A DNA stretch of 64,000 bases from Paradevosia shaoguanensis (lineage in GTDB: Bacteria > Pseudomonadota > Alphaproteobacteria > Rhizobiales > Devosiaceae). Of this stretch, positions 1-64,000 are shown in pieces; within the stretch, counting starts at the first letter, position 1; each line of letters starts with the position of its first letter. The position numbers and the translations under genes are program-made. The notes under the pieces are model-generated. The model saw nothing but the letters and a program-made list of their open reading frames with translations, made no database searches and was not told the DNA's origin. The stretch is taken from the NCBI RefSeq assembly GCF_016801025.1, contig NZ_CP068983.1, forward strand, positions 4,518,501 through 4,582,500, written 5' to 3'.

Positions 1-1
1 G

Positions 2-367
2 GCCTGTCTCGATTTCGATGCCATCGATCCGGATATCCGGGCCGGGTTGCGCGATGCCTCGGTGGAACTCGGGCTCGAGGCGTTTCGTGGCCAGCAGAGG
101 GCGATCATCAATCGCCCGGACTCGCGGGGCATGCTGCGCCTGGTCGACTGTCCGACGCTGGTGTTGGTGGGCGACCAGGACACGGTCACTCCGCCGGAGT
201 GCGCCCGGGAGATTCACGAAGCCATCGCGGGCTCGCGCTTCGTCGTCATCGAGAATTGCGGCCATTGCGCGCCACTCGAATATCCCGAGCTGGTCAACGC
301 ATTGCTGGAAGACTGGTGGTCACGCGGGTACCAGTCCGACTTGAGGTCGTCAGCCGCGGGAGCCTGA
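2..367 (+). CDS. Alpha/beta hydrolase, C-terminal part (5' end outside window)
   Basis: The frame is open from the first bases of the window, so only the last 121 residues are present. The segment LVLVGDQDTVTPPE matches the strand and acidic loop that precede the catalytic Asp region of alpha/beta hydrolases. The later ENCGHCAPLEYPE is the usual block around the catalytic His. The nucleophile elbow must lie upstream of the window. A TTG at 47 could act as an internal start, but the open frame and the fold both argue for a longer protein. The substrate cannot be told. It precedes a sugar isomerase-like gene by about 100 bases on the same strand. Confidence 0.75.
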   Translation, partial: ACLDFDAIDPDIRAGLRDASVELGLEAFRGQQRAIINRPDSRGMLRLVDCPTLVLVGDQDTVTPPECAREIHEAIAGSRFVVIENCGHCAPLEYPELVNALLEDWWSRGYQSDLRSSAAGA

Positions 368-472
368 TGGGCGCGATCCTTGTCGCCCGCACGCATTGGC
401 TCTTGTCGGCGCTGCGGTGCTCTCTATCATCGCCGTACCTTCGAAAAGAGAGTCTGCCCCTTGCCCCAGTCC

Positions 473-1282
473 ATGCCCCGTCCGATGGCTCACACAAGCC
501 TTAAATGGTCGATGATCGAGGAAGATCTTTCCATCGGCGACAAGTTCCGGCTCGTTGCCGATCTCGGGTTTGACGGCATCGAGCTCGATGCTCCCAACGA
601 TCTGCCGGTTGCGGAAGTTCTTGCGGCGCGGGATGCGACCGGGCTGGCTATTCCGGGTGTCGTCAACGCGGCGCACTGGAAGACGCCGCTGACCGATCCC
701 GACCCGGCCGTTCGCGAGGCGTGCGTGGCGACAACCATCGAGGCGTTGCGGCTGGCCAAGGCTTATGGGGCAGAGACGATGCTGCTGGTGCCGGGCGTCG
801 TCAACGACAAGACGAGTTATGCCGCCGCCTATGATCGGGCGGTCGAAGGCATCGATCGGCTGTTGCCGCATGCCGAGGAGATCGGCGTTTCGATTGCGCT
901 GGAAAACGTGTGGAACGACTTCCTGCTGAGCCCGCTGGAGGCTGCGCACCTTGTCGACGGTTTCGACAGCCCGCGCCTGGGTTGGTATTTCGATGTCGGC
1001 AACGTCATGCGCTATGGCCGTCCGAGCGACTGGATCGAGGCCCTGGGCTCGCGCATCATGCGCATCGACATCAAGGAATACAGCCTCAAGCGCATGAATG
1101 CCGAAGGCCCGTGGAAGGGCTTCGATGTCGCGCTCGGGGAAGGCGATATCGATTGGGCACAGGTCAATCGCAGCCTTGCCGCAATCGGCTACAATGGCTG
1201 GGTTTCGGTCGAGGTGCCGGGCGGCAATCGCCAGCACCTCGCCGATATCAAGGCGCGCCTCGACCGGATCGTCAGCCTCTGA
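473..1282 (+). CDS. TIM-barrel sugar phosphate isomerase/epimerase family protein
   Basis: This is a single-domain xylose-isomerase-like TIM barrel (AP endonuclease 2 superfamily) of about 269 residues. Characteristic strand ends are visible: GFDGIELDAP, the acidic IALENVW, FDVGNVMRYG and the late GWVSVEVPGG, which together normally supply the metal-binding Glu/Asp/His set. The start is uncertain: TTG 461, ATG 473 and ATG 485 are in frame, and an AGAGAG stretch near 446-452 would best serve TTG 461. Members isomerise or epimerise sugars, and some act as deglycosidases on 3-keto-glycosides. Its 3' end overlaps by 11 bases the convergent gene of the same superfamily. The context (GMC oxidase, Gfo/Idh/MocA dehydrogenase) points to sugar or glycoside breakdown; the exact reaction is unknown. 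Confidence 0.8.
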   Translation: MPRPMAHTSLKWSMIEEDLSIGDKFRLVADLGFDGIELDAPNDLPVAEVLAARDATGLAIPGVVNAAHWKTPLTDPDPAVREACVATTIEALRLAKAYGAETMLLVPGVVNDKTSYAAAYDRAVEGIDRLLPHAEEIGVSIALENVWNDFLLSPLEAAHLVDGFDSPRLGWYFDVGNVMRYGRPSDWIEALGSRIMRIDIKEYSLKRMNAEGPWKGFDVALGEGDIDWAQVNRSLAAIGYNGWVSVEVPGGNRQHLADIKARLDRIVSL

Positions 1283-2156
1283 CCTCGTCCAGCATGCGGC
1301 GGATATTATTGAGGCCAACCTCGCAGCCATAAAGGGTGGGCTCGTTGCCCTCGTATTCGAGCGACACGAATCCATCGTAGCCGGAGGCAACGACGCTCTC
1401 GATCAGGCCCTTGGTGTCGAGGTCGCCGAAGCCGAACACCGAGCCGCGGATGAACTGGCCGCCGGCAGTCTCGAGCCAGCCCGGGCCGGGCTCGGTGCGA
1501 CGCACATAGAAGTCCTTAAGGTGTACGAAGCTGGCAAAGGGCAGGCTACGGCGGGTGGCGACGTGCGGGTCCTCATCGACGCAGAGGAAATTGCCGACAT
1601 CGAGCGTGAAGCGGAAGTTCGGGTTGTTCACGGCGTGGATCAGGCGCAGGACGCGCTCGCTCGAATTCATGAAGAAGCCGTGGTCCTCGACGCTGGTGAC
1701 GACGCCGTGGGCGGCGCCGTATTCGGCCACTTCCCGGCTGGCATCCGCGATGACGGCGAATTCGCGCTCGAATTCTTCGGTGCTGGGGCGCAGGTGCCAG
1801 GGCACCACGTCATGCCGCAGGAAGCCCGCGCCGAAGCGCTGGCAAAGGTCGACATAGCGCTTCACGTTCTCGATCTGGGCGCGCCGCTCGCTGTCGGAGC
1901 CGAGAAAGTTGGCCGCCATGCAAAAGCCCGAGATGGGAATATTGGTACGCGCGGAAGCCGCTTCGAGCTGCCGCAGGGTCTCCTCTTCGGAGGCAAGGTC
2001 GTAGTTCGCCTCGGTGCCGCGCTTCGCAAAGGAGAAGGTGGCGATTTCGAGATGCTCCGCCCCGTTTTCGCGCAGCCAATCGAACATGCCGTCGACGGTC
2101 AGCTGGCCATCCACCAGCATCGGGCGGAAGCTATAGGAGGAAAGACCCAGTTTCAT
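1272..2156 (-). CDS. TIM-barrel sugar phosphate isomerase/epimerase family protein
   Basis: A second xylose-isomerase-like TIM-barrel protein, 294 residues, starts at ATG with MKLGLSSYSFRP. It carries the usual superfamily blocks: VTSVEDHGFF (metal Glu), FTLDVGNFLC (Asp), FVHLKDFYVR (His) and FVSLEYEGNE (Glu). It is not a close copy of the neighbouring barrel gene, so the two probably act on different intermediates or form a heteromer, as in two-subunit deglycosidases of the same fold (inference). It is transcribed away from the GMC oxidoreductase gene. The 128-base divergent region between them therefore probably regulates both sides. Confidence 0.85.
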   Translation of the reverse strand: MKLGLSSYSFRPMLVDGQLTVDGMFDWLRENGAEHLEIATFSFAKRGTEANYDLASEEETLRQLEAASARTNIPISGFCMAANFLGSDSERRAQIENVKRYVDLCQRFGAGFLRHDVVPWHLRPSTEEFEREFAVIADASREVAEYGAAHGVVTSVEDHGFFMNSSERVLRLIHAVNNPNFRFTLDVGNFLCVDEDPHVATRRSLPFASFVHLKDFYVRRTEPGPGWLETAGGQFIRGSVFGFGDLDTKGLIESVVASGYDGFVSLEYEGNEPTLYGCEVGLNNIRRMLDEVRG

Positions 2157-2261
2157 GGTGGAGCAGCTCCGATTGAGGGAAAGGGCGGGCCGAGATAGCC
2201 CGATGGAAATGATTTTGTGACGGATCGCACGAGCGACTTTACACGCCGAATTAAATCACTG

Positions 2262-2278
2262 ATACCAATTACATACCA
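2262..2278. promoter_or_regulatory. Phased ATACCA direct repeat in divergent promoter region
   Basis: Two ATACCA hexamers start at 2262 and 2273, 11 bases apart or about one helical turn. They lie just upstream of the GMC gene and within the region shared with the divergent TIM-barrel gene. The opposite strand reads TGGTAT twice, reminiscent of GntR-family half-sites. No regulator gene is present within the window beside it. This is a candidate operator by position and spacing only. Confidence 0.3.
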
Positions 2279-2284
2279 GCACAC

Positions 2285-3781
2285 ATGGATAGCCTCATGT
2301 CCGCAAAATCCACCGATGTCGTGATCATTGGCAGCGGCCCGACCGGTAGCGCCTATGCGCGGGTCATCCGCCGCGATTGGCCAGAAGCCCGCATAGTGAT
2401 GGTGGAGGCGGGACCACAGATTCTGCCGCAGGTCGGGGGGCATCTCGATAATGTCACCGACCTCAAGAAGCGCGCCGCGCTCGAGGTGCAGGCGCAGGGC
2501 GGGGATCGCACGCCACGCCTCTCGATCAGCAAGGAAGAGTGGGAGGCGCGCCGCGCCGGCGGATTCGATGCGTCGATGCTGCGCCGCTCCGGCCTTTTCA
2601 TCGCCAATGAGTCGGATCCGAGCGAAAGCCTCTTTGCCGGCTTCGCGGCGGCCAATGTCGGTGGCATGGGCACCAAGTGGTCGACCGGCACGCCGACGCC
2701 GTCGCAGGCGGAACGTGTTCCATTCATCCCGGCGGATGAATTGCAGGCAGCAATCGAGGTCGCCGAAGGGCTTCTCGGCACCAACAAGGACCCGAATGCG
2801 GGCGACGTGACGGCCATTGCCCTGCGCGAAAAGCTCGGCGAGGAATTCAACCCCGGCCGGGGCCCCGACCGGACGGTGCGGGCCATGCCCCTGGCGGCTA
2901 CGCCGGGGCCGGATTGCTTGCGCTATCACGGCACCGACGTCGTGCTGGGGCCGCTTGTCGATGAGGCGCCCGAGACCTTCGAGATTCTTGCCGAAACCAT
3001 CTGCCGTCGGGTCGTGCATGAAAATGGTCGCGCCACGGGAGTGGAGCTCGTTCGCGCGGGCGAAGAGGAGCCGTGGTTCCTGGCGGCGGGTACCGTCGTC
3101 GTCGCCTGCGACTCGCTTCACACGCCGCAACTGCTCTACGCGTCCGGCATTCGGCCGGCGGCGCTCGGCCGATACATCAACGATCACTACATCGTCTCGC
3201 AGATGGCCGAGATGCAGAGCGATCCGCCGATGCGGGCGATGAACTGGATTCCGGCGACCAACGATTTCCCGTTCTCGGTGACCATCCACGCGACGACCCT
3301 GAGTTCCATCGACAGGACGCCGGGCTTTACCGGCCAGCCGGTGGGCATGGGCGTGTTCTGCCCCTCTGACATCGATGCCGATAACCGGCTCGAGTTCGAT
3401 GACGAGCATCTGGACTGGCACGGCCTGCCCTCGATCTCGATCAAGTGGAAGCAGTCGGAGGGCGACAGGGCGCGGCTCGAAAGGGCAAAAGCCACCGCGA
3501 TCCGCATTGCCGAGATCATCGGTCGCCCTGCCCCGGGCTTTGCCACCATCGTGCTGCCGGTGGGCAGTTCCCTGCACTACCAGGGGACCGTGCGCATGGG
3601 CGAGAGCAATGACGGAACAAGCGTCTGCGACCGCAACAGCCGTGTCTGGGATTTCGAAAATCTCTACGTCGCCGGCAATGGCGTGATCCCGACGGTAACC
3701 GCCACCAATCCGACCCTCTACTCGGTCGCGCTGGCAAGTCTGGGCGCACGCCAGATCGCCCAGGCGCGCCGCACAATCTGA
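2285..3781 (+). CDS. GMC-family FAD oxidoreductase, pyranose-oxidase-like
   Basis: The 498-residue protein begins with a Rossmann FAD motif, VVIIGSGPTGSAYA. It ends with the two blocks typical of pyranose-2-oxidase-like GMC enzymes: SSLHYQGTVRMG and NLYVAGNGVIPT followed by ATNPTLYSVA. In this family a His and an Asn form the catalytic pair; here they would be His431 and Asn475, spaced as in pyranose oxidase (inference from motif position). There is no signal peptide, so it is probably cytoplasmic. ATG 2297 is an alternative start; neither has a convincing ribosome site. It is followed after 17 bases by a Gfo/Idh/MocA gene, forming an operon. Expected activity is oxidation of a sugar-ring hydroxyl, possibly at C-3 of a glycoside; the substrate is unproven. 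Confidence 0.85.
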   Translation: MDSLMSAKSTDVVIIGSGPTGSAYARVIRRDWPEARIVMVEAGPQILPQVGGHLDNVTDLKKRAALEVQAQGGDRTPRLSISKEEWEARRAGGFDASMLRRSGLFIANESDPSESLFAGFAAANVGGMGTKWSTGTPTPSQAERVPFIPADELQAAIEVAEGLLGTNKDPNAGDVTAIALREKLGEEFNPGRGPDRTVRAMPLAATPGPDCLRYHGTDVVLGPLVDEAPETFEILAETICRRVVHENGRATGVELVRAGEEEPWFLAAGTVVVACDSLHTPQLLYASGIRPAALGRYINDHYIVSQMAEMQSDPPMRAMNWIPATNDFPFSVTIHATTLSSIDRTPGFTGQPVGMGVFCPSDIDADNRLEFDDEHLDWHGLPSISIKWKQSEGDRARLERAKATAIRIAEIIGRPAPGFATIVLPVGSSLHYQGTVRMGESNDGTSVCDRNSRVWDFENLYVAGNGVIPTVTATNPTLYSVALASLGARQIAQARRTI

Positions 3782-3798
3782 CAGATCGAAAGACGAAC

Positions 3799-4857
3799 AT
3801 GACCGCCACAAAACTGAGGGTATTGGTCGTTGGCCTCGGCCAGATGGGCCGCAGCCATGCGCTGGCCTATCATGGGCATCCGGGCTTCGAAATCGTTGGG
3901 CTGGTCAACCGCTCGACGCCGAACCTGCCCGAGGCCCTGAGCCCCTACCCCGTTCGCAACGACTTTGCGGCGGCGCTGGCCGAATTCAAGCCGGACGTGG
4001 TTTCCATCGCGACGCACACCAACACCCATGCCGACTACGCCGTTGCGGCGATGGAAGCCGGCGCGCATGTCTTCGTCGAAAAGCCGCTGGCGGCTACGGT
4101 GGAAGACGCCCGTCGCGTGGTGGCCGCCGCGGAAGCCAATAACCGCAAGCTGGTGATCGGCTATATCCTGCGCCACCACCCCTCGTGGATGAAGCTCATC
4201 GAAGAGAGCCGCAATCTTGGCGGCCCCTATGTCTTCCGCATGAACCTCAACCAGCAATCGAGCGGCGCGGCCTGGGACATTCATCGCTCGATCATGCAGA
4301 CGACCTCGCCGATCGTCGATTGCGGCGTGCATTATGTCGATGTGATGTGCCAGATCACCGACGCCAGGCCGGTGGAGGTGCGCGGCATGGGCGTTACGCT
4401 CGCCAAGGGCCTGCCGGCGGGCATGTACAATTACGGCCACTTCCAGGTGCTGTTCGATGACGGCAGCGTCGGCTGGTACGAGGCCGGCTGGGGCCCGATG
4501 ATGTCGGAAACCGCCTTCTTCGTGAAGGACGTCATCTCGCCCAATGGCGCGGTCTCCATCGTCATGGAACAGGGCGCGGCCTCGGCCGACATCAATGCCC
4601 ATACCCAGACCTCGCGCATCCTCGTCCATCACGGTGCGCTCGGAGCGGACAACAAGCCGGCCCAGCCGGACACCTGGCTCGACATGCATGGCGAGCCCGA
4701 CCACCAGGGCCTGTGCGATCGCGAGCAGGATTTCGTCTATCGCGCCATCACCGAGGATTTCGACCTGCGCCGCCACATGAACGACGCCGTGATGTCGCTC
4801 CACATCTGCCTGGCGGCCGATGAAAGCGTGCGGACGGGTAACGCGGTGAAGCTCTAG
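3799..4857 (+). CDS. Gfo/Idh/MocA family NAD(P)-dependent oxidoreductase
   Basis: The 352-residue protein has an N-terminal Rossmann fold with the nucleotide loop VVGLGQMGRSHA. The conserved EKPLA follows, with the Lys that closes the cofactor site, and the C-terminal domain carries VDCGVHYVDVM, where His/Asp are the usual catalytic or substrate residues. The family oxidises or reduces sugars, inositols and their keto forms with NAD(P). It sits 17 bases after the GMC oxidase gene, so the two are very likely co-transcribed and act on the same sugar pathway. Which direction and substrate apply cannot be read from the sequence. Confidence 0.85.
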   Translation: MTATKLRVLVVGLGQMGRSHALAYHGHPGFEIVGLVNRSTPNLPEALSPYPVRNDFAAALAEFKPDVVSIATHTNTHADYAVAAMEAGAHVFVEKPLAATVEDARRVVAAAEANNRKLVIGYILRHHPSWMKLIEESRNLGGPYVFRMNLNQQSSGAAWDIHRSIMQTTSPIVDCGVHYVDVMCQITDARPVEVRGMGVTLAKGLPAGMYNYGHFQVLFDDGSVGWYEAGWGPMMSETAFFVKDVISPNGAVSIVMEQGAASADINAHTQTSRILVHHGALGADNKPAQPDTWLDMHGEPDHQGLCDREQDFVYRAITEDFDLRRHMNDAVMSLHICLAADESVRTGNAVKL

Positions 4858-5013
4858 TTGAGGCTCCACGGTAACACTTGAAACGGAGATGCCCTGGATT
4901 CCGTGCAAGACAAATAGGCCGAGCTTGCCAACCGAATCTTGCGGTACCAATCTCCCGTCAAAGACCGCGCCATGTACGCATTGGTTCGGCCAGGGAAACG
5001 GGGACGTCAAATC

Positions 5014-5712
5014 ATGATCAATGAGCGGATTGCCGATAGCGACAAGACGGACGCGCAGCCGGGATTTTTGAGCCGCAGGTCGTTCCTGGTCGGTTCGGCG
5101 GCCAGCATCGGCGCGCTGGGTCTTGCCGGTTGCACGTCGTTCGGCGGCGGCCCTTCCATGACCGTTGCCGAGGCGGAGAGGGTCTATGGGCCGGTGCCCC
5201 ATGAGCGCTTCCCGATCCCGGCCGTCAATGTCAGCAAGCTCAACCCGAAATATTTCCGCCGCACGGTGCGTTACGACACCAAGGAAGTTGCCGGCACGAT
5301 CATCGTCGATCCGCGCAATTACTACGTCTATCGCATCGAAGGCGACGGGAACGCGACGCGGTACGGCGCCAATGTCGGCCGCGACGGCTTCCGCTGGAGC
5401 GGCGATGCCTATGTCGGGCGCAAGGCCGAATGGCCGGTCTGGACGCCGCCGAAGGAAATGATCGCCCGCCAGCCGGAAGCGGCCAAGTATGCCGGCGGCA
5501 TGGCTCCTGGCCTCGACAATCCGCTCGGCGCGCGCACGCTCTATCTCTACCAGAACGGCGCCTATACACTCTATACGCTCTACAGCACGCGGATGCCCGA
5601 GACCATCGGCAAGGGCGTATCGAGCGGCTGCATCGGGCTGCTCACCCAGGACATGCTCGACCTCTATTCGCGGACGCCGGTCAACACGAAGGTCGTCGTG
5701 CTGAAGGCATAG
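5014..5712 (+). CDS. L,D-transpeptidase (YkuD)-fold lipoprotein with altered active site
   Basis: The start at ATG 5014 is chosen because a GGGGA stretch lies about 10 bases before it; in-frame ATGs further upstream are also open. The 232-residue product has a twin-arginine motif (SRRSFL), a hydrophobic stretch and a lipobox LAGC, so it is probably a Tat-exported lipoprotein. The YkuD domain covers roughly residues 75-230 and keeps the catalytic Cys (about Cys206) in VSSGCIGLL. Where family members have IHGT, this protein reads LYST (Tyr about 190 in place of the catalytic His), and the usual CIR is CIG. It may be a non-catalytic or functionally shifted paralogue. Normal members cross-link peptidoglycan 3-3 or attach outer-membrane proteins. 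Confidence 0.8.
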   Translation: MINERIADSDKTDAQPGFLSRRSFLVGSAASIGALGLAGCTSFGGGPSMTVAEAERVYGPVPHERFPIPAVNVSKLNPKYFRRTVRYDTKEVAGTIIVDPRNYYVYRIEGDGNATRYGANVGRDGFRWSGDAYVGRKAEWPVWTPPKEMIARQPEAAKYAGGMAPGLDNPLGARTLYLYQNGAYTLYTLYSTRMPETIGKGVSSGCIGLLTQDMLDLYSRTPVNTKVVVLKA

Positions 5713-5748
5713 GCAGCACCACGCGCCGTGCCGGCAAGTGACTACTGT

Positions 5749-6990
5749 TTAGCGCAATGCAGGTCTCAATCCGCTGCGCTGCTTCTGCAGGAAGCGACGT
5801 ACGGCCGGGTCGGCTTCGAGACCGATGGCTCTGGTGTATGCGGCATCCGCCGCGCTGATATCGCCAAGGCGAACGAGTAGTTCGGCGCGGGCGGCCCAAT
5901 AGGGTTGGTATTCGGCCAGGCGATTATCGGCTGTCGGAAGCGCGGCCAGGCCTGCGGCAGGTCCTTGTGTTTCGGCGACGGCGATGGCGCGGTTGATGAG
6001 GGCAACGGGTGAATTCGTGATGGCGCAGAGGCCGTCGTAGAGCTGCACGATCGCTGGCCAGTCGGTCAAGCCGCTGCGGCGGCCGTCGATATGGGCCGAT
6101 TGGATGGCGGCTTCGAGCTGGTAGCGGCCGAACCCACCGAGTTTGCTGGCGCGCAATAGCAGGGTTTCGGCTTCGGTGATCATAGGGTGACCCCAGAGCG
6201 CGATGTCCTGGTCGGCGAGAGGAACGAATTCGCCATGCTGGTCTCGCCGCGCGGCCTGGCGAGCGTGGGAATAGAGCATGAGGGCGAGAAGGCCGAGGGC
6301 TTCGGGTTCCTGCGGGAGAAGTTCGGCGATCAACCGGCCCAGCCAGATAGCCTCTCCGGCAAGATTGCGCAGGCTCGCATCGGCGCCGGCCGGGTCGTTC
6401 CAACCGCCGGCATAGGCGCCGTAGACGGCTTCAAGCACGGGCGAAAGGCGGTCGGGCAGCTCGGAGCGGTCGGGGACACGCAAGGGAATGCCGGCGGCCT
6501 TGATCTTGGCCTTGGCGCGGGACAGGCGGGCACCCATTGTTGCCGGTGCGACGAGGAAGGCCGAGCCGATTGCCTGGGCGTTGAAGCCGAGGATGGTCTG
6601 CAGGATCAGGGGCGACCGGATGCCGGGCTCGATGGCCGGATGGGCGCAGGCGAACATGAGGGCGAGGCGCTGGTCGGGAATGGGTCGGGTTTCGCTCGAC
6701 ATATCCTGCAACTCCTCGGCGATGAGCCGCAGATGGTCACTGGCAGCAGTCGTGACCTTGTCATGGCGGCTGGCGTCGATGCGCTTTCGACGGGCGATGG
6801 CCAGGAGCCAGGCTTCCGGATTGTCCGGCACGCCGTGGCGGGGCCAATCCGCCAATGCCGCAGCGAAGGCCTCAGAAAGGGCATCCTCCGCGCCGACCAC
6901 GTCGCGGGTGCGGGCCGCGAGAATGGCGACGAGTTTTCCGTAGCTGCGGCGGGCTACGGCTTCGGCGACGGCATCGGAGGTTTCCGGCAT
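5749..6990 (-). CDS. ECF sigma factor with C-terminal TPR-like extension (ECF42 type)
   Basis: The N-terminal part has sigma-70 region 2 (VVGAEDALSEAFAAAL, then NPEAWLLAIARRKRID) and region 4 (ILGFNAQAIGSAF... MGARLSRAKAKIK). A long alpha-helical extension of about 220 residues follows (DUF6596/TPR-like), as in the ECF42 group. This group lacks a classic anti-sigma factor and is encoded beside YCII/DGPF-domain proteins, which is the case here. ATG 6990 is used as start; a TTG at 7002 would overlap the stop of the YCII gene and is a serious alternative. At 413 residues the length is normal for the group. The target promoters are unknown. Confidence 0.88.
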   Translation of the reverse strand: MPETSDAVAEAVARRSYGKLVAILAARTRDVVGAEDALSEAFAAALADWPRHGVPDNPEAWLLAIARRKRIDASRHDKVTTAASDHLRLIAEELQDMSSETRPIPDQRLALMFACAHPAIEPGIRSPLILQTILGFNAQAIGSAFLVAPATMGARLSRAKAKIKAAGIPLRVPDRSELPDRLSPVLEAVYGAYAGGWNDPAGADASLRNLAGEAIWLGRLIAELLPQEPEALGLLALMLYSHARQAARRDQHGEFVPLADQDIALWGHPMITEAETLLLRASKLGGFGRYQLEAAIQSAHIDGRRSGLTDWPAIVQLYDGLCAITNSPVALINRAIAVAETQGPAAGLAALPTADNRLAEYQPYWAARAELLVRLGDISAADAAYTRAIGLEADPAVRRFLQKQRSGLRPALR

Positions 6991-6998
6991 ACGGCGGC

Positions 6999-7346
6999 TC
7001 AATAAACCATCAACGGCCGGATCTCGACAGCGTAGCGCTCCGCGCCGGGGCAGCGTACGGCCCAGGCGATGGCGGCATCGAGGTCTGGAACGTCGATGAC
7101 GAAATAGCCGCCGAGCTGCTCCTTGCTTTCCACATAGGGACCGTCCCAGAGCGCCGGGCGACCATCGGGTGCGCGCACGATGGTCGACGTCGTCGAGGGC
7201 TGGAGGCCGGCCGAGGTAACCAGCGCCCCCGCCTGCCGCAGCGCTTCGGCATAGGCTGCGTAAGCGGCGAAGCTCTCGGCTTTCCGCTCATCTGAGGCGG
7301 CGGTGTTTTCGGCTTCGTTCCAGTGGACCAGGAGCATGTATTGCAT
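6999..7346 (-). CDS. YCII-related (DGPF) domain protein
   Basis: This 115-residue single-domain protein starts MQYMLLVHWNEAE and has the conserved centre WDGPYVESKEQLGGYFVID, with DGPF-type residues and the conserved acidic positions of the YCII fold. Such proteins are standard partners of ECF42 sigma factors. Their role, as possible sensors or small enzymes, is not settled. The gene lies immediately upstream of the sigma factor on the same strand and is probably translated with it. Confidence 0.88.
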   Translation of the reverse strand: MQYMLLVHWNEAENTAASDERKAESFAAYAAYAEALRQAGALVTSAGLQPSTTSTIVRAPDGRPALWDGPYVESKEQLGGYFVIDVPDLDAAIAWAVRCPGAERYAVEIRPLMVY

Positions 7347-7358
7347 GGTTCGTTCCCA

Positions 7359-8348
7359 TCAGGGCGTGAGGCCCAGCTTACCCACACTGGTTCGGTTTTC
7401 CAGCGCCGCCAGAGCCGACGGGCCATCGGCGAGCGGATAGAGGGTGGGATTGCCGGGCGCGATGACGCCGGCCGCGATCAGCGCAAAAAGCTCGCCCATG
7501 ACTTCGCCGAACAAGGCGGGTGTGGCGCGGATGAGCATGCCCATGTTGAAACCGATGATGTGCACCTGGTGCCGGTAGACCAGGTCCCAATTGCTCAGGC
7601 TCGCGTTTCCGCCGGGCAGGCCGGACACGACCACCCTGCCCGTGATGCGCCTGGCCGATGCCAGGCTGGCCTCGAATGTCGCGCCGCCGGCGGTTTCGAG
7701 CACGAGGTCCACGCCGGTGCCGCCGGTGATGCGCGAGACTTCGGCGGCGATGTCGGCGTGGTGGGAATCGAGGACGTAGTCGGCGCCCAGCGCCTCTACG
7801 ACAGCGTGCTTGGAGGGCGAGGCGGTGGCGATGACGGTGGCGCCGTAGTGTTTGGCGATCCTGGTCGTTGCCTGGCCCGTTGCGCCGGCAGCGGCGTGGA
7901 TGAGCACGGTTTGGCCGGGTGCAATCCCGCCGAGCTTCAGGGTCGCGACGGCTGTCGGCAGGTTGACGACGAGCCCCAGCGCCTGGGCGTCGCTCCAGCC
8001 CGGCGGCAGAGGCAGCGCGGCTCTTGCCGGGAGGACCATGTATTCGGCGAAGGCGCCGTAGCCGACGCCGATGACGTGCGCACCGAGCTCGAACCCTTCG
8101 ACGCCCTCCCCCAATTGCACGATCTCGCCGGCGCCTTCGAAGCCAGCGATGTAAGGCGGCTGCGGACCGCCGAGGAAGGTGCCGTGCGCCTGGGAAAGAT
8201 CGGCGACATTGATACCTGCCGCGGTAACGCGGATCAGGATCTCGCCGGGACCTGGGGTGGGCACGCGCAGGTTGTCGACCAGGACCAGATCCTGCGGGCC
8301 GCGGAGGGATGTTTGCTGGAGGCCGCGCATGGCGGCGGGGATGGTCAT
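7359..8348 (-). CDS. Zinc-independent alcohol dehydrogenase / NADPH:quinone oxidoreductase family
   Basis: A 329-residue medium-chain dehydrogenase/reductase. The N-terminal GroES-like part contains VAGINVADLSQAHG and GFEGAGEIVQLGEGVEGF. The nucleotide-binding part contains VLIHAAAGATGQATTRIAKHYGA, the AAxGxxG-type motif of quinone oxidoreductases. The zinc-ligand cysteines and structural zinc loop of true alcohol dehydrogenases are absent. It is expected to reduce quinones or enones with NADPH. It follows the cupin gene and precedes the YCII/sigma pair on the same strand; the 13-base gap to the YCII gene allows co-transcription. Confidence 0.88.
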   Translation of the reverse strand: MTIPAAMRGLQQTSLRGPQDLVLVDNLRVPTPGPGEILIRVTAAGINVADLSQAHGTFLGGPQPPYIAGFEGAGEIVQLGEGVEGFELGAHVIGVGYGAFAEYMVLPARAALPLPPGWSDAQALGLVVNLPTAVATLKLGGIAPGQTVLIHAAAGATGQATTRIAKHYGATVIATASPSKHAVVEALGADYVLDSHHADIAAEVSRITGGTGVDLVLETAGGATFEASLASARRITGRVVVSGLPGGNASLSNWDLVYRHQVHIIGFNMGMLIRATPALFGEVMGELFALIAAGVIAPGNPTLYPLADGPSALAALENRTSVGKLGLTP

Positions 8349-8377
8349 GGGAAATCGCCTTGTTCCGGTACGGTCAC

Positions 8378-8399
8378 GGAGCGGGCGTGTTCCCGCTCC
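8378..8399. repeat. Perfect 8-bp stem hairpin between two minus-strand genes
   Basis: GGAGCGGG (8378-8385) pairs with CCCGCTCC (8392-8399) around a six-base loop. No T-run follows on either strand, so it is not an obvious intrinsic terminator. A 13-base string in it (8386-8398) recurs at 46175-46187, also beside the motif ATAGGAGC or its complement. This suggests a small dispersed palindromic repeat. Confidence 0.4.
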
Positions 8400-8462
8400 T
8401 ATGGCAATGACGATTGAACCGGCGCGATTTTGATCGGGGGTGAGAAAATAGTTTGAGCGCGA

Positions 8463-8858
8463 CTAGCCGCTGTATTGTTCGTCGGTAACGTGCTCCATCC
8501 AGTCCACAACCTTGCCGTCCTGGACTTCCTGGAGCGCGATATGGGTCATGGCGGTGTTCGGGGCAGCGCCGTGCCAGTGCTTCTCGCCGGGGTCGAACCA
8601 GACGACGTCGCCGGGTCGTATCTCCTCGACCGGGCCGCCCAGGCGCTGAACTCGACCGACGCCGGAGGTGACGATCAGCGTCTGGCCGAGCGGATGGGTG
8701 TGCCAGACCGTCCGTGCACCGGGCTCGAACGTGACATGGGCGCCCTGCACGCGGTCGGGAGCGAAGGGGTTGAACAGCGGATCGATCCGGACCGCGCCGG
8801 TGAACCAATCTGCAGGCCCCTTGTTGGAGGCGCTGGTTCCAGCGCGAATGATTTCCAT
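8463..8858 (-). CDS. Small cupin-domain protein
   Basis: The 131-residue single cupin has motif 1 [14 protein letters not shown] and motif 2 [17 protein letters not shown], giving the His/His/Gln-or-Glu/His metal set. The opening [17 protein letters not shown] is typical of the small cupins that include bacterial hydroxynitrile lyases and carboxymuconolactone-type cupins. A good ribosome site (GAGGAG) lies about nine bases before ATG 8858. The substrate is unknown. A hairpin separates it from the quinone oxidoreductase gene on the same strand. Confidence 0.85.
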
Positions 8859-9318
8859 GATTTCATCTCCTCGGGGTAGCCGCTTTCGAGCGACGGTCAG
8901 TTCTCGCCCGCGATGAGCACAATCGTAGGAGCCGAAGGGGTTTCAGGCAAGGAAGCCAGCTCGGCGCCGCCCTGCCTCACGCGGGGCCGAAGGCGACTGC
9001 CGATATGGTGTAAGGACGCAAGGGAACGGGCGCGGCCTGCAATACGGCGCCGAGGAAGTCCCCGGCGAAGGCGTCCGCAAGGTCATGCATTACGGCCTGG
9101 ATGGGAACGAGATCGGTATCGGCAAAAGACCTGCTGACGCCATGCGAACAAAGGCGTCCGAAAGCCAAGCATTCTGAAACTGCGATCAAATGACAGAGGT
9201 TGTGGTCGGCCAGGCCATAACATGGGGATAGTCGCCCTCAGGGCCGATCGAAACCGCCGAATCCTTTATAAAAATCAAGGAAAAATGACCTTCGACTGGA
9301 GGAAGCGGAGAAGCCTGC
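8859..9318. other. Intergenic stretch without a supported gene
   Basis: This 460-base gap holds the start signals of the cupin gene on one side and of the TauE/SafE gene on the other (GGAGGAAG lies shortly before 9319). Short open frames exist on both strands, for example 8977-9189 on the minus strand, but none shows a recognisable motif or a convincing ribosome site. I see no repeat or RNA gene in it. Confidence 0.4.
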
Positions 9319-10179
9319 ATGGAGCTATCGACGATTTCCTGGCTGTTCGCGGCCGCCTTTGGCGCCAGCGCCCTCGGTGGCGTTCTGGGTATGGCCAGCG
9401 GCATATTCATCGTACCGATTCTCACCCTTCTTTTCGGCGTGGACATCCGCGTGGCGATCGGCGCCAGCCTTGTTTCCGTCATCGCATGTTCGTGTGGAAG
9501 CGCTGCGCCGTTCCTCAAGGGACGCCTTACCAATATCCGGCTGGCCGTCGTCCTCGAGACGGCGACAACCCTCGGGGCGCTTACTGGCGTCTTTCTCGTC
9601 GGCATCGCCTCGACGTCGTTTCTCTACGGGCTGTTTGCCGTCATTCTGGCGATCTCCGCGCAACAGATGCTTGCCCGTCGACACGAGGTGGTGGACGCAA
9701 GCCCGCCGAACGTGAAGAGCTGGGCTACGGTGCTGCGTCTGCACTCTAGCGTTCCCGACCGGGTTCTGGGGAAGGACGTGCCCTATCAGGTCGGGCGCGT
9801 GCCTCTCGGTCTCGCCTTGATGTACGGGGCGGGACTGATTTCGGCCCTGCTCGGCATCGGCTCGGGAGTCCTCAAGATCCCGGCAATGGACACCGCTTTG
9901 CGGCTGCCCATCAAGGTTTCGTCGGCAACCTCCAATTTCATGATCGGGGTGACGGCCTCCGCCAGCGCCGCGGCGTACTTCGTGCGGGGGGACATAGATA
10001 TCGACATCGCCGGGCCGGTCGCGCTCGGCTCGGTCATTGGAGCGCTTGTCGGCGCGCGCGCATTGATCGGGCTTCCCGCCGACAAGCTTAGAGTCTTCTT
10101 CGTCGTCGTTCTCGCGCTACTCGCCGTCCAGATGCTTCTCAGTGCCTTTGGCATCGACATCCCAGGAGGCCCGGCATGA
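9319..10179 (+). CDS. TauE/SafE family permease (sulfite/sulfonate-type exporter)
   Basis: A 286-residue membrane protein with about eight hydrophobic segments. It shows the duplicated family signature GGVLGMASGIFIVPILTLLFG near the N-terminus and GLISALLGIGSGVLKIPAMD in the second half. The family exports sulfite, sulfoacetate or related anions. Its stop overlaps the ATG of a DUF1634 gene (ATGA at 10176-10179). That pairing is common in bacteria, but here the partner is frameshifted. It is not a close copy of the second TauE gene at 11.9 kb. Confidence 0.88.
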   Translation: MELSTISWLFAAAFGASALGGVLGMASGIFIVPILTLLFGVDIRVAIGASLVSVIACSCGSAAPFLKGRLTNIRLAVVLETATTLGALTGVFLVGIASTSFLYGLFAVILAISAQQMLARRHEVVDASPPNVKSWATVLRLHSSVPDRVLGKDVPYQVGRVPLGLALMYGAGLISALLGIGSGVLKIPAMDTALRLPIKVSSATSNFMIGVTASASAAAYFVRGDIDIDIAGPVALGSVIGALVGARALIGLPADKLRVFFVVVLALLAVQMLLSAFGIDIPGGPA

Positions 10180-10450
10180 AGCCTGCAGCAGACAATTATG
10201 AACGCCGCGAGCAGCTCATTGCCGGGCTCCTCGCTACGGCACCTGGCTCGCCTCGGCGGTTATTGCCGTGGGGATGATCCTCGGTGGCCATGACATCGTC
10301 AAAATAGGCGTCGCGCTTTTCATTTGCCTGCCTGTGGCGCGCGTGGCGCTGCTGCTGGTTATCTTCCTGGGGGAGCGCGACTATGCCTATGTGGCGATTT
10401 CGGGCCTCGTCTTGGCGATTATCGGCGCGGGAGTCTTGCTCGGCCTCTGA
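10176..10450 (+). pseudogene. DUF1634 membrane protein gene, broken by a one-base frameshift
   Basis: The frame from ATG 10176 reads MKPAADNYERREQLIAGLL and then goes out of frame to an early stop. Moving one base at about 10232/10233 restores GTWLASAVIAVGMILGGHDI and the rest of the DUF1634 sequence up to the stop at 10448-10450. The simplest explanation is loss of one C in a CTCC stretch. The restored product would be about 91 residues with two to three membrane segments. It overlaps the stop of the TauE/SafE gene, its usual partner. A sequencing error is possible. Confidence 0.75.
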
Positions 10451-10470
10451 CGTGTGAGCCGCGCCTGGCA

Positions 10471-10790
10471 CTTACCTCCATCATGGAAGATGATGCCGAG
10501 GGTATGCCGCATGCCGGAGCGGATGCGGCTCACGCCGTGGCGCAGGTTGACGCGATAATTCCCGCTGGCGCCGGCGACCGGCCGGGTCGCCGTAAAGATC
10601 CTGATGCAGGCAGTTGAAGTCATCCTGAACGTACTGGAGGGTCGAGGCGACACCAGTTGCGCGAGATGTTGGCCGCACCGTAAGCCGCCAGCCTCTGAGG
10701 CAATTCGTGCATTGCGGTAATGGCACGCAACAATCCTCCGACGAGCACTCTCATCGCCAATCTCCGCTACCGAAGACGTTGGCGCGATAA
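10471..10790 (-). pseudogene. Remnant of a 2OG-Fe(II) oxygenase gene
   Basis: Two minus-strand pieces in different frames match parts of one alphaproteobacterial 2-oxoglutarate/Fe(II) oxygenase family. One ends in DDFNCLHQDLYGD (10586-10639), with the iron-binding HxD. The other, starting at 10584, contains NYRVNLRHGVSRIRSG and then RHTLGIIFHDGG. The jelly-roll core that should lie between them is missing, so the gene has an internal out-of-frame deletion at about 10585. Fainter upstream pieces (RHYRANVFGSGDW near 10760-10790) may be its N-terminus. It cannot encode an active enzyme. Family assignment comes from remembered consensus, not a search. Confidence 0.6.
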
Positions 10791-10937
10791 TGCCTGTGCG
10801 ATTGGCTCGCGATAAGACTGGTTATCTGAAGAGTATGGTCGGATGCCTGGTGAAGTCGCGCCAGGCCGAAGCAGAAAGCAAAAAGGCTCTCCGAAGAAAG
10901 CCTTGAGAACGCCGCATCGATGCCAGCCAAATGGCAG

Positions 10938-11030
10938 TGGCGGAGAGGAAGGGATTCGAACCCTCGAGACAGTTCATCACCATCTGCGCCCTTAGCAGGG
11001 GCGTGCCTTCGACCACTCGGCCACCTCTCC
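10938..11030 (-). tRNA. tRNA-Ser (anticodon GCT)
   Basis: On the minus strand the acceptor strand GGAGAGG (from 11030) pairs with CCTCTCC (10942-10948), followed by a discriminator G and an encoded CCA. The anticodon stem CGCCC/GGGCG encloses the loop CTGCTAA, giving anticodon GCT (codons AGC/AGT). There is a long variable arm of the class II type, and the T-loop reads GGTTCGAATCC. The total of about 93 bases is right for tRNA-Ser. Confidence 0.96.
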
Positions 11031-11136
11031 GGCACGGGTGGGTATAAGGGATATCCTCGCGAGCGCAAGGGGGTTTGTGGCGGGAAAAGGAAATTGCCGT
11101 GGACTGGCGGGGGGCTCGCTGCCGCGGCGTAACGGA

Positions 11137-11169
11137 AAGAGGCGGCGGGAGGGTGTCCCGCCGCCTCTT
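11137..11169 (-). terminator. Strong hairpin after the minus-strand gene at 11173
   Basis: A perfect 14-bp stem (11137-11150 with 11156-11169) with a five-base loop lies four bases beyond the stop of the Glyoxalase_8-like gene. The tail on the minus strand (TCCGTT) is only weakly T-rich, so the call rests on position and stem strength. Confidence 0.65.
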
Positions 11170-11172
11170 GGT

Positions 11173-11613
11173 CTAAGAGCGGATGATGCGCATCTGCGGC
11201 TCGCCGTCGCCGGTTCGGGCCGGGGAGATGCCATAGACGTCGACCGTCGAGGTCACCCGCTGGCGGAAGGCCGAGAAGAGCTCGGATTTGACCACGTCTA
11301 CGGGCTCGTCGAACTTGATGGTCACCTGGTAGTGCCGCATGTCCGAAAGCAGGTTGACGCCGATCACCAGGCCCTTGAAGGGCTGGCCGAGATAGAAGCC
11401 CTCTACGCGCTCGCCCACCTGGACGGGCGTCGGCACGCGTTCGGGCAAGGCCGCGCGAGCGGTGTTCCAGTCGCGATAGCCATGCGAACGGGCAACGATC
11501 TCGAGGGCGGCGCCGTGGGTGATCGCTTCACCGATACCGGCGCGCTCTTCGCGCAGGATTTTAGCTTCGGCCTTGAGACTGGCCGCGCTGACGGGGTCGA
11601 GAGAAAAAGACAT
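11173..11613 (-). CDS. Hypothetical protein with Glyoxalase_8-like N-terminal domain
   Basis: The 146-residue protein starts MSFSLDPVSAASLKAEAKIL. Its first 55 residues (ITHGAALEIVARSHGYRDWNT in the middle) resemble the small helical domain of 'glyoxalase superfamily' proteins (Glyoxalase_8 family). The second part, from about residue 65, looks like a small beta domain (GERVEGFYLGQPFKGLVIGV) with no motif I recognise. It is a single-gene unit ending at a strong hairpin, beside tRNA-Ser. No function can be given. Confidence 0.75.
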   Translation of the reverse strand: MSFSLDPVSAASLKAEAKILREERAGIGEAITHGAALEIVARSHGYRDWNTARAALPERVPTPVQVGERVEGFYLGQPFKGLVIGVNLLSDMRHYQVTIKFDEPVDVVKSELFSAFRQRVTSTVDVYGISPARTGDGEPQMRIIRS

Positions 11614-11897
11614 ATCGTCCTCACAAATGCGAAGCGGAAAGTCTCATGGGGCTCGCCTTGCCATGAACCGCCTCGAATTGAGGGTACGATCCTGAACGTC
11701 ACGCTAATCGAGCGTGGCTGGGCTTCACCTTCGGGTCTATCCCGGCGAGCGGCGGGTGCCAGCAACCTGAGCGCCATATGGCTCCGCCCGGGTCGCATGT
11801 CAACAGCTTCGCACCATCCTGCCTGCCATGCGCGGCAAACATGACTGGCTTTGCCGAGCGCTTCGGCTAGTGTGGGCGTTGATAAGGGATTGCCGCC

Positions 11898-12665
11898 GTG
11901 ACTGAATTTCTGCTTCTCGTTGCCGGCCTCCTGGGCGGATGCGTCAACACGCTCGCCGGGGGCGGCTCGTTCATCGTCTTTCCGGCGCTGATGGTCGCCG
12001 GCGTGCCGCCGGTGCTGGCCAATGCGTCCAACACCTATGCCGCCCTGCCCGGCTATGTCAGCGGCGCGGCCGGGCTCTGGAAACATCTGGGCGCCCACAA
12101 GGCGCGGCTACTCCCCTATTCCATCGTCGCCATCGTTGGCGGCTATGCCGGCGCCGAGCTCCTGCTGCATGTCTCCAACGAGCAGTTCCAGGGCGTCGTG
12201 CCGTGGCTGATGCTGTTCGCGGTCGTGCTCTTCGCCTTCGGGGCGCGCATCAACGGCTGGATCGCAGCGCATTCACGCGGGCATGGTCGGCTTGCCGTGG
12301 TTGGAGCGGTGGCGCTGTTGGGCGCGCTTGCGCTGATCTGCCTTTACGGCGGCTTCTTCAACGCGGGCCTCGGCATCCTGCTGCTCGCCTTCCTGGCGCT
12401 GGCGGGGCTCGAGGACATTCACGCGATGAATGCCCTCAAGCTCTGGATCTCATCGATCGTGGCTGCCATTGCCGTGGTGCGTTTTGCCATAAACGGCTCG
12501 ATCGATTGGTATCACGGCACCATCGCGCTCATCGGCGTGACCACGGGTGCCTATCTCGCCGCGCGCTTTGCGCACAAGGTGCCGACCAAGCTGATCCGCT
12601 GGACCGTGATCATCTATGGCAGCGGGCTGACGCTCTACTATTTCTGGGCCGCCTATTTCGGCTGA
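11898..12665 (+). CDS. TauE/SafE family permease
   Basis: A 255-residue membrane protein begins at GTG 11898. The family signature GLLGGCVNTLAGGGSFIVFPAL at the N-terminus and ICLYGGFFNAGLGILLLAFL in the second half mark the two repeats. About seven to eight hydrophobic segments are visible. Members move sulfite or small organosulfur anions across the inner membrane. Its last 13 bases overlap the convergent molybdopterin oxidoreductase gene; a functional link to that redox enzyme is possible but not shown. Confidence 0.87.
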   Translation: MTEFLLLVAGLLGGCVNTLAGGGSFIVFPALMVAGVPPVLANASNTYAALPGYVSGAAGLWKHLGAHKARLLPYSIVAIVGGYAGAELLLHVSNEQFQGVVPWLMLFAVVLFAFGARINGWIAAHSRGHGRLAVVGAVALLGALALICLYGGFFNAGLGILLLAFLALAGLEDIHAMNALKLWISSIVAAIAVVRFAINGSIDWYHGTIALIGVTTGAYLAARFAHKVPTKLIRWTVIIYGSGLTLYYFWAAYFG

Positions 12666-14755
12666 GAGCTGGGGCGAATCCAGACCGAGCAATCGTGGAA
12701 TGCCGCGCCGCCGAAGGGCAGCGCCGGGTCTGAGCCGATGAGGGTATTGATGCCCTTGCCGCCACGATGCGAGCGGTTGGCATGAATGCCTTCCGCAATC
12801 AGCACGCCGCGCTGGATGCCCTCGAAGAAGCGGGCGGTAAGCTCGACCTCGCCACGCCGGTTGCCCAGCGTCACGGCGTCGCCGTCGGCGATCCCAAGCT
12901 CGGCCGCATCTTCGGCCCTCAGGAAGACCACGGGTTCGGGATGCCGCTTGCGCGAACCCGGCGTTTCCGTGAACGTCGAATTGAGGAAAGCACGCGCGGG
13001 ACTGGTTGCAAGGCGGAAGGGATGGTCTTCGTCCGTCGGTTCGTTCACGTCCCAATGGTCGGCGAAGCGCGGCAGGATGGCCGGGTCGCAGCCCCATTGG
13101 TAGCCCTTTTTGTCGGCGGCGCCCTGCCAGTCCGGCGCGAAGCGGTACTTGCCGTCGGGCCAGGCGAAGCCGTCGGCGAAGCGGGCCGTCTCGTCGGGGA
13201 GCGCGCGGTCGACGAAGCCTGTGACTTCGATCTCGGCCAGCTCGCCATAGCCGGACCGGCGCAGCGTTTCGGCCACCATTTCGCGATCTGAAATCTCGAG
13301 GCTCGGGTGCTCGACACCAAGCCGGCGCGACAGCTCACCCACCACCGCGAAATTGGAGCGCGCCTCGCCGGGAGCCTCTATGACCTTCGGCCCGAACAGC
13401 ACGCGGCTATGGCCGGAGCGCGTGTAATAGTCGTTGTGTTCGAGGAACATCGTCGCCGGCAGCACGATATCGGCCATGTCGGCGGTTTCGGTCATGAATT
13501 GCTCGTGGACCACCGTAAACAGGTCCTCGCGGGCAAAGCCGGCGCGAACGAGCTCCTGGTTGGGCGCGACGTTCATCGGGTTGGTGTTCTGGATGAAGAG
13601 GGCCTTGACTGCGCCGCCATTCTTGAGCGCCCGCGCATCGCCGGTGAGCACCGGACCGATCTCGGACATGTCGAGCCAGCGCACATTGGGGTCGGAAAGC
13701 TCGGCGGCGGTGATGAGCGACTTGTCCAGCGCCCAGGCGCCGCCATGGGTGTGGAACGCGCCGCCGCCGCGGTGCTGCCAGGCGCCGGTCATCGCGGGAA
13801 TCGAAAGCGCCGCATGCATATTGGTCGAGCCGTTGCGCTGGCGCGTGAAGCCATAGCCCAGGCGGAAGAAGGTGCGCGGCGTCGTGCCGACGAGCCGGGC
13901 AAAGTCCTCGATCTCGGCGACGGAAAGGCCGGTGATGGCAGAGGCCCATTCCGGCGTGCGGGTGGCGAGGTGGGCTTCGAAGTCCGGTCCGAAATCCGTG
14001 AGCCTGGCCATGTATTCGCGATCGGCAAGGTTTTCGCGCAGCAACACGTGCATCGCGGCAACTGCCAGCGCGCCATCCGAACCGGGTCGGATCATGAGGC
14101 CCATATCGGCCTGCTCCATCGTCGCCGTGCGGTAGATGTCGACCACCACGATGCGCGTGCCGCGCTCCTTGCGGGCGCGCATGGCGTGGGTCATGAGGTT
14201 GACCTGCGTGTGCACCGGGTTGGTGCCCCAGATCACCAGGCAATCGCTTTCGAGAATCTGCTCTGTGTGCGTGCCGGTCAGCCAGCCGGTGCCCGCGAGG
14301 TAGCCTGGCCAGGCCGTGCCGGTGCAGATGGTCTCGTATTGGCGGGAATAGCCACGCGCGTGGCGCAGGCGGTGGATACCATCGCGGTGCACGTGCCCCA
14401 TCGTGCCGGCGTAGAAATAGGGCCAGATCGCCTCCGGCCCGAACTCGTCTTCGATCGTGCGGAACCGCGCCACGATCTCCTCGAAGGCTTCGTCCCAGGT
14501 GATGCGCTGCCACTTGCCCTCGCCCTTGGCACCTGCACGGCGCATGGGGTGGAGCAGCCGGTTCGGATGGTGGATGCGTTCGGCGTAGCGAGCCACCTTT
14601 TCGCAGATGACACCGGCTGTATAGGGATCGTCCTTGGCGCCGCGCACCCGGCCTATCGTGTGGGCGTCGATGACCTCCACATCGAGCGCACAGGTCGAGG
14701 GGCAGTCATGCGGGCATACGGAGCGCGCGATGCGGGGCGAGGCGATTTCGTTCAT
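12653..14755 (-). CDS. Molybdopterin-dependent oxidoreductase (DMSO reductase family)
   Basis: The 700-residue protein has an N-terminal [4Fe-4S] motif with Cys14, Cys18, Cys22 and Cys51 (CPHDCPSTCA then VICEK). Molybdopterin-binding blocks follow, such as CLVIWGTNPVHTQ, IVVVDIYRT and IQNTNPMNVAPNQ. The C-terminal MopB domain is also present (LGIADGDAVTLGNRRGEVEL). There is no Tat signal, so it should be cytoplasmic. The family includes formate dehydrogenases, nitrate reductases and many uncharacterised enzymes; no partner subunit gene is adjacent, so it may act alone. It overlaps the TauE/SafE gene tail to tail by 13 bases. Confidence 0.92.
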   Translation of the reverse strand: MNEIASPRIARSVCPHDCPSTCALDVEVIDAHTIGRVRGAKDDPYTAGVICEKVARYAERIHHPNRLLHPMRRAGAKGEGKWQRITWDEAFEEIVARFRTIEDEFGPEAIWPYFYAGTMGHVHRDGIHRLRHARGYSRQYETICTGTAWPGYLAGTGWLTGTHTEQILESDCLVIWGTNPVHTQVNLMTHAMRARKERGTRIVVVDIYRTATMEQADMGLMIRPGSDGALAVAAMHVLLRENLADREYMARLTDFGPDFEAHLATRTPEWASAITGLSVAEIEDFARLVGTTPRTFFRLGYGFTRQRNGSTNMHAALSIPAMTGAWQHRGGGAFHTHGGAWALDKSLITAAELSDPNVRWLDMSEIGPVLTGDARALKNGGAVKALFIQNTNPMNVAPNQELVRAGFAREDLFTVVHEQFMTETADMADIVLPATMFLEHNDYYTRSGHSRVLFGPKVIEAPGEARSNFAVVGELSRRLGVEHPSLEISDREMVAETLRRSGYGELAEIEVTGFVDRALPDETARFADGFAWPDGKYRFAPDWQGAADKKGYQWGCDPAILPRFADHWDVNEPTDEDHPFRLATSPARAFLNSTFTETPGSRKRHPEPVVFLRAEDAAELGIADGDAVTLGNRRGEVELTARFFEGIQRGVLIAEGIHANRSHRGGKGINTLIGSDPALPFGGAAFHDCSVWIRPSSQPK

Positions 14756-14818
14756 GGGGTGGCGCGATGCGGTTGAGGTGGCGACACAGTAAAGCCCCCA
14801 CCTTTCGCATGCCAGCCC

Positions 14819-15439
14819 CTATGAGGCTTCGCGCGACGATGCCGCGGCGGCGTTGCGGCGCGCTGTGTGCTCGGCCCGCCGGGCGAGCTGCGTCGCGCCG
14901 GCCTGGTAGGGCGAGAACCGCACTTTGCTACCCTGCGCGGTATGGATGGTGACGCCGCGCCACTCACTGGTGACGCCGGCCACGTCGTGCCAGGCAATGG
15001 TCGTGCGCCGCCCGAAGGTCGAGCGGTGCTCGATATGCTGGTGGTTCCAGCGCACCCGGGTGAAGATGGAGGTAGCAGCGATGGCAAGCGCCCCTGCCCC
15101 GAACACCACGGCCAGCGTCAGGTAGAACATCATCTGCTGGGACGCCGTATGGCCGCGATCGATGAACAGCATCGCGTAGACGATCAACGCCGAGAACACC
15201 GCCAGCGCCAGCGCGCCGAACTTTTCCATTAGCGAGGGCCGCAGCTCAGTCCATTCGCCCAGCCGCACGGGATCGTCGGCCTGGAGCAGGCGCAGGGCTA
15301 GGAAAATTGCATAGGAAAAGCACACTATACCGGCCACCCGCGCCAGCGGAAGCTGGCTTACGATCGGCATATACTTGGCCACGACGAGTGCAAAAACGAC
15401 GGACAGCGCAACTGCCACTTCCTGCCATTTGATAGGCAC
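14819..15439 (-). CDS. Hypothetical membrane protein with PH-like C-terminal domain
   Basis: The start at GTG 15439 (VPIKWQEVAVAL) is supported by AGGAGA about six bases upstream, although the frame stays open further out. The 206-residue product has two pairs of hydrophobic segments (VAVALSVVFALVVAKY, VAGIVCFSYAIFLAL, then ALALAVFSALIVYAMLF and MFYLTLAVVFGAGALAI). A short soluble C-terminal region follows, with IEHRSTFGRRTTIAWHDV, resembling bacterial PH (YdbT-like) domains. No function is evident. It is not clearly linked to its neighbours. Confidence 0.65.
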   Translation of the reverse strand: MPIKWQEVAVALSVVFALVVAKYMPIVSQLPLARVAGIVCFSYAIFLALRLLQADDPVRLGEWTELRPSLMEKFGALALAVFSALIVYAMLFIDRGHTASQQMMFYLTLAVVFGAGALAIAATSIFTRVRWNHQHIEHRSTFGRRTTIAWHDVAGVTSEWRGVTIHTAQGSKVRFSPYQAGATQLARRAEHTARRNAAAASSREAS

Positions 15440-15688
15440 GAAATATCTCCTGATCCTCAAAGACCGGGTGACGCAAGCCGGCGATATTGTGATGTTCGAT
15501 GCCCCCAAATGGCCGCGAACACAGCAACGATTACAGCACCTGCAAATTCGCGCAGCTAACTTTTTCGCGATTCTTCGCAAAAGCATGGAACCCGGGAGTT
15601 TGCGCAACACCCGGGCTCCTCGTGCACAGATTCAAGTCGCTCGGAAATTGATTCCGATACTCGCGCTAACGCATTGTTTCTGTTGGCG

Positions 15689-16003
15689 TCAGGAGAGGAA
15701 TTTAAGCCCGGCGATGCCGGAAACGATGAGCGCGATACAGGCGAGGCGCGCGGCCGTCGCAGGCTCTCCGAAGAGATAGATGCCGAGCACGGCCGTGCCG
15801 ACGGTGCCGATGCCCGTCCAGACTGCATAGCCCGTTCCGACGGGCAGTTCGCGCAGCGCCAGGCCGAGCAGCAACACGCTGACTATCATCGAGACGATGG
15901 TCAGCGTCGAAGGCACGATGCGCGTGAAGCCTTCGGTGTATTTGAGGCCGATGGCCCAACCGACTTCGAAAAACCCAGCGATAACGAGGTAGATCCAGGC
16001 CAT
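15689..16003 (-). CDS. gdx: SMR-family guanidinium exporter (SugE/Gdx)
   Basis: A 104-residue protein with four membrane helices starts [16 protein letters not shown], with the essential Glu13. The signature [14 protein letters not shown] is typical of the SugE/Gdx branch rather than the EmrE multidrug branch. Gdx proteins exchange guanidinium for protons. A guanidine-II riboswitch lies directly upstream on the same strand, which strongly supports guanidinium as the substrate. The ribosome site AAAGGAG is six bases before the ATG. A single gene suggests a homodimer with dual topology. Confidence 0.93.
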
Positions 16004-16075
16004 GAACGACTCCTTTGGCTTCTGGAAGTCATTTCCTGCCGATGCCGAGAAGTCGGCGACCCGGATTTGACCGAA

Positions 16076-16126
16076 GCTGGGTCGTCCCAGCCGGGGAAAG
16101 GCCGTCAGGCCCCAGGGTCGTCCCTG
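16076..16126 (-). ncRNA. Guanidine-II (mini-ykkC) riboswitch
   Basis: On the minus strand two short hairpins with identical ACGA loops follow each other: CAGGG-ACGA-CCCTG (16113-16126) and GCTGGG-ACGA-CCCAGC (16076-16091), 21 bases apart. Tandem stems capped by ACGR loops are the defining feature of the guanidine-II (mini-ykkC) class. The element sits about 75 bases upstream of the start of an SMR guanidinium exporter, the classic target. Guanidine binding dimerises the loops and turns the gene on. Confidence 0.92.
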
Positions 16127-16209
16127 TGATGATGGATTTATCTAGCGAGCCAATGGCGCCAGCGGAAGCCGGTCGGGCGGCAAATCCGATATGCGCCTGA
16201 GGCAGGGAC

Positions 16210-17166
16210 TCAGGTGGTTGAAAACTCGTCCAGCGCCATGACGACGCTCTCCGCCATGCCCGGATCGCGCGAATCGTGCCCTGCCCCACGAACGGGGATC
16301 AGCCGGCTGGCCGGCCAGTTGCGGTGGAGATTCCATGCGGTGACGATGGGGCCGGTCACGTCCAGCCGGCCGTGAATCAGCACCGCGGGGATTTCGGCGA
16401 TCCTGCCGATATTGTGCAGCAGCTCGTTCTCCTCGAGCCAGCCGCGATGGGACCAGTAATGGGTGACGAGGCGCGCGAAGGCGAGGCGGAAGCGCGGGTC
16501 GTCGTAGCGGGTACTGGGCTTGTGGTCCGGGTGGATATCCACGATCGCCATTTCCCAGTCGCACCAGTCCCGCGCGGCCTGTTCGTGGATCACGGGATCG
16601 GGGCTCATCAGCAACCGGGCATAGGCATCGACCAACGGCTCGTCGTCGATGGCCAGCGCCGCGTCACGAAACTGCTCCCAGGCTTCCGGGAAGAACGCAC
16701 CTACGCCGTTGGTGATCCAGTCGATCTCCCGGCTGGTCGTCGTCGCTATACTGAAGAGCACCATTTCAGTGACGCGCTCGGGGTGCCGCTCGGCATAGGC
16801 CAGCCCCAGCGTCGACCCCCATGAGGCGCCGAGGACGAGCCAGCGGTCGATGCCGAGATAGCGCCGGAGCGTCTCGGCGTCGCCTATGAGGTGCGGCAGC
16901 GTATTGGTGGAGAGATCGATCGACGGGTCGCTGGCATGCGGCGTGCTGCGACCGCAATTGCGCTGGTCGAAGAGAACCACGCGGTAACGCTCGGGGTTAA
17001 AATAGCGGCGCCAGCCCGGCGAGGCGCCCGAACCCGGTCCGCCATGAAACACCACTGCGGGCTTACCCAACGGATTTCCGACGACTTCCCAATAGACATG
17101 GTTCCCGTCGCCGACCTCGAGCATGCCGCTGTCGTAGGGCTGGATTTCCGGGTAGAGCGCGCTCAT
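16210..17166 (-). CDS. pip: Proline iminopeptidase
   Basis: The start ATG 17166 (MSALYPEIQPYDSG) is preceded by GAGG at the right distance; the frame extends 13 codons further without better signals. The 318-residue alpha/beta hydrolase carries the oxyanion block VFHGGPGSGASPG and FDQRNCGRSTPH. Its nucleophile elbow is GASWGSTLGLAYAE (Ser), followed by the Asp loop LIHGRLDVTGP and the final His in RGAGHDSRD. This is the standard peptidase S33 proline iminopeptidase set. It removes N-terminal proline from peptides in the cytoplasm. Confidence 0.92.
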   Translation of the reverse strand: MSALYPEIQPYDSGMLEVGDGNHVYWEVVGNPLGKPAVVFHGGPGSGASPGWRRYFNPERYRVVLFDQRNCGRSTPHASDPSIDLSTNTLPHLIGDAETLRRYLGIDRWLVLGASWGSTLGLAYAERHPERVTEMVLFSIATTTSREIDWITNGVGAFFPEAWEQFRDAALAIDDEPLVDAYARLLMSPDPVIHEQAARDWCDWEMAIVDIHPDHKPSTRYDDPRFRLAFARLVTHYWSHRGWLEENELLHNIGRIAEIPAVLIHGRLDVTGPIVTAWNLHRNWPASRLIPVRGAGHDSRDPGMAESVVMALDEFSTT

Positions 17167-17230
17167 GGCTTCGCCTCGTGGTGCGGGCGCGCCAGCTACT
17201 CGCAAAACCCGGTCACATGCAAGATCGCCA

Positions 17231-17262
17231 AAAAGAGGAGGCGCCCTCGGTGAGAGCGCCTC
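17231..17262 (-). terminator. Intrinsic terminator after the beta-propeller gene
   Basis: On the minus strand a GC-rich stem (GAGGCGC at 17256-17262 pairing with GCGCCTC at 17238-17244, with an inner CTC/GAG extension) is followed by CTCTTTTT. It lies just past the stop at 17271. Confidence 0.75.
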
Positions 17263-17270
17263 GCCCGTGA

Positions 17271-18188
17271 CTACTGCAGCTTGGCCGCGTAGGCGTAGAA
17301 CAGGCCAGGATCGGCGGCCTGCATGTCGGCAAAGCGCGCATCGAGAATCCAGAGCGTGTCGCCGACCTTGGTGACGGCGGTCGGGGTCTTGAAGCCATCC
17401 TGGACCTTGGTGATCGTGGCGTTGTCGCCCTCGATGGTCACGACATCGGCGCGCCCTGCTCCGTTCTGGGCGAGGTAGAGCTTGCCGTCATCGCCGAAAC
17501 GCATGCCGTCCGGCCCCTTGAGCGGCTCGGAGGTGGTGAGTTCGGTGATGGCCCCGGCGGCGCCATCGGCGCCGACATCGATGCGGAGCAGCTTGTTGGC
17601 GGTGACGCTATTCACGTAGAGCGCGCCATCCGGCCCGAAGGAGAGGCCGTCGATACCGGCAAGCTTGGCGTCCTTGACCCAGACCTCGAGCGCGCTGGCG
17701 CCCGGCTTGAGCAGCATCACGCTGCCATTGCTGGTGTCGGCGATATAGGCCGAGCCGTCGGCGGTGGTGGCGATGTCGTTGCAGAAGCTGCCCTTGTCGA
17801 GGGCATAGCTGCCCTTCTTCTCGGCCGTGGCGAGGTCATAGGCCACGACGTTGGCCGGCAGCGCATCGGCCTTGCCGCCAAAGGCGGCCGGGTCGGAATA
17901 GCAAACCCAGAGAGTCTTGGCGGCTTCATCGGCATAGACACCGAGCACCGAGCCCGGGCCTTCGGCAGGCTTATCGATGAGGAGTTCGGTCTTTTCGGCG
18001 CCCGGCGCGGCCTTGTAGACCTGACCGAGCGGCATGCTGCCTGCATAAAGCGTGCCGTCGGCGGTCGAGGTGATGCTTTCCGGGAAGACTTTCTGGTCGC
18101 CGATCTGCACCTTGTCGGCGGCAAAAGCGGCCGCCGGCGTCAGGATGGCGGCGGTAAAGGTATAAAGGGCAATGGTTTTTGCGGACAT
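17271..18188 (-). CDS. Secreted SMP-30/NHL-type beta-propeller protein
   Basis: The 305-residue protein has a Sec signal peptide ending AAAFAA. It is followed by repeated propeller blades such as TADGTLYAGSMPLGQVY, TADGSAYIADTSNGSV, FGPDGALYVNSVTANKLL and FGDDGKLYLAQNG. These are SMP-30/gluconolactonase-like or NHL-like repeats, so a periplasmic six-bladed propeller is expected. It may be a lactonase or a binding protein; the metal-binding residues cannot be assigned with confidence. A strong ribosome site (GAGGGGA) precedes ATG 18188, and a terminator follows the gene, so it is a single-gene unit. Confidence 0.8.
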   Translation of the reverse strand: MSAKTIALYTFTAAILTPAAAFAADKVQIGDQKVFPESITSTADGTLYAGSMPLGQVYKAAPGAEKTELLIDKPAEGPGSVLGVYADEAAKTLWVCYSDPAAFGGKADALPANVVAYDLATAEKKGSYALDKGSFCNDIATTADGSAYIADTSNGSVMLLKPGASALEVWVKDAKLAGIDGLSFGPDGALYVNSVTANKLLRIDVGADGAAGAITELTTSEPLKGPDGMRFGDDGKLYLAQNGAGRADVVTIEGDNATITKVQDGFKTPTAVTKVGDTLWILDARFADMQAADPGLFYAYAAKLQ

Positions 18189-18285
18189 GTGAATCCCCTC
18201 GCAAATTGGTCCGCGAGATCGTGCCAGCTTTCGTGATCACCCTTCCGGATATTTAGAATTGGGAATCCTGTGTCCGGCGCTGCCC

Positions 18286-18747
18286 TCAGTACTTCTCGTA
18301 GAACGCGTTGCCGCCCGCGACGAGCACGTAGTGCATGTTGTTGTAAGGGAAACTCAGCCCTGCCGTATGGAAGAACTGGGCGTTGCGCACGCCCGGGTGC
18401 CGCTCGCCCGCCATGACGCGATCGGCCATTTCGGCAACGAGCGTCACCGAGGCATCGCTCATGGGCCGGTTGAGCACGCCCTCGGCGAACTGGTTCTTCT
18501 GCCCCACTACCCCGCATATGGTCTTGGGGTATTGCGGCGAATTGAGCCGGTTCATGACGACGGTGCCCACTGCCAGCATGCCTTCGGCGCTGGAGCGGTT
18601 GGATTCGAAATACATTGCGCGCATCAGGCATTCGCGCGGATTGGTGGCGGTATAGCCCCAGCTGCCGAACATGGAGAACATGCTGCAGCCTGACAGAGCC
18701 GATGCCGCGATCATGGTTGCCGTAAGCGAAACGAGTTTCGGCCACAT
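18286..18747 (-). CDS. SleB-type cell wall hydrolase lipoprotein
   Basis: The start at ATG 18747 is chosen because AAGGGGAAG lies six to ten bases upstream. The 153-residue product begins with a hydrophobic stretch and lipobox LSGC, so it is a lipoprotein. The rest is a hydrolase-2 (SleB) domain with the catalytic Glu in MRAMYFESNR, then MLAVGTVVMNRLNSPQYP and a C-terminal FHTAGLSFPY. Family members cleave the glycan strands of peptidoglycan. It is at the small end of the family and is likely anchored in the inner leaflet of the outer membrane. Confidence 0.87.
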   Translation of the reverse strand: MWPKLVSLTATMIAASALSGCSMFSMFGSWGYTATNPRECLMRAMYFESNRSSAEGMLAVGTVVMNRLNSPQYPKTICGVVGQKNQFAEGVLNRPMSDASVTLVAEMADRVMAGERHPGVRNAQFFHTAGLSFPYNNMHYVLVAGGNAFYEKY

Positions 18748-18831
18748 GTCGGACTTCCCCTTGGGAGACGAGGGAAGCGGCAAATTAACCGGCTGCCGTT
18801 AACATCGGGTTCACCCTGAGGAGAAAAGCGG

Positions 18832-19641
18832 ATGACGCAAAAGCCGAAACAGGAAGCCGAGCAGGAAGTGGAGGCGACGGGTTTCGAGCTCTTCCGCGAC
18901 AAGCTGCGCCTGCTCTATCACGGCAGTTCGCCGGCGGCCGTGCGCTTCCAGTTCTCGGTCCTGATCGTGGACGTGGCGATCCTCGCCTTCTTCATCGCCT
19001 CCCCGCTGCTCTGGGATTCGCCGACCTATCTCTACGTCGATTACTCGATCGCCGCGCTGATGTTCGCCGATCTTGCGGCCCGGATGCTGGCTTCGACCGA
19101 TATCACGCGCTGGCTGCGCCAGCCGGCGAACTGGGTCGACATCTTTATCCTCGCGACGCTGCTGGTACCGGTGCTCGGCAATTTCGGTTTCCTGCGCGTG
19201 CTGCGCCTGTGGACGATCTCGCAGAGCCAGGTGATCTGGAAGCCGCTGCGCAAGCACGGGCTCATGCGCTACGAGGATGCCGGCAAGGCGGTGATCAACC
19301 TCGTCACCTTCCTTTTCGTGGTCGCCGGCTTCATCTTCACCTTCTTCTATGCGCCGGGCTCGGGCATAGATGGCTATCTCGATGCGCTTTATTTCACCGT
19401 GACGACGATCACGACCACCGGGTTCGGCGACATCACGCTTCCCGGCCCGCTCGGGCGCATCACCTCGATCATCGTCATGATCATCGGCATCTCGCTGTTC
19501 GTGCGGCTGGCCCAGCAGGTGTTCCGCCCCTTCAAGATCACCTTCCCCTGCCCGCAATGCGGCCTGCAACGCCATGAGCCCGACGCCGTGCATTGCAAGG
19601 CGTGCGGGCACATTCTCAAAATTCCGGATGAGGGTAATTAA
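18832..19641 (+). CDS. Potassium-channel-like ion channel with C-terminal zinc ribbon
   Basis: The 269-residue protein has four hydrophobic segments in the first 125 residues, then a pore unit: helix about 153-173, pore loop, and final helix about 208-225. The filter reads TTTGFGD (194-200), a TVGYG variant seen in many bacterial channels. The voltage-sensor-like part has few arginines (FLRVLRLW), so strong voltage gating is doubtful. The C-terminus carries Cys240, Cys243, Cys255 and Cys258, a rubredoxin-like zinc ribbon. Its role may be structural or redox/metal sensing (inference). The gene stands alone and ends about 90 bases before a palindromic repeat. Confidence 0.85.
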   Translation: MTQKPKQEAEQEVEATGFELFRDKLRLLYHGSSPAAVRFQFSVLIVDVAILAFFIASPLLWDSPTYLYVDYSIAALMFADLAARMLASTDITRWLRQPANWVDIFILATLLVPVLGNFGFLRVLRLWTISQSQVIWKPLRKHGLMRYEDAGKAVINLVTFLFVVAGFIFTFFYAPGSGIDGYLDALYFTVTTITTTGFGDITLPGPLGRITSIIVMIIGISLFVRLAQQVFRPFKITFPCPQCGLQRHEPDAVHCKACGHILKIPDEGN

Positions 19642-19733
19642 GGCGGGTGTGGAGAGGGCTTAGGCCGAGGGAGCTATCGATGCTTAGTTCGGCACGATAC
19701 ACCCCACTTCGCACTTTCCTGACCACCGCATTT

Positions 19734-19843
19734 CCCCCACCACGGAACTTCCCCGGCGAAAGCCGGGCTCATTGCACCGTCCCGCACGAGTGGAGAAATC
19801 CATAGGCCCCGGTTCTACGGCCGGGGAAGTTCCGTGGTGGGGG
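19734..19843. repeat. Dispersed palindromic element, copy 1 (perfect 23-bp terminal inverted repeat)
   Basis: The 110-base element is bounded by perfect 23-base inverted repeats at 19734-19756 and 19821-19843, beginning CCCCCACCACGG. Each end also folds locally: CCCGGC-GAAA-GCCGGG (19752-19767) and CCCCGG-N8-CCGGGG (19807-19826). Its reverse complement aligns through the whole length with the element at 58610-58715. It lies between the convergent ends of the ion channel and the DEAD-box helicase genes. It carries no coding capacity. It resembles a REP doublet or a very small MITE. Confidence 0.85.
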
Positions 19844-19920
19844 AGGCATCGTGGTGGGGAAGCGTGGTGGGGATGTCGAGAAAACGAGAGTTCAGCAGGA
19901 TGCTTCCCGCATCCAGCTCC

Positions 19921-21843
19921 CTACTCCTCCCCACCCTTCTTGCGGCGCGGCTTGAACGTCTGCTCGCCAACGTCGCGGTTGGCAGCGGCGGCAGCGCGGG
20001 CTTTCTTCGCCTTGAAGTCGGGCTTGCCCTTGTCCTTGTTGAACGGCTTCGCCTTGGCCTTCGGCTTGCGCTTGGCATCGACCGGCGGCGGCAATTCGTC
20101 CACTGAAGGGGCAGTATCGGTCATAGGATCGAACGAGGCGCCGCGGGCCTTGTTGGCGCGGTCCTTCCACGGCTTGTCGCCGCGGCCCATCTTGCGCGGA
20201 GCCGGCGCCTGCGGGGCGCCATCGAGCACCGTGATCTCGACATTGCGTTCGCCGGTGCCGTGCGCCTCGAGGTGACCGATGAAGTCATCGGCCATGTCGG
20301 CGGCGATCTCGAAATGGGTCTCGCGGTCGAGGATACGGATCGAGCCAACGGCGGATTTCTGCACGCCACCGGCCTTGCAGATCATCGGCAGCAGCCAGCG
20401 CGGATCGGCCTTCTGCTTGCGGCCCAGCGACAGCGAGAACCAGGTGCCGCCCGAAACGCGCTCGCCCGGCTTGCCGGCACGCTCGGGGCGTTCAGTCCGT
20501 TCGGCGCGCTTGCCCGGCGCAGACGGCGGCGGCAGGTCTTCAATCTCTTCGGGCACTGGACGCGCCGCGAGCTGGATACGGAGATAAGCGGCTGCCACCT
20601 GCTCGGGCGTGTAGCGCGCCAGAAGCTCGGTCGCGAAGCCGTTGAGGTCTTCATCCAACGGCTCGGTGAGCGAGGTGTCGTCGAGAATGGCCTGGCGATA
20701 GCGCGCCTCGATCTGCGCGCTGGTCGGGGCCGGCATATAGGAGGCCTCGACGCGCGCCAGCTTGAGCACGCGCTGCACGGCACCGCGACGATGCTGCGGC
20801 ACGACGAGCACGCAGGTGCCCTTGCGGCCGGCGCGGCCGGTACGGCCCGAGCGGTGAAGCAGCGTATCCGGATTGCCGGGAATGTCGGCGTGGATGACGA
20901 GGTCGAGATTGGGGATGTCGATGCCGCGCGCCGCCACGTCGGTGGCCACGCAGACTCGGGCACGGCCGTCGCGCATCGATTGCAGCGCGTTGGTGCGCTC
21001 GGCCTGGGTCAGTTCGCCCGATAGCGCCACCACGGCGAAGCCGCGATTGAGCAGCCGCGCCGCGAGGTGTTTTACGCTTTCGCGGGTGTGGCAGAAGATG
21101 ATGGCGTTCGGCGCATCATAATAGAGCAGCGTATTGATGATCGCGTTTTCGCGGTCCGGCGCCGGCACGGTGAGCAGCTTGTAGTCGATATCGACGTGCT
21201 GGGACGCCGCGCCCGCCACACTCAGCCGCAGCGCATCGCGCTGATAGGTTGCGGCGAGCTGGGCGATGGCCTTGGGTACGGTGGCCGAGAACATCAAGGT
21301 ACGCCGCTCTTCGGGCGCAGCGGCAAGGATGAATTCCAGATCCTCACGGAAACCGAGGTCGAGCATTTCGTCGGCTTCATCGAGCACCACGGCGCGCAGC
21401 TCGGAAATATCCAGCGCCCCCTTGGTGATGTGGTCGCGTAGGCGACCCGGCGTGCCGACGACGATATGGGCGCCGTGCGCCAGTGCGCGGCGCTCGGTGC
21501 GGATGTCCATGCCGCCGACATTGGAGACGATGCGCGCGCCCGCATCGGCATAGAGCCAGGCCAGTTCGCGCTGCACCTGCAAGGCGAGTTCGCGCGTCGG
21601 CGCGATGACCAGCGCCATCGGCTTGCCCGCCTGCCCCAGATGGTCGCCGCCTTCGAGCAGCGTGGGGGCGATGGCCATGCCGAAGGCCACGGTCTTGCCG
21701 GAGCCGGTTTGTGCGGAAACCAGAAGGTCCGCGCCTTCCGTCTCGGGCGCCAGCACGGCGAGCTGCACAGGCGTCAGCGTTTCATAGCCGCGGGCGGTCA
21801 AGGCGCCGGCCAGCGCCGGAGCAATGGAAGAAGGAAGGGTCAC
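19921..21843 (-). CDS. DEAD-box RNA helicase with DbpA-type RNA-binding domain
   Basis: The 640-residue protein starts at GTG 21843. It has, in order, the Q motif region (GYETLTPVQLAVL), motif I AQTGSGKT, motif II DEAD, motif III SAT and motif VI HRSGRTGRAGRKG. The DbpA/CsdA-like RNA-binding domain (GTWFSLSLGRKQKADPRWLL) follows at roughly 460-540, and a Lys/Ala/Arg-rich tail ends the protein. These proteins remodel RNA in ribosome assembly or cold adaptation. A DeaD/DbpA-like role is likely. The basic tail is low complexity and probably disordered. A terminator separates it from ndk upstream. Confidence 0.92.
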   Translation of the reverse strand: MTLPSSIAPALAGALTARGYETLTPVQLAVLAPETEGADLLVSAQTGSGKTVAFGMAIAPTLLEGGDHLGQAGKPMALVIAPTRELALQVQRELAWLYADAGARIVSNVGGMDIRTERRALAHGAHIVVGTPGRLRDHITKGALDISELRAVVLDEADEMLDLGFREDLEFILAAAPEERRTLMFSATVPKAIAQLAATYQRDALRLSVAGAASQHVDIDYKLLTVPAPDRENAIINTLLYYDAPNAIIFCHTRESVKHLAARLLNRGFAVVALSGELTQAERTNALQSMRDGRARVCVATDVAARGIDIPNLDLVIHADIPGNPDTLLHRSGRTGRAGRKGTCVLVVPQHRRGAVQRVLKLARVEASYMPAPTSAQIEARYRQAILDDTSLTEPLDEDLNGFATELLARYTPEQVAAAYLRIQLAARPVPEEIEDLPPPSAPGKRAERTERPERAGKPGERVSGGTWFSLSLGRKQKADPRWLLPMICKAGGVQKSAVGSIRILDRETHFEIAADMADDFIGHLEAHGTGERNVEITVLDGAPQAPAPRKMGRGDKPWKDRANKARGASFDPMTDTAPSVDELPPPVDAKRKPKAKAKPFNKDKGKPDFKAKKARAAAAANRDVGEQTFKPRRKKGGEE

Positions 21844-21898
21844 GAGAGGTCTTTCAAATGAGGACGCCGGATTGCGCCCACTATGCGCATATAGGCAA

Positions 21899-21925
21899 AC
21901 TAAAAGGCCGCCCGAAGGCGGCCTT
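21899..21925 (-). terminator. Intrinsic terminator of ndk
   Basis: On the minus strand AAGGCCGCC (21917-21925) pairs with GGCGGCCTT (21904-21912) around a TTCG tetraloop, followed by TTTAG. It lies about 27 bases past the ndk stop. Confidence 0.88.
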
Positions 21926-21951
21926 CCGCAAATTCGTGCACCGGCTGGATA

Positions 21952-22374
21952 TTAGCCGACGATCTCGAGATCGGAGAAGAAGAACTTGATTTCCTGGGCA
22001 GCGGTCTCGGGAGCATCCGAACCGTGAACCGAGTTTTCGCCGATCGAGAGAGCGAATTCCTTGCGGATGGTGCCCTCGGCAGCGTTGGCCGGGTTGGTAG
22101 CGCCCATGACTTCGCGGTTCTTGAGGATGGCGCCTTCGCCTTCCAGGACCTGCACGACCACCGGCTCGGCGCTCATCTGGGCGACGAGTTCACCGTAGAA
22201 CGGGCGCTCCTTGTGGACGGCGTAGAAAGCGCCGGCCTGAGCGGGAGAGAGGTGGATGCGCTTGGAAGCGACGACGCGCAGGCCGGCGTCCTCGAACTTG
22301 GCGACGATCTTGCCAGTGAGGTTACGGCGGGTCGCGTCGGGCTTGATGATCGAAAGGGTGCGCTCGAGAGCCAT
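21952..22374 (-). CDS. ndk: Nucleoside diphosphate kinase
   Basis: The 140-residue protein has the canonical length. It shows [18 protein letters not shown] at the N-terminus and the active site ENSVHGSD with phospho-accepting His117. It transfers the gamma phosphate between nucleoside triphosphates and diphosphates in the cytoplasm and usually forms a tetramer or hexamer. It is a single-gene unit with its own terminator. Confidence 0.97.
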
Positions 22375-22494
22375 TGCTTGGTCCTTGACGAGATTTTTTG
22401 GAAAAGGTGGCGCCTTTTAGCGTCACGTCGTGACGGGCGCAAGACGCGCAACGCAGTGCAGCCATGCTTGCGCGCACATCGTTACCGACGAAAA

Positions 22495-23289
22495 TCAACC
22501 GGCCTTGGTGCTGAGGAAGACGCCCGTTTCCTTCTCGGACTCCAAAATCCCGCCGCCAGCCGCGAAGGCCGCGTCGATCCGCCCCCGAAACGCCTGCAGC
22601 GCAGCGTCGTCCGCCCCATCGCCCGGCGGATATGACGTCAGGGCCAGAAACACGTCCTCGGGTTCGGTTATCCGCAGGCGCGACGGATAGCGCTCCAGCC
22701 GAACATTGCCGAACTGCGCTCCGAGCAGGTCCTGCGCCTCCTCAAAACCGAACGCCAGACCCGCCGGATCAAATTCCGAGCTGCCGAATACGGTCGTCAG
22801 CGCATAGAGCTCCCGCATGTTCAACTTGCCATTCGTGGTCACGGCAAGCGTCCCGCCCGGGCGAAGCACACGAAACATCTCGGCGATCGCGCGGCTCGGG
22901 TCGGGGACGTGGTAGAGCATGTGCATCGCCAGGACGACATCGAAGCTGCCATCGGCAAACGGCATCGCCGAGGCATCGGCCTGCCGCGCGGTGAAGCTGG
23001 CGAGCGGCAAATCCTTGCACCGCTCCTCTGCCTCGCGAACCATCCCGTCCGAGGCGTCGGCCAGCGTCAGATGCAGGCCGGCCGGCATATCCGGCACGAC
23101 GTCCTGCCAGAACCAACCCGGCCCGCACCCGATATCGAGCACGTGGTCGCCCGGTTTCAGCGGCAAATGCTTTGCCACCCACTGAAACCAGCCCATCTCG
23201 GCGATCGTGTACTTGCCGTTCAGCCGCGCCCGCGCCGCCAGCTTCTCGCTGTTGGCGTATTGCCTGCCCGTCTCGCTGATCGATCCCAT
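22495..23289 (-). CDS. Class I SAM-dependent methyltransferase
   Basis: The 264-residue protein has motif I HVLDIGCGPG, the acidic post-I end TLADASDGM, motif II region GSFDVVLAMHMLYHVPD and motif III VLRPGGTLAVTTNG. This is the UbiE/COQ5-like Methyltransf_11 fold. A GGGGAGC ribosome site precedes ATG 23289. The substrate cannot be told. It is divergent from the ABC-F gene, with 130 bases between them. Confidence 0.87.
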   Translation of the reverse strand: MGSISETGRQYANSEKLAARARLNGKYTIAEMGWFQWVAKHLPLKPGDHVLDIGCGPGWFWQDVVPDMPAGLHLTLADASDGMVREAEERCKDLPLASFTARQADASAMPFADGSFDVVLAMHMLYHVPDPSRAIAEMFRVLRPGGTLAVTTNGKLNMRELYALTTVFGSSEFDPAGLAFGFEEAQDLLGAQFGNVRLERYPSRLRITEPEDVFLALTSYPPGDGADDAALQAFRGRIDAAFAAGGGILESEKETGVFLSTKAG

Positions 23290-23419
23290 GAGCGCTCCCC
23301 CCTGCCCCGATACGACAAGGCATGGCCAGCCATGTCAATCCGTGCGGGCCGTCCTGCGGTCGCTGCGGTTGCCAATCCAGCCCTGAGCCCTTATCTCACG
23401 GCGTCCGAAGGATTACCCT

Positions 23420-25309
23420 ATGCTTACGATCTCAAATCTCACCTACCGCATCCAAGGCCGCGTGCTGTTCGACGACGCCTCCGTTGTCCTGCCCACGGGG
23501 TCCAAGACCGGTTTCGTGGGTAAGAACGGGTCGGGCAAGACGACGTTGTTCCAGCTCATCCAGGGGCAGATCAGCCCGGATGCCGGTATCGTCGAAGTCC
23601 TGAAGAAGGCACGCATCGGCGGCGTCGCGCAGGAAGCGCCGGCGACGAGCCTTTCCGTGCTTGAAACCGTCATGGCCGCCGATGTCGAGCGCGCGTCGCT
23701 CCTCAAGGAAGCCGAGACGGCACACGATGCCCATCGCATCGCCGAGATCCACACGCGGCTCGCCGACATCGACGCGCACACCGCCGAAGGCCGCGCTTCG
23801 ACGATCCTCAAGGGCCTGGGCTTCGAATATGACCGCCAGCATGCCCCTACGTCAGAGCTCTCGGGCGGCTGGCGCATGCGCGTGGCACTGGCCGGCGTGC
23901 TCTTCAGCCAGCCCGACCTGCTGCTCCTCGACGAGCCGACCAACTATCTCGATATCGAAGGTACGCTCTGGCTGGAAAAGTACCTGGCGACCTATCCCTA
24001 TACCGTCTTCATGATCAGCCACGACCGTGACCTGCTCAACAAGGCGGTAAACTCGATCATCCATCTCGAACACGGCAAGCTGACCTTCTACAAAGGCAAT
24101 TACGACACGTTCGAGACCACCCGCCGCATGCAGATGGAGCTCCACAACAAGTCGCGCGAGAAGACCCTCGCCCAGATCGCGCACCTGCAGAGCTTCGTGG
24201 ATCGCTTCAAGGCCAAGGCTACCAAGGCCAAGCAGGCCCAGGCGCGCGTCAAGATGATCGCCAAGCTCAAGCCGCCTGCGGCGATGTTCGACGAGCACTC
24301 CTCGCCCTTCAGCTTCGAGAACCCGAAAAAGATCCCGGCCTCGCCGATGATCACGTTCGATGACGTCTCGGTGGGCTACGGCGACAGGGTCGTGCTCAAA
24401 CGCATCACCAACCGTATCGACCCCGAGGATCGCATCGCGCTCATCGGCGTCAACGGCAACGGCAAGTCGACCTTCGCCAAGCTCCTGGCCGGCGATCTCA
24501 AGCCGATGGGCGGCGAGATGCGCAAGAGCAAGGGGCTGGAAATCGCCTATTTCGCCCAGCACCAGATGGACAAGCTGCGCCCCAACGAGACGCCGCTCGA
24601 GCACGTCACCTCGCTCATGCCCTATGACAGCGAAGCCAAGCGCCGCAGCCGCGTGGCGCAGATGGGCCTCTCGACCAGCCGCATGGATACGCTGGTGAAG
24701 AACCTCTCGGGTGGCGAGCGTGCTCGCCTGCTCATGGGCCTCATCACATTCGGCGGCCCGGGCATGCTCATCCTCGACGAGCCGACCAACCACCTCGACA
24801 TCGACAGCCGCGACGCGCTGGTGCAGGCGCTCAACGATTATGAAGGCGCCGTGCTCATCATCAGCCACGACCGCCATCTGGTCGAGGCAACGGTGGACAA
24901 GCTCTGGATCGCCGAGGGCGGCACGATCCACGAATTCGCCGACGACCTCGACGGCTACCAGCGCATGCTGACCGGCGGCGCCAGCAAGAGCAGTTCGGGC
25001 AACGGCGCCGCGCAGCCGCTTTCGCGGGACGACCGCAAGAAGGAGAAGCAGGAGGCCGCCGCCCGGCGCGCCGCCATCGCTCCGCTGCGCAAGGCCGTGC
25101 AGGATACCGAGACCAGGCTCGGTCGCCTGCGCACCGAACTGGAAAAGACCGATCAGCTCCTTGCCGACCCCAAGATCGCGACGGGCGACAAGGACAGGGT
25201 CATCGCCCTTTCCAAGGACAAGGCGCGTTTCCAGGCGGAAATCGATGCGGCCGAGGAGCACTGGCTTGAGATCAGCGCCGAACTCGAACAAGCTCAGGCG
25301 CAGGGCTAG
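23420..25309 (+). CDS. ABC-F family ATPase (Uup/YheS-like)
   Basis: The 629-residue protein has two ABC domains and no membrane segments. Domain 1 has Walker A GKNGSGKTT, signature LSGGWRMRVALA and Walker B LLLLDEPTNYLDI. Domain 2 has GVNGNGKST, LSGGERARLLMG and LILDEPTNHLDI. An arginine/lysine-rich linker lies between them, and a C-terminal coiled coil (about 540-627) is of the Uup type. ABC-F proteins bind the ribosomal E site and resolve stalled translation or aid assembly. A specific resistance role is not indicated. Confidence 0.93.
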   Translation: MLTISNLTYRIQGRVLFDDASVVLPTGSKTGFVGKNGSGKTTLFQLIQGQISPDAGIVEVLKKARIGGVAQEAPATSLSVLETVMAADVERASLLKEAETAHDAHRIAEIHTRLADIDAHTAEGRASTILKGLGFEYDRQHAPTSELSGGWRMRVALAGVLFSQPDLLLLDEPTNYLDIEGTLWLEKYLATYPYTVFMISHDRDLLNKAVNSIIHLEHGKLTFYKGNYDTFETTRRMQMELHNKSREKTLAQIAHLQSFVDRFKAKATKAKQAQARVKMIAKLKPPAAMFDEHSSPFSFENPKKIPASPMITFDDVSVGYGDRVVLKRITNRIDPEDRIALIGVNGNGKSTFAKLLAGDLKPMGGEMRKSKGLEIAYFAQHQMDKLRPNETPLEHVTSLMPYDSEAKRRSRVAQMGLSTSRMDTLVKNLSGGERARLLMGLITFGGPGMLILDEPTNHLDIDSRDALVQALNDYEGAVLIISHDRHLVEATVDKLWIAEGGTIHEFADDLDGYQRMLTGGASKSSSGNGAAQPLSRDDRKKEKQEAAARRAAIAPLRKAVQDTETRLGRLRTELEKTDQLLADPKIATGDKDRVIALSKDKARFQAEIDAAEEHWLEISAELEQAQAQG

Positions 25310-25342
25310 CGGTTCTTCGCCAGGGCCCGTTCGGAGATGGAC

Positions 25343-25786
25343 ATGTCGCGCGTCACGGCACAATGGCTGATCGAGAACCTGAAGCTTGAGCCGCACATGG
25401 AAGGCGGCTGGTTCCGGCAGACCTTCCTGGATCAGCCCGCCAATGGCGGGCGTGCCCATTCGACGCTGATCTACTACCTGATCGAAGGCGGCGACGTTTC
25501 CAAATGGCACCGGGTCGACGCGGCCGAGGTCTGGCACTGGTATGCGGGCGCCCCGCTCCGGCTCACCGTCTCTCCCGATGGGCTCGCCGCCCAGAGCCAT
25601 GTGCTGGGCACCGATTTCCTCGCGGGCGAGCGCCCGCAAGCCATCGTTCCGCAGCAGCATTGGCAAACGGCACGGAGCCTTGGGGATTGGTCGCTCGTTG
25701 GTTGCACGGTCGCCCCGGGTTTCCTCGTTTCCAAGTTCGAGATCGCCGATCCGGCGACCATGCCGCACGCGCCTGCCGGCGGGTGA
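25343..25786 (+). CDS. Cupin protein of the DUF985 (Cupin_5) family
   Basis: ATG 25343 is preferred over 25337 because GGAG (25333-25336) is six bases upstream of it. The 147-residue protein has the family markers LKLEPHMEGGWFRQTF, LIYYLIEGGDVSKWHRVDAAEVWHWYAG and the late PGFLVSKFEIAD. DUF985 cupins are beta-barrel proteins, some linked to sugar epimerisation, with no settled reaction. It follows the ABC-F gene closely and precedes a glutathione transferase gene by 28 bases; the three may form one transcript. Confidence 0.88.
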   Translation: MSRVTAQWLIENLKLEPHMEGGWFRQTFLDQPANGGRAHSTLIYYLIEGGDVSKWHRVDAAEVWHWYAGAPLRLTVSPDGLAAQSHVLGTDFLAGERPQAIVPQQHWQTARSLGDWSLVGCTVAPGFLVSKFEIADPATMPHAPAGG

Positions 25787-25814
25787 CCACCACAAGCACA
25801 AAGGGAGAGGCTGG

Positions 25815-26471
25815 ATGGCCGAGGCACTGACGATCTGGACATACGATTGGGTGCCGGAAGGCAAATCCGGTCCCCGTGGCCATGTCCGCGACATCAGGCT
25901 GCGCTGGGCCTGCGAAGAGGCCGGCTTCGACTACGACGTCAAATCCGTCCCATTCAGCGATCGCGGCGCGGAGCACTTCGCGCGCCAGCCCTTCGGCCAG
26001 GTGCCGTATCTCGAGGACGATGGCCTCATCATCTTCGAAAGCGGCGCCGGCCTCCTGCATCTCGCCCGCAAGAGCGAAGCACTCATGCCGCGCGATCCCA
26101 AGGGCGAGGCCGACACGCTGCAATGGACCATCGCCGCGCTCAGCTCCATCGAGATGATCACCGTGCCCTGGTGGTTCATCGGCCTCTCCCGACCCGAGAT
26201 CAATCCGCTCGAAGACTGGGCGCTCCATCGCCTCAAGCTGCTGGATGACGTGCTGGCCCAACGCGAATGGCTGGCTGCCGGACGCTTCACCGTGGCCGAT
26301 ATCCTCATGTCCGACGTGCTGCGCGTTCCCAAGGTCCGCGCTGCCGCCGACTTTCCCGCGACCCAGTCCTATATCGAGCGCGCCTGCGCCCGCCCGGCCT
26401 TCAAGCAGGCCTATGACGGACAGATGGCGCACTTCGCCTCCGGCGGGCAGACGCAACACTACAGGCCCTGA
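25815..26471 (+). CDS. Glutathione S-transferase family protein
   Basis: The start is ATG 25815, with GGGAGAGG just upstream. The 218-residue protein has a thioredoxin-like N-terminal domain ending in FGQVPYLEDDGLIIFESGA, where the cis-Pro and the Glu-Ser pair bind glutathione. The all-helical C-terminal domain carries the capping motif AGRFTVADILMSDVL. No membrane segment is present. It probably conjugates or reduces electrophiles; the substrate is unknown. Confidence 0.9.
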   Translation: MAEALTIWTYDWVPEGKSGPRGHVRDIRLRWACEEAGFDYDVKSVPFSDRGAEHFARQPFGQVPYLEDDGLIIFESGAGLLHLARKSEALMPRDPKGEADTLQWTIAALSSIEMITVPWWFIGLSRPEINPLEDWALHRLKLLDDVLAQREWLAAGRFTVADILMSDVLRVPKVRAAADFPATQSYIERACARPAFKQAYDGQMAHFASGGQTQHYRP

Positions 26472-26617
26472 CCTCCGGCGTGGCAGGTGAGGAAAACCCG
26501 CCACAGTGCGGAAGGGACTTGGTTACATACACCGTTGATAGCCCGCCCCGGCCGGTTGACAGGCCGGGCGATTGATCGTTTCCTCGCACCTCGACTACCG
26601 GGACCGCGGAACGATTA

Positions 26618-27484
26618 ATGGCCCTGACCCGCCGACTGGCTTTGGCGTTCACCTTCGTGCTGGCGGGTATCACGTTGGCCACGGGTGCCGAGCGCCTCTC
26701 AGCCAAGCAGCAGAAAGACGCCCTCGAATGGGCCGCCAATAACAGCCTCTTCGTCCTCTACCACGAAGTCGGGCACCTGCTTGTCGACCAGCTCGGCCTG
26801 CCGGTTCTCGGCAAGGAAGAAGACGCGGCCGACAACATGGCCAGCTACACCCTGCTGCAGAAGCATACGCGCGCCGCCGACAAGGCGATCACCGACGCCG
26901 CCTATGGCTGGCTCCTCACCGGACAGGCCTATACGCCGCGTCCCGACGACAGCGACTACTACGCCTCGCACAGCCTCGACCGTCAGCGCGCCTTCCAGAT
27001 CGTCTGCCTGATGGTGGGCAGCAATCCGTCCGCCTTCGGCAAGATCGCCGACGAGTATCGGATCGACAGCGATCGGCAGGAAGAGTGCGAATACGACTGG
27101 AAGCGGCTCAAGGCGAGCATGGAGGGCGTGCTGCGCCCCTATTCCAGCAAGAACGCCCGCGCCACCGAGGTGACGATCACCTACCACGCCGCTTCCGGCA
27201 AGCTGAAGACGGCCGCCGATGCCTTCAAGAAGAGCGGCGTCTTCGAGCAGGTCGCCGACCAGATCAAGGCGCAGTACGGCCTGCGCAACAAGGTGACGCT
27301 GCGTGCCAAGCGCTGCGGCGAGGCCAATGCCTTCTACGATCCCGATACGGTGGAAGTGACCTTCTGCTACGAGCTGATGGATGACTTCGTCCAGCTCATC
27401 AAGGCCGACATGCCCGAGGAATCCGAGCGCACTGCCCCGCCGCCCTCGACCGGCTTCGGCCGTTCGCCTACGGCGGCCTCCTAG
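26618..27484 (+). CDS. DUF4344 secreted zinc metallopeptidase
   Basis: A 288-residue protein with a signal peptide ending near ATGAERL. The metal motif LYHEVGHLLVDQ gives His49, Glu50 and His53, and the downstream EEDAADNMASY supplies the acidic third ligand typical of DUF4344. Four Cys residues later in the protein (IVCLM, EECEYDW, AKRCGEAN, TFCYE) could form disulfides in the periplasm. It was named a putative metallopeptidase family by motif; substrates are unknown. The last four bases overlap the convergent YitT-type gene. Confidence 0.87.
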   Translation: MALTRRLALAFTFVLAGITLATGAERLSAKQQKDALEWAANNSLFVLYHEVGHLLVDQLGLPVLGKEEDAADNMASYTLLQKHTRAADKAITDAAYGWLLTGQAYTPRPDDSDYYASHSLDRQRAFQIVCLMVGSNPSAFGKIADEYRIDSDRQEECEYDWKRLKASMEGVLRPYSSKNARATEVTITYHAASGKLKTAADAFKKSGVFEQVADQIKAQYGLRNKVTLRAKRCGEANAFYDPDTVEVTFCYELMDDFVQLIKADMPEESERTAPPPSTGFGRSPTAAS

Positions 27485-28098
27485 CTGAAGCCGACATAGC
27501 GCCCCGGCCGGTGGTTGATCGCCACGAAAAGGTTGAGGCAGGCCGCGCCCAGCATCGAGATCAGTACGCGGTCGAACGGCACGACGAAGAAGGCTGTTGC
27601 CAGGATGCAGAGGTCGACTGCGAGCTGGAAGTAGCCGGCGCGGATGCCGAAATTGTCCTGGAGATAGAGCGCCAGGATATTGATGCCGCCAACACTCGCC
27701 CTGTGCCGGAAAAGCGCCAGCACGCCCATGCCCAGCATCGCTCCGCCCGCGATCGCCGCGTAGTAGGGGTTGACCGTCCCGAGGTCGAGCCATTGCGCGG
27801 TATAGGTGGTGAGCACCGAGACCAGCGCCACCGAGATGAAGGATTTCAGCGTGAACTGCCAGCCCATGCGCAGCCAGGCCAGCGCGAAGAACGGCAGGTT
27901 GATCACGAAGAACAGCGGCCCGAAGCCCATGCCCGTCGCATATTGGATGATGAGCGCCAGACCGGCCGTACTGCCGGAAATCAGCGTCGCCTTGGTGTAG
28001 AGCGTCAGCCCCAGCGAGACCAGCATCGTGCCGAAGAGGATCGCAATCACGTCTTCGTAGATTCGATGGCGTGATGGTGCGTTCGGCGTGTCGATCAC
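27481..28098 (-). CDS. YitT-type multi-pass membrane protein
   Basis: The 205-residue protein starts at GTG 28098. Five to six hydrophobic segments are visible (ILFGTMLVSLGLTLYTKA, GFGPLFFVINLPFFALAWL, FISVALVSVLTTYTAQ, YYAAIAGGAMLGMGVLALF, LISMLGAACLNLFVAI). The pattern LISGSTAGLALI and SVGGINILALYLQ is that of the YitT/YczE family, whose function is unknown. It follows holC after two bases, so they are probably co-transcribed. Confidence 0.8.
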   Translation of the reverse strand: MIDTPNAPSRHRIYEDVIAILFGTMLVSLGLTLYTKATLISGSTAGLALIIQYATGMGFGPLFFVINLPFFALAWLRMGWQFTLKSFISVALVSVLTTYTAQWLDLGTVNPYYAAIAGGAMLGMGVLALFRHRASVGGINILALYLQDNFGIRAGYFQLAVDLCILATAFFVVPFDRVLISMLGAACLNLFVAINHRPGRYVGFS

Positions 28099-28100
28099 GA

Positions 28101-28553
28101 TCAGGCTTTCTTGACCCAGCGTCCGGCAGGGTCCTGCTGCCAGTACGTCACCGCGTTGCCGGCATCGGCCGATAGCGCCCGCCAGGCGCCGCGCGCCTCG
28201 ACGACGGCATCCGGATCATGCCCCGAGAAGATGAAGACGATGCGATCATAACCGGCCGAGTTCTGCGGTACAGCGCGGTCGACGAAGAATCGTACATTGG
28301 CGCCGTTGGGATTTTCCGGCCCGGTGGCGATCAGCACGGGCTGCTCGGGCGCCATGTCGTCACCGGCCACGCCATGCGGCAGGAAGCTGTCATCCCGATA
28401 GGTCCAGAGCGTGCCGTCCAGCGCCTCCGCGCGCTCGCGGCTGCTGGTTTCGACCACCGCCCGCCAGCCGCGCTCAACCGTCTTCTCGAGCAGAAGCGGC
28501 AGCACCTTTTCGAGCGGCTGGTTTTCGAGGTGGTAAAAAAGGACGTCAGGCAT
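28101..28553 (-). CDS. holC: DNA polymerase III subunit chi
   Basis: The 150-residue protein begins MPDVLFYHLENQPLEKVLP. Its blocks LLEKTVERGWRAVV, FLPHGVAGDDMAPEQPVLI and YDRIVFIFSGHD are typical of alphaproteobacterial HolC. Chi links the clamp loader to single-strand binding protein at the replication fork. It is next to pepA, the standard order (pepA-holC) in many proteobacteria. Confidence 0.92.
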   Translation of the reverse strand: MPDVLFYHLENQPLEKVLPLLLEKTVERGWRAVVETSSRERAEALDGTLWTYRDDSFLPHGVAGDDMAPEQPVLIATGPENPNGANVRFFVDRAVPQNSAGYDRIVFIFSGHDPDAVVEARGAWRALSADAGNAVTYWQQDPAGRWVKKA

Positions 28554-28630
28554 GCGCGTTTGTCACCCAAGTGACGATGCCAGGCAAGAGCGATGGCGAG
28601 GCAGAGTGTCCCTGCCCCGCCGGAAAGGCC

Positions 28631-30130
28631 TCAGCCCTCGTAATGGTCGCGCACCAGCCGGTCGAGCAGCGCCACGCCGAAGCCCGGGCCCCAGCTCGTG
28701 TTGGTCTCGCTGGGCGACACGCCCATACCGGCACCCGCGATATCGAGATGCGCCCACGGCACGTCGTTGACGAAGCGCTGCAGGAACGCCGCAGCAGTGA
28801 TCGAGCCAGCCGGACGGCCGCCGGTATTCTTGATGTCGGCGAAGCGGCTTTCGATGATCTTGTCGTAGGCCGGCCCAAGCGGCATGCGCCACACCTTCTC
28901 GTTGGTGGCGAGGCCGGCGGCGTAGAGGCGGCTCGCCAAATCGTCATTGTTCGAGAAGAGGCCGGCATATTCCTGGCCAAGCGCCACGACAATGGCGCCG
29001 GTCAGCGTCGCCAGGTTGATCATGAACTTCGGCTTGAAGCGGTCCTGCGTGTACCAGAGCGCGTCGGCCAGTACGAGGCGGCCTTCGGCATCGGTATTGA
29101 TGATCTCGATGGTCGTGCCCGACATGGCCTTGACGATATCGCCCGGACGCGTCGCCGTGCCGGAAGGCATGTTCTCGACGAGGCCGATGACGCCCACCGC
29201 ATTCACCTTGGCCTTGCGCGCGGCGAGCGCGTGCATCAGGCCGGTCACGGCGGCGGCGCCGCCCATGTCGCCCTTCATGTCTTCCATGCTCGCGGCCGGC
29301 TTGATCGAGATGCCGCCGGTGTCGAACACCACGCCCTTCCCGATGAAGGCTACCGGGGCTTCGCCCGCCTTGCCGCCGTTCCAGCGCATGATGACGAGGC
29401 GCGGCGGACGGGCCGAGCCCTGCGACACCGCGAGCAGCGAATTCATGCCCAGCTTGCGCATGGCCGGCTCGTCGAGCATTTCGATCTCGACGCCCAGCTC
29501 GGCAAGCTTGCCGGCGCGCTCGGCAAATTCGAGCGTGCCGAGCACGTTGGCCGGCTCGTTGATGAGGTCGCGCGCAACGATCGTGCCGTCAGCCACCGCG
29601 CCGCGATTGGCGATCGCCGCCTTGGCCGCGGCTTCGTCGGCAACGTGGAAGGTCACGGGCAGCGTTTTCGCCTCGCCGTTCTCGTCATCCTTCTTGGGCG
29701 ACTTGTACTTGTCGAACTTGTAGTGGCGCAGCTTGAGCCCCGCCGCAACCTCGGCGATCGCCTGCGGCGTCGCGTCGGCGCCATCGAGCACCACGGCCGC
29801 TTCCGTCGCGCGGGTTGCCGCGATCTTGGCCGCAAGCGAACCGCCGCGATCCGTCCACACGGTAGCGCTGGCAGCCGCGTCGGGCTTGCCTGCTCCCAGC
29901 ACCAGCAGGCGCTGAGCCTGGACGCCCTTGGGCGCGATGATCTCGAGTTGCTGACCCTGCTTGCCCTTGAAGCTCGCGGCGCTAGCCGTGGCCTGCCAAT
30001 CGAGTCCGGTCGCCGCCCAGATCTGCGCGCCGGCACCTTCGGGCGCCGCTTCCTCGTTCGCATAGATAACGAGCGTCCCGGTGGCTTTCGGCGGCAGGGC
30101 GGCGGTCTTGATCGTGAGTTGCTGGGTCAT
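28631..30130 (-). CDS. pepA: Leucyl aminopeptidase (M17)
   Basis: The 499-residue protein has the M17 signature [12 protein letters not shown] and the metal-binding blocks [17 protein letters not shown] and MKGDMGGAA, with Lys/Asp/Glu ligands. The N-terminal domain is less conserved, as in the family. It releases N-terminal residues from peptides in the cytoplasm as a hexamer. It is transcribed divergently from the lptF operon and precedes holC. Confidence 0.96.
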
Positions 30131-30331
30131 TGGGAAGGCTTTCGGTAAGTCGCCAGAACGCTGGCAGGACGGAGGGGACTATCAATCAAGGAGTCTCATG
30201 GCGCGTCAATCCTGCAACAAAGAGGTGGCAAGAGCGCCTGCGGGTAAAAAACGCGCTCCCTCGCCTTGCAAATGCAACTCGCGGCAAGCACAGTTCCGCC
30301 CGCCGGATTCAACTTTTCATCAAAAAGCGAG

Positions 30332-31426
30332 ATGTCTCGACTAACCCGTTATCTCGTGGGACTTTTCTGGTCGAACGCGCTTTTGTTCGCGGGCGTCGCG
30401 ACCGTGTTGATTTGGCTGATCCAATGCCTGCGCGTCTTCGACGTGGTTTCGGTCAAGGGCCAGAGCATCTTCACGCTTGTGGGCCAGGCCGTCCTCAGCA
30501 TGCCGCCACTGCTGATCGTCTTTCTCTATGTCTGCCTGGGCATCGGCATGGGGCGGGCGCTGCGTGACCTGCAGCTTTCCCAGGAACTGCACGCGATCCA
30601 TTCCAGCCGCCGGCTCGGCGCGTTGTTCGGCGCTGTCGGCGTCTTCATCGGCCTTGGCGCTATGCTGCTGCTGCTCCTCACCAATGTCGTCGAGCCCATG
30701 GCGCAGCGCCGGCTCAGCGAGTGGCAGGCGAGCATTGCCGCCGATCTCGTCGGTCGCACCCTGCGCCCGCATCGCTTCTCCGAAGTGACGCCGGGCGTGG
30801 TCATCGTCATCGGCGGCCGACAGGGCGTCGGGGAGATCACCGACTTCTTCGTCGATGATTCCCGCGACCCGGCCATGCGGCGCACCTATATCGCCAAGTC
30901 GGCCAATGTCTCGCAGGATGAGAACGGCTACGTCCTCAACCTGCGTGAGGGCTACCTGCAATACACCACCGACAAGCTGGCCTTCTCGCAGATCACCTTC
31001 GGCTCCTACGATGTCTCCCTCGATCGCCTCACCGATCCGGTGGTCGATCGCGATCCGCTCGCCGAAAGCTCGAGCTTCGACATTATCCGCGACGGTCTAT
31101 CCACAGGCGTGTGGAGCCAGAACGCCATCCAGATGCTTATCAACCGCTCGGCCGAGGGCCTGCGCATCGTCGGCATCTGCCTGCTGGTCGCGAGCCTTGC
31201 CGCCTTCCCCACCGGCAAGCGCCTGCGCTTCGTCCTGCCGCTCGAGGCCTCGGTGCTGGCCGCCGCATTCGGCGAGCGCCTCGTCACCACCTACGTCCCC
31301 GGCATGTTCGCGCCCTATGCCGGCGCCGTCGTCATGATCGTGGTGGGGCTTGTCATCCTGGCGTACAAGCTGCGCATCAACCAATGGTTCGGCGGCGTGC
31401 CGAAACGGGCGGAGATGCGGGCATGA
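30332..31426 (+). CDS. lptF: LPS export ABC transporter permease LptF
   Basis: The start ATG 30332 gives MSRLTRYLVGLFWSN, the usual N-terminus; the frame is open further upstream. The 364-residue protein has three membrane helices at the start (to about residue 125), a periplasmic beta-jellyroll domain and three helices at the end (about 265-350). With LptG it forms the permease of the LptB2FG complex that extracts lipopolysaccharide from the inner membrane. Its stop overlaps the lptG ATG (ATGA). Confidence 0.93.
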   Translation: MSRLTRYLVGLFWSNALLFAGVATVLIWLIQCLRVFDVVSVKGQSIFTLVGQAVLSMPPLLIVFLYVCLGIGMGRALRDLQLSQELHAIHSSRRLGALFGAVGVFIGLGAMLLLLLTNVVEPMAQRRLSEWQASIAADLVGRTLRPHRFSEVTPGVVIVIGGRQGVGEITDFFVDDSRDPAMRRTYIAKSANVSQDENGYVLNLREGYLQYTTDKLAFSQITFGSYDVSLDRLTDPVVDRDPLAESSSFDIIRDGLSTGVWSQNAIQMLINRSAEGLRIVGICLLVASLAAFPTGKRLRFVLPLEASVLAAAFGERLVTTYVPGMFAPYAGAVVMIVVGLVILAYKLRINQWFGGVPKRAEMRA

Positions 31427-32493
31427 ACCGGATCGACCGCCTCCTGCTGTTCAGGCTTGCCGGGCGCATCGGCATCACGGTGCTCGTATTTTTCGGCCTC
31501 ATCGCGCTGGTCGAATCTCTCGATGCCTGGCGCTTCTCACACCTGATGGAAGCCGGCGGCCTGCCGCTGGCCATCTTCGTCAACGCGGTCAGCGCCATCC
31601 GCTGGACCATCAAGACCCTGCCCGTCACGGTGCTTCTCGGCGCCATCATCGGCCTGGTCGAGATGCAACGCACGCGCGAACTCCTGATCATCAAGGCGTC
31701 GGGCGTCTCGATCTGGCGCGTCCTGCGCGGCCCGGTTCTCGGCATGATCCTGGCGGGCCTGGCCATCAGCTTCGTGGTCGAAGGGCTCGTCGTCGAGACC
31801 AACCGCGTCTGGAACCCGACGGTTCCGGTCGGCGACACCAGCGTCGTTGGCGGCAATGGCCTCTGGCTCGAACAGACCGATGGCGGCAGCCCGTATGTCA
31901 TCACCGCCCGTGGCGTCACCCGTCAGGGCAGTTCGCTCACCGATGTCACCGTCTTCTATCGCGAGGACCCGACCCGCGGCCGCGTGCTGGCCGAAAGCGG
32001 TGAACTGCGTCCCGGCGCCTGGTACCTGACGGGTGTCCGCGAGCTGCGCAGTGATGCGCCGATCGAGTATCTCGATAGCCTCGAAATCCCAACCACCAGC
32101 ACCCCCGCCGAGGTCAGCCTCAAGCTCACCTCGCCCGAGGACTACACGCTTTATGAGCTGGCCCAGGCACTTGCCTCCCAGATCGGCGATCCGTCGGTCC
32201 GCGCGGCAGCCGCGACGCGGCTCTACAAGCTCTTTGCACTGCCCGCTTTGCTCGTCGGCTCCCTATTGATTGCTTTTGCGTTTACCGCCGGTTATCGAAG
32301 GACCAATAAGTATGGGGCGACGATCCTCTATGGTATCGTGTTGGGCTTGGTGGTTTTCGTTTTGACCGAGATGGCGGATCGTGCCGGCTCGTCGGGCGTG
32401 CTGACACCGGTTGTGGCCGCCCTCGGGCCCGCCTTCGTCGCCATAACCATCGGGCTCACGGTGTTGTTGTACAAAGAGGACGGGCGCGCGTAA
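31423..32493 (+). CDS. lptG: LPS export ABC transporter permease LptG
   Basis: The start ATG 31423 overlaps the lptF stop. The 356-residue product has the same layout as LptF: helices at 15-120 (including LPVTVLLGAIIGLVEMQRTREL), a periplasmic domain, and helices at about 270-350. The block MQRTRELLIIKASGVS is the cytoplasmic coupling helix region that contacts LptB. It pairs with LptF in LPS export. Its stop overlaps the lptD start (TAATG). Confidence 0.94.
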   Translation: MNRIDRLLLFRLAGRIGITVLVFFGLIALVESLDAWRFSHLMEAGGLPLAIFVNAVSAIRWTIKTLPVTVLLGAIIGLVEMQRTRELLIIKASGVSIWRVLRGPVLGMILAGLAISFVVEGLVVETNRVWNPTVPVGDTSVVGGNGLWLEQTDGGSPYVITARGVTRQGSSLTDVTVFYREDPTRGRVLAESGELRPGAWYLTGVRELRSDAPIEYLDSLEIPTTSTPAEVSLKLTSPEDYTLYELAQALASQIGDPSVRAAAATRLYKLFALPALLVGSLLIAFAFTAGYRRTNKYGATILYGIVLGLVVFVLTEMADRAGSSGVLTPVVAALGPAFVAITIGLTVLLYKEDGRA

Positions 32494-34784
32494 TGGTTTT
32501 GCGCCGGAAGAGTATCGCGTCGATCTTGCGCCTGGCTGCTGCCGGCGCGATAGCGATTCTCGCTTCGCCTGCCTTTGCCCAAAGCGCCCTCCTCCCTTCC
32601 GGCTTTTTCGACAACGTCCCGCCCAGCGGCCCGAACAAGACTGCCGTCGTCGAGGCGGACAGCCTGTCGTTCGATGGCGACACCGGCACGATCACCGCGT
32701 CGGGTGGCGTCATCATCCGCTACGAGGGCTATGAGGGAACCGGCGACCGCCTGACCTTCAACCAGGGCTCGGGCGAGATGACCTTCGACGGGAACGTGCA
32801 CATGCGCGATCCCCAGGGCGTGGTCTACACGACCAACCACATCGAGATGACCGGCGGCTTCAAGAAGGCGATCCTCGACGGCCTGACGCTGCGTACGCCT
32901 GCCGGCACGCTCGTGACCGCCGAGAGCGTCGATTACGGCCAGGCTCTCCAGACCATCCTCATGGATACGAAATACTCGCCTTGCGGCGATTGCATCGACT
33001 CCAAGGGCCGCCGCATCGGCTGGCAGGTGTTTTCCAAGAAGGTCACCTACGTCAAGGCCGACAAGAAGGTCTATCTCGAGCAGTCGCGCCTTGAGCTCCT
33101 GGGCATTCCGATGGCCTGGATTCCGTGGCTGGCCCTCAACGATCCGACCGAGCCGGCCAAGCAGGCCTTCCGCACGCCGCGCCTCGCCTATGGCGAGAAG
33201 TACGGCATGGCGCTCACCGTGCCCTATTCGATCGCCCTCGACGAGAATACCGACCTCTTCCTGCTGCCCACCATCACCTCGCGTCAGGGCCTGATGGCTG
33301 GCGCCGAATGGATTCGTCGCTTCCCGAATGGCGAAATCTCGCTCAAGGGACAGGTCATCCGCCAGGCGGCTCCCGAAGTCTTCGGCACGCTGCCGGGCAA
33401 TCGCGAATGGCGTGGCTCGATCCAGACCTCCGGCCGCTTCGTGCCGGCCAGCGAGTGGACCTGGGGCTGGAACTACACCGCCTTCACGGACCCCTATTTC
33501 CTCACCGATTATTCGCTGGCCGAATCCAAGAACAGCATCAACGAGGTCTACGCCACGCATCTGAGCAAAAATCAGTATGCGGATGTGCGCGTGCAGCAGT
33601 TTACCCTGCTCGAATCCACCACGCAGGACCAGCAGGCTCTCCTCCTGCCCAATGCGCGCTATGAAGGCGTGCTCAATCTCGACAACGGTCTCGGCCAGGT
33701 GGCGCTTTCGAGCCGCCTCATCGGCCTGCAGCGCAATGCCGACGATACCGCCACCGCCAACGGCGTGCCCTATGTCTATGGCTTCGGCGGCCGCAAGGTG
33801 CATGGCGCGATCCAGGGTTCCTGGCAGAAGCAGATCATCGGCCCGGCCGGCGTCGTCTTCACGCCCTATCTCGGCCTGCGTGGCGACGCCGCCATGTATG
33901 ACGGCACCAGCGTCAATCCGGCGGCGCCGCCCAGCCAGACGCTTTTCAGCATCACCCCGATCGCCGCGCTCGATATCCGCTGGCCGCTGCTGGCCACTGC
34001 CGGCTCCTCCACGCACATCATCGAACCCATCGTGCAGCTCGTCTATCGCGGCACCAACACGACGCTGGCCGGCATCACCAATGACGATGCCCAGAGCTTC
34101 GTCTTCGATGACGGCAACCTCTTCAGCTTCAACCGTTTCTCGGGCTACGATCGCCAGGAGACCGGCCTGCGCGCCAATATCGGCGCCCGCTACCAGGCCG
34201 ATTTCGGCGACAATAGCTGGATCGAGCTCATCGGCGGTCAGTCGTTCCACCTTGCGGGCGACAACGCCTTCGCGTCGGCCGATCCGGCGCAGGTCGGCAA
34301 CCCGGCCAGTTCCGGTCTCGGCACTGACGCCTCCTACCTCGTTGCCGGCGTGCGCGGTTCGCTCTGGAACATCTATCGCGCCGGCGCCAAGGTGCAGTTC
34401 GATCCGCAGGCCGGCCAGGTCACCCGCACGGCTGCCGCTCTCGGCTTCTCGAACTACGGCTACACGGCCGATATCGAATACGCGTACCTGCGCGCCAACC
34501 CTGCCCTCGGCGTCGATGCCGACCAGCATGAGGTGGGTGCCGTGGTCGGCGCACCCGTGCCGCTGCCGTGGATGGATTACTGGCGCGTCAAGGCCGGCGT
34601 CTACTGGGATCTGGCCACCAGCCAGTGGCTCGAACTCCAGGGCGGGCTCTATTACGACGATGGTTATCTATCGTATGGCGCAAACGTGATCAGGACCGGA
34701 CCGACCGCCTCGACGGCCAACGACACCAGATTCCTGTTCAGTTTCCGCCTGCGCGGACCGGATGGAGCCGATTTCGCGCTCTAG
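32493..34784 (+). CDS. lptD: LPS assembly outer membrane protein LptD
   Basis: The 763-residue protein has a signal peptide (LAAAGAIAILASPAFA). An OstA/LptA-like N-terminal domain follows (DSLSFDGDTGTITASGGVII, then FDGNVHMRDPQGVVYTT), and then the large C-terminal barrel from about residue 200 with many alternating aromatic strands, ending FLFSFRLRGPDGADFAL. It inserts LPS in the outer leaflet with LptE. A Cys pair (SPCGDC, about 165-168) may form the maturation disulfide. Start/stop overlap with lptG shows translational coupling. Confidence 0.94.
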   Translation: MVLRRKSIASILRLAAAGAIAILASPAFAQSALLPSGFFDNVPPSGPNKTAVVEADSLSFDGDTGTITASGGVIIRYEGYEGTGDRLTFNQGSGEMTFDGNVHMRDPQGVVYTTNHIEMTGGFKKAILDGLTLRTPAGTLVTAESVDYGQALQTILMDTKYSPCGDCIDSKGRRIGWQVFSKKVTYVKADKKVYLEQSRLELLGIPMAWIPWLALNDPTEPAKQAFRTPRLAYGEKYGMALTVPYSIALDENTDLFLLPTITSRQGLMAGAEWIRRFPNGEISLKGQVIRQAAPEVFGTLPGNREWRGSIQTSGRFVPASEWTWGWNYTAFTDPYFLTDYSLAESKNSINEVYATHLSKNQYADVRVQQFTLLESTTQDQQALLLPNARYEGVLNLDNGLGQVALSSRLIGLQRNADDTATANGVPYVYGFGGRKVHGAIQGSWQKQIIGPAGVVFTPYLGLRGDAAMYDGTSVNPAAPPSQTLFSITPIAALDIRWPLLATAGSSTHIIEPIVQLVYRGTNTTLAGITNDDAQSFVFDDGNLFSFNRFSGYDRQETGLRANIGARYQADFGDNSWIELIGGQSFHLAGDNAFASADPAQVGNPASSGLGTDASYLVAGVRGSLWNIYRAGAKVQFDPQAGQVTRTAAALGFSNYGYTADIEYAYLRANPALGVDADQHEVGAVVGAPVPLPWMDYWRVKAGVYWDLATSQWLELQGGLYYDDGYLSYGANVIRTGPTASTANDTRFLFSFRLRGPDGADFAL

Positions 34785-34908
34785 CCCCTCTGGTCACGGC
34801 TTCCCTTGGCAGCCAAAATGCTCTAGTCCGGCAACGGATTTTGGCCGTATTCTTCCACCAAACAGCCACGATCCGCGCAGTTCGATGCGCGGCGAGGCGA
34901 TAGAACGG

Positions 34909-35790
34909 ATGATGACGATGGTTCGTAATTTTGGCGCCCTGTTCCTTGGGCTTGTGATGGCGGTCAGCCTGGCCGCCCCTGCCCTGGCGGCAGTAAAGGT
35001 CACCGTGAACGGGACCCCGATCACCGACGTTCAGATTGCCCAGCGCGTGAAGCTGCTGGCACTCGAAGGCGGCGGCGGCACCAAGGGTGCCACCGAGCAG
35101 CTCATCAACGAAGTCATCCAGGTCGATGAAGCCAAGCGCGTTGGCATCGTTATCTCGGAAAGCCAGATCGATGGCGCCTTCCTCACGGTTGCCCGCAACC
35201 TCAAGATGAGCGAAGCGAACCTCAAGAAGGTGCTGACCCAGCAGGGCGTCAACATGCAGACGCTGCGCGATCGCCTCAAGGCCTCGCTCGCCTGGCAGGC
35301 CGTCGTCGGCCAGGTCGTCAACCAGAACGTCCAGGTTTCCGACAGCGAGCTTGATGCCAAGGCGGCCGGCAAGGTCAACGCGGCCAACAGCTTTGACTAC
35401 ATCCTCAAGGAAGTGCTGTTCATCGGCGGCGGCGGTCGTTCGGGCCAGGCCAATTCCTATCGCGCCGCCTTCAAGGGTTGTGACAGCGCGGTGCAGCTTT
35501 CGACCAAGTACACCGACGTCGCCGTGACCGACGTCGGCCGTCGTCACGCCACCCAGCTTCCCGATGCCCTGGCCAAGGAACTGGCCGGCATCAATGTGGG
35601 CGGCATCACCAAGCCGCGCGTGGTCTCCAATGGCGTCTCGATGCTCGCCGTCTGCTCGAAGTCCGAAGCCCGCGACCTGACCTTCATCAAGGACACGATC
35701 CGCCAGGAAGCCGGCAACGACCAGCTCAAGAACGCTGCCGACAAGTACCTCAAGGACCTCCGGGCCAAGGCCCGCATTTCGTACAACTAA
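34909..35790 (+). CDS. SurA-like periplasmic chaperone / peptidyl-prolyl isomerase
   Basis: Start candidates are ATG 34909, 34912 and 34918; GAGG at 34894 favours the first. The 293-residue product has a signal peptide ending APALA. A SurA-type N-terminal chaperone region follows (VNGTPITDVQIAQRVKLLAL, then LKKVLTQQGVNMQTLRDRLK), and then one degenerate parvulin-like domain (about 160-265). It would escort outer-membrane proteins such as LptD, which is encoded just upstream. Isomerase activity is uncertain because the parvulin core is divergent. Confidence 0.87.
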   Translation: MMTMVRNFGALFLGLVMAVSLAAPALAAVKVTVNGTPITDVQIAQRVKLLALEGGGGTKGATEQLINEVIQVDEAKRVGIVISESQIDGAFLTVARNLKMSEANLKKVLTQQGVNMQTLRDRLKASLAWQAVVGQVVNQNVQVSDSELDAKAAGKVNAANSFDYILKEVLFIGGGGRSGQANSYRAAFKGCDSAVQLSTKYTDVAVTDVGRRHATQLPDALAKELAGINVGGITKPRVVSNGVSMLAVCSKSEARDLTFIKDTIRQEAGNDQLKNAADKYLKDLRAKARISYN

Positions 35791-35801
35791 GCGAGGCTGC
35801 A

Positions 35802-36797
35802 TTGGCCGCTGCACTGGCGCCCCTTGCGCTGAGCATGGGTGAACCTTCGGGGATCGGGCCAGACCTGATCCTCAGGCTTTTCTCGCAAAGGGCGGAGCTC
35901 AGGCTTCCGCCCTTTGTGGTCTATGGCAACGTGCCTTTCCTGCGGGCCCGCGCTGCGCGTCTCGGCATCGACGTCACGTTCGGCCCTCCCGACGCCGATT
36001 TCGCCACCACCCTCCCCGTGCTCGATATCGACGGCATGGTGCCCGACAATCCCGGCGCACCGACGGCCCTTTCGGGCAAGGTAGTGATGGAGGCCATTGC
36101 CCGCGCCGTCGCCGATACCCTTCGAGGCGCCACCCGCGGCCTCGTCACCGCACCCATCCACAAGGGTGTGCTCTATTCCGCCGGCTTCAAGTATCCGGGG
36201 CACACCGAGTATCTGGCGGCTCTCTGCGCCACGCCGGGCAGTGCCCCGCGGCTGCCGGTGATGATGCTTGCGCATGAAGAGCTGCGCACCATCCCGCTGA
36301 CCATCCACGTGCCCCTGCACGAGGTGCCAGGCCTCGTCACCACCGACCTCATCCTCAAGACCACGCGCATCGTCGCCCACGACCTGCGCAACCGCTTCGG
36401 CATTGCCGACCCGCGCATCGGTATTGCCGGCCTCAACCCGCATGCGGGCGAAGGCGGCACGATCGGGCGGCAGGAGGTCGACATCATCGGCCCGGCTGTC
36501 GCTGCCCTCGTCCATGAGGGCATCGCCGCCGAAGGTCCCTTCCCGGCCGATACGCTGTTCTTCCCCGCGCATTGGCGGCAATACGACGCCGTTATCGCCA
36601 TGTATCACGACCAGGCGCTGATCCCGATCAAGACCGTGGCGTTCGATGAAGCCGTCAACGTAACGCTCGGCCTGCCCATCGTGCGCACCTCGCCCGACCA
36701 CGGCACCGCCTTCGATCTTGCCGGCAGCGGCAAGGGCTCGCATGCGAGCTTCCTGGCGGCCATCCGCCTTGCAGACAAGATGACGGGCGGCGCATGA
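35802..36797 (+). CDS. pdxA: 4-hydroxythreonine-4-phosphate dehydrogenase
   Basis: TTG 35802 is the probable start ([20 protein letters not shown]), with GCGAGG just before it. The 331-residue protein shows the PdxA blocks [34 protein letters not shown] and [12 protein letters not shown], with the three metal-binding His residues. It makes the pyridoxine precursor 3-amino-2-oxopropyl phosphate in vitamin B6 synthesis. Its stop overlaps the rsmA start (ATGA), the common order surA-pdxA-rsmA. Confidence 0.96.
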
Positions 36798-37633
36798 GCC
36801 AGATCGACGACCTGCCGCCGCTGCGCGAAGTCATCGCCGCTCATGGCCTGCGCGCCAAGAAGGAGCTTGGGCAGAACTTCCTGCTCGATCTCAACCTCAC
36901 CGCCCGCATTGCCCGCGTGGCCGGCGATCTCCATGACGCCACCGTCATCGAAGTCGGCCCCGGCCCCGGGGGCCTCACCCGCGCCCTGCTTGCGGAAGGC
37001 GCCAGGCAGGTCATCGCCATCGAGCGCGATGCCCGCGCGCTCCCGGCCCTGCAGGAAATCGAAGCGGCCTATCCCGGCCGGCTCATCATCATTTCCGGCG
37101 ATGCACTGGAGATCGATTACCGGACACTGGCCAGCGGCCCCATCCGTCTGGTCTCCAACCTGCCCTACAACATCGCCACACCCCTCCTCACCGGCTGGCT
37201 CTCCGCCGATCCCTGGCCGCCCTATTACGAGAGCCTGACGCTGATGTTCCAGCGCGAGGTTGCCGAGCGCATCTGCGCCAAACCGGGTGACGATGCCTAT
37301 GGGCGGCTGGCCGTGCTTGCCGGCTGGCGCACTAATGCGCGTATCGCCTTCAATGTCGGTCGGCAGGCCTTCACTCCGCCACCCAATGTGACGTCGGCCA
37401 TCGTGCACCTCGTGCCCAAGCCGATCGACGAGAGCGTAAGAGTCCGCGATCTCGAAGCCGTCACCAAGGCCGCCTTCGGCCAGCGTCGCAAGATGGTCCG
37501 CCAGAGCCTCAAGGCTACAGGTGTTCCGGTCGAAAAGCTGCTGGAAGCGGCTGGGCTCAAGGGCGACGAGCGCGCCGAGGAGTTGCCCGTCGAAGCCTTC
37601 CTGGCCATGGCCAGGATCTATGCCGCCCGCTAG
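36794..37633 (+). CDS. rsmA: 16S rRNA (adenine1518/1519-N6) dimethyltransferase
   Basis: The 279-residue protein has the SAM motif [16 protein letters not shown], the acidic [10 protein letters not shown] and the catalytic NLPYN (122-126). The C-terminal helical domain ends with [13 protein letters not shown]. It dimethylates two adjacent adenines near the 3' end of 16S rRNA during 30S maturation. It is the last gene of the lptF operon in the window. Confidence 0.96.
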
Positions 37634-37653
37634 ATACGGGCTCTCATCCTGAT

Positions 37654-37941
37654 TCAGGCGCGAAGTCCAAGTCTTTGGGCTTCCTCTGCTTTTGCATGGA
37701 ATGGTCCGACTACGATCTCGACCTCGCAGCTATCGCCACCGCGATAGCGGAAGTGGCGTTCGGCCACGATGCCGTCAAAACTCGGCTCGTCCTCCCCACC
37801 CATGCTTTCGAGGTGAATATGGTCGCCCAGATTGGGCAACAGGCTGATATCGCCCTCGACCTGATGGTCGGACTTGGTGGGGTGATCGAGGGGACGACGC
37901 CCCTCCTCCGGCCGATAGCGGAGCAAAACCGTGTAGCGCAT
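37654..37941 (-). CDS. Small hypothetical protein
   Basis: The 95-residue frame starts MRYTVLLRYRPEEG and contains PNLGDHIHLESMG and RHFRYRGGDSCEVEIVVG. The balanced residue use and beta-strand pattern suggest a real small beta protein rather than a shadow. No family is recognised. It converges with rsmA. Its upstream neighbour on the opposite strand is the DUF6766 gene. Confidence 0.6.
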   Translation of the reverse strand: MRYTVLLRYRPEEGRRPLDHPTKSDHQVEGDISLLPNLGDHIHLESMGGEDEPSFDGIVAERHFRYRGGDSCEVEIVVGPFHAKAEEAQRLGLRA

Positions 37942-38041
37942 GGCACTGTCCTCGCTGCGGGTACAACGGTCGTCCGATAGTGGCAGTTCCCGAAGGCCAG
38001 GCGCAGTGACAGATTAGGGCGTCCGAGCCAAGGAGGATCAG

Positions 38042-38422
38042 ATGCCCGGCCGATCGATCTGGACCCGTTACAGCTTCGCCTGGGTCACGCTGGCCCTGTT
38101 CCTGTTCTCGGCAACCGGCCACTGGATATTCGGCTGGCTCGCCTTCGCGCAGGAAGCCGAGGCGGTGGGGCAGCAGCCCACCTTCAATGGTTATTTCGTC
38201 ACGATGATGCGCGACACGCTCGAAAACTGGCAGTCCGATTTCCTGCAGCTCATCTGGAACGTGGCCGGCCTCGCTTTCCTCCTCCATGTCGGTTCCTCCC
38301 AATCCAAGGAGGGCAACGAGCGGATGGAGGCCAAGATCGATGCGATCCTGCGCAAGGTCGATCCGACGGCCGGCGCGACGATTAATGAGCTCGATACCGA
38401 ATTCGCCCGCGGCAAGAACTAG
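38042..38422 (+). CDS. DUF6766 family small membrane protein
   Basis: The 126-residue protein is preceded by a strong AAGGAGG site. It has two hydrophobic segments (RYSFAWVTLALFLFSATGHW and FLQLIWNVAGLAFLLHVGSS). Between them lies a soluble stretch, FNGYFVTMMRDTLENWQSDF, the pattern of DUF6766 proteins found across Hyphomicrobiales. The C-terminal tail is charged. Function is unknown. Confidence 0.8.
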   Translation: MPGRSIWTRYSFAWVTLALFLFSATGHWIFGWLAFAQEAEAVGQQPTFNGYFVTMMRDTLENWQSDFLQLIWNVAGLAFLLHVGSSQSKEGNERMEAKIDAILRKVDPTAGATINELDTEFARGKN

Positions 38423-38455
38423 GCTTCGTTCTTCAGGACGTGATTCAACTCGCTC

Positions 38456-39094
38456 TCAAAGTGAATCGATCTGCTTCTGCAAGTCCTTGACGAAGCTATC
38501 CATTCCGGAAATCCGGTCGCGCTTGAGGCGTGCCGCGGCGAGGATGGAGCGCACCTTCTGCGTGGAGTCTTCCAGGTCCTCGTTGACGATCACATAGTCA
38601 TATTCGGCATAGTGATCCATCTCGATGCGTGCATTGCGCAGGCGCTTCTCGATAGTGCCGGCGCTATCCTGCGCACGGCGCTCCAGCCGGGCGCGCAGCT
38701 CCTGGATCGAGGGCGGCAGGATGAACACCGTCACCATGTCCTTGCGGCACTTCTCGTAGAGCTGGAGCGTGCCCTGGTAGTCGATGTCGAAGAGGATGTC
38801 GCTGCCGTTAGTAAGCTGCTCTTCCACCTTGGCGCGTGGGGTGCCGTAGAAATTGTCATGCACCTGCGCCCATTCGAGCAGCTCGTCGTTGTCCTTCATG
38901 CGGTGGAAGGTCGTCTGGTCGACGAAGTAATAGTGCTTGCCCTCGACCTCGTCGGTGCGGCGTGCGCGGGTCGTCACGGATACGGAGAGACCGATATTGG
39001 GGTCCTGTCCGAAGAGCGTGCGCGTGATCGAGGATTTGCCGGCGCCTGATGGGGACGCAAGAACCAGCATCACGCCCCGCCGTGGAAAATCCAT
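38456..39094 (-). CDS. gmk: Guanylate kinase
   Basis: The start ATG 39094 gives 212 residues with P-loop ASPSGAGKSS (Lys20). SVSVTTRARRTDEVEGKHYYF (GMP-binding region), EWAQVHDNFYGTPR and IDYQGTLQL follow. It phosphorylates GMP to GDP. It lies 13 bases after yicC on the same strand, the standard yicC-gmk order, at the end of the minus-strand fab/mltG run. Confidence 0.96.
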   Translation of the reverse strand: MDFPRRGVMLVLASPSGAGKSSITRTLFGQDPNIGLSVSVTTRARRTDEVEGKHYYFVDQTTFHRMKDNDELLEWAQVHDNFYGTPRAKVEEQLTNGSDILFDIDYQGTLQLYEKCRKDMVTVFILPPSIQELRARLERRAQDSAGTIEKRLRNARIEMDHYAEYDYVIVNEDLEDSTQKVRSILAAARLKRDRISGMDSFVKDLQKQIDSL

Positions 39095-39107
39095 CCTGCT
39101 CTCCGGT

Positions 39108-40001
39108 CTATTCGATGTTCTGAACCTGCTCGCGTAGTTGATCGATCGCCGCTTTGAGGTCAAGTCCGATGGAAGTGAGGTCCACCGCATTGCTCTTGGA
39201 GCAGAGCGTATTGGCCTCGCGGTTGAACTCCTGCGACAGGAAATCGAGCTTGCGGCCCACCGGCCCGCCAGCGGACAGCAATTGCCGGGCATTGGCGATA
39301 TGGGCCACCAGCCGGTCCAACTCCTCACGGATATCGGCCCGCGTCGCCAGCAGCAACGCCTCCTGTGCCATGCGCTCCTCGGAGACACCTGCCCCATTGG
39401 CCACCAGCTCCGCTACCTGCGACCGCAGGCGCTCCAGCACCACGGCGCGATCGCGCGAGGGATGGGCTTCTGCCTTGCGCGTCAGCCGCTCGATCTCATC
39501 GATATGGCGCCCCAGAACGGCGCTCAGTTGCACGCCTTCCCGCCGCCGAGCGTCGACCAGGCCGACGAGGCATTGCTCGACGCAATCAAGGATGGCGGCC
39601 TGCAAGGCCTCCTCCTCTTCCGGCGGAAGCGGTTTTTCCTTCTGGTCCAGCACGCCCTTGAGGCCAAGGATACCGTCAAGGCTGGGCCGCCGCGCGTCGA
39701 GGCGTCGCGACAGGTCGTCAATGGCGGTCAGTACCGCCTTGAGGGCCTGCTGGTTGACCACGACCTCGCCCGTCGCGCCGTCGCGGTCGATATTGATGGT
39801 CACGGTCAGCGAGCCGCGTGTCACGGCTGCGCCGATGCGCCTGCGGATCTCGCCTTCGATGGGGTCGAGCCCCGGCGCCAGGCGCATGCGCATATCCAGC
39901 CCACGCCCGTTGACCGACTTCATCTCGCACGAGAAGGCGACAGTGCCCACCGCCCCGGTGGCGCGGGCGTAGCCCGTCATACTGGCGAGCGGCTGGCTCA
40001 T
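39108..40001 (-). CDS. YicC family endoribonuclease
   Basis: The start ATG 40001 follows AAGGGGA. The 297-residue product begins LASMTGYARATG, the hallmark of YicC_N. It ends with the DUF1732 region (FLSQEFNREANTLCSKSNAVDLTSIGLDLK). YicC/YloC proteins are RNases linked to small RNA turnover and stationary-phase survival. It lies between mltG and gmk with 10- and 13-base gaps. Confidence 0.93.
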   Translation of the reverse strand: MSQPLASMTGYARATGAVGTVAFSCEMKSVNGRGLDMRMRLAPGLDPIEGEIRRRIGAAVTRGSLTVTINIDRDGATGEVVVNQQALKAVLTAIDDLSRRLDARRPSLDGILGLKGVLDQKEKPLPPEEEEALQAAILDCVEQCLVGLVDARRREGVQLSAVLGRHIDEIERLTRKAEAHPSRDRAVVLERLRSQVAELVANGAGVSEERMAQEALLLATRADIREELDRLVAHIANARQLLSAGGPVGRKLDFLSQEFNREANTLCSKSNAVDLTSIGLDLKAAIDQLREQVQNIE

Positions 40002-40011
40002 CGTCGTCCCC

Positions 40012-41139
40012 TTATTGGGCGGTAGTCGTGGTGTCGCCGGTTTCCTGGGCCTGCTCGGCCTCGATGGCATCCTTGGCAGCTTCTGTGTCCGCCTGTGCGT
40101 CGATCGCCATCTGCTTTTCGATGGCACGCCACTTGGCCACGTTCTTGCGGTGGTCGGCGTAGTTTTCGGCAAAGAGGTGCCCGTCCGACGGGGTAGCGCC
40201 CGCGGCCACGAAGTAGAGGTCCTTGGTCTTGGCCGGATTGGCGGCCGCGCGCAGGGACTCGATGCCCGGATTGGCGATCGGGCCGGCGGGAAGGCCGTCG
40301 ATCTGGTAGGTATTGTAAGGCGTTTTGGCCTCGATCTCGGACTTCTTGAGCCCGCGGCCCAGCGTCGACTGACCCTTGGTGATGCCGTAGATGATCGTCG
40401 GGTCCGACTGCAGGCGCATGCCCTTCTTGAGCCGGTTGACGAAGACCGCCGCCACCTGCGGACGCTCGGTGGCAACGCCGGTTTCCTTCTCGACGACCGA
40501 GGCCAGGGTCACCAGTTCCTCGGGCGTCTTGATCGGCAGGTCGGGGTCGCGCCCCGCCCAGATTTCGTCGAGCGCCTTCTTCTGCGCCGCCTGCATCTTG
40601 TCGAGCACGGACTGGCGGGTGTCGCCCGGAATGTAGCTATAGGTATTGGGCAGGATCGAGCCTTCCGGCGGCATGTTGGAAATTTCGCCGATAAGGTGCG
40701 AATCCCCATTGATGCGTTCGATGACCTGCCAGGAGGTAAAGCCTTCCGGCACTGTCACCCCGTAAAGCACGGGGACGCCCTCGGTGAGTTCGGTGAGGAT
40801 ATCGGCCATGCTCGAATGCGCGGCGATCTTGAACTCACCCGCCTTGAGCTTGCCCTGCTTCTTGAGCGCCATGCCAGCGGCCTGGAAGATCATGCGATTG
40901 TCGATGAGGCCCTGGGTTTCGAGCCGTTCGGCGGTCAGGCCCAGGCTCGAACCGGGCTCGACGAGGAATGTCGTGTCCTGCGGAATGTCGCCGGCCGAAT
41001 AGAAGCGGTTGAGCCCGAAGAAGAACAACCCACCCACCAGCAGCATGGCGATCACGAACAGCGACAGCACGCCGTTGAGGATGTCGATCAGGCCGTTGCG
41101 GCGGCGGGGCTTGGCCCTCTTGTTCTTGCGGTCGGCCAT
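40012..41139 (-). CDS. mltG: Endolytic murein transglycosylase MltG
   Basis: The 375-residue protein has a basic cytoplasmic N-terminus and one membrane helix (about 22-43). The YceG domain includes LASVVEKETG with catalytic Glu217, then SDPTIIYGITKGQS and NTYQIDGLPAGPIANPG. It cuts nascent glycan strands at the inner membrane and helps set their length. The last 35 residues are Ala/Glu/Thr-rich and look disordered. It is downstream of fabF in the same direction. Confidence 0.95.
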   Translation of the reverse strand: MADRKNKRAKPRRRNGLIDILNGVLSLFVIAMLLVGGLFFFGLNRFYSAGDIPQDTTFLVEPGSSLGLTAERLETQGLIDNRMIFQAAGMALKKQGKLKAGEFKIAAHSSMADILTELTEGVPVLYGVTVPEGFTSWQVIERINGDSHLIGEISNMPPEGSILPNTYSYIPGDTRQSVLDKMQAAQKKALDEIWAGRDPDLPIKTPEELVTLASVVEKETGVATERPQVAAVFVNRLKKGMRLQSDPTIIYGITKGQSTLGRGLKKSEIEAKTPYNTYQIDGLPAGPIANPGIESLRAAANPAKTKDLYFVAAGATPSDGHLFAENYADHRKNVAKWRAIEKQMAIDAQADTEAAKDAIEAEQAQETGDTTTTAQ

Positions 41140-41334
41140 CGGTCAACGAATTCCTTTGCTGGCCGCGCCTCTTCCTGGACGCGGTCGAACCATTCCTATC
41201 GCAGCGACAATCGTGCCGTTGCGCCCCCTGCCTAAGGTGGCGGCCATTGTTTGCAGGATTCGGGCAAAAGCAAGAGGGCGACGGAGGGGAAAGCTCAACT
41301 CTCCCCACGATCCCGCGAACAGCTTGTGTGCAGG

Positions 41335-41359
41335 AGCCCGCCGAAAGTCCCGGCGGGCT
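41335..41359 (-). terminator. Hairpin after fabF, possible terminator
   Basis: A 9-bp perfect stem (41335-41343 with 41351-41359) lies just past the fabF stop at 41370. The minus-strand tail lacks a T-run, so termination may be weak and mltG could receive read-through. Confidence 0.5.
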
Positions 41360-41369
41360 TGAAGAGGCC

Positions 41370-42638
41370 TCAGGCGACGCGGCTGAAAATCAGCGTCGCA
41401 TTGGTGCCGCCGAACCCGAACGAGTTCGAAAGCGCCACGTTGATCTCTTTCTTCACCGCCTTGTGCGGCACGAGGTTGATCGCGGTCTCGACCGAAGGAT
41501 TGTCGAGGTTGAGGGTGGGCGGAGCCATGCCGTCGCGGATCGCGAGCAGCGAGAAGATGGCTTCCACTGCCCCTGCGGCACCCAGGAGATGCCCGACGGC
41601 CGACTTGGTCGAGGACATGAGCACCTTGGATGCATGCTCACCGAGCAGGCGCGTCACCGCACCGAGCTCGATCTCGTCCCCGAGCGGGGTCGAGGTGCCA
41701 TGGGCATTGATATAGTCGATGTCGGCAGGCTGGAGACCGGCGCGCTTCATGGCGGCCTGCATCGAGCGGTAGCCGCCATTGCCATCTTCGGCCGGAGCCG
41801 TGATGTGATGGGCGTCGCCCGACAGGCCGTAGCCGACGACTTCGCCGTAGATCTTGGCGCCGCGGGCCTTGGCCTGCTCGTATTCCTCGAGCACGACCAC
41901 GCCGGCGCCCTCGCCCATCAGGAAGCCGTCGCGATCCTTGTCATAAGGGCGCGAGGCCCTTTCGGGCGTGTCGTTGAAGCCGGTTGTGAGGGCACGCACC
42001 GCGCAGAAGCCGGCGAAGGACAGCCGGTTGACCGGCGATTCCGCGCCGCCGGCGACCATCACGTCGGCATCGCCCAGCGCAATGAGGCGCGCGGCATCGC
42101 CGATGGCGTGCGAACCCGTCGAGCAGGCGGTGACCACCGAGTGGTTCGGCCCCTTGAGCCCGTGGCGGATCGACACCTGGCCGGAGACCAGATTGATGAG
42201 ACGGCCAGGGATGAAGAAGGGGCTGATACGACGCGGGCCCTTTTCGGCCAGCGTAATGGAGGCTTCGTAGATGCCTCCGATGCCACCGATGCCCGACCCG
42301 ATCAGGACGCCTGCGCGTTCCTGCTTGTCGGTGGTGGTGAGGTCGATTCCCGAGTCCTTGATGGCCTGGTCCGAAGCGGCCATGCCGTAGACGATGAAGG
42401 GGTCAACCTTGCGTTGCTCCTTCACCTCCAGCCAGTCATCAGGGTTGTACTTGCCCTCGGAATAGCTTCCCAATGGAATGCGGCCGGCGACCTGACAAGG
42501 CAGATCCTCGACATCGAAATCGTCGACGCGCTTTGCGCCGCTCTTTGAGGCAAGAATGTTGGACCAGACCGTCTCGACCCCCACGCCAAGTGGAGAGACG
42601 ATACCCATTCCGGTGACAACGACGCGGCGCAATTCCAT
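41370..42638 (-). CDS. fabF: Beta-ketoacyl-ACP synthase II
   Basis: The 422-residue thiolase-fold enzyme has the nucleophile in VTACSTGSHAIG (Cys172) and the His residues in YINAHGTSTPLGD and KSAVGHLLGAAG. The C-terminal glycine-rich SNSFGFGGTNATL is also intact. It elongates acyl-ACP with malonyl-ACP. It follows acpP by 24 bases, the normal arrangement. Confidence 0.97.
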   Translation of the reverse strand: MELRRVVVTGMGIVSPLGVGVETVWSNILASKSGAKRVDDFDVEDLPCQVAGRIPLGSYSEGKYNPDDWLEVKEQRKVDPFIVYGMAASDQAIKDSGIDLTTTDKQERAGVLIGSGIGGIGGIYEASITLAEKGPRRISPFFIPGRLINLVSGQVSIRHGLKGPNHSVVTACSTGSHAIGDAARLIALGDADVMVAGGAESPVNRLSFAGFCAVRALTTGFNDTPERASRPYDKDRDGFLMGEGAGVVVLEEYEQAKARGAKIYGEVVGYGLSGDAHHITAPAEDGNGGYRSMQAAMKRAGLQPADIDYINAHGTSTPLGDEIELGAVTRLLGEHASKVLMSSTKSAVGHLLGAAGAVEAIFSLLAIRDGMAPPTLNLDNPSVETAINLVPHKAVKKEINVALSNSFGFGGTNATLIFSRVA

Positions 42639-42662
42639 CAGACTATGACCGCTCGGCTGTGA

Positions 42663-42899
42663 TTAACCGACAGCCTTGGTCAGGAAGGAAACGGCATCGC
42701 CGAAGGTCTGGATGGATTCAGCGGCGTCGTCCGGGATCTCGACCGAGAACTCTTCCTCGAAGGCCATCACCAGCTCGACCTGATCGAGCGAATCGGCGCC
42801 CAGATCGTCGATAAAGCTGGCCTTTTCCACGACCTTCTCCGGATCGACGTTGAGGTGCTCGACGACGATTTTACGGACGCGATCAGCGATATCGCTCAT
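42663..42899 (-). CDS. acpP: Acyl carrier protein
   Basis: The 78-residue acidic helical protein has the phosphopantetheine site [11 protein letters not shown] at Ser37, the exact size and motif of bacterial AcpP. It carries growing acyl chains. It lies between fabG (about 195 bases upstream, enough for its own promoter) and fabF. Confidence 0.98.
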
Positions 42900-43094
42900 G
42901 CTTGACTTCCTTAGTTACCAAAATGGTTTTCGTTCATTCTGCCAGCGCTATACCCGGCACGACTGGGCAAGGCGCAGTTTAAGCGGACTGCGGTCAAACG
43001 GAAGCACGAAAAGGCGCTTCCAATGAGCAATCAAGCGGCGACCTAACACACTTTACGACCTTTGGCCAATACTGGAAACGCCGGTTTCCCGGCC

Positions 43095-43832
43095 TTAAAG
43101 CATAACCATGCCGCCGTTTACGTTGAGCGTGTGCCCAGTGATGTAGCCTGCGGCGTCGCTGGCCAGGAACACGGCACAGGCCGCAATCTCGTCGCCAGTG
43201 CCCAGCCGCGCGGCCGGAATGGTGGCGAGAATGGATTCGCGCTGCTTTTCATTGAGCTCGTCGGTCATGGCCGAGGCGATGAAGCCGGGCGCGATGGCGT
43301 TGACGGTGATGTTGCGCGAGGCAACTTCATAAGCCAGCGCCTTGCCCATGCCGATGAGCCCGGCCTTGGAGGCCGCGTAATTGCCCTGCCCCGGATTGCC
43401 GACGACGCCGACGACCGAGGAGATGTTGATGATGCGGCCGAAGCGCTGCTTCATCATGCCCCGCAGTACGGAGCGCGTCAGGTGGAAGGCGGCGGTGAGG
43501 TTCACCGCGAGCACCGAATCCCACTCCTCGTCCTTCATGCGCATGAAGAGGTTGTCGCGGGTGATGCCGGCATTGTTGACCAGGATATCGATGCCACCCA
43601 GCGCAGCTTCGGCCTGCGGCACGAGCTGGTCGACCGAGGCGAGATCGGAAAGGTTGCAGGGCAGGATCGGCGAATTGGCGCCGATCTCGCCGGCCACGGC
43701 TTCCAGCGCCTCGGTGCGCGTGCCGCTCAGGGCCACCGTGGCGCCGGCAGCCGCCAGGGCCTTGGCGATTTCGCGGCCGATACCGCCGCTGGCTCCGGTG
43801 ACGAGGGCGCGCTTGCCGGTAAGGTCGAACAT
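43095..43832 (-). CDS. fabG: 3-oxoacyl-ACP reductase
   Basis: The start ATG 43832 (MFDLTGKRALVTGAS) has AGAGGA upstream. The 245-residue SDR has the TGASGGIG cofactor loop, NNAG, and the triad Ser139, Tyr152 and Lys156. It ends with the GHTLNVNGGMVM tail typical of FabG. It reduces 3-oxoacyl-ACP with NADPH. It follows fabD by 16 bases. Confidence 0.97.
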   Translation of the reverse strand: MFDLTGKRALVTGASGGIGREIAKALAAAGATVALSGTRTEALEAVAGEIGANSPILPCNLSDLASVDQLVPQAEAALGGIDILVNNAGITRDNLFMRMKDEEWDSVLAVNLTAAFHLTRSVLRGMMKQRFGRIINISSVVGVVGNPGQGNYAASKAGLIGMGKALAYEVASRNITVNAIAPGFIASAMTDELNEKQRESILATIPAARLGTGDEIAACAVFLASDAAGYITGHTLNVNGGMVML

Positions 43833-43848
43833 CGTGGTGGTCCTCTGG

Positions 43849-44799
43849 TTAGGCGTTGAGCGAGGCGACGAAGGCGTCGATATCGGCAGGCGTATTGAGC
43901 GCGCTCGCCGAGACATCGCCATTGATGCGCTTGGCGAGGCCGGTCAGCACCTTGCCCGTGCCCAGTTCGTAAAGCTGCGTGACGCCGCCCTCGCCGGTGA
44001 GCCAGGTGACGCTTTCAGTCCAGCGCACGCGGCCGGTCACCTGCTCGACAAGGCGTTCGGCGATCTCGGCCGGATCGATGATCGGGCGGGCAATGACGTT
44101 GGAGACTACCGGCACGACCGGGGCCTTCATCGTCACCGAAGCCAGCGCCTCGGCCATCACGGAGGCTGCAGGCGCCATGAGCTTGCAATGGAAAGGCGCG
44201 CTCACCGGCAGCAGCATGGCGCGCTTGGCGCCCTTTTCCTTGGCGATCTCGACGGCGCGCTCGATGGCGCCCACGGCGCCGGAGATCACGACCTGTCCGG
44301 GGGCATTGTCGTTGGCCACGTCACAGACCTCGCCTTGCGCAGCGGCATCGGCCACTTCCTGCGCCGTTGCCAGGTCGAGGCCCAGCAGCGCCGCCATGGC
44401 GCCGTGCCCAACCGGCACCGCCTGCTGCATGGCCAGCCCGCGCGTCCGCAACAATTGCGCTGCGTCACCCAGCGTGAAGGTGCCGGCTGCACAGAGCGCC
44501 GAATACTCGCCCAGCGAGTGCCCCGCGACATAGTCCGCCACTTCGGCGATCCGCACGCCCCTGCTCTCGAGCACGCGCACCACGGCCATGCTCACGGCCA
44601 TCAGCGCCGGCTGGGCGTTCTCCGTCAGGCGCAGCGTCTCATCAGGACCTTCGAACATGAGGGTCGAAAGCTTCTGGCCGAGCGCGTCGTCCACTTCCTG
44701 GAAAACGGCGCGAGCCTCGGGATAGGCATCGGCCAGTTCCTTGCCCATGCCGACAGCCTGGCTGCCCTGCCCTGGAAATGTAAATGCGCGCTTGGTCAA
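43849..44799 (-). CDS. fabD: Malonyl-CoA:ACP transacylase
   Basis: A TTG start at 44799 is supported by GGGAGGG a few bases upstream. The 316-residue protein has FPGQGSQAVGMG at the N-terminus, the nucleophile Ser95 in GHSLGEYS and catalytic His204 in APFHCKLM. It loads malonyl groups onto ACP. It is the first gene of the minus-strand fab run and diverges from brnT. Confidence 0.97.
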   Translation of the reverse strand: MTKRAFTFPGQGSQAVGMGKELADAYPEARAVFQEVDDALGQKLSTLMFEGPDETLRLTENAQPALMAVSMAVVRVLESRGVRIAEVADYVAGHSLGEYSALCAAGTFTLGDAAQLLRTRGLAMQQAVPVGHGAMAALLGLDLATAQEVADAAAQGEVCDVANDNAPGQVVISGAVGAIERAVEIAKEKGAKRAMLLPVSAPFHCKLMAPAASVMAEALASVTMKAPVVPVVSNVIARPIIDPAEIAERLVEQVTGRVRWTESVTWLTGEGGVTQLYELGTGKVLTGLAKRINGDVSASALNTPADIDAFVASLNA

Positions 44800-44939
44800 T
44801 CTGCCCTCCCGGTCGGGTGTACCCCGCCAGAAATTAGGCCGCGGGCGTCGATACTGTAAAGTTGGCGCGGCGTTTGCCCGCCGCGCGTGGCTAAGTCAAG
44901 GCGTGATTAGTGCCGATACACTTGTCCGGCCACCTAATC

Positions 44940-44948
44940 GTATATACA
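44940..44948 (+). promoter_or_regulatory. Candidate -10 box and palindrome before brnT
   Basis: GTATATAC (44940-44947) is a perfect palindrome overlapping a TATACA box (44943-44948). A TTGTCC about 15 bases upstream may be a weak -35. The ATG of brnT is only five bases downstream of the box, so the transcript could be leaderless. BrnTA modules repress their own promoter, so the palindrome is a candidate BrnA site. Confidence 0.4.
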
Positions 44949-44953
44949 TTGAT

Positions 44954-45223
44954 ATGCAGATCGAGTTCGACCCGCGCAAAGACGCCGCCAACATCGCCAA
45001 GCACGGCATTTCGCTGGCGCGCGCGGCTGAGATGGAAATGCTGGCCGCCGAGCCGGACACGCGCTTTGACTATGGCGAACAACGGTTTCGTGTCTGGGGC
45101 AGGATCGACGGTGCGTTCTACTGCCTTGCCCTGACCACGCGGAGCGGTGGAATTCGAGCCATCAGCCTGCGGCGAGCGCATTTGAAGGAGATGAGGCTTC
45201 ATGTCCCGAAACAAGATTACTGA
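44954..45223 (+). CDS. brnT: BrnT family toxin
   Basis: The 89-residue protein has the BrnT layout: MQIEFDPRKDAANIAKHGIS (the D-x-K-x2-N-x2-KH-G-(I/V)-(S/D) block), then GEQRFRVWGRIDGAFYCLALTTR and the end IRAISLRRAHLKE. BrnT is an RNase-like RelE-fold toxin. The brnA frame begins 23 bases before its stop, so the genes are translationally coupled. Confidence 0.92.
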   Translation: MQIEFDPRKDAANIAKHGISLARAAEMEMLAAEPDTRFDYGEQRFRVWGRIDGAFYCLALTTRSGGIRAISLRRAHLKEMRLHVPKQDY

Positions 45224-45491
45224 CAAGGGCGATCCCGATGTCGTCTTCGATGACGACAATCCCGAATGGACGAAAGAAGACTTTGCGCGCGCTCGCCCAC
45301 CGCACGAAATCTTCCCGCCTGAAGTCCTAGCGGCCTTCCCCAAGACCCGCGGTGCCCAGCAGGCACCGAAAAAGGTCGCGATTTCCATCCGGCTCAGCCA
45401 GGACGTCATCGACTTTTTCAAGAGCAGCGGTCCCGGCTGGCAGACCCGGATCGACGAAACCCTCAAAAAAGCCATCGGCGGGAAGCGCTAG
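45201..45491 (+). CDS. brnA: BrnA family antitoxin
   Basis: The 96-residue protein has an acidic N-terminal part (DNPEWTKEDFARARPPHEIFP) that in this family neutralises BrnT. A ribbon-helix-helix-type C-terminal part (VAISIRLSQDVIDFFKSSGPGWQTRID) binds DNA. The pair is probably autoregulated at the palindrome before brnT. Both genes look intact. Confidence 0.92.
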   Translation: MSRNKITDKGDPDVVFDDDNPEWTKEDFARARPPHEIFPPEVLAAFPKTRGAQQAPKKVAISIRLSQDVIDFFKSSGPGWQTRIDETLKKAIGGKR

Positions 45492-45526
45492 GTTCCCGCC
45501 GAAAGCTTTAGGTCTGTTTCCAGATC

Positions 45527-45931
45527 TTACTGGATGCCAAGCGTCTGCTTGATGGCCTGCTCGGCGAGGTCGCCGGCCTGCTTGATCTGCTCGGCGGTCA
45601 GGTTCTGGGCCTTGGCGGCGTCCTCGGCGGCCTTGCGGGCGGCGTCGACGGCCTGCTGCTTCTGCTCGGGCGTCATGCTGGCGGCCTGCTGCTGGATGGC
45701 CTGCATCGCGGCTTCCGGGGTCATGGCAGCGCCATTGGCGGCCGGAGCGGCAGCGGGGGTCTCGGCGGCCGGAGCAGCCGGAGCCGGCGTTTCGGCAGCA
45801 GGAGCGGCCGGAGCCGGAGTGGTCGCAGCCGGGGTCGAGGTTTCAGCGGCGGGAGCGGCCGGCTTGTTGTCACAAGCAGCGAGGGCAAAAGCCGAAAGCA
45901 ATGCAACAGGGAGGAGGAGCTTCGTGTTCAC
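45527..45931 (-). CDS. Small Ala/Pro-rich lipoprotein
   Basis: GTG 45931 is preferred (VNTKLLLPVALL) because GAGAG lies eight bases upstream; ATG 45946 is in frame. The 134-residue product has lipobox LAAC. It then has a PAAPAAETPA-type low-complexity linker of about 45 residues and a helical C-terminal half with MTPEAAMQAIQQQ and LTAEQIKQAGDLAEQAI. The linker would reach from the membrane anchor into the periplasm. No family is recognised. Confidence 0.75.
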   Translation of the reverse strand: MNTKLLLPVALLSAFALAACDNKPAAPAAETSTPAATTPAPAAPAAETPAPAAPAAETPAAAPAANGAAMTPEAAMQAIQQQAASMTPEQKQQAVDAARKAAEDAAKAQNLTAEQIKQAGDLAEQAIKQTLGIQ

Positions 45932-46149
45932 GACAAAATCTCTCATAATTTTCAATGAAGAAGGGTTTTGCGATAACAAGAGCATCTGGGCGACTTTGTG
46001 GTGGACCTGCGGCGGGAATGCGATTGTTCACAGCCGCGTGATGGCAGCGCGCATAAACCACACAAAGTCCTTGCCTTTCCGGTCCTTCCGCTCTATCTAG
46101 CGCACGCATTCGTTCGGCCGGGGGCTGAACGGAGGGTCGGTCTATGCCG

Positions 46150-46190
46150 ATAGGAGCCAGGTGCTCCGGCCTCCCGTGTTCCCGCTCTTT
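46150..46190. repeat. Palindromic intergenic sequence, possible second copy of the 8378 hairpin family
   Basis: GGAGC (46153-46157) pairs with GCTCC (46163-46167) around a five-base loop. The 13 bases at 46175-46187 are identical to 8386-8398, and ATAGGAGC (46150-46157) matches the complement at 8396-8403. It lies upstream of rpsF and could be part of that leader, or a dispersed repeat. Confidence 0.4.
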
Positions 46191-46277
46191 AGAAGACAGC
46201 TTTGACGCCTTTCTATGGCTTCAAAGGGGCTCCGCGCCAGCGATGCGAGTTGAAACTCTAGTTTAGAAAGGCGCCTC

Positions 46278-46679
46278 ATGGCCCTCTATGAACACATTTT
46301 CCTTGCTCGGCAGGACGTTTCTGCCCAGCAGGTCGAAGACCTCGTCAACAACCTGGCCGAAGTTCTCGCTTCGGGCGGCGGCAAGGTCACCAAGAACGAG
46401 TACTGGGGCCTCAAGTCGCTCTCGTACCGCATCAAGAAGAACCGCAAGGCTCACTACACCCTGCTCAACATCGACGCTCCCAGCTCGGCCGTTGCCGAGA
46501 TGGAACGCCAGATGAGCATCAACGAAGACATCCTGCGCTACATGACCGTGCGCGTCGATGAACTCGAAGAAGGCCCGTCGGCGATGATGCAGAAGCGCGA
46601 CGAGCGCTCCGATCGTGGCGACCGCAACGACCGTTTCGGCGGCCCCTCGGGCGACCGTCGTCCCCCGCGTCGCGCCTAA
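46278..46679 (+). CDS. rpsF: 30S ribosomal protein S6
   Basis: The 133-residue protein begins [15 protein letters not shown]. It has the S6 blocks [22 protein letters not shown] and [19 protein letters not shown], followed by a charged C-terminal extension typical of alphaproteobacteria. It binds S18 on the 30S platform. It is first in the rpsF-rpsR-rplI operon. The leader of about 180 bases could carry regulation, but I cannot assign a known S6/S18 leader fold. Confidence 0.97.
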
Positions 46680-46699
46680 TCGCAAAGGATAATTGAGCC

Positions 46700-46954
46700 A
46701 TGGCAATTCGTGATCTGACCACCACCCAGGCCCGCCGTCCGTTCCAGCGCCGGCGCAAGACCTGCCCCTTCTCGGGCCCGAACGCCCCGAAGATCGACTA
46801 CAAGGACGTCCGCCTGCTCTCGCGCTATGTGTCCGAGCGCGGCAAGATCGTCCCGAGCCGCATCACTGCGGTTTCCGCCAAGAAGCAGCGCGAACTGGCC
46901 CGTGCCATCAAGCGCGCCCGCTTCATCGGCATCATGCCCTACGCCGTCCAGTAA
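46700..46954 (+). CDS. rpsR: 30S ribosomal protein S18
   Basis: The 84-residue basic protein has [20 protein letters not shown] and the conserved [18 protein letters not shown], then [21 protein letters not shown]. It pairs with S6. It lies 20 bases after rpsF. Confidence 0.97.
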
Positions 46955-47042
46955 GCCTGGATTTTAGGGCACTCGTTGGGGTCGCGGATGGTCTGCGGCT
47001 CCTAACCGCCTTCGAGGCGGGACAGCCACAAGGAATATTCAG

Positions 47043-47633
47043 ATGAAAGTCATTCTGCTCGAGCGCGTTGGCCGCACCGGCCATATCGGCGACGAAGTCA
47101 CCGTCAAGGACGGCTACGCCCGTAACTTCCTGCTGCCGCAGGGCAAGGCGCTCCGCGCCACGGAAGCCAACCGCGCCAAGTTTGCCTCGGAACGCGCCAA
47201 TATCGAAAAGCGCAATGCCGAGCGTCGTGAAGCCGCTGCTGGCATCGCTTCGGGCCTCAACGGCCACATCGTGACGATGATCCGCCAGGCCGGCGAAACC
47301 GGCCAGCTCTACGGTTCGGTCTCCTCGCGTGACGTTGCCGACGCCCTGATCGCCGATGGTTTCTCCGTCGCCCGTTCGCAGATCGATCTGGCCAACCCGA
47401 TCAAGACCGTTGGTCTCCACTCGGTGGCTCTGCACCTCCACGCCGAAGTCGAAGTCTCGATCAAGGTGAACGTGGCCCGCTCGGAAGACGAAGCCGCTCG
47501 CCAGGCCCAGGGTGAAGACCTCACCGTGGTCGACTACGGCGACGACGAAGCCGCTGCCGCCTTCCAGGAAGAGCGTGAAATCGCTGCCGAAGACGAAGCT
47601 GCCGAAGAAGAGGCCGAGGCCAACCAGGCCTGA
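47043..47633 (+). CDS. rplI: 50S ribosomal protein L9
   Basis: The 196-residue protein has the L9 N-terminal domain ([35 protein letters not shown]), the long connecting helix and the C-terminal rRNA-binding domain. An acidic tail ends it ([20 protein letters not shown]), common in alphaproteobacteria. It is last in the operon and is followed by a strong terminator. Confidence 0.97.
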
Positions 47634-47660
47634 TCCGCTTCCTCAAAGCCATACGAAAAG

Positions 47661-47684
47661 GCCGGAGCTCGCTCCGGCTTTTTT
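47661..47684 (+). terminator. Intrinsic terminator of rpsF-rpsR-rplI
   Basis: GCCGGAG and CTCCGGC pair around CTCG (47661-47678) and are followed by TTTTTTCTTTT. It is placed 28 bases past rplI. Confidence 0.93.
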
Positions 47685-47687
47685 CTT

Positions 47688-48092
47688 TTACGGCGCCTCG
47701 ATCATCTCGCCGTCTTCCTTGACGAAGCGGCCGATATGCGGATTGGGCAGGATCTCCAGCACCGCTTCGGACGGACGGCACAGCCGCACTCCTCGCTCCG
47801 TCACCACGATGGGCCGATTGATGAGGATCGGGTGGGCCATCATGAAGTCGATAAGCTCGCCGTCGCTCCACCGGGCATCATCCAGCCTCAGCTCCGCATA
47901 GGGCGTATCCTTGCGCCGCAGGAGATCGCGCACCTTTATGCCCATGGCGGCAATCAGCTCGACCAGCCGCTCCCGGCTGGGCGGCGTCCTGAGATATTCG
48001 ACGACCTCGGGCTCCACCCCGCTCTGCCGGATCATCGCCAGCGTATTGCGCGAGGTGCCGCAATCGGGGTTGTGGTAGATGGTAATGGTCAC
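47688..48092 (-). CDS. arsC: Glutaredoxin-type arsenate reductase
   Basis: The 134-residue protein has the active-site block YHNPDCGTSRNTL (Cys11). The ArsC/Spx fold markers RRKDTPYAELRL and MMAHPILINRPIVVT are also present. It reduces arsenate to arsenite with glutathione and glutaredoxin. Its ATG overlaps the acr3 stop (ATGA), making it the third gene of the ars operon. Confidence 0.95.
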   Translation of the reverse strand: MTITIYHNPDCGTSRNTLAMIRQSGVEPEVVEYLRTPPSRERLVELIAAMGIKVRDLLRRKDTPYAELRLDDARWSDGELIDFMMAHPILINRPIVVTERGVRLCRPSEAVLEILPNPHIGRFVKEDGEMIEAP

Positions 48093-49147
48093 GACGACGC
48101 CTCGCTGCTGATTGTCTTGTGCTGTCCGGCCTCGTACCAGCCCTTGCTGCGCCCGACGATCCAGACGACCGAGAGCATCACCGGCACCTCAATGAGCACG
48201 CCGACCACCGTGGCCAGCGCCGCGCCGGAGCCGATGCCGAAGAGACTGATCGCCGCCGCTACCGCCAATTCGAAGAAATTGCTCGCGCCGATAAGTGCCG
48301 ACGGGCCGGCTACGCAATGCTGCTCTCCGGAGATTCGATTGAGTAGGTAGGCCAGCCCCGCGTTGAAATACACCTGCACCAGTATCGGCACCGCGATGAG
48401 CGCGATCACCAGCGGTTGCTCGATTATGCCCTGCCCCTGGAATCCGAACAGCATGACCAGCGTCGCCAGCAGCGCCACGAGGCTGATCGGCTGGATGGCT
48501 GCGAGTGTCCGATCAAACGCCCCCTCGCCTCCACGAGCCAGCACGACCCGCCGCGCAACCTGCGCAACAATCACTGGCACGACGATATAAAGCACCACGG
48601 ACAGAACCAGCGTATCCCAGGGCACGATGATCGCGGAAAGCCCCAACAACAATCCGACGATGGGCGCGAAGGCCACCACCATGACCACGTCATTGAGCGC
48701 CACCTGTGACAGGGTGAAATGCGGCTCGCCTCCGACAAGATTCGACCAGACGAAGACCATCGCCGTACACGGCGCCGCGGCCAGGATAATCAGCCCGGCA
48801 ATGTAGGAATCAATCTGGTCGGCCGGCAGGAAAGGCCGGAAAAACACCGACAGGAACAGCCAGCCGAGCAAGGCCATCGAGAACGGCTTCACCGCCCAGT
48901 TTATGAACAACGTCACACCGATCCCGCGCCAGTGTGCGCCCACCTTGCCGAGCGCGGCAAAGTCGATGCGCATGAGCATCGGAATGATCATCAACCAGAT
49001 CAGGACCGCCACCGGCAGGTTGACGCTGGCGAATTCAAAGCGGGACAGGCCAGCGAAGAGTCCGGGGACGAAATACCCCAGCCCGACGCCGACCACGATG
49101 CATAGTGCGACCCAGAGTGAAAGATAGCGTTCGAAGCGGCTCATCAT
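48089..49147 (-). CDS. acr3: Arsenite efflux permease Acr3 (ArsB-type role)
   Basis: The start at ATG 49147 or 49144 (MMSRFERYLSLWVALC) lies eight bases after the arsR stop. The roughly 352-residue protein has ten hydrophobic helices. The ACR3 signature LAAAPCTAMVFVWSNL includes the Cys important for arsenite transport. It pumps arsenite produced by ArsC out of the cell. Confidence 0.94.
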   Translation of the reverse strand: MMSRFERYLSLWVALCIVVGVGLGYFVPGLFAGLSRFEFASVNLPVAVLIWLMIIPMLMRIDFAALGKVGAHWRGIGVTLFINWAVKPFSMALLGWLFLSVFFRPFLPADQIDSYIAGLIILAAAPCTAMVFVWSNLVGGEPHFTLSQVALNDVVMVVAFAPIVGLLLGLSAIIVPWDTLVLSVVLYIVVPVIVAQVARRVVLARGGEGAFDRTLAAIQPISLVALLATLVMLFGFQGQGIIEQPLVIALIAVPILVQVYFNAGLAYLLNRISGEQHCVAGPSALIGASNFFELAVAAAISLFGIGSGAALATVVGVLIEVPVMLSVVWIVGRSKGWYEAGQHKTISSEASS

Positions 49148-49155
49148 GCCCTCGG

Positions 49156-49509
49156 CTAGCAGCAATCGCCGCCGGGACGGCAGCCATTGGTCAATTGGGT
49201 CAGGACCGGGGCGCAGACTTCCGGGTGTCCATTGCAGCAATCGCTGAGCATGAACAGCATCAGCTCGCGAAACGCCGGCAGGTCCGCGCGGTAGATGATC
49301 GAGCGGCTCTGCCGTTCGCCTCTCACCAACCCGGCCCGCGCCAGGGTCGCCAGATGCGAAGACATGGTGTTCTGGGGGATGCCGAGCCGTTCGGCCAGGT
49401 GTCCGGCCGCCATCCCCTCCTCCCCCTTGCTGGCGAGGAGACGAAAGACCTCGAGCCGGGTTGGCTGGCCGAGAGCGGCAAGTGCTTCGATAGCGCTATT
49501 ATTATCCAT
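49156..49509 (-). CDS. arsR: ArsR family metalloregulator
   Basis: The 117-residue winged-helix protein has ALGQPTRLEVFRLLAS and the recognition helix IPQNTMSSHLATLARAGLV. Its cysteines are not in the classic ELCVCDL site. They lie in the C-terminal part (LSDCCNGHPEVCAP and the final CRPGGDCC), as in other ArsR types that bind As(III) near the dimer interface. It should repress the operon from the palindrome covering its own start codon. Confidence 0.92.
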   Translation of the reverse strand: MDNNSAIEALAALGQPTRLEVFRLLASKGEEGMAAGHLAERLGIPQNTMSSHLATLARAGLVRGERQSRSIIYRADLPAFRELMLFMLSDCCNGHPEVCAPVLTQLTNGCRPGGDCC

Positions 49510-49531
49510 ATATCGAGAATTATCGATATAT
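49508..49531 (-). promoter_or_regulatory. ArsR operator palindrome
   Basis: ATATATCGA (49508-49516) and TCGATATAT (49523-49531) form a perfect 9-bp inverted repeat with a six-base spacer. The repeat reaches the arsR ATG (49507-49509). Such AT-rich dyads are typical ArsR-family sites. Confidence 0.8.
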
Positions 49532-49652
49532 CAGACGGAGTCAACCGCGAAAAAAAAGCCGGGCATCTTGTCTCGGAGAGAGAGAAGAGCCCGGCAGGGT
49601 CAGGAAACTGGGCCGACGGCAAAATCGGCCCGGGAGATTGGTTACGGCAGGG

Positions 49653-49925
49653 TTAGTACCGGAACCAAGAACGTGCCCGTACAGACCGTCGCGCTGAAAG
49701 CTGCGCGCCGGCGTTGCGATCGGGGTTTTCGACAGCGTCCAGAATGTCCTGGCGGGAGATGCCGAGGTCATCCAGACGGAAATCTTCGAGCTCGAGGAGA
49801 GTCGCGAGCGCCAATCTCTGTGAGCGCGCTTTGCGGCTTTTTTCGAGCCAGCGCGCGAAGGCCGCGAACGGGCTTCTGGAAATTGCGGTCGCAGACGACC
49901 GCTCGCCTGACAGCAAGTAGGCCAT
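49653..49925 (-). CDS. DUF1127 family small protein
   Basis: The 90-residue basic protein has an N-terminal helix (AFARWLEKSRKARSQ) and the DUF1127 core LLELEDFRLDDLGISRQDI. GGAGAAG precedes ATG 49925. DUF1127 proteins in alphaproteobacteria are linked to RNA binding and to phosphate and carbon metabolism in some species. It is divergent from a LysR-type regulator gene 158 bases away. Confidence 0.9.
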   Translation of the reverse strand: MAYLLSGERSSATAISRSPFAAFARWLEKSRKARSQRLALATLLELEDFRLDDLGISRQDILDAVENPDRNAGAQLSARRSVRARSWFRY

Positions 49926-50083
49926 TGGACTTCTCCGATTTGTTCAAGGTCCCGCGGGGGAGGAGCGGGAAGACACGGCAACGGTCTATCCGCCACCAGT
50001 GACAGGAGGATTACGCGCTGGACTTCCATTCGTCCAACAAATACATTTCATCCCACGCATCAATTTCAGTGATGGAGGTCCGA

Positions 50084-50974
50084 GTGACCGCTCCTCTCGA
50101 TCTCGACCAGCTCCAGACCTTCTGCGCCATTGCCGATTGCGGCTCGTTCACCGAGGCGGCGCGTCGCGTGCACAAGACCCAATCGGCCGTCTCCATGCAG
50201 ATCAAGCGGCTCGAGGAGCGGCTCGGCCAGGAACTGTTCCTGCGCGACGGTCGCTCGATCGTTCTCACCAATGAAGGCGAGGCGCTCTATTCCCGCGCCC
50301 GCCGCATGCTGCGCCTCAATGCGGAGATCGTCGATCTCTTCTCAGATGAAGACCTCGCCGGCTCGATTCGCTTCGGTGTGCCGGACGATTATGCCGTGCG
50401 CCTGCTGCCGGTGATTCTCTCCAGCTTCCAGCGCACCCATCCGCGCATCATGGTGGAGGTGAGCTGCCAGCCATCCGAGGAACTGCTCGATGGCATGACG
50501 CGCGGGCGCTATGATCTCATCGTCTTCACTCAGGGTACGCACCAGGAATTCGGCGAGCTCTTCCGCACGGAACGTATGTTCTGGGTCGCGTCCCATGGCG
50601 GCCGGGCCCTCGCGACCGATCCCCTGCCCCTTGCCTGCGGCGGCCCGTCCTGCTGCTGGCGCGGCAACGCCACTGACGTCCTCAACCGCGCCAACCGGGA
50701 CTATCGCGTCGCCTATACCTCGTCCAACGCCACTGCCATCGCCAGCGCCGTGCTGGCCGACCTCGCCGTCGGCTTCCTGCCGGAGAGTGCGCTACAGCCC
50801 GGTATGCGGGTGATTTCAGAGGACAAGGGCCTGCCCCGCCTGCAGGACGCGCAGATTGCCATCATGCGGGCGAGCCACGCCTATGGCGGCATCTATGATG
50901 CGCTGGCCACCCATATCGTGGCCAGCATGGGCAATCTCGAGGGCCACGAGCAGCCCGCCGAGGCGGCCGAGTAG
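50084..50974 (+). CDS. LysR family transcriptional regulator
   Basis: GTG 50084 is chosen because GGAGG (50074-50078) is five bases upstream; GTG 50069 and ATG 50072 are in frame. The 296-residue protein has the HTH block LDQLQTFCAIADCGSFTEAA and KTQSAVSMQIKRLEERLGQELF. A substrate-binding domain follows (SIRFGVPDDYAVRLLPVIL). It diverges from the DUF1127 gene, a likely target. Its stop abuts that of the convergent MarR gene with no gap. Confidence 0.92.
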   Translation: MTAPLDLDQLQTFCAIADCGSFTEAARRVHKTQSAVSMQIKRLEERLGQELFLRDGRSIVLTNEGEALYSRARRMLRLNAEIVDLFSDEDLAGSIRFGVPDDYAVRLLPVILSSFQRTHPRIMVEVSCQPSEELLDGMTRGRYDLIVFTQGTHQEFGELFRTERMFWVASHGGRALATDPLPLACGGPSCCWRGNATDVLNRANRDYRVAYTSSNATAIASAVLADLAVGFLPESALQPGMRVISEDKGLPRLQDAQIAIMRASHAYGGIYDALATHIVASMGNLEGHEQPAEAAE

Positions 50975-51583
50975 CTATTCGCTTTCCAGCGGCGGCAGGT
51001 TCCTGATCGTCGCCACAAGGTCGGGTGCGCTGCTGATGGCGGCGCGCTCGAAGGCTCGCGCCTGGATCAGCCGTTCCGTCAGGTCCTTGCTGCGCGGATC
51101 CGTGTGCTGCTTGAGGATGTCGGCCATGTGCCGCTGAATGATCGAGCCGCCTTCGAGGAATCGCACGATGGCCGCGACCTGGTCGGGCGCGAAGGTTGCC
51201 AGCACGTTCGGCCCCAGCGCCGCGTAATGTCCGAAAATCCGTTCGATGATGGCCCGGGTCGCTTCGGTCGTTTCGATCCACACCTTGCGCCGATCGTCCT
51301 TGTCGCGCAGGCGCTGTACGTAGCCGGCCGCCTCCAAGCGATCGATCACCACGGTCACCGCCCCAGTAGTCAAACCGCTCTCTGCTGCCAGTTGCCCGGC
51401 GGTGATGCGGCCGAAGCGGTCGATAATGTCCACGCAACGTCCGTCGGTACGGTTGATTCCCAGGAACTGACTCAAGGCCTCGTCGAAGATATCGGAGGCC
51501 GCCTGATTTTCCCGCACCGCGATGGTCAGCCGATCCTGTGGAACCGGTCGCGCTTGCCTTGACAATTTAATATCTTTATTCAT
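50975..51583 (-). CDS. MarR family transcriptional regulator
   Basis: The start ATG 51583 (MNKDIKLSRQ) is one of two close starts; another is at 51597. The roughly 202-residue protein has a winged helix with GRITAGQLAAESGLTTGAVTVVIDRLEAAGYVQR and the wing DKDDRRKVWIE. A longer C-terminal part than usual for MarR follows. It is divergent from an ABC exporter operon, and a palindrome overlapping that operon's promoter is the likely binding site. Confidence 0.9.
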   Translation of the reverse strand: MNKDIKLSRQARPVPQDRLTIAVRENQAASDIFDEALSQFLGINRTDGRCVDIIDRFGRITAGQLAAESGLTTGAVTVVIDRLEAAGYVQRLRDKDDRRKVWIETTEATRAIIERIFGHYAALGPNVLATFAPDQVAAIVRFLEGGSIIQRHMADILKQHTDPRSKDLTERLIQARAFERAAISSAPDLVATIRNLPPLESE

Positions 51584-51589
51584 AAGATA
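51559..51589 (+). promoter_or_regulatory. ABC operon promoter overlapped by a MarR-type palindrome
   Basis: TTGACA (51559-51564) and TAAGAT (51583-51588) are separated by 18 bases. The inverted repeat TATCTT-N7-AAGATA (51571-51589) covers the spacer and -10 box. It also overlaps the start codon of the divergent MarR gene, so one site could control both. Confidence 0.7.
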
Positions 51590-51619
51590 ATTATACATTA
51601 AGATTTCCGAGAGGTCCAG

Positions 51620-52594
51620 ATGACCGGCGTTGACGAAGGCGAGACCATCATCGAGGCCCGGGGCCTCAAGCGCACCTACAAGGCGCGCAAGACGCTGGTC
51701 GAGGCTGTGCGCGGGGTCGACCTCACCGTGCGCAAGGGCGAGATCGTGGGTTTTCTCGGACCGAACGGCGCCGGCAAGACCACCACTCTCAAGATGCTGA
51801 CGACCCTGCTCGAACCCACCGGCGGCAGCGCCGTGGTGGCCGGCAGCGACCTGCGCCAGGATCCGGTCGGCGTGCGTCGCAAGATCGGCTATGTCAGCCA
51901 GGCCGGCTCGACCTCCCCCGAAGCGCGAGTCGGCGAGGAGATCGTCTCGCATGCCTGCCTCTATGGTATCGAGCCGTCCGTCTCCAGGCAGCGCGCGCAA
52001 GACCTGCTCGCGGCCCTCGACCTCCCCGATATCTGGGAGCGCTCCTGCGGTTCGCTTTCGGGCGGCCAGCGCCGGCGGCTCGATATCGTCATGGGGCTCA
52101 TTCATCAGCCCGTGCTCGTTTTCCTCGACGAGCCCTCCACCGGCCTCGATCCGCAGAGCCGGGCCAATCTCTGGACGCATATCCGCAAGCTGCGCGACGA
52201 CCTGGGCACCACGGTCTTCCTCACCACCCATTACATGGACGAGGCGGATTCCCTTGCCGACCGCATCCTCATCATCGACCAGGGCCAGATCGTCGCCGAG
52301 GGCACGCCGGCCGAGCTCAAGAAGCGCGTCTCTGGCGACACGCTGACCCTCACGCTCCGTACGGAAGCCGACGCTACGCGCACTGGAGAGATCGCCGCGC
52401 AGGCGGCGGGCGCCGATACGCCGATCGTCGATGCTAACGTTGTCCGCTTCCACGTGCCCGACGGCGCTTCCGCCCTGCCCCATGTGCTGAGCGACCTGGT
52501 CAAGGCCGGCATCGAAGCCATTGGCGTGGAAGTCAACCGGCCCACGCTCGACGATGTCTTTCTCACCCTCACCGGCAGGTCGCTCCGCGACTAG
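51620..52594 (+). CDS. ABC transporter ATP-binding protein (DrrA type)
   Basis: The 324-residue protein has Walker A GPNGAGKTT, signature LSGGQRRRLDIVM and Walker B VLVFLDEPSTGLDP. It also has a C-terminal extension (about 240-320) as in DrrA-type drug exporters, ending DDVFLTLTGRSLRD. It energises the permease encoded two genes downstream. GAGAGG precedes the ATG. Confidence 0.93.
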   Translation: MTGVDEGETIIEARGLKRTYKARKTLVEAVRGVDLTVRKGEIVGFLGPNGAGKTTTLKMLTTLLEPTGGSAVVAGSDLRQDPVGVRRKIGYVSQAGSTSPEARVGEEIVSHACLYGIEPSVSRQRAQDLLAALDLPDIWERSCGSLSGGQRRRLDIVMGLIHQPVLVFLDEPSTGLDPQSRANLWTHIRKLRDDLGTTVFLTTHYMDEADSLADRILIIDQGQIVAEGTPAELKKRVSGDTLTLTLRTEADATRTGEIAAQAAGADTPIVDANVVRFHVPDGASALPHVLSDLVKAGIEAIGVEVNRPTLDDVFLTLTGRSLRD

Positions 52595-52603
52595 GACAAG
52601 GAA

Positions 52604-52852
52604 ATGACCCTCTCTCGACAACAAAGCCAATCGATCGTTCGTACCGTCGCGCAGGTGATGGATGAGCTCGATCGCTCCTGGCTCGACCTCAAGGGCAAGT
52701 GCTCGGACGCCGATTTTGCCGAATACGGCAGCAAGGTCGCCGCCGCGCTCGACAACCTGTCCTGCGATGTCCTCGTGCCGATCTTCCAACAGCACCCGGA
52801 ACTCGAGCCGCTCACGGACGAGGACCTGATGCAACCGGAGCAAGAGCAATGA
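52604..52852 (+). CDS. Small hypothetical protein inside the ABC exporter operon
   Basis: The 82-residue acidic protein starts MTLSRQQSQSIVRTVAQVMD and ends LTDEDLMQPEQEQ. It has no membrane segment and is predicted mostly helical. AAGGAA precedes the ATG. It lies nine bases after the ATPase gene, and its stop overlaps the permease ATG (ATGA), so it is translated as part of the operon. No family is recognised; an accessory subunit or regulator of the exporter is a guess. Confidence 0.75.
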   Translation: MTLSRQQSQSIVRTVAQVMDELDRSWLDLKGKCSDADFAEYGSKVAAALDNLSCDVLVPIFQQHPELEPLTDEDLMQPEQEQ

Positions 52853-53607
52853 CCTTCCTTCGCGATACCTGGATCATCTTCGCGCGCGCCATGCTGCTGT
52901 CCCTGCGCCAGCCGCTCTGGGTGCTGATCGGGCTGATGCAGCCCATCCTCTATCTCACCCTTTTCGGCCCGCTGCTGCAGACCGTGGCCGCCAATTCCGG
53001 CTTCGAGGGCGATGCCTGGCAGGTCTTCGTGCCGGGCCTGCTCGTCCAGCTCGGCATTTTCGGCGGGCTCTTCGTCGGCTTCGGCATCATCGCCGAATGG
53101 CGCTCGGGCGTCATCGATCGCCAGATGGTTACCCCGGCGCCCCGCACCGCCCTCATTGCCGGGCGCACACTGCGCGACGTGGTCGTCATCGTCGTGCAGG
53201 CCATCGTGCTCGTCGTCGCCGCCTATTTCTTCGGCCTGCGCGTACCGCCGGGCGCCTTGTTCATCGGCCTCGTGCTGATTGCGCTGCTCGGCGCCGCCTT
53301 CAGCTTCATCTCCAACGCCATCGGCATCGCCACCAAGAGTGAGGATGCGCTGGCGCCGCTGGTCAACGCACTGGCGCTGCCGATCCTGCTGCTTTCAGGC
53401 ATCCTGCTGCCGATGACGCTGGCGCCGCGCTGGCTCCAGATTCTCTCGGACTTCAACCCCTTCAAGCACATCGTCGATGCGCTGCGCGCCGTCTTCCGCG
53501 GCGATTTCAGCAGCCCCATCGTCTTCATCGGGCTGGGGCTCGCCATCGCGCTCGTCGTCATCGGCGCCTGGTTCGGCAACCGCGTCCTCGCCGCCCAGAC
53601 CAAGTAG
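52849..53607 (+). CDS. ABC-2 type transporter permease
   Basis: The 252-residue protein has six hydrophobic segments. The ABC-2 pattern is PLWVLIGLMQPILYLTLFGPLL at the start, GIIAEWRSGVIDRQMVTPAPR (coupling region) and LLSGILLPMTLAPRWLQILSDFNPFKHIVDALR near the end. It is the membrane part of the DrrA/DrrB-like exporter. The substrate is unknown; MarR control suggests a toxic small molecule. Confidence 0.92.
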   Translation: MTFLRDTWIIFARAMLLSLRQPLWVLIGLMQPILYLTLFGPLLQTVAANSGFEGDAWQVFVPGLLVQLGIFGGLFVGFGIIAEWRSGVIDRQMVTPAPRTALIAGRTLRDVVVIVVQAIVLVVAAYFFGLRVPPGALFIGLVLIALLGAAFSFISNAIGIATKSEDALAPLVNALALPILLLSGILLPMTLAPRWLQILSDFNPFKHIVDALRAVFRGDFSSPIVFIGLGLAIALVVIGAWFGNRVLAAQTK

Positions 53608-53631
53608 CCGGCGGGGGCCGCTGGTCGGCCC

Positions 53632-54645
53632 CTACCCGACGACCAGAATGGCGACGATCGCAAGCCCGGCCAGCAGCACCAGCGAGCCGCCTGCCGCCAG
53701 GCTCACCGGCCCGCCGGCCTTGCCGAGCGCCCGCAGGTCGACGCCCAGGCCCAAGGCCGCCATCGAAAGCGCCGTCAGCGCGTGAGAGCCCACCGCGCTC
53801 GCCTCCGAAACGCCGTCCGGCACCAGCCCTGCCGTCCGCGCCAGCATCAGCCCGACAAAGCCGAGGATGAACCACGGCAGCATTTCATGCGCCTTGGGTC
53901 CCTTCCCTGCCTCGCCGCGGCTCAGCAGCGCCACCAGCACGCAGACCGGCCCGAGCATGAGAACCCGCGTCAGCTTGACGATGGTGCCCGTATGCAGCGC
54001 CACCAGGCTCGCCGCCGACGTCGCCGCAACCACCTGCGGCACGGCATAGACCGTGAGCCCCGCCAGCACGCCGAACCGTTCATCCGAAAACCCGATCATG
54101 CCCGCCAGCACCGGCAACAGCAGCACGGTCAGGATACCCAGCACCGCCGTGAACCCGATGGAAGCCGCCACGTCCTCGCCCTTCGCCCCGATCACCGGCG
54201 CCACCGCCGCGATCGCCGAATTGCCGCAGATGGAATTGCCGCAGGCGATCAACGTTGCCAGCTTCGGCTCCAGCCCCAGCAGGCGCCCCAGCCCGTAGCT
54301 GGCGGGAATGCTCACCGCCACCACGGCCACGATCGCCATCAGCATCGGCAGCCCCGCCGCGTAGAGCGCCGTCGCGCTCGTCGTCGCTCCCAGCAACACG
54401 ATGCCGATTTCGAGCAGCGTCTTGGCCGAGAAGCCCAGCCCCGGCATGAACTTCGCCGAGGGCGTCCACAGCGTCCGCACGATGCTGCCCAGCAGGATGG
54501 CCAGCACCAGCGTATCGAGCCAGCTCCGCCCGACCAGCGCCGCCTGGGCTCGGTCGAGACCGAATGCTACGAGAGCGACGATTGCGCTAAGAACGATCCC
54601 CCAGGCGACATTTCTGGGCAACAAATTTCCAGGATAGGTAGGCAC
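53632..54645 (-). CDS. YeiH/UPF0324 family putative sulfate or anion exporter
   Basis: A GTG start at 54645 follows AAAGGAA. The 337-residue membrane protein has about ten helices. Family marks are GLGFSAKTLLEIGIVLLGA, LIACGNSICGNSAIAAVAPVIGA and VPQVVAATSAASL. YeiH proteins are regulated by the adjacent LysR protein (YeiE in enterics), and the same divergent arrangement is present here. The substrate is not established. Confidence 0.92.
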   Translation of the reverse strand: MPTYPGNLLPRNVAWGIVLSAIVALVAFGLDRAQAALVGRSWLDTLVLAILLGSIVRTLWTPSAKFMPGLGFSAKTLLEIGIVLLGATTSATALYAAGLPMLMAIVAVVAVSIPASYGLGRLLGLEPKLATLIACGNSICGNSAIAAVAPVIGAKGEDVAASIGFTAVLGILTVLLLPVLAGMIGFSDERFGVLAGLTVYAVPQVVAATSAASLVALHTGTIVKLTRVLMLGPVCVLVALLSRGEAGKGPKAHEMLPWFILGFVGLMLARTAGLVPDGVSEASAVGSHALTALSMAALGLGVDLRALGKAGGPVSLAAGGSLVLLAGLAIVAILVVG

Positions 54646-54745
54646 GGCGAGTATTCCTTTCGCCGCGCAACCTGCTCGCCCTCTTCCATCGGGTCCAACG
54701 CATAGTTATCGTGGGTTCAATCGCTTTTCTCGATCAGTTCCCGCC

Positions 54746-55627
54746 ATGACCCTCGAACAATTGCGTGTCTTCGTCGCCGTCGCCGAGCGCCAGCACGTGA
54801 CCAGGGCCGCCGCCGCCCTCAACATGACGCAGTCGACCGCCAGCGCTGCGCTGGCGGCGCTCGAAAGCCGGCACGGCACCAGGCTCTTCGATCGCGTCGG
54901 CCGCGGCCTCGCGCTCAACGATGCCGGCCGCACGCTCCTGCCCTATGCCCGCGAAGTCCTCCTCGCAGCCAACCGCGCCGAAGAAGCCCTGAGCGACCTG
55001 GCCGGCCTGCGCCGCGGCACGCTGCGCATCGGCGCCAGCCAGACCGTCGCCAGCTATTGGCTGCCCCAACGCATGGTCCGCTTTTCCGAGATGCACCCGC
55101 TCATCGACCTGACGCTGGAAGTCCAGAACACTTCGCAGGTCGCCGCCGCCGTCCTCAGCGGAGAAGCCGACCTTGGCCTGGTTGAAGGCCCCGTCCGCAG
55201 CCCGGAGCTCGAAGTCACACCCATCGCCACCGACAGCCTCGCCCTCGTCGCCGCCGCCAGCCATCCGCTGGCCGGCCGCGATGTCGGCCTCGACGACCTA
55301 CGCGGCGAGCGCTGGGTGATGCGCGAGATGGGTTCGGGCACGCGGCAGGTCGCCGAGGAATCCCTCAAGCGCCTCGGCTTCGCCCCCGGCGAAATCCGCA
55401 TCGCGCTCGAACTTCCCTCCAACGAAGCCGTCATCTCCGCCGTTCGCACCGGCGGTCTCCTTACGGTACTCTCCGAAGTCACCGTTGCCGCCGCCCTCGC
55501 CACCGGCACTCTCGTGCGCCTGCCGATAGAACTTTCGACTCGTTCCTTCTCGCTCGTCACCCATCGCGAGCGCCAACAAAGCCAGGCAGCACAGGCCTTT
55601 GCGCGGATGCTGCTCGCCGGCACGTGA
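54746..55627 (+). CDS. LysR family regulator (YeiE-like)
   Basis: The 293-residue protein has HTH block MTLEQLRVFVAVAERQHVTR with MTQSTASAALAALESRHG. A CysB-like effector domain follows (LRIGASQTVASYWLPQRM, then GEADLGLVEGP). Divergent position next to the YeiH gene suggests it activates that exporter, as YeiE does. The 100-base intergenic region would hold the LysR site; no certain box is assigned. Confidence 0.92.
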   Translation: MTLEQLRVFVAVAERQHVTRAAAALNMTQSTASAALAALESRHGTRLFDRVGRGLALNDAGRTLLPYAREVLLAANRAEEALSDLAGLRRGTLRIGASQTVASYWLPQRMVRFSEMHPLIDLTLEVQNTSQVAAAVLSGEADLGLVEGPVRSPELEVTPIATDSLALVAAASHPLAGRDVGLDDLRGERWVMREMGSGTRQVAEESLKRLGFAPGEIRIALELPSNEAVISAVRTGGLLTVLSEVTVAAALATGTLVRLPIELSTRSFSLVTHRERQQSQAAQAFARMLLAGT

Positions 55628-55800
55628 GGCCCCGCGAGTCGCCTTCCGCTCAATTCGGGGAGATCAACAACCTATCGTTGGGTTTTCCCCGCTATCCTTA
55701 AAGACCACAGCGGATTGATTCGGTGCTTCGCGCCGGGCGACTGGCCCTTGCCGACTCCGCCCCACACGCTAAGAAATCCTTAAGGATCGGGAACTGACCA

Positions 55801-57291
55801 ATGGCAGCTGCAGAACCACTTCGTATTGTGCAACCCGGCGATGAAAAGGCTTATCGGCTGGCGCCTCACAACGTGGAAGCCGAACAGGCGCTCCTCGGCG
55901 CCATTCTCGTCAACAACGAAGCCTTCTATCGCGTCTCCGACTTCCTCGAGCCGGACCATTTCTACGAGCCGATCCACCGGCAGATCTACGAGATCTGCTC
56001 CAAGATCGTGCGCGCCGGCAAGATCGCGACGCCGCTGACGGTCAAGACGTTCCTGCCCGAAAACCTCCTGCCCGATGTCACCATGCCGCAATACCTGGCA
56101 AAGCTGGCGGCCGAGGCGACCACCGTCATCAACGCGCAGGACTACGGCCAGTCCGTTTATGATCTCGCCCTGCGCCGCAACCTCATCATCATCGGCGAGG
56201 AAATGACCGCGACGGCCTATGAGGCCGACGTGGAAATGACGCCGGAAAAGCAGATCGAGGAGGCCGAGCGCGCCCTCTACGACCTCGCCGAAAAGGGCCG
56301 CTATGACGGCGGATTCCAGCCGTTCAATTCGGCCCTCAAGGACGCCATCTCGATGGCGGGCGAAGCCTATGGCCGCGACGGCTCGCTCTCGGGCCTAGCC
56401 ACCGGCCTCACCGACCTCGACCGCCTCATGGGCGGCCTGCAGCGTTCGGACTTGATCATCCTCGCGGCGCGACCCGCCATGGGCAAGACCTCCCTCGCCA
56501 CCAACATCGCCTTCAACGTCGCCAAGGCCTACAAGACTGCCGTGCAGGCGGATGGCCACATGAAGCCGGTTGACGGCGGCGTCGTCGGCTTCTTCAGTCT
56601 CGAAATGAGCTCGGAACAATTGGCGACGCGTATTCTCGCCGAGCAGGCCGAGATTTCGTCCTCCGACATCCGTCGCGGCAACATTCACGAGAGCCAGTTC
56701 TCCAAGCTCGTGGATACCTCCAATCTCATGGCACAGGTGCCGCTCTTCATCGACGACACCGGCGGCATCTCGATCGGCCAGCTCGCCGCCCGCGCCCGTC
56801 GCCTCAAGCGCCAGAAAGGTCTCGACCTTCTGATCGTCGACTATCTCCAGCTCCTTTCTGGCTCCAAGAAGTCCTCGGACAACCGCGTGCAGGAACTGAC
56901 GGAAATCACCACCGGCCTCAAGGCTCTGGCCAAGGAACTGGAGGCGCCGATCATCGCGCTCTCCCAGCTCTCCCGTCAGGTGGAAAACCGCGACGACAAG
57001 CATCCGCAGCTCGCCGACCTTCGCGAATCCGGCTCCATCGAGCAGGACGCCGACGTGGTGCTGTTCGTGTACCGCGAGGAATACTACCTCAAGAACAAGG
57101 AGCCCAAGGAAGGGACTCCCGAGCACCTGCAATGGCAGGCCGAAATGGAACAGGTGCATGGACGCGCGGAAGTGATTATTGGTAAGCAGCGCCATGGACC
57201 TACGGGCACGGTCCAGCTGTCGTTCGAGGCCAATCTCACGCGCTTCGGAAATCTGGCGCGCTCTGACTATCTGCCCGAACGCATGGAATAG
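55801..57291 (+). CDS. dnaB: Replicative DNA helicase
   Basis: The 496-residue protein has an N-terminal primase-interacting domain (VEAEQALLGAILVNN) and a linker. The RecA-type domain has Walker A ARPAMGKT (223-230), Walker B LDLLIVDYLQLL and the arginine-rich REIXXXSRxLK-like ALSQLSRQVENRDDK. It unwinds DNA at the fork as a hexamer. It precedes alr by 14 bases, an order common in alphaproteobacteria. About 170 bases before it hold the promoter region. Confidence 0.97.
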   Translation: MAAAEPLRIVQPGDEKAYRLAPHNVEAEQALLGAILVNNEAFYRVSDFLEPDHFYEPIHRQIYEICSKIVRAGKIATPLTVKTFLPENLLPDVTMPQYLAKLAAEATTVINAQDYGQSVYDLALRRNLIIIGEEMTATAYEADVEMTPEKQIEEAERALYDLAEKGRYDGGFQPFNSALKDAISMAGEAYGRDGSLSGLATGLTDLDRLMGGLQRSDLIILAARPAMGKTSLATNIAFNVAKAYKTAVQADGHMKPVDGGVVGFFSLEMSSEQLATRILAEQAEISSSDIRRGNIHESQFSKLVDTSNLMAQVPLFIDDTGGISIGQLAARARRLKRQKGLDLLIVDYLQLLSGSKKSSDNRVQELTEITTGLKALAKELEAPIIALSQLSRQVENRDDKHPQLADLRESGSIEQDADVVLFVYREEYYLKNKEPKEGTPEHLQWQAEMEQVHGRAEVIIGKQRHGPTGTVQLSFEANLTRFGNLARSDYLPERME

Positions 57292-57305
57292 GTTCGGACC
57301 ACCAC

Positions 57306-58439
57306 ATGGCTATGCCACCTTCCCCCGTCACCAGCGGGCGTCTGACGATCGATCTGGCGGCGCTGGCCCGCAACTGGCGCGCCCTCGACAAGGTGAGCGC
57401 CGGGGCCCTGACCGGTGCCGTCGTCAAGGCCGATGCCTATGGCACCGGCCTCATTCCGTCCGCGACCGCCTTCTACGAAGCGGGCGCGCGCTTCTTCTTC
57501 ACCGCCACGGTCGATGAAGCCGTTACGCTGCGCGAGACCCTGCCCAAGGCCCATATCTTCGTGCTCGGCGGGCTTTTTCCGGGCGCGGCCAATCTCTACA
57601 TCGAAAACCGGCTGATGCCGGCCCTCTGCTCGCTACCCATGCTCGAGGAATGGCTGGCCGCCTGCGTCGCGCGCAACGAAGCGCTGCCGGCCGCTCTGCA
57701 TTTCGACACCGGCATGGGCCGCACCGGCTTCCGCCTCAACGAAGCCAGCATCGTCCGTCGCCAGATCGATTCCCTCGGCTTCGCGCCGCAGATGATCATG
57801 AGCCACCTGGCCTGCGCCGATACGCCCGCGCACGAGAAGAACCGCACCCAGCTCGCGCTCTTCCAGTCGGTCATGGCGCAGTTCCCCGGCATCCCGGCCT
57901 CACTCGCCAATTCCGCCGGCCTCATGACCGGGCGCGACTATCACTTCCAGATGGTCCGGCCCGGCATCGCCCTCTATGGCGGCCGCGCCGTCAGCGGCCG
58001 GCGCAATCCGATGTCGCAGGCGGTGACGCTCGAAGTGCCGATCCTCCAGGTCAAGGAAGCCAGGACCGGCGAGACCATCGGCTACGGTGCTTCCTACAGC
58101 CTCAACCGCGACAGCCGCATCGCCGTCCTCGGCATGGGCTATGCCGACGGCTTCTTCCGCAATCTCTCGGGCACCAACACTCGCCCCGGCGGCAAGGTCG
58201 CCTATCGCGGCCGCGTCCTGCCGGTCATCGGCCGCATCTCGATGGACCTGACCGTGGTCGACATCACGGACCTCGGCCACGACATCCCCCTCCCCGGCGA
58301 ACTGATGGAAGTCCTCGGCCCCCACATCACCGTCGACGACCAGGCCGACATCGCCGGCACCATCGGCTACGAAATCCTGACCTCGCTCAGGTTGGGCCGC
58401 TTCACCCGCCACTATGTGGGGATGCCGGAAGAGGAATAG
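57306..58439 (+). CDS. alr: Alanine racemase
   Basis: The 377-residue PLP enzyme has the cofactor Lys41 in AVVKADAYGTG and the second catalytic residue Tyr264 in GYGASYSLNRD. FDTGMGRTGFR and VRPGIALYGG are also intact. It supplies D-alanine for peptidoglycan. It is co-directional with dnaB and probably co-transcribed. Confidence 0.96.
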   Translation: MAMPPSPVTSGRLTIDLAALARNWRALDKVSAGALTGAVVKADAYGTGLIPSATAFYEAGARFFFTATVDEAVTLRETLPKAHIFVLGGLFPGAANLYIENRLMPALCSLPMLEEWLAACVARNEALPAALHFDTGMGRTGFRLNEASIVRRQIDSLGFAPQMIMSHLACADTPAHEKNRTQLALFQSVMAQFPGIPASLANSAGLMTGRDYHFQMVRPGIALYGGRAVSGRRNPMSQAVTLEVPILQVKEARTGETIGYGASYSLNRDSRIAVLGMGYADGFFRNLSGTNTRPGGKVAYRGRVLPVIGRISMDLTVVDITDLGHDIPLPGELMEVLGPHITVDDQADIAGTIGYEILTSLRLGRFTRHYVGMPEEE

Positions 58440-58609
58440 GCGTGGGGTGCGAGCCTCCCCTCTGATCCAGAGCCACGCCGCCGGCAGCGGAGCTTCGGTG
58501 ACAGAGCTTCAACGACGGCGCTTCTGTTCCATCGAAGTGCTGTTTTTGGAGGAGCAGTGTTCCACCCAGCACCTCCCCCACCAACACATCTCCCCTACTT
58601 CCACATCTT

Positions 58610-58715
58610 CCCCCACCACCGCACTTCCCCGGCCGGAGAGCCGGGGCCCACGGATATCTCCACTCGGATGGAGGGGTGCAATAGGCCCCGGGTCTTCGCC
58701 CGGGGAAGTTCCGTG
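58610..58715. repeat. Dispersed palindromic element, copy 2
   Basis: Arms at 58610-58632 and 58700-58715 are imperfect inverted repeats of the same sequence that bounds the element at 19734-19843. Internal hairpins are CCCCGG-N8-CCGGGG-type on the left and GCCCCGGG-TCTTC-GCCCGGGG on the right. In reverse complement, copy 1 matches this copy across the arms and the core (GGAT-TCTCCACTCG, then GTGCAAT). It lies in the 446-base gap between alr and the DUF1697 gene, which otherwise shows no gene. Confidence 0.85.
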
Positions 58716-58885
58716 CGTAAGAAACAACCTTGGCGCCGTTGGCCCTGGCCCCCTGGCCCCAAAAAGGGAGGGGTTTTGATCCAGCGGAGCGAAGTGATTA
58801 AGAGGCCCGGTCACCCAATGTTCCCATTTCGTTCTTGCCCTCCCGCTTATTCTCCGCTATCGCTCCCTGATACGGAGAGCCGGTC

Positions 58886-59434
58886 ATGAACACATACGTC
58901 ATCCTGCTGCGGGCGATCGGGCCGATCACCCACAAGGTGATGTCGATGACGCAATGGCGTGACGCCGTCGCCGCGGCCGGCTTCCCGGACCCTGCGACCT
59001 ACCTCGCCACTGGCAACATGATCGCCACCGGCCCCGGCACCATCGAGACCGTCACCGACCACATGAATCGCGTGGTGCGCGATCTCGGCCTTGCCGAATC
59101 CAACGTCGCCGTCGTCCGCCGCCCAGCCGAGTTGCGCGCCGTACTCGATGCCAACCCGTTTCCCGAGGCTGCCGCCGACCGCCCCAGCCAGATGCAGGTC
59201 TTCTTCTTCGCCGACCGCCAACCGGATTTCAGCTGGACGGCCGATCACGGCGGGCCGGAGCTCTTTGCTGTGGTGGATGGACATCTGGTCGTCGATTATT
59301 CCGGGCGAATCTCGGAAAGCTCGCGGCTCGGCAATCTCATCGAAAAACGCTGCGGCCCCGGCACCGGCCGCAACTGGAATACGCTCAAGGGCCTCGTCGA
59401 ACGCGCCACGGCCCGCGAAGAAAAGGACACGTGA
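58886..59434 (+). CDS. DUF1697 family protein
   Basis: The 182-residue protein begins MNTYVILLRAIGPITHKVMSM. It carries the DUF1697 blocks FPDPATYLATGNMIA, LRAVLDANPFPEAAADRPSQ and the end GTGRNWNTLKGLVE. The family is a ferredoxin-like fold of unknown function. Its stop overlaps the radA start region (TGATTG). Confidence 0.9.
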   Translation: MNTYVILLRAIGPITHKVMSMTQWRDAVAAAGFPDPATYLATGNMIATGPGTIETVTDHMNRVVRDLGLAESNVAVVRRPAELRAVLDANPFPEAAADRPSQMQVFFFADRQPDFSWTADHGGPELFAVVDGHLVVDYSGRISESSRLGNLIEKRCGPGTGRNWNTLKGLVERATAREEKDT

Positions 59435-60838
59435 TTGGCCAAAGCCAAGTCGAGTTTCGTCTGTCAGGCCTGCGGTTCGGTCTATCCGCGCTGGCTCGGC
59501 CGCTGCGAGAGCTGCGGCGAGTGGAACACGATCGTGGAGGAACTGGTCGATAGCGGCGTCGGCGCCGGCCCCAAATCGACCAGGGGCAATGGCCGCCCGA
59601 CAACGCTCGTGCCGCTGGCCGGGGAAACCGAATCCGCCGCCCGCGTCGTTACCGGCATTGCCGAGCTCGATCGCGTCACTGGCGGCGGCTTCGTCATGGG
59701 CTCGACCATCCTAGTCGGCGGCGATCCCGGCATCGGCAAGTCCACCCTCCTCCTCCAGGCGGCCGCCGCGCTCGGCGATCGCGGCAAGCGCGTCATCTAC
59801 GTCTCGGGCGAAGAGGCCGTGGCCCAGGTACGCCTGCGCGCCCAGCGTCTCGGGCTCGGCGACAAGCAGGTCCACCTAGCCGCCGAAACCAACGTGGAAA
59901 CCATCCTCGCCACCCTCGAACAGGGTCCGGCGCCCGATCTCGTCATCATCGATTCCATCCAGACCCTCTGGACCGACCGCGTCGAGAGTGCGCCCGGCAC
60001 CGTCACGCAGGTGCGCACCTCCGCCCAGGCCCTGACGCGCTTCTCCAAGAAATCCGGCGCCGCCGTGGTGCTGGTCGGGCACGTCACCAAGGACGGCCAG
60101 ATCGCTGGCCCCCGCGTTGTCGAGCACATGGTCGACGCGGTGCTTTATTTCGAGGGCGACGCCAGCCACACCTTCCGCATCCTGCGCGGCGTCAAGAACC
60201 GCTACGGCGCCACCGACGAAATCGGCGTCTTCGAGATGACGACGCTCGGCCTTTCCCAGGTCGCCAACCCCTCCGCGCTGTTCCTCGACCAGCGCGACGA
60301 GGGCGCCGCCGGCTCGGCGGTCTTCGCCGGCATGGAGGGCACGCGCCCCATTCTCATCGAGGTTCAGGCGCTCGTGGCGCCCTCTCCGCTCGGCACGCCG
60401 CGCCGCGCCGTGGTCGGCTGGGATTCCTCGCGCCTATCGATGATCCTTGCAGTACTCGAAACCCGGTGCGGCGTCCGCATCGGCGCCAACGACATCTACC
60501 TCAACGTCGCCGGTGGCCTCAAAATCAACGAGCCGGCCGCCGATCTCGCCATCGCCGCCGCGCTTATTTCCTCGCTCACCGATTCCCCGCTCCCCTCGGA
60601 CTCGGTCTATTTCGGCGAAGTCTCCCTGGCCGGCGGCATCCGGCCGGTCGTCCATTCCGGCCTGCGCCTGCGCGAAGCCCAGAAGCTCGGCTTCGCCGCC
60701 GTCTCGACCGGCCGCCTCACCAATGGCGACAAGAATTCGGGCCTCACTGTCTCGGAATTCACCAACCTCGCCGAACTCGTCGGCCGCATCGCCGCATCGG
60801 GCCGCAAGCGCGCACAGCAGCCGGCCGAGGTGGAGTGA
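59435..60838 (+). CDS. radA: DNA repair protein RadA
   Basis: A TTG start at 59435 directly follows the DUF1697 stop. The 467-residue protein has a C4 zinc motif (CQACGSVYPRWLGRCESCGEW), Walker A GGDPGIGKST and the RadA-specific KNRYG block (KNRYGATDEIGVF, a KNRFG variant). A Lon-like C-terminal domain follows (LEVQALV-type IEVQALVAPSPLGTPRR). It is a branch-migrating ATPase in recombination. Confidence 0.96.
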   Translation: MAKAKSSFVCQACGSVYPRWLGRCESCGEWNTIVEELVDSGVGAGPKSTRGNGRPTTLVPLAGETESAARVVTGIAELDRVTGGGFVMGSTILVGGDPGIGKSTLLLQAAAALGDRGKRVIYVSGEEAVAQVRLRAQRLGLGDKQVHLAAETNVETILATLEQGPAPDLVIIDSIQTLWTDRVESAPGTVTQVRTSAQALTRFSKKSGAAVVLVGHVTKDGQIAGPRVVEHMVDAVLYFEGDASHTFRILRGVKNRYGATDEIGVFEMTTLGLSQVANPSALFLDQRDEGAAGSAVFAGMEGTRPILIEVQALVAPSPLGTPRRAVVGWDSSRLSMILAVLETRCGVRIGANDIYLNVAGGLKINEPAADLAIAAALISSLTDSPLPSDSVYFGEVSLAGGIRPVVHSGLRLREAQKLGFAAVSTGRLTNGDKNSGLTVSEFTNLAELVGRIAASGRKRAQQPAEVE

Positions 60839-60885
60839 CAAATGGCCGGGCTGATCTCATCGCCAAATATGCATAGACTGATGCC

Positions 60886-61167
60886 ATGCTCATAACCGCC
60901 CACGTCCGCAATATCCTCCTCGACTATTGGGACCCCAATTCCGTCCGCAACGTGCCCAAGGCCAAGGGCGAGTACGATGCCTATATCGGCCAGATCCTGC
61001 GCGACGTGTCTGCCGGCGCCAGCGAGGAGCGTCTGGCCAATTACCTGCTGCGCATCGAGACCGAAGTGCTCAAGCAGGCCGGCGACCGCGATCGCGCCAT
61101 GTTCGTGGCGCAGAAGCTCCTCGCCAATGACCAGATGACCATCGAATTGCAGGACGACGAAGACTAG
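60886..61167 (+). CDS. Small helical protein, DUF1871-like
   Basis: The 93-residue protein reads MLITAHVRNILLDYWDPNSV, then GEYDAYIGQILRDVSAGASEERLANYLL. The spacing WDP...EYDxYI...L resembles DUF1871 proteins, which are small and uncharacterised; this is only a pattern match. It lies between radA and the HAD gene, four bases before the latter. Confidence 0.65.
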   Translation: MLITAHVRNILLDYWDPNSVRNVPKAKGEYDAYIGQILRDVSAGASEERLANYLLRIETEVLKQAGDRDRAMFVAQKLLANDQMTIELQDDED

Positions 61168-61170
61168 ACC

Positions 61171-61881
61171 ATGGCCGCAGAACCGATCACCGGCGTCCTT
61201 TTCGATCTCGACGACACCCTTCTCGATCACCGCGGCGCCGCCCGCGCGGCCCTCGCTACCTGGACGGCCCAGCTCGGCCTCATCGGCGCGCTGGAAGAGT
61301 TCGAGGCCCGCTGGCTGCATTTCGAGACCATCTATTATCGCAAGTACCAGGCGCGCGAGCTCACCAATGCCGAGCACCGCCGCGCCCGTATCCGCGAATT
61401 CCTCGCCCCGCGTCTTTTCGCCGACGACATCGAGGCCGACCAGGCCTTCGAGGGTTATTGGAAGGCCTATGTCGCCTCCTGGCGCGCGTTCGACGATGCC
61501 GTCAGCGCCGTCGAGCGCGCCCGCCGGGCGGGCCTTGCCGTCGGCATCCTCACCAATGGCGATGCCACCAACCAGGGCCTCAAGGTCTCCACTACCGCCC
61601 TCGCCCCACTCGACCTGCGCATCTTCGCCTCGTCCGACCTGCCCGCCGCCAAGCCGCACGCGGCCGCCTTTCACGCCGCCTGCGATGGTCTGGGCGTGCG
61701 GCCCTCGCGCTGCCTCATGGTCGGCGATTCCTGGGAGAACGACATCGAAGGCGCCCGCGGCGCCGGCCTGCCCGTCGCCTTCCTCGATCGCTCGGGCATG
61801 GCGCGCGACGATACTCCGACGCTGGCCTCGCTCGACGCGCTCGATTTCGCCCGGCTCGACCTTCTCCTCGGTCGCCATTAA
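61171..61881 (+). CDS. HAD family hydrolase
   Basis: The 236-residue protein has motif I FDLDDTLLDH, motif II ILTNGDATNQ, a Lys in AAKPHAAAFHAA and motif IV VGDSWENDIEGA. The cap is helical (class I), about 15-95. It is a phosphatase-type HAD; the substrate is unknown. It is probably co-transcribed with the preceding small gene. Confidence 0.9.
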   Translation: MAAEPITGVLFDLDDTLLDHRGAARAALATWTAQLGLIGALEEFEARWLHFETIYYRKYQARELTNAEHRRARIREFLAPRLFADDIEADQAFEGYWKAYVASWRAFDDAVSAVERARRAGLAVGILTNGDATNQGLKVSTTALAPLDLRIFASSDLPAAKPHAAAFHAACDGLGVRPSRCLMVGDSWENDIEGARGAGLPVAFLDRSGMARDDTPTLASLDALDFARLDLLLGRH

Positions 61882-62033
61882 GCGCAACCCGCCCCGACAA
61901 TACCCAGCAGGCGCCCCATTCCTGCCGTGCTTTCTGGGAACAAGGCCTCTCGTCGGCCAAGTCTGCCTTGGCATCGGCGCAGGAAGCGGTTAAACGAAGG
62001 CCGAGCAATGAACTCGGGGCAAACGGGCATACC

Positions 62034-62675
62034 ATGCTGACAGCATTCGATGTGGGGATCGGCATCCTGGTCTTGATCTCGGCGATCCTCGCCACGGCGC
62101 GCGGCCTCACGCGCGAAGTGCTATCGCTTGCCACCTGGGCCGGTTCGGCAGCCATTGCCATCTATATGTGGCAATATCACCCCGAAATCGCCCGCGGATA
62201 TATCCAGGAGCAGATCGTCGCCGACGTCGCTACGGTCGTGGTCACGTTCATCATCGCGTTGATCGTCCTCCACCTCATCACCATGCGCATCGCCGATTTC
62301 GTGGTCGATAGCCGCATCGGGCCGCTCGATCGCACGCTCGGCTTCGTGTTCGGCGTGCTGCGCGGCGTCGTGATCGGCGTGGTGGCGGTCATCTTCGGCG
62401 TCTGGCTCATGGGCTCGAACCTGCCGTCCTGGGCCGCCAATTCCAAATCGCTTCCCATTCTCCAGGGTTTCGGGGATTCCATGATCGCGGCGCTGCCGCC
62501 GAACCTGGAAGAACAGGTCAACGCCATTCTCAAGCGCGGCAAGGGCGCGGTGTCGCCGGACGACACGGCTCCGGTCGACGAAGGCACCGATGCCGGCGAG
62601 AACGACAGCCCGTTCCCCGATCAGCCGACGCCACCCGCGTCCGTGGGGAACCAGCCGGCAAATACGCCGGCATGA
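62034..62675 (+). CDS. cvpA: CvpA family membrane protein
   Basis: The start ATG 62034 (MLTAFDVGIGILVLISAILA) gives 213 residues. Four membrane segments and the conserved GLTREVLSLATWAGSAAIA and RTLGFVFGVLRGVVIGVV mark CvpA. A Pro/Asp-rich tail follows. CvpA supports envelope homeostasis and is classically encoded before purF, as here. Confidence 0.92.
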   Translation: MLTAFDVGIGILVLISAILATARGLTREVLSLATWAGSAAIAIYMWQYHPEIARGYIQEQIVADVATVVVTFIIALIVLHLITMRIADFVVDSRIGPLDRTLGFVFGVLRGVVIGVVAVIFGVWLMGSNLPSWAANSKSLPILQGFGDSMIAALPPNLEEQVNAILKRGKGAVSPDDTAPVDEGTDAGENDSPFPDQPTPPASVGNQPANTPA

Positions 62676-62707
62676 TGGAAATCGGGGTGAGAGCATAGCT
62701 CGCCCAA

Positions 62708-62739
62708 CTCGGACCGCGCTGGCGGTCCGAGCCGTTTTT
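62708..62739 (+). terminator. Intrinsic terminator between cvpA and purF
   Basis: CTCGGACCGC (62708-62717) pairs with GCGGTCCGAG (62722-62731) around GCTG, followed by CCGTTTTT. The hairpin ends 25 bases before the purF ATG, so purF needs its own promoter, read-through or attenuation control. Confidence 0.88.
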
Positions 62740-62755
62740 GGACCGCAAGGAGCCG

Positions 62756-64000
62756 ATGGTGCTGCCCATGCAAGACGATCATTTCGATATCGACGGCGAC
62801 ACGCTGCATGAGGAATGCGGCGTGTTTGGCATTTTGGGGCACCCCGAGGCAGCAACCCTCACGGCCCTGGGTCTGCATGCCCTCCAGCACCGCGGGCAGG
62901 AAGCGGCCGGCATCGTCACCTTCGATGGTCGCCAGTTCCACTCCGAGCGCCAGCTCGGGCTCGTGGGCGACCACTACACCAATCCGGCCACCCTCGCCCG
63001 CCTCCCCGGCCACATGGCCATGGGACACGTGCGCTACTCCACCACCGGCGAAACCATCCTGCGCAACGTGCAGCCGCTTTTCGCCGAGCTCGAAGTGGGC
63101 GGCATCGCCATTGCCCATAACGGCAACTTCACCAACGGCCTGACCCTGCGCCGCCAGCTCATCGCCAGCGGCGCCATCTGCCAGTCCACCTCCGATACCG
63201 AAGTGGTGCTCCACCTCATCGCCCGTTCGCGACGCCAGTCGTCCAGCGACCGATTCCTTGATGCGATCGGGCACCTCGAAGGCGCCTATGCGCTCGTGGC
63301 CCTCACCCGCACCAAGCTCATCGGCGCCCGCGATCCCAACGGCATTCGTCCGCTGGTGCTGGGCGAGCTCGACGGCAAGCCCATCTTCGCGTCGGAAACC
63401 TGCGCGCTCGACATCATCGGCGCCAAGTTCGTGCGCGATGTCGAGAACGGCGAGGTCGTTATCTGCGAGATGCAGGCCAATGGCGAGATCACCATCGAAT
63501 CCATCAAGCCGCGCGTGCCGGTGCGCGAGCGGGTATGCCTCTTCGAATATGTCTATTTCGCCCGCCCGGATTCGGTCGTGGCCGGCCGCTCCGTCTATGG
63601 TGCCCGCAAGCGCATGGGCATCAACCTAGCCCAGGAAGCGCCGGTCGAGGCGGATGTCGTCGTGCCCGTGCCCGATGGCGGCACGCCGGCGGCCATCGGT
63701 TATGCGCAGGCGAGCGGCATTCCGTTCGAACTCGGCATCATCCGCAACCACTATGTCGGCCGCACCTTCATCGAGCCGACCCAGTCCATCCGTGCTTTCG
63801 GCGTCAAGCTCAAGCATTCGGCCAATCGCGCCGAGATCGCGGGCAAGCGCGTCGTGCTGGTTGACGATTCCATCGTGCGCGGCACCACCTCGGTCAAGAT
63901 CGTGCAGATGATCCGCGAGGCCGGCGCCAAGGAAGTGCATATCCGCGTCGCCAGCCCGATGATCTATCACTCGGACTATTACGGCATCGACACGCCCGAT
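62756..64000 (+). CDS. purF: Amidophosphoribosyltransferase (3' end outside window)
   Basis: ATG 62756 follows AAGGAG closely; GTG 62759 or ATG 62768 are alternatives. The first 415 residues are present, and roughly the last 80 are missing. The N-terminal nucleophile Cys is in EECGVFGI (Cys21, exposed after propeptide removal). LQHRGQEAAG, GHVRYSTTGE and the PRPP-binding VVLVDDSIVRGTTS are all intact. It makes phosphoribosylamine, the first step of purine synthesis. Confidence 0.97.
   Translation, partial: MVLPMQDDHFDIDGDTLHEECGVFGILGHPEAATLTALGLHALQHRGQEAAGIVTFDGRQFHSERQLGLVGDHYTNPATLARLPGHMAMGHVRYSTTGETILRNVQPLFAELEVGGIAIAHNGNFTNGLTLRRQLIASGAICQSTSDTEVVLHLIARSRRQSSSDRFLDAIGHLEGAYALVALTRTKLIGARDPNGIRPLVLGELDGKPIFASETCALDIIGAKFVRDVENGEVVICEMQANGEITIESIKPRVPVRERVCLFEYVYFARPDSVVAGRSVYGARKRMGINLAQEAPVEADVVVPVPDGGTPAAIGYAQASGIPFELGIIRNHYVGRTFIEPTQSIRAFGVKLKHSANRAEIAGKRVVLVDDSIVRGTTSVKIVQMIREAGAKEVHIRVASPMIYHSDYYGIDTPD

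Follow-up and report, generated by a model that had tools for sequence, protein, structure and literature searches.

Four adjacent genes of Paradevosia shaoguanensis encode a GMC flavoenzyme, a Gfo/Idh/MocA oxidoreductase (Gfo) and two TIM-barrel proteins, here called barrel A and barrel B. Do they form one pathway, and if so, what does it act on? The genes lie in a stretch of 64,000 nt (the window, G000:C1:4518501-4582500) of the complete 4.63 Mb genome. Pfam assigned both barrels to AP_endonuc_2 and the other two proteins to the GMC and Gfo/Idh/MocA families, and the coordinates (Table 1) place the four genes side by side. This is in agreement with an earlier, sequence-only reading, which had described a pyranose-oxidase-like GMC enzyme and a Gfo/Idh/MocA dehydrogenase next to two barrels lying tail to tail; the barrel genes are indeed convergent, and their 3′ ends share 11 bp. 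As the Gfo gene starts only 17 bp past the stop codon of the GMC gene, these two are probably transcribed together.

Table 1. Positions of the four genes and of the divergent gap between them, counted from the first nucleotide of the window.
Feature	Position	Strand	Description
Barrel A	473-1282	+	Xylose-isomerase-like TIM barrel; AP_endonuc_2, Pfam 147 bits
Barrel B	1272-2156	-	TIM barrel, putative metal site; AP_endonuc_2, Pfam 118.8 bits
Divergent intergenic region, barrel B / GMC	2157-2284	.	128 bp
GMC flavoenzyme, pyranose oxidase / C-glycoside 3-oxidase family	2285-3781	+	GMC_oxred_C 68.8 bits
Gfo/Idh/MocA oxidoreductase	3799-4857	+	GFO_IDH_MocA, Pfam 92.9 bits

The conservation of this arrangement was assessed in 38 loci from Devosia, Rhizobium and other Hyphomicrobiales, which were fetched via related GMC genes. 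In 36 of the 38 loci, barrel A (+) is followed by barrel B (-) and GMC (+), in the order and on the strands seen here. All four genes are present in the same order and orientation in 24 loci, and 12 have the first three genes without an adjoining Gfo. Two of these 12 (L009 and L015) reach a contig end; setting them aside leaves ten loci, all from Rhizobium. The remaining two loci show barrel B, GMC and Gfo without barrel A, and one of the two lies at a contig end. The Gfo gene adjoins the GMC gene in 26/38 loci altogether. When 397 Hyphomicrobiales genomes were searched, the two barrels were matched in exactly those six genomes in which the GMC protein was matched at full-length strength, with the genes side by side, and only one further genome gave a partial and weak GMC match. 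The pairwise distances of the four proteins are correlated (r 0.73-0.90), to which shared descent contributes. Given the recurring order and strands and the exclusive co-occurrence, we conclude that the four-gene neighbourhood is a conserved unit and not a product of chance.

The closest relatives of the module in this genome are found in Devosia, with GMC identities of 84-85%, which places the genome in the Devosiaceae (Hyphomicrobiales). In the GMC tree the Rhizobium sequences nest beside those of Devosia, which suggests transfer. The GMC gene of Rhizobium sp. BG6 (L056:8001-9493) was matched in two pieces in different frames and may carry a frameshift.

The GMC flavoenzyme

The solved structures closest to the GMC protein are ScPOx (8qve, 320 bits), PsG3Ox (7qf8, 314 bits) and CarA (7dve, 306 bits), all matched over the full length at 39-40% identity. 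As the NCBIfam pyranose oxidase model gave 177 bits against a cut-off of 544.9, the protein is, judged by its sequence, a member of the pyranose oxidase family and not an equivalog. The phylogeny bears out the kinship proposed in the sequence-only reading, since the module GMCs group with the pyranose and C-glycoside oxidases, where they form their own sister clade to CarA, PsG3Ox and ScPOx (support 79/86, present in 200/200 bootstrap trees), and the other GMC proteins of this genome fall apart from them.

The catalytic pair H431/N475 aligns with H440/N484 of PsG3Ox. The spacing is 44 residues in both proteins, as had been noted from the sequence, and the pair is invariant in the 13 module members that were aligned. 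The protein has the length of the monomeric type and contains a stretch resembling insertion 1. In the alignment to PsG3Ox, the flavinylation-motif His is exchanged for a Lys (K131), so that a His-FAD bond is not possible at this position; in the monomeric ScPOx and PsG3Ox the FAD is non-covalent despite this His. The pocket is altered as well. D55, S133, I303 and T333 stand in place of PsG3Ox K55, T129, Q297 and Q340, and R101, the equivalent of R94, is retained. Within the module GMCs, S133 is changed to Thr in one member and I303 to Leu in one and Gln in another. PsG3Ox residues K55, R94, T129 and Q340 have been reported as important for binding of mangiferin. From the sequence we infer that the GMC protein is a glycoside C3 oxidoreductase.

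One member of this group may already have been assayed. A screen of ten bacterial pyranose oxidases, one of them from R. hainanense, found prominent glucose activity in two, and the R. hainanense enzyme was not among these. Since the R. hainanense genome encodes a single GMC protein of the module kind, namely that of its module, the screened enzyme is probably the module GMC. Its lack of prominent glucose activity fits a glycoside rather than glucose as substrate. According to published accounts, work on bacterial pyranose and C-glycoside oxidases has dealt mainly with actinobacterial enzymes, and detailed studies of the Pseudomonadota branch are lacking; through the module this branch gains fixed partner genes and with them a testable pathway.

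The two barrels

Barrel B has a putative metal site made up of E157, D186, H212 and E267, plus a His two residues past the first Glu (H159). All five residues are invariant in every aligned relative, including those from Bacillota at 37-41% identity. In AtOGE of Agrobacterium tumefaciens the corresponding set is H132, D163, H189 and E233 with H134 as the base, and in the CGEs a Glu replaces H132 (PMC10628242); the residues of barrel B match the roles reported for these five positions. The E-x-H motif is found at the aligned place in the CarB-type barrels of Arthrobacter and Deinococcus and is absent from YcjR. It is also present in the Agrobacterium hydratase and in the homologue of that hydratase, and can therefore not separate an eliminase from a hydratase. 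Judged by its residues, barrel B is a putative eliminase, the more likely of the two. A profile of barrel B matched DgpC/CGD chains weakly (E about 1e-8, over short stretches), and the AtOGE structure 8bvk was not among the matches of this profile search.

Structures of both barrels were modelled without metal. For barrel B (pLDDT 88.7) the closest fold is the isomerase Art22, with Z 35.2 and rmsd 1.9 over 274 residues; the next fold follows at Z 29.3. Where barrel B has Glu-Asp-His, Art22 has Glu-Asn-Tyr, with the Tyr in place of the catalytic His. Going by the gene naming, Art22 is probably the same-named protein of the aurantinin (art) cluster. Aurantinin B carries a 3-keto sugar. The reaction of Art22 itself was not found in the papers searched. 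Two of the Bacillota relatives of barrel B (L051 and L052, 37-41% identity) adjoin an alpha-L-fucosidase, or an L-fucose isomerase, a kinase, an aldolase and a Gfo, a context in which a link to fucose is possible.

In barrel A the residues E144, D174 and E247 are invariant. D199 occupies the position of the usual metal-ligand His, which is a His in barrel B and also in a Haladaptatus relative of barrel A, and there is no His two residues past E144. The folds closest to the model of barrel A (pLDDT 92.9) are epimerases. UlaE (Z 30.2) leads, in a tie with Art22 (29.4), and MJ1311 (28.2) and YcjR (27.6) follow. The match to AtHYD (8ro4) reaches only 22 bits. Barrel A may be read as either a 3-keto-sugar hydratase or an epimerase. 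The sequence-only reading had set its proposal against a grouping of the barrels with true inosose or hydroxypyruvate isomerases, and they are not near these enzymes: their scores lie at about 20-30 bits, where the cut-offs are 290-353 (IolE 20/290, hydroxypyruvate isomerase 30/353).

A proposed route by oxidation and elimination

The reading that we favor, with a probability of roughly 0.55, is that the four genes form one metabolic module that cleaves a glycoside by oxidation and elimination, not by hydrolysis. The GMC enzyme would oxidize the C3 hydroxyl of a sugar ring, the electrons going to O2 or to a different acceptor. By means of a Mn-type metal site, and using H159 as the base, barrel B would then take the C2 proton and expel the aglycone or the next sugar by beta-elimination. 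Barrel A would handle the released keto-sugar as a hydratase or 3-keto-sugar epimerase, and the Gfo protein would be the NAD(P)H-linked reducer of the 3-keto sugar, giving a free sugar for central metabolism. These steps, their order and the division of roles between the barrels are what we infer from the observed families, catalytic residues, arrangement and co-occurrence.

The scheme draws among other things on the composition of the module, which equals that of the A. tumefaciens operon encoding GlycDH, AtOGE, AtHYD and a Gfo, where oxidation, elimination, hydration and reduction have been proposed as the steps (PMC10628242). Each set comprises a GMC flavoenzyme, a pair of AP_endonuc_2 barrels and a single Gfo, and the metal and base residues of barrel B have their equivalents in the operon. 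The set of families also fits the logic of 3-keto-glycoside cleavage systems as the sequence-only reading had argued, the GMC protein lying in the pyranose/C-glycoside oxidase group. The two systems differ in that GlycDH is reported to be only ~20% identical to the POx/CGOx group (PMC10628242), in which the module GMC has its home, and in gene layout, with the module barrels lying tail to tail and GMC-Gfo divergent from barrel B. Several observations count against the cleavage scheme: the E-x-H motif that barrel B shares with the Agrobacterium hydratase, the Art22 fold of barrel B, the epimerase folds of barrel A and its low score with AtHYD, and the ten Rhizobium loci without an adjacent Gfo.

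We also considered the barrels as orthologues of AtOGE and AtHYD and rejected this, as the homologues of those proteins sit elsewhere in the genome and barrel A hardly resembles AtHYD. The locus at 4.23 Mb (G000:C1:4231270-4240120) has the order Gfo, AtHYD homologue, Gfo, AtOGE-like barrel and sugar ABC transporter, without a GMC gene. Its AtHYD homologue scores 593.6 bits to 8ro4, and its AtOGE homologue 132.6 bits with an H-N-H motif. Since the genome has its own AtHYD and AtOGE homologues, the module is a second system, separate from the OGE/HYD-type operon. The same four-step chemistry has been proposed for the levoglucosan pathway (LgdA/B1/B2/C), which likewise has two "sugar phosphate isomerase" barrels and a Gfo (PMC7676230). 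Entry is there by the NAD-linked Gfo LgdA, whereas the module has a flavoenzyme, and the module Gfo gave 63 bits with the LgdA model, which has a cut-off of 650. Glycoside-cleaving kits of this sort are already known. The module most likely works like these 3-keto-glycoside cleavage pathways, but it is put together from uncharacterized enzyme branches. If the proposal is true, unrelated enzymes have here been combined in yet another way to carry out the same chemistry, and the module may provide new biocatalysts for hydrolase-resistant glycosides.

The same four enzymes could instead remodel a glycoside without cutting any bond: the GMC protein would make the 3-keto-glycoside, the barrels would epimerize C4 or C2, and the Gfo would re-reduce C3, as in the YcjQ/YcjR/YcjS system of Escherichia coli. 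That system also combines a barrel and a Gfo acting on 3-keto-glycosides, but it has no GMC enzyme. The structure model of barrel A speaks for such a role, being nearest to sugar 3-epimerases, YcjR among them, as do its two retained Glu residues, E144 and E247; in ketose 3-epimerases two Glu form the acid/base pair. Foldseek matched barrel B to YcjR too, yet barrel B has the eliminase His two residues past the beta-5 Glu, and YcjR lacks this E-x-H motif. Furthermore, the Gfo protein is not near YcjS in the Gfo tree, and a single epimerization needs no two different barrels, so we regard remodelling as unlikely, if the most plausible of the rivals. Catabolism of a cyclitol, in which the GMC or Gfo protein would oxidize an inositol-like ring and the barrels would act as an IolE/IolI-type dehydratase and isomerase, is considerably less probable. 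The weak matches do include models or structures of IolG, IolE and IolI, and the residues of barrel B are compatible with a dehydratase too, but the scores stay far under the equivalog cut-offs (IolG 89 of 355 bits, IolE about 20 of 290), and what the GMC family is known to oxidize is pyranoses.

Least probable of all is a CarABC-type C-glycoside deglycosidase with the two barrels as its two subunits, and here the sequence-only reading, which had likened the barrels to CarB/CarC or DgpB/DgpC, did not hold. In both of these pairs a single barrel subunit is joined by the small CGDB protein (PF19906), so that a CarC-type subunit is not a barrel. A search of this genome for PF19906 gave none, and the same search matched the positive controls in two plasmid records, from Arthrobacter and Deinococcus, beside CarA-type oxidases. 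The module would accordingly have two unrelated barrels in place of CarB and no CGDB subunit. The GMC protein does belong to the CarA family, sharing the His/Asn pair, a similar length and the Arg equivalent to PsG3Ox R94 with CarA, PsG3Ox and ScPOx, and barrel B has both E-x-H and an N-terminal motif in common with CarB-type barrels. Against this, barrel B has no full-length similarity to CarB, and the GMC protein differs from the three oxidases in its separate clade, the Lys at the flavinylation His, the Ser at T129 and the D, I and T at the aglycone-side positions K55, Q297 and Q340.

The Gfo protein, amino sugars and flanking sequences

For the cleavage route that we favor, the Gfo protein offers a lead to the substrate. 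Among curated family models it is not near IolG, LgdA or other named ones. Its closest relatives outside the module (61-71% identity) are encoded in N-acetylglucosamine operons of the Alphaproteobacteria Rhizobium, Sinorhizobium, Paracoccus, Ruegeria and Sagittula. These operons contain a GlcNAc kinase and sugar ABC genes, and mostly also nagA, a SIS protein and a MurNAc-6-P etherase. In the Gfo tree, from which row L039 was disregarded because it had been read in the wrong frame, the module Gfos group beside those of the N-acetylglucosamine operons. Gfo proteins of the same subfamily lie inside alphaproteobacterial N-acetylglucosamine/MurNAc operons at L058-L062, L115 and L116. The ten Rhizobium genomes without an adjacent Gfo each have one such homologue elsewhere, and in both of the two that were checked it lies in the nag operon. 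A literature search on what the Gfo protein does in N-acetylglucosamine operons found no paper.

This kinship points to amino sugars as a lead and not as proof, because many rhizobia carry an N-acetylglucosamine operon. A more specific version would be that N-acetylhexosaminides, such as sugars derived from chitobiose or muropeptides, are broken down by oxidation and elimination in a route which feeds N-acetylglucosamine catabolism and in which the pocket of a pyranose oxidase family enzyme has been changed for an N-acetylated sugar. We consider this version quite unlikely.

No conserved flanking genes were found across the compared loci, where transporters and other neighbours vary, and reading the substrate from neighbouring genes was rejected as no pattern holds across loci. 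Individual neighbours include the end of a rhamnosidase gene upstream of the module (L010), a fumarase (L006) and amino-sugar type genes encoding NanE, a BadF kinase and a SIS protein (L011:3951-9737 and L024:9769-11687). Just upstream of the window (L005:7160-15867), a NamZ exo-N-acetylmuramidase, a LacI regulator, a peptide-type ABC transporter and an alpha/beta hydrolase lead into barrel A. The NamZ and peptide-ABC genes precede barrel A in this genome only and are not conserved with the module.

Most Devosia loci have ATACCAAT/ATACCAG repeats upstream of the GMC gene (window 2240-2284 and the gaps of L006-L010, L012, L013, L037 and L042). They resemble GntR half-sites and are possibly operator half-sites, a reading of the sequence that is suggestive only. 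The Rhizobium loci have another conserved stretch (GATACATCCTTGTTT) in the gap upstream of the GMC gene. Half-sites like ATACCAAT that are common to the Devosia module promoters and the Rhizobium nag promoters were set aside as too short for evidence. Past the module, at 5749-7346 of the window, a gene for a sigma factor with DUF6596 lies beside a small YCII-like gene.
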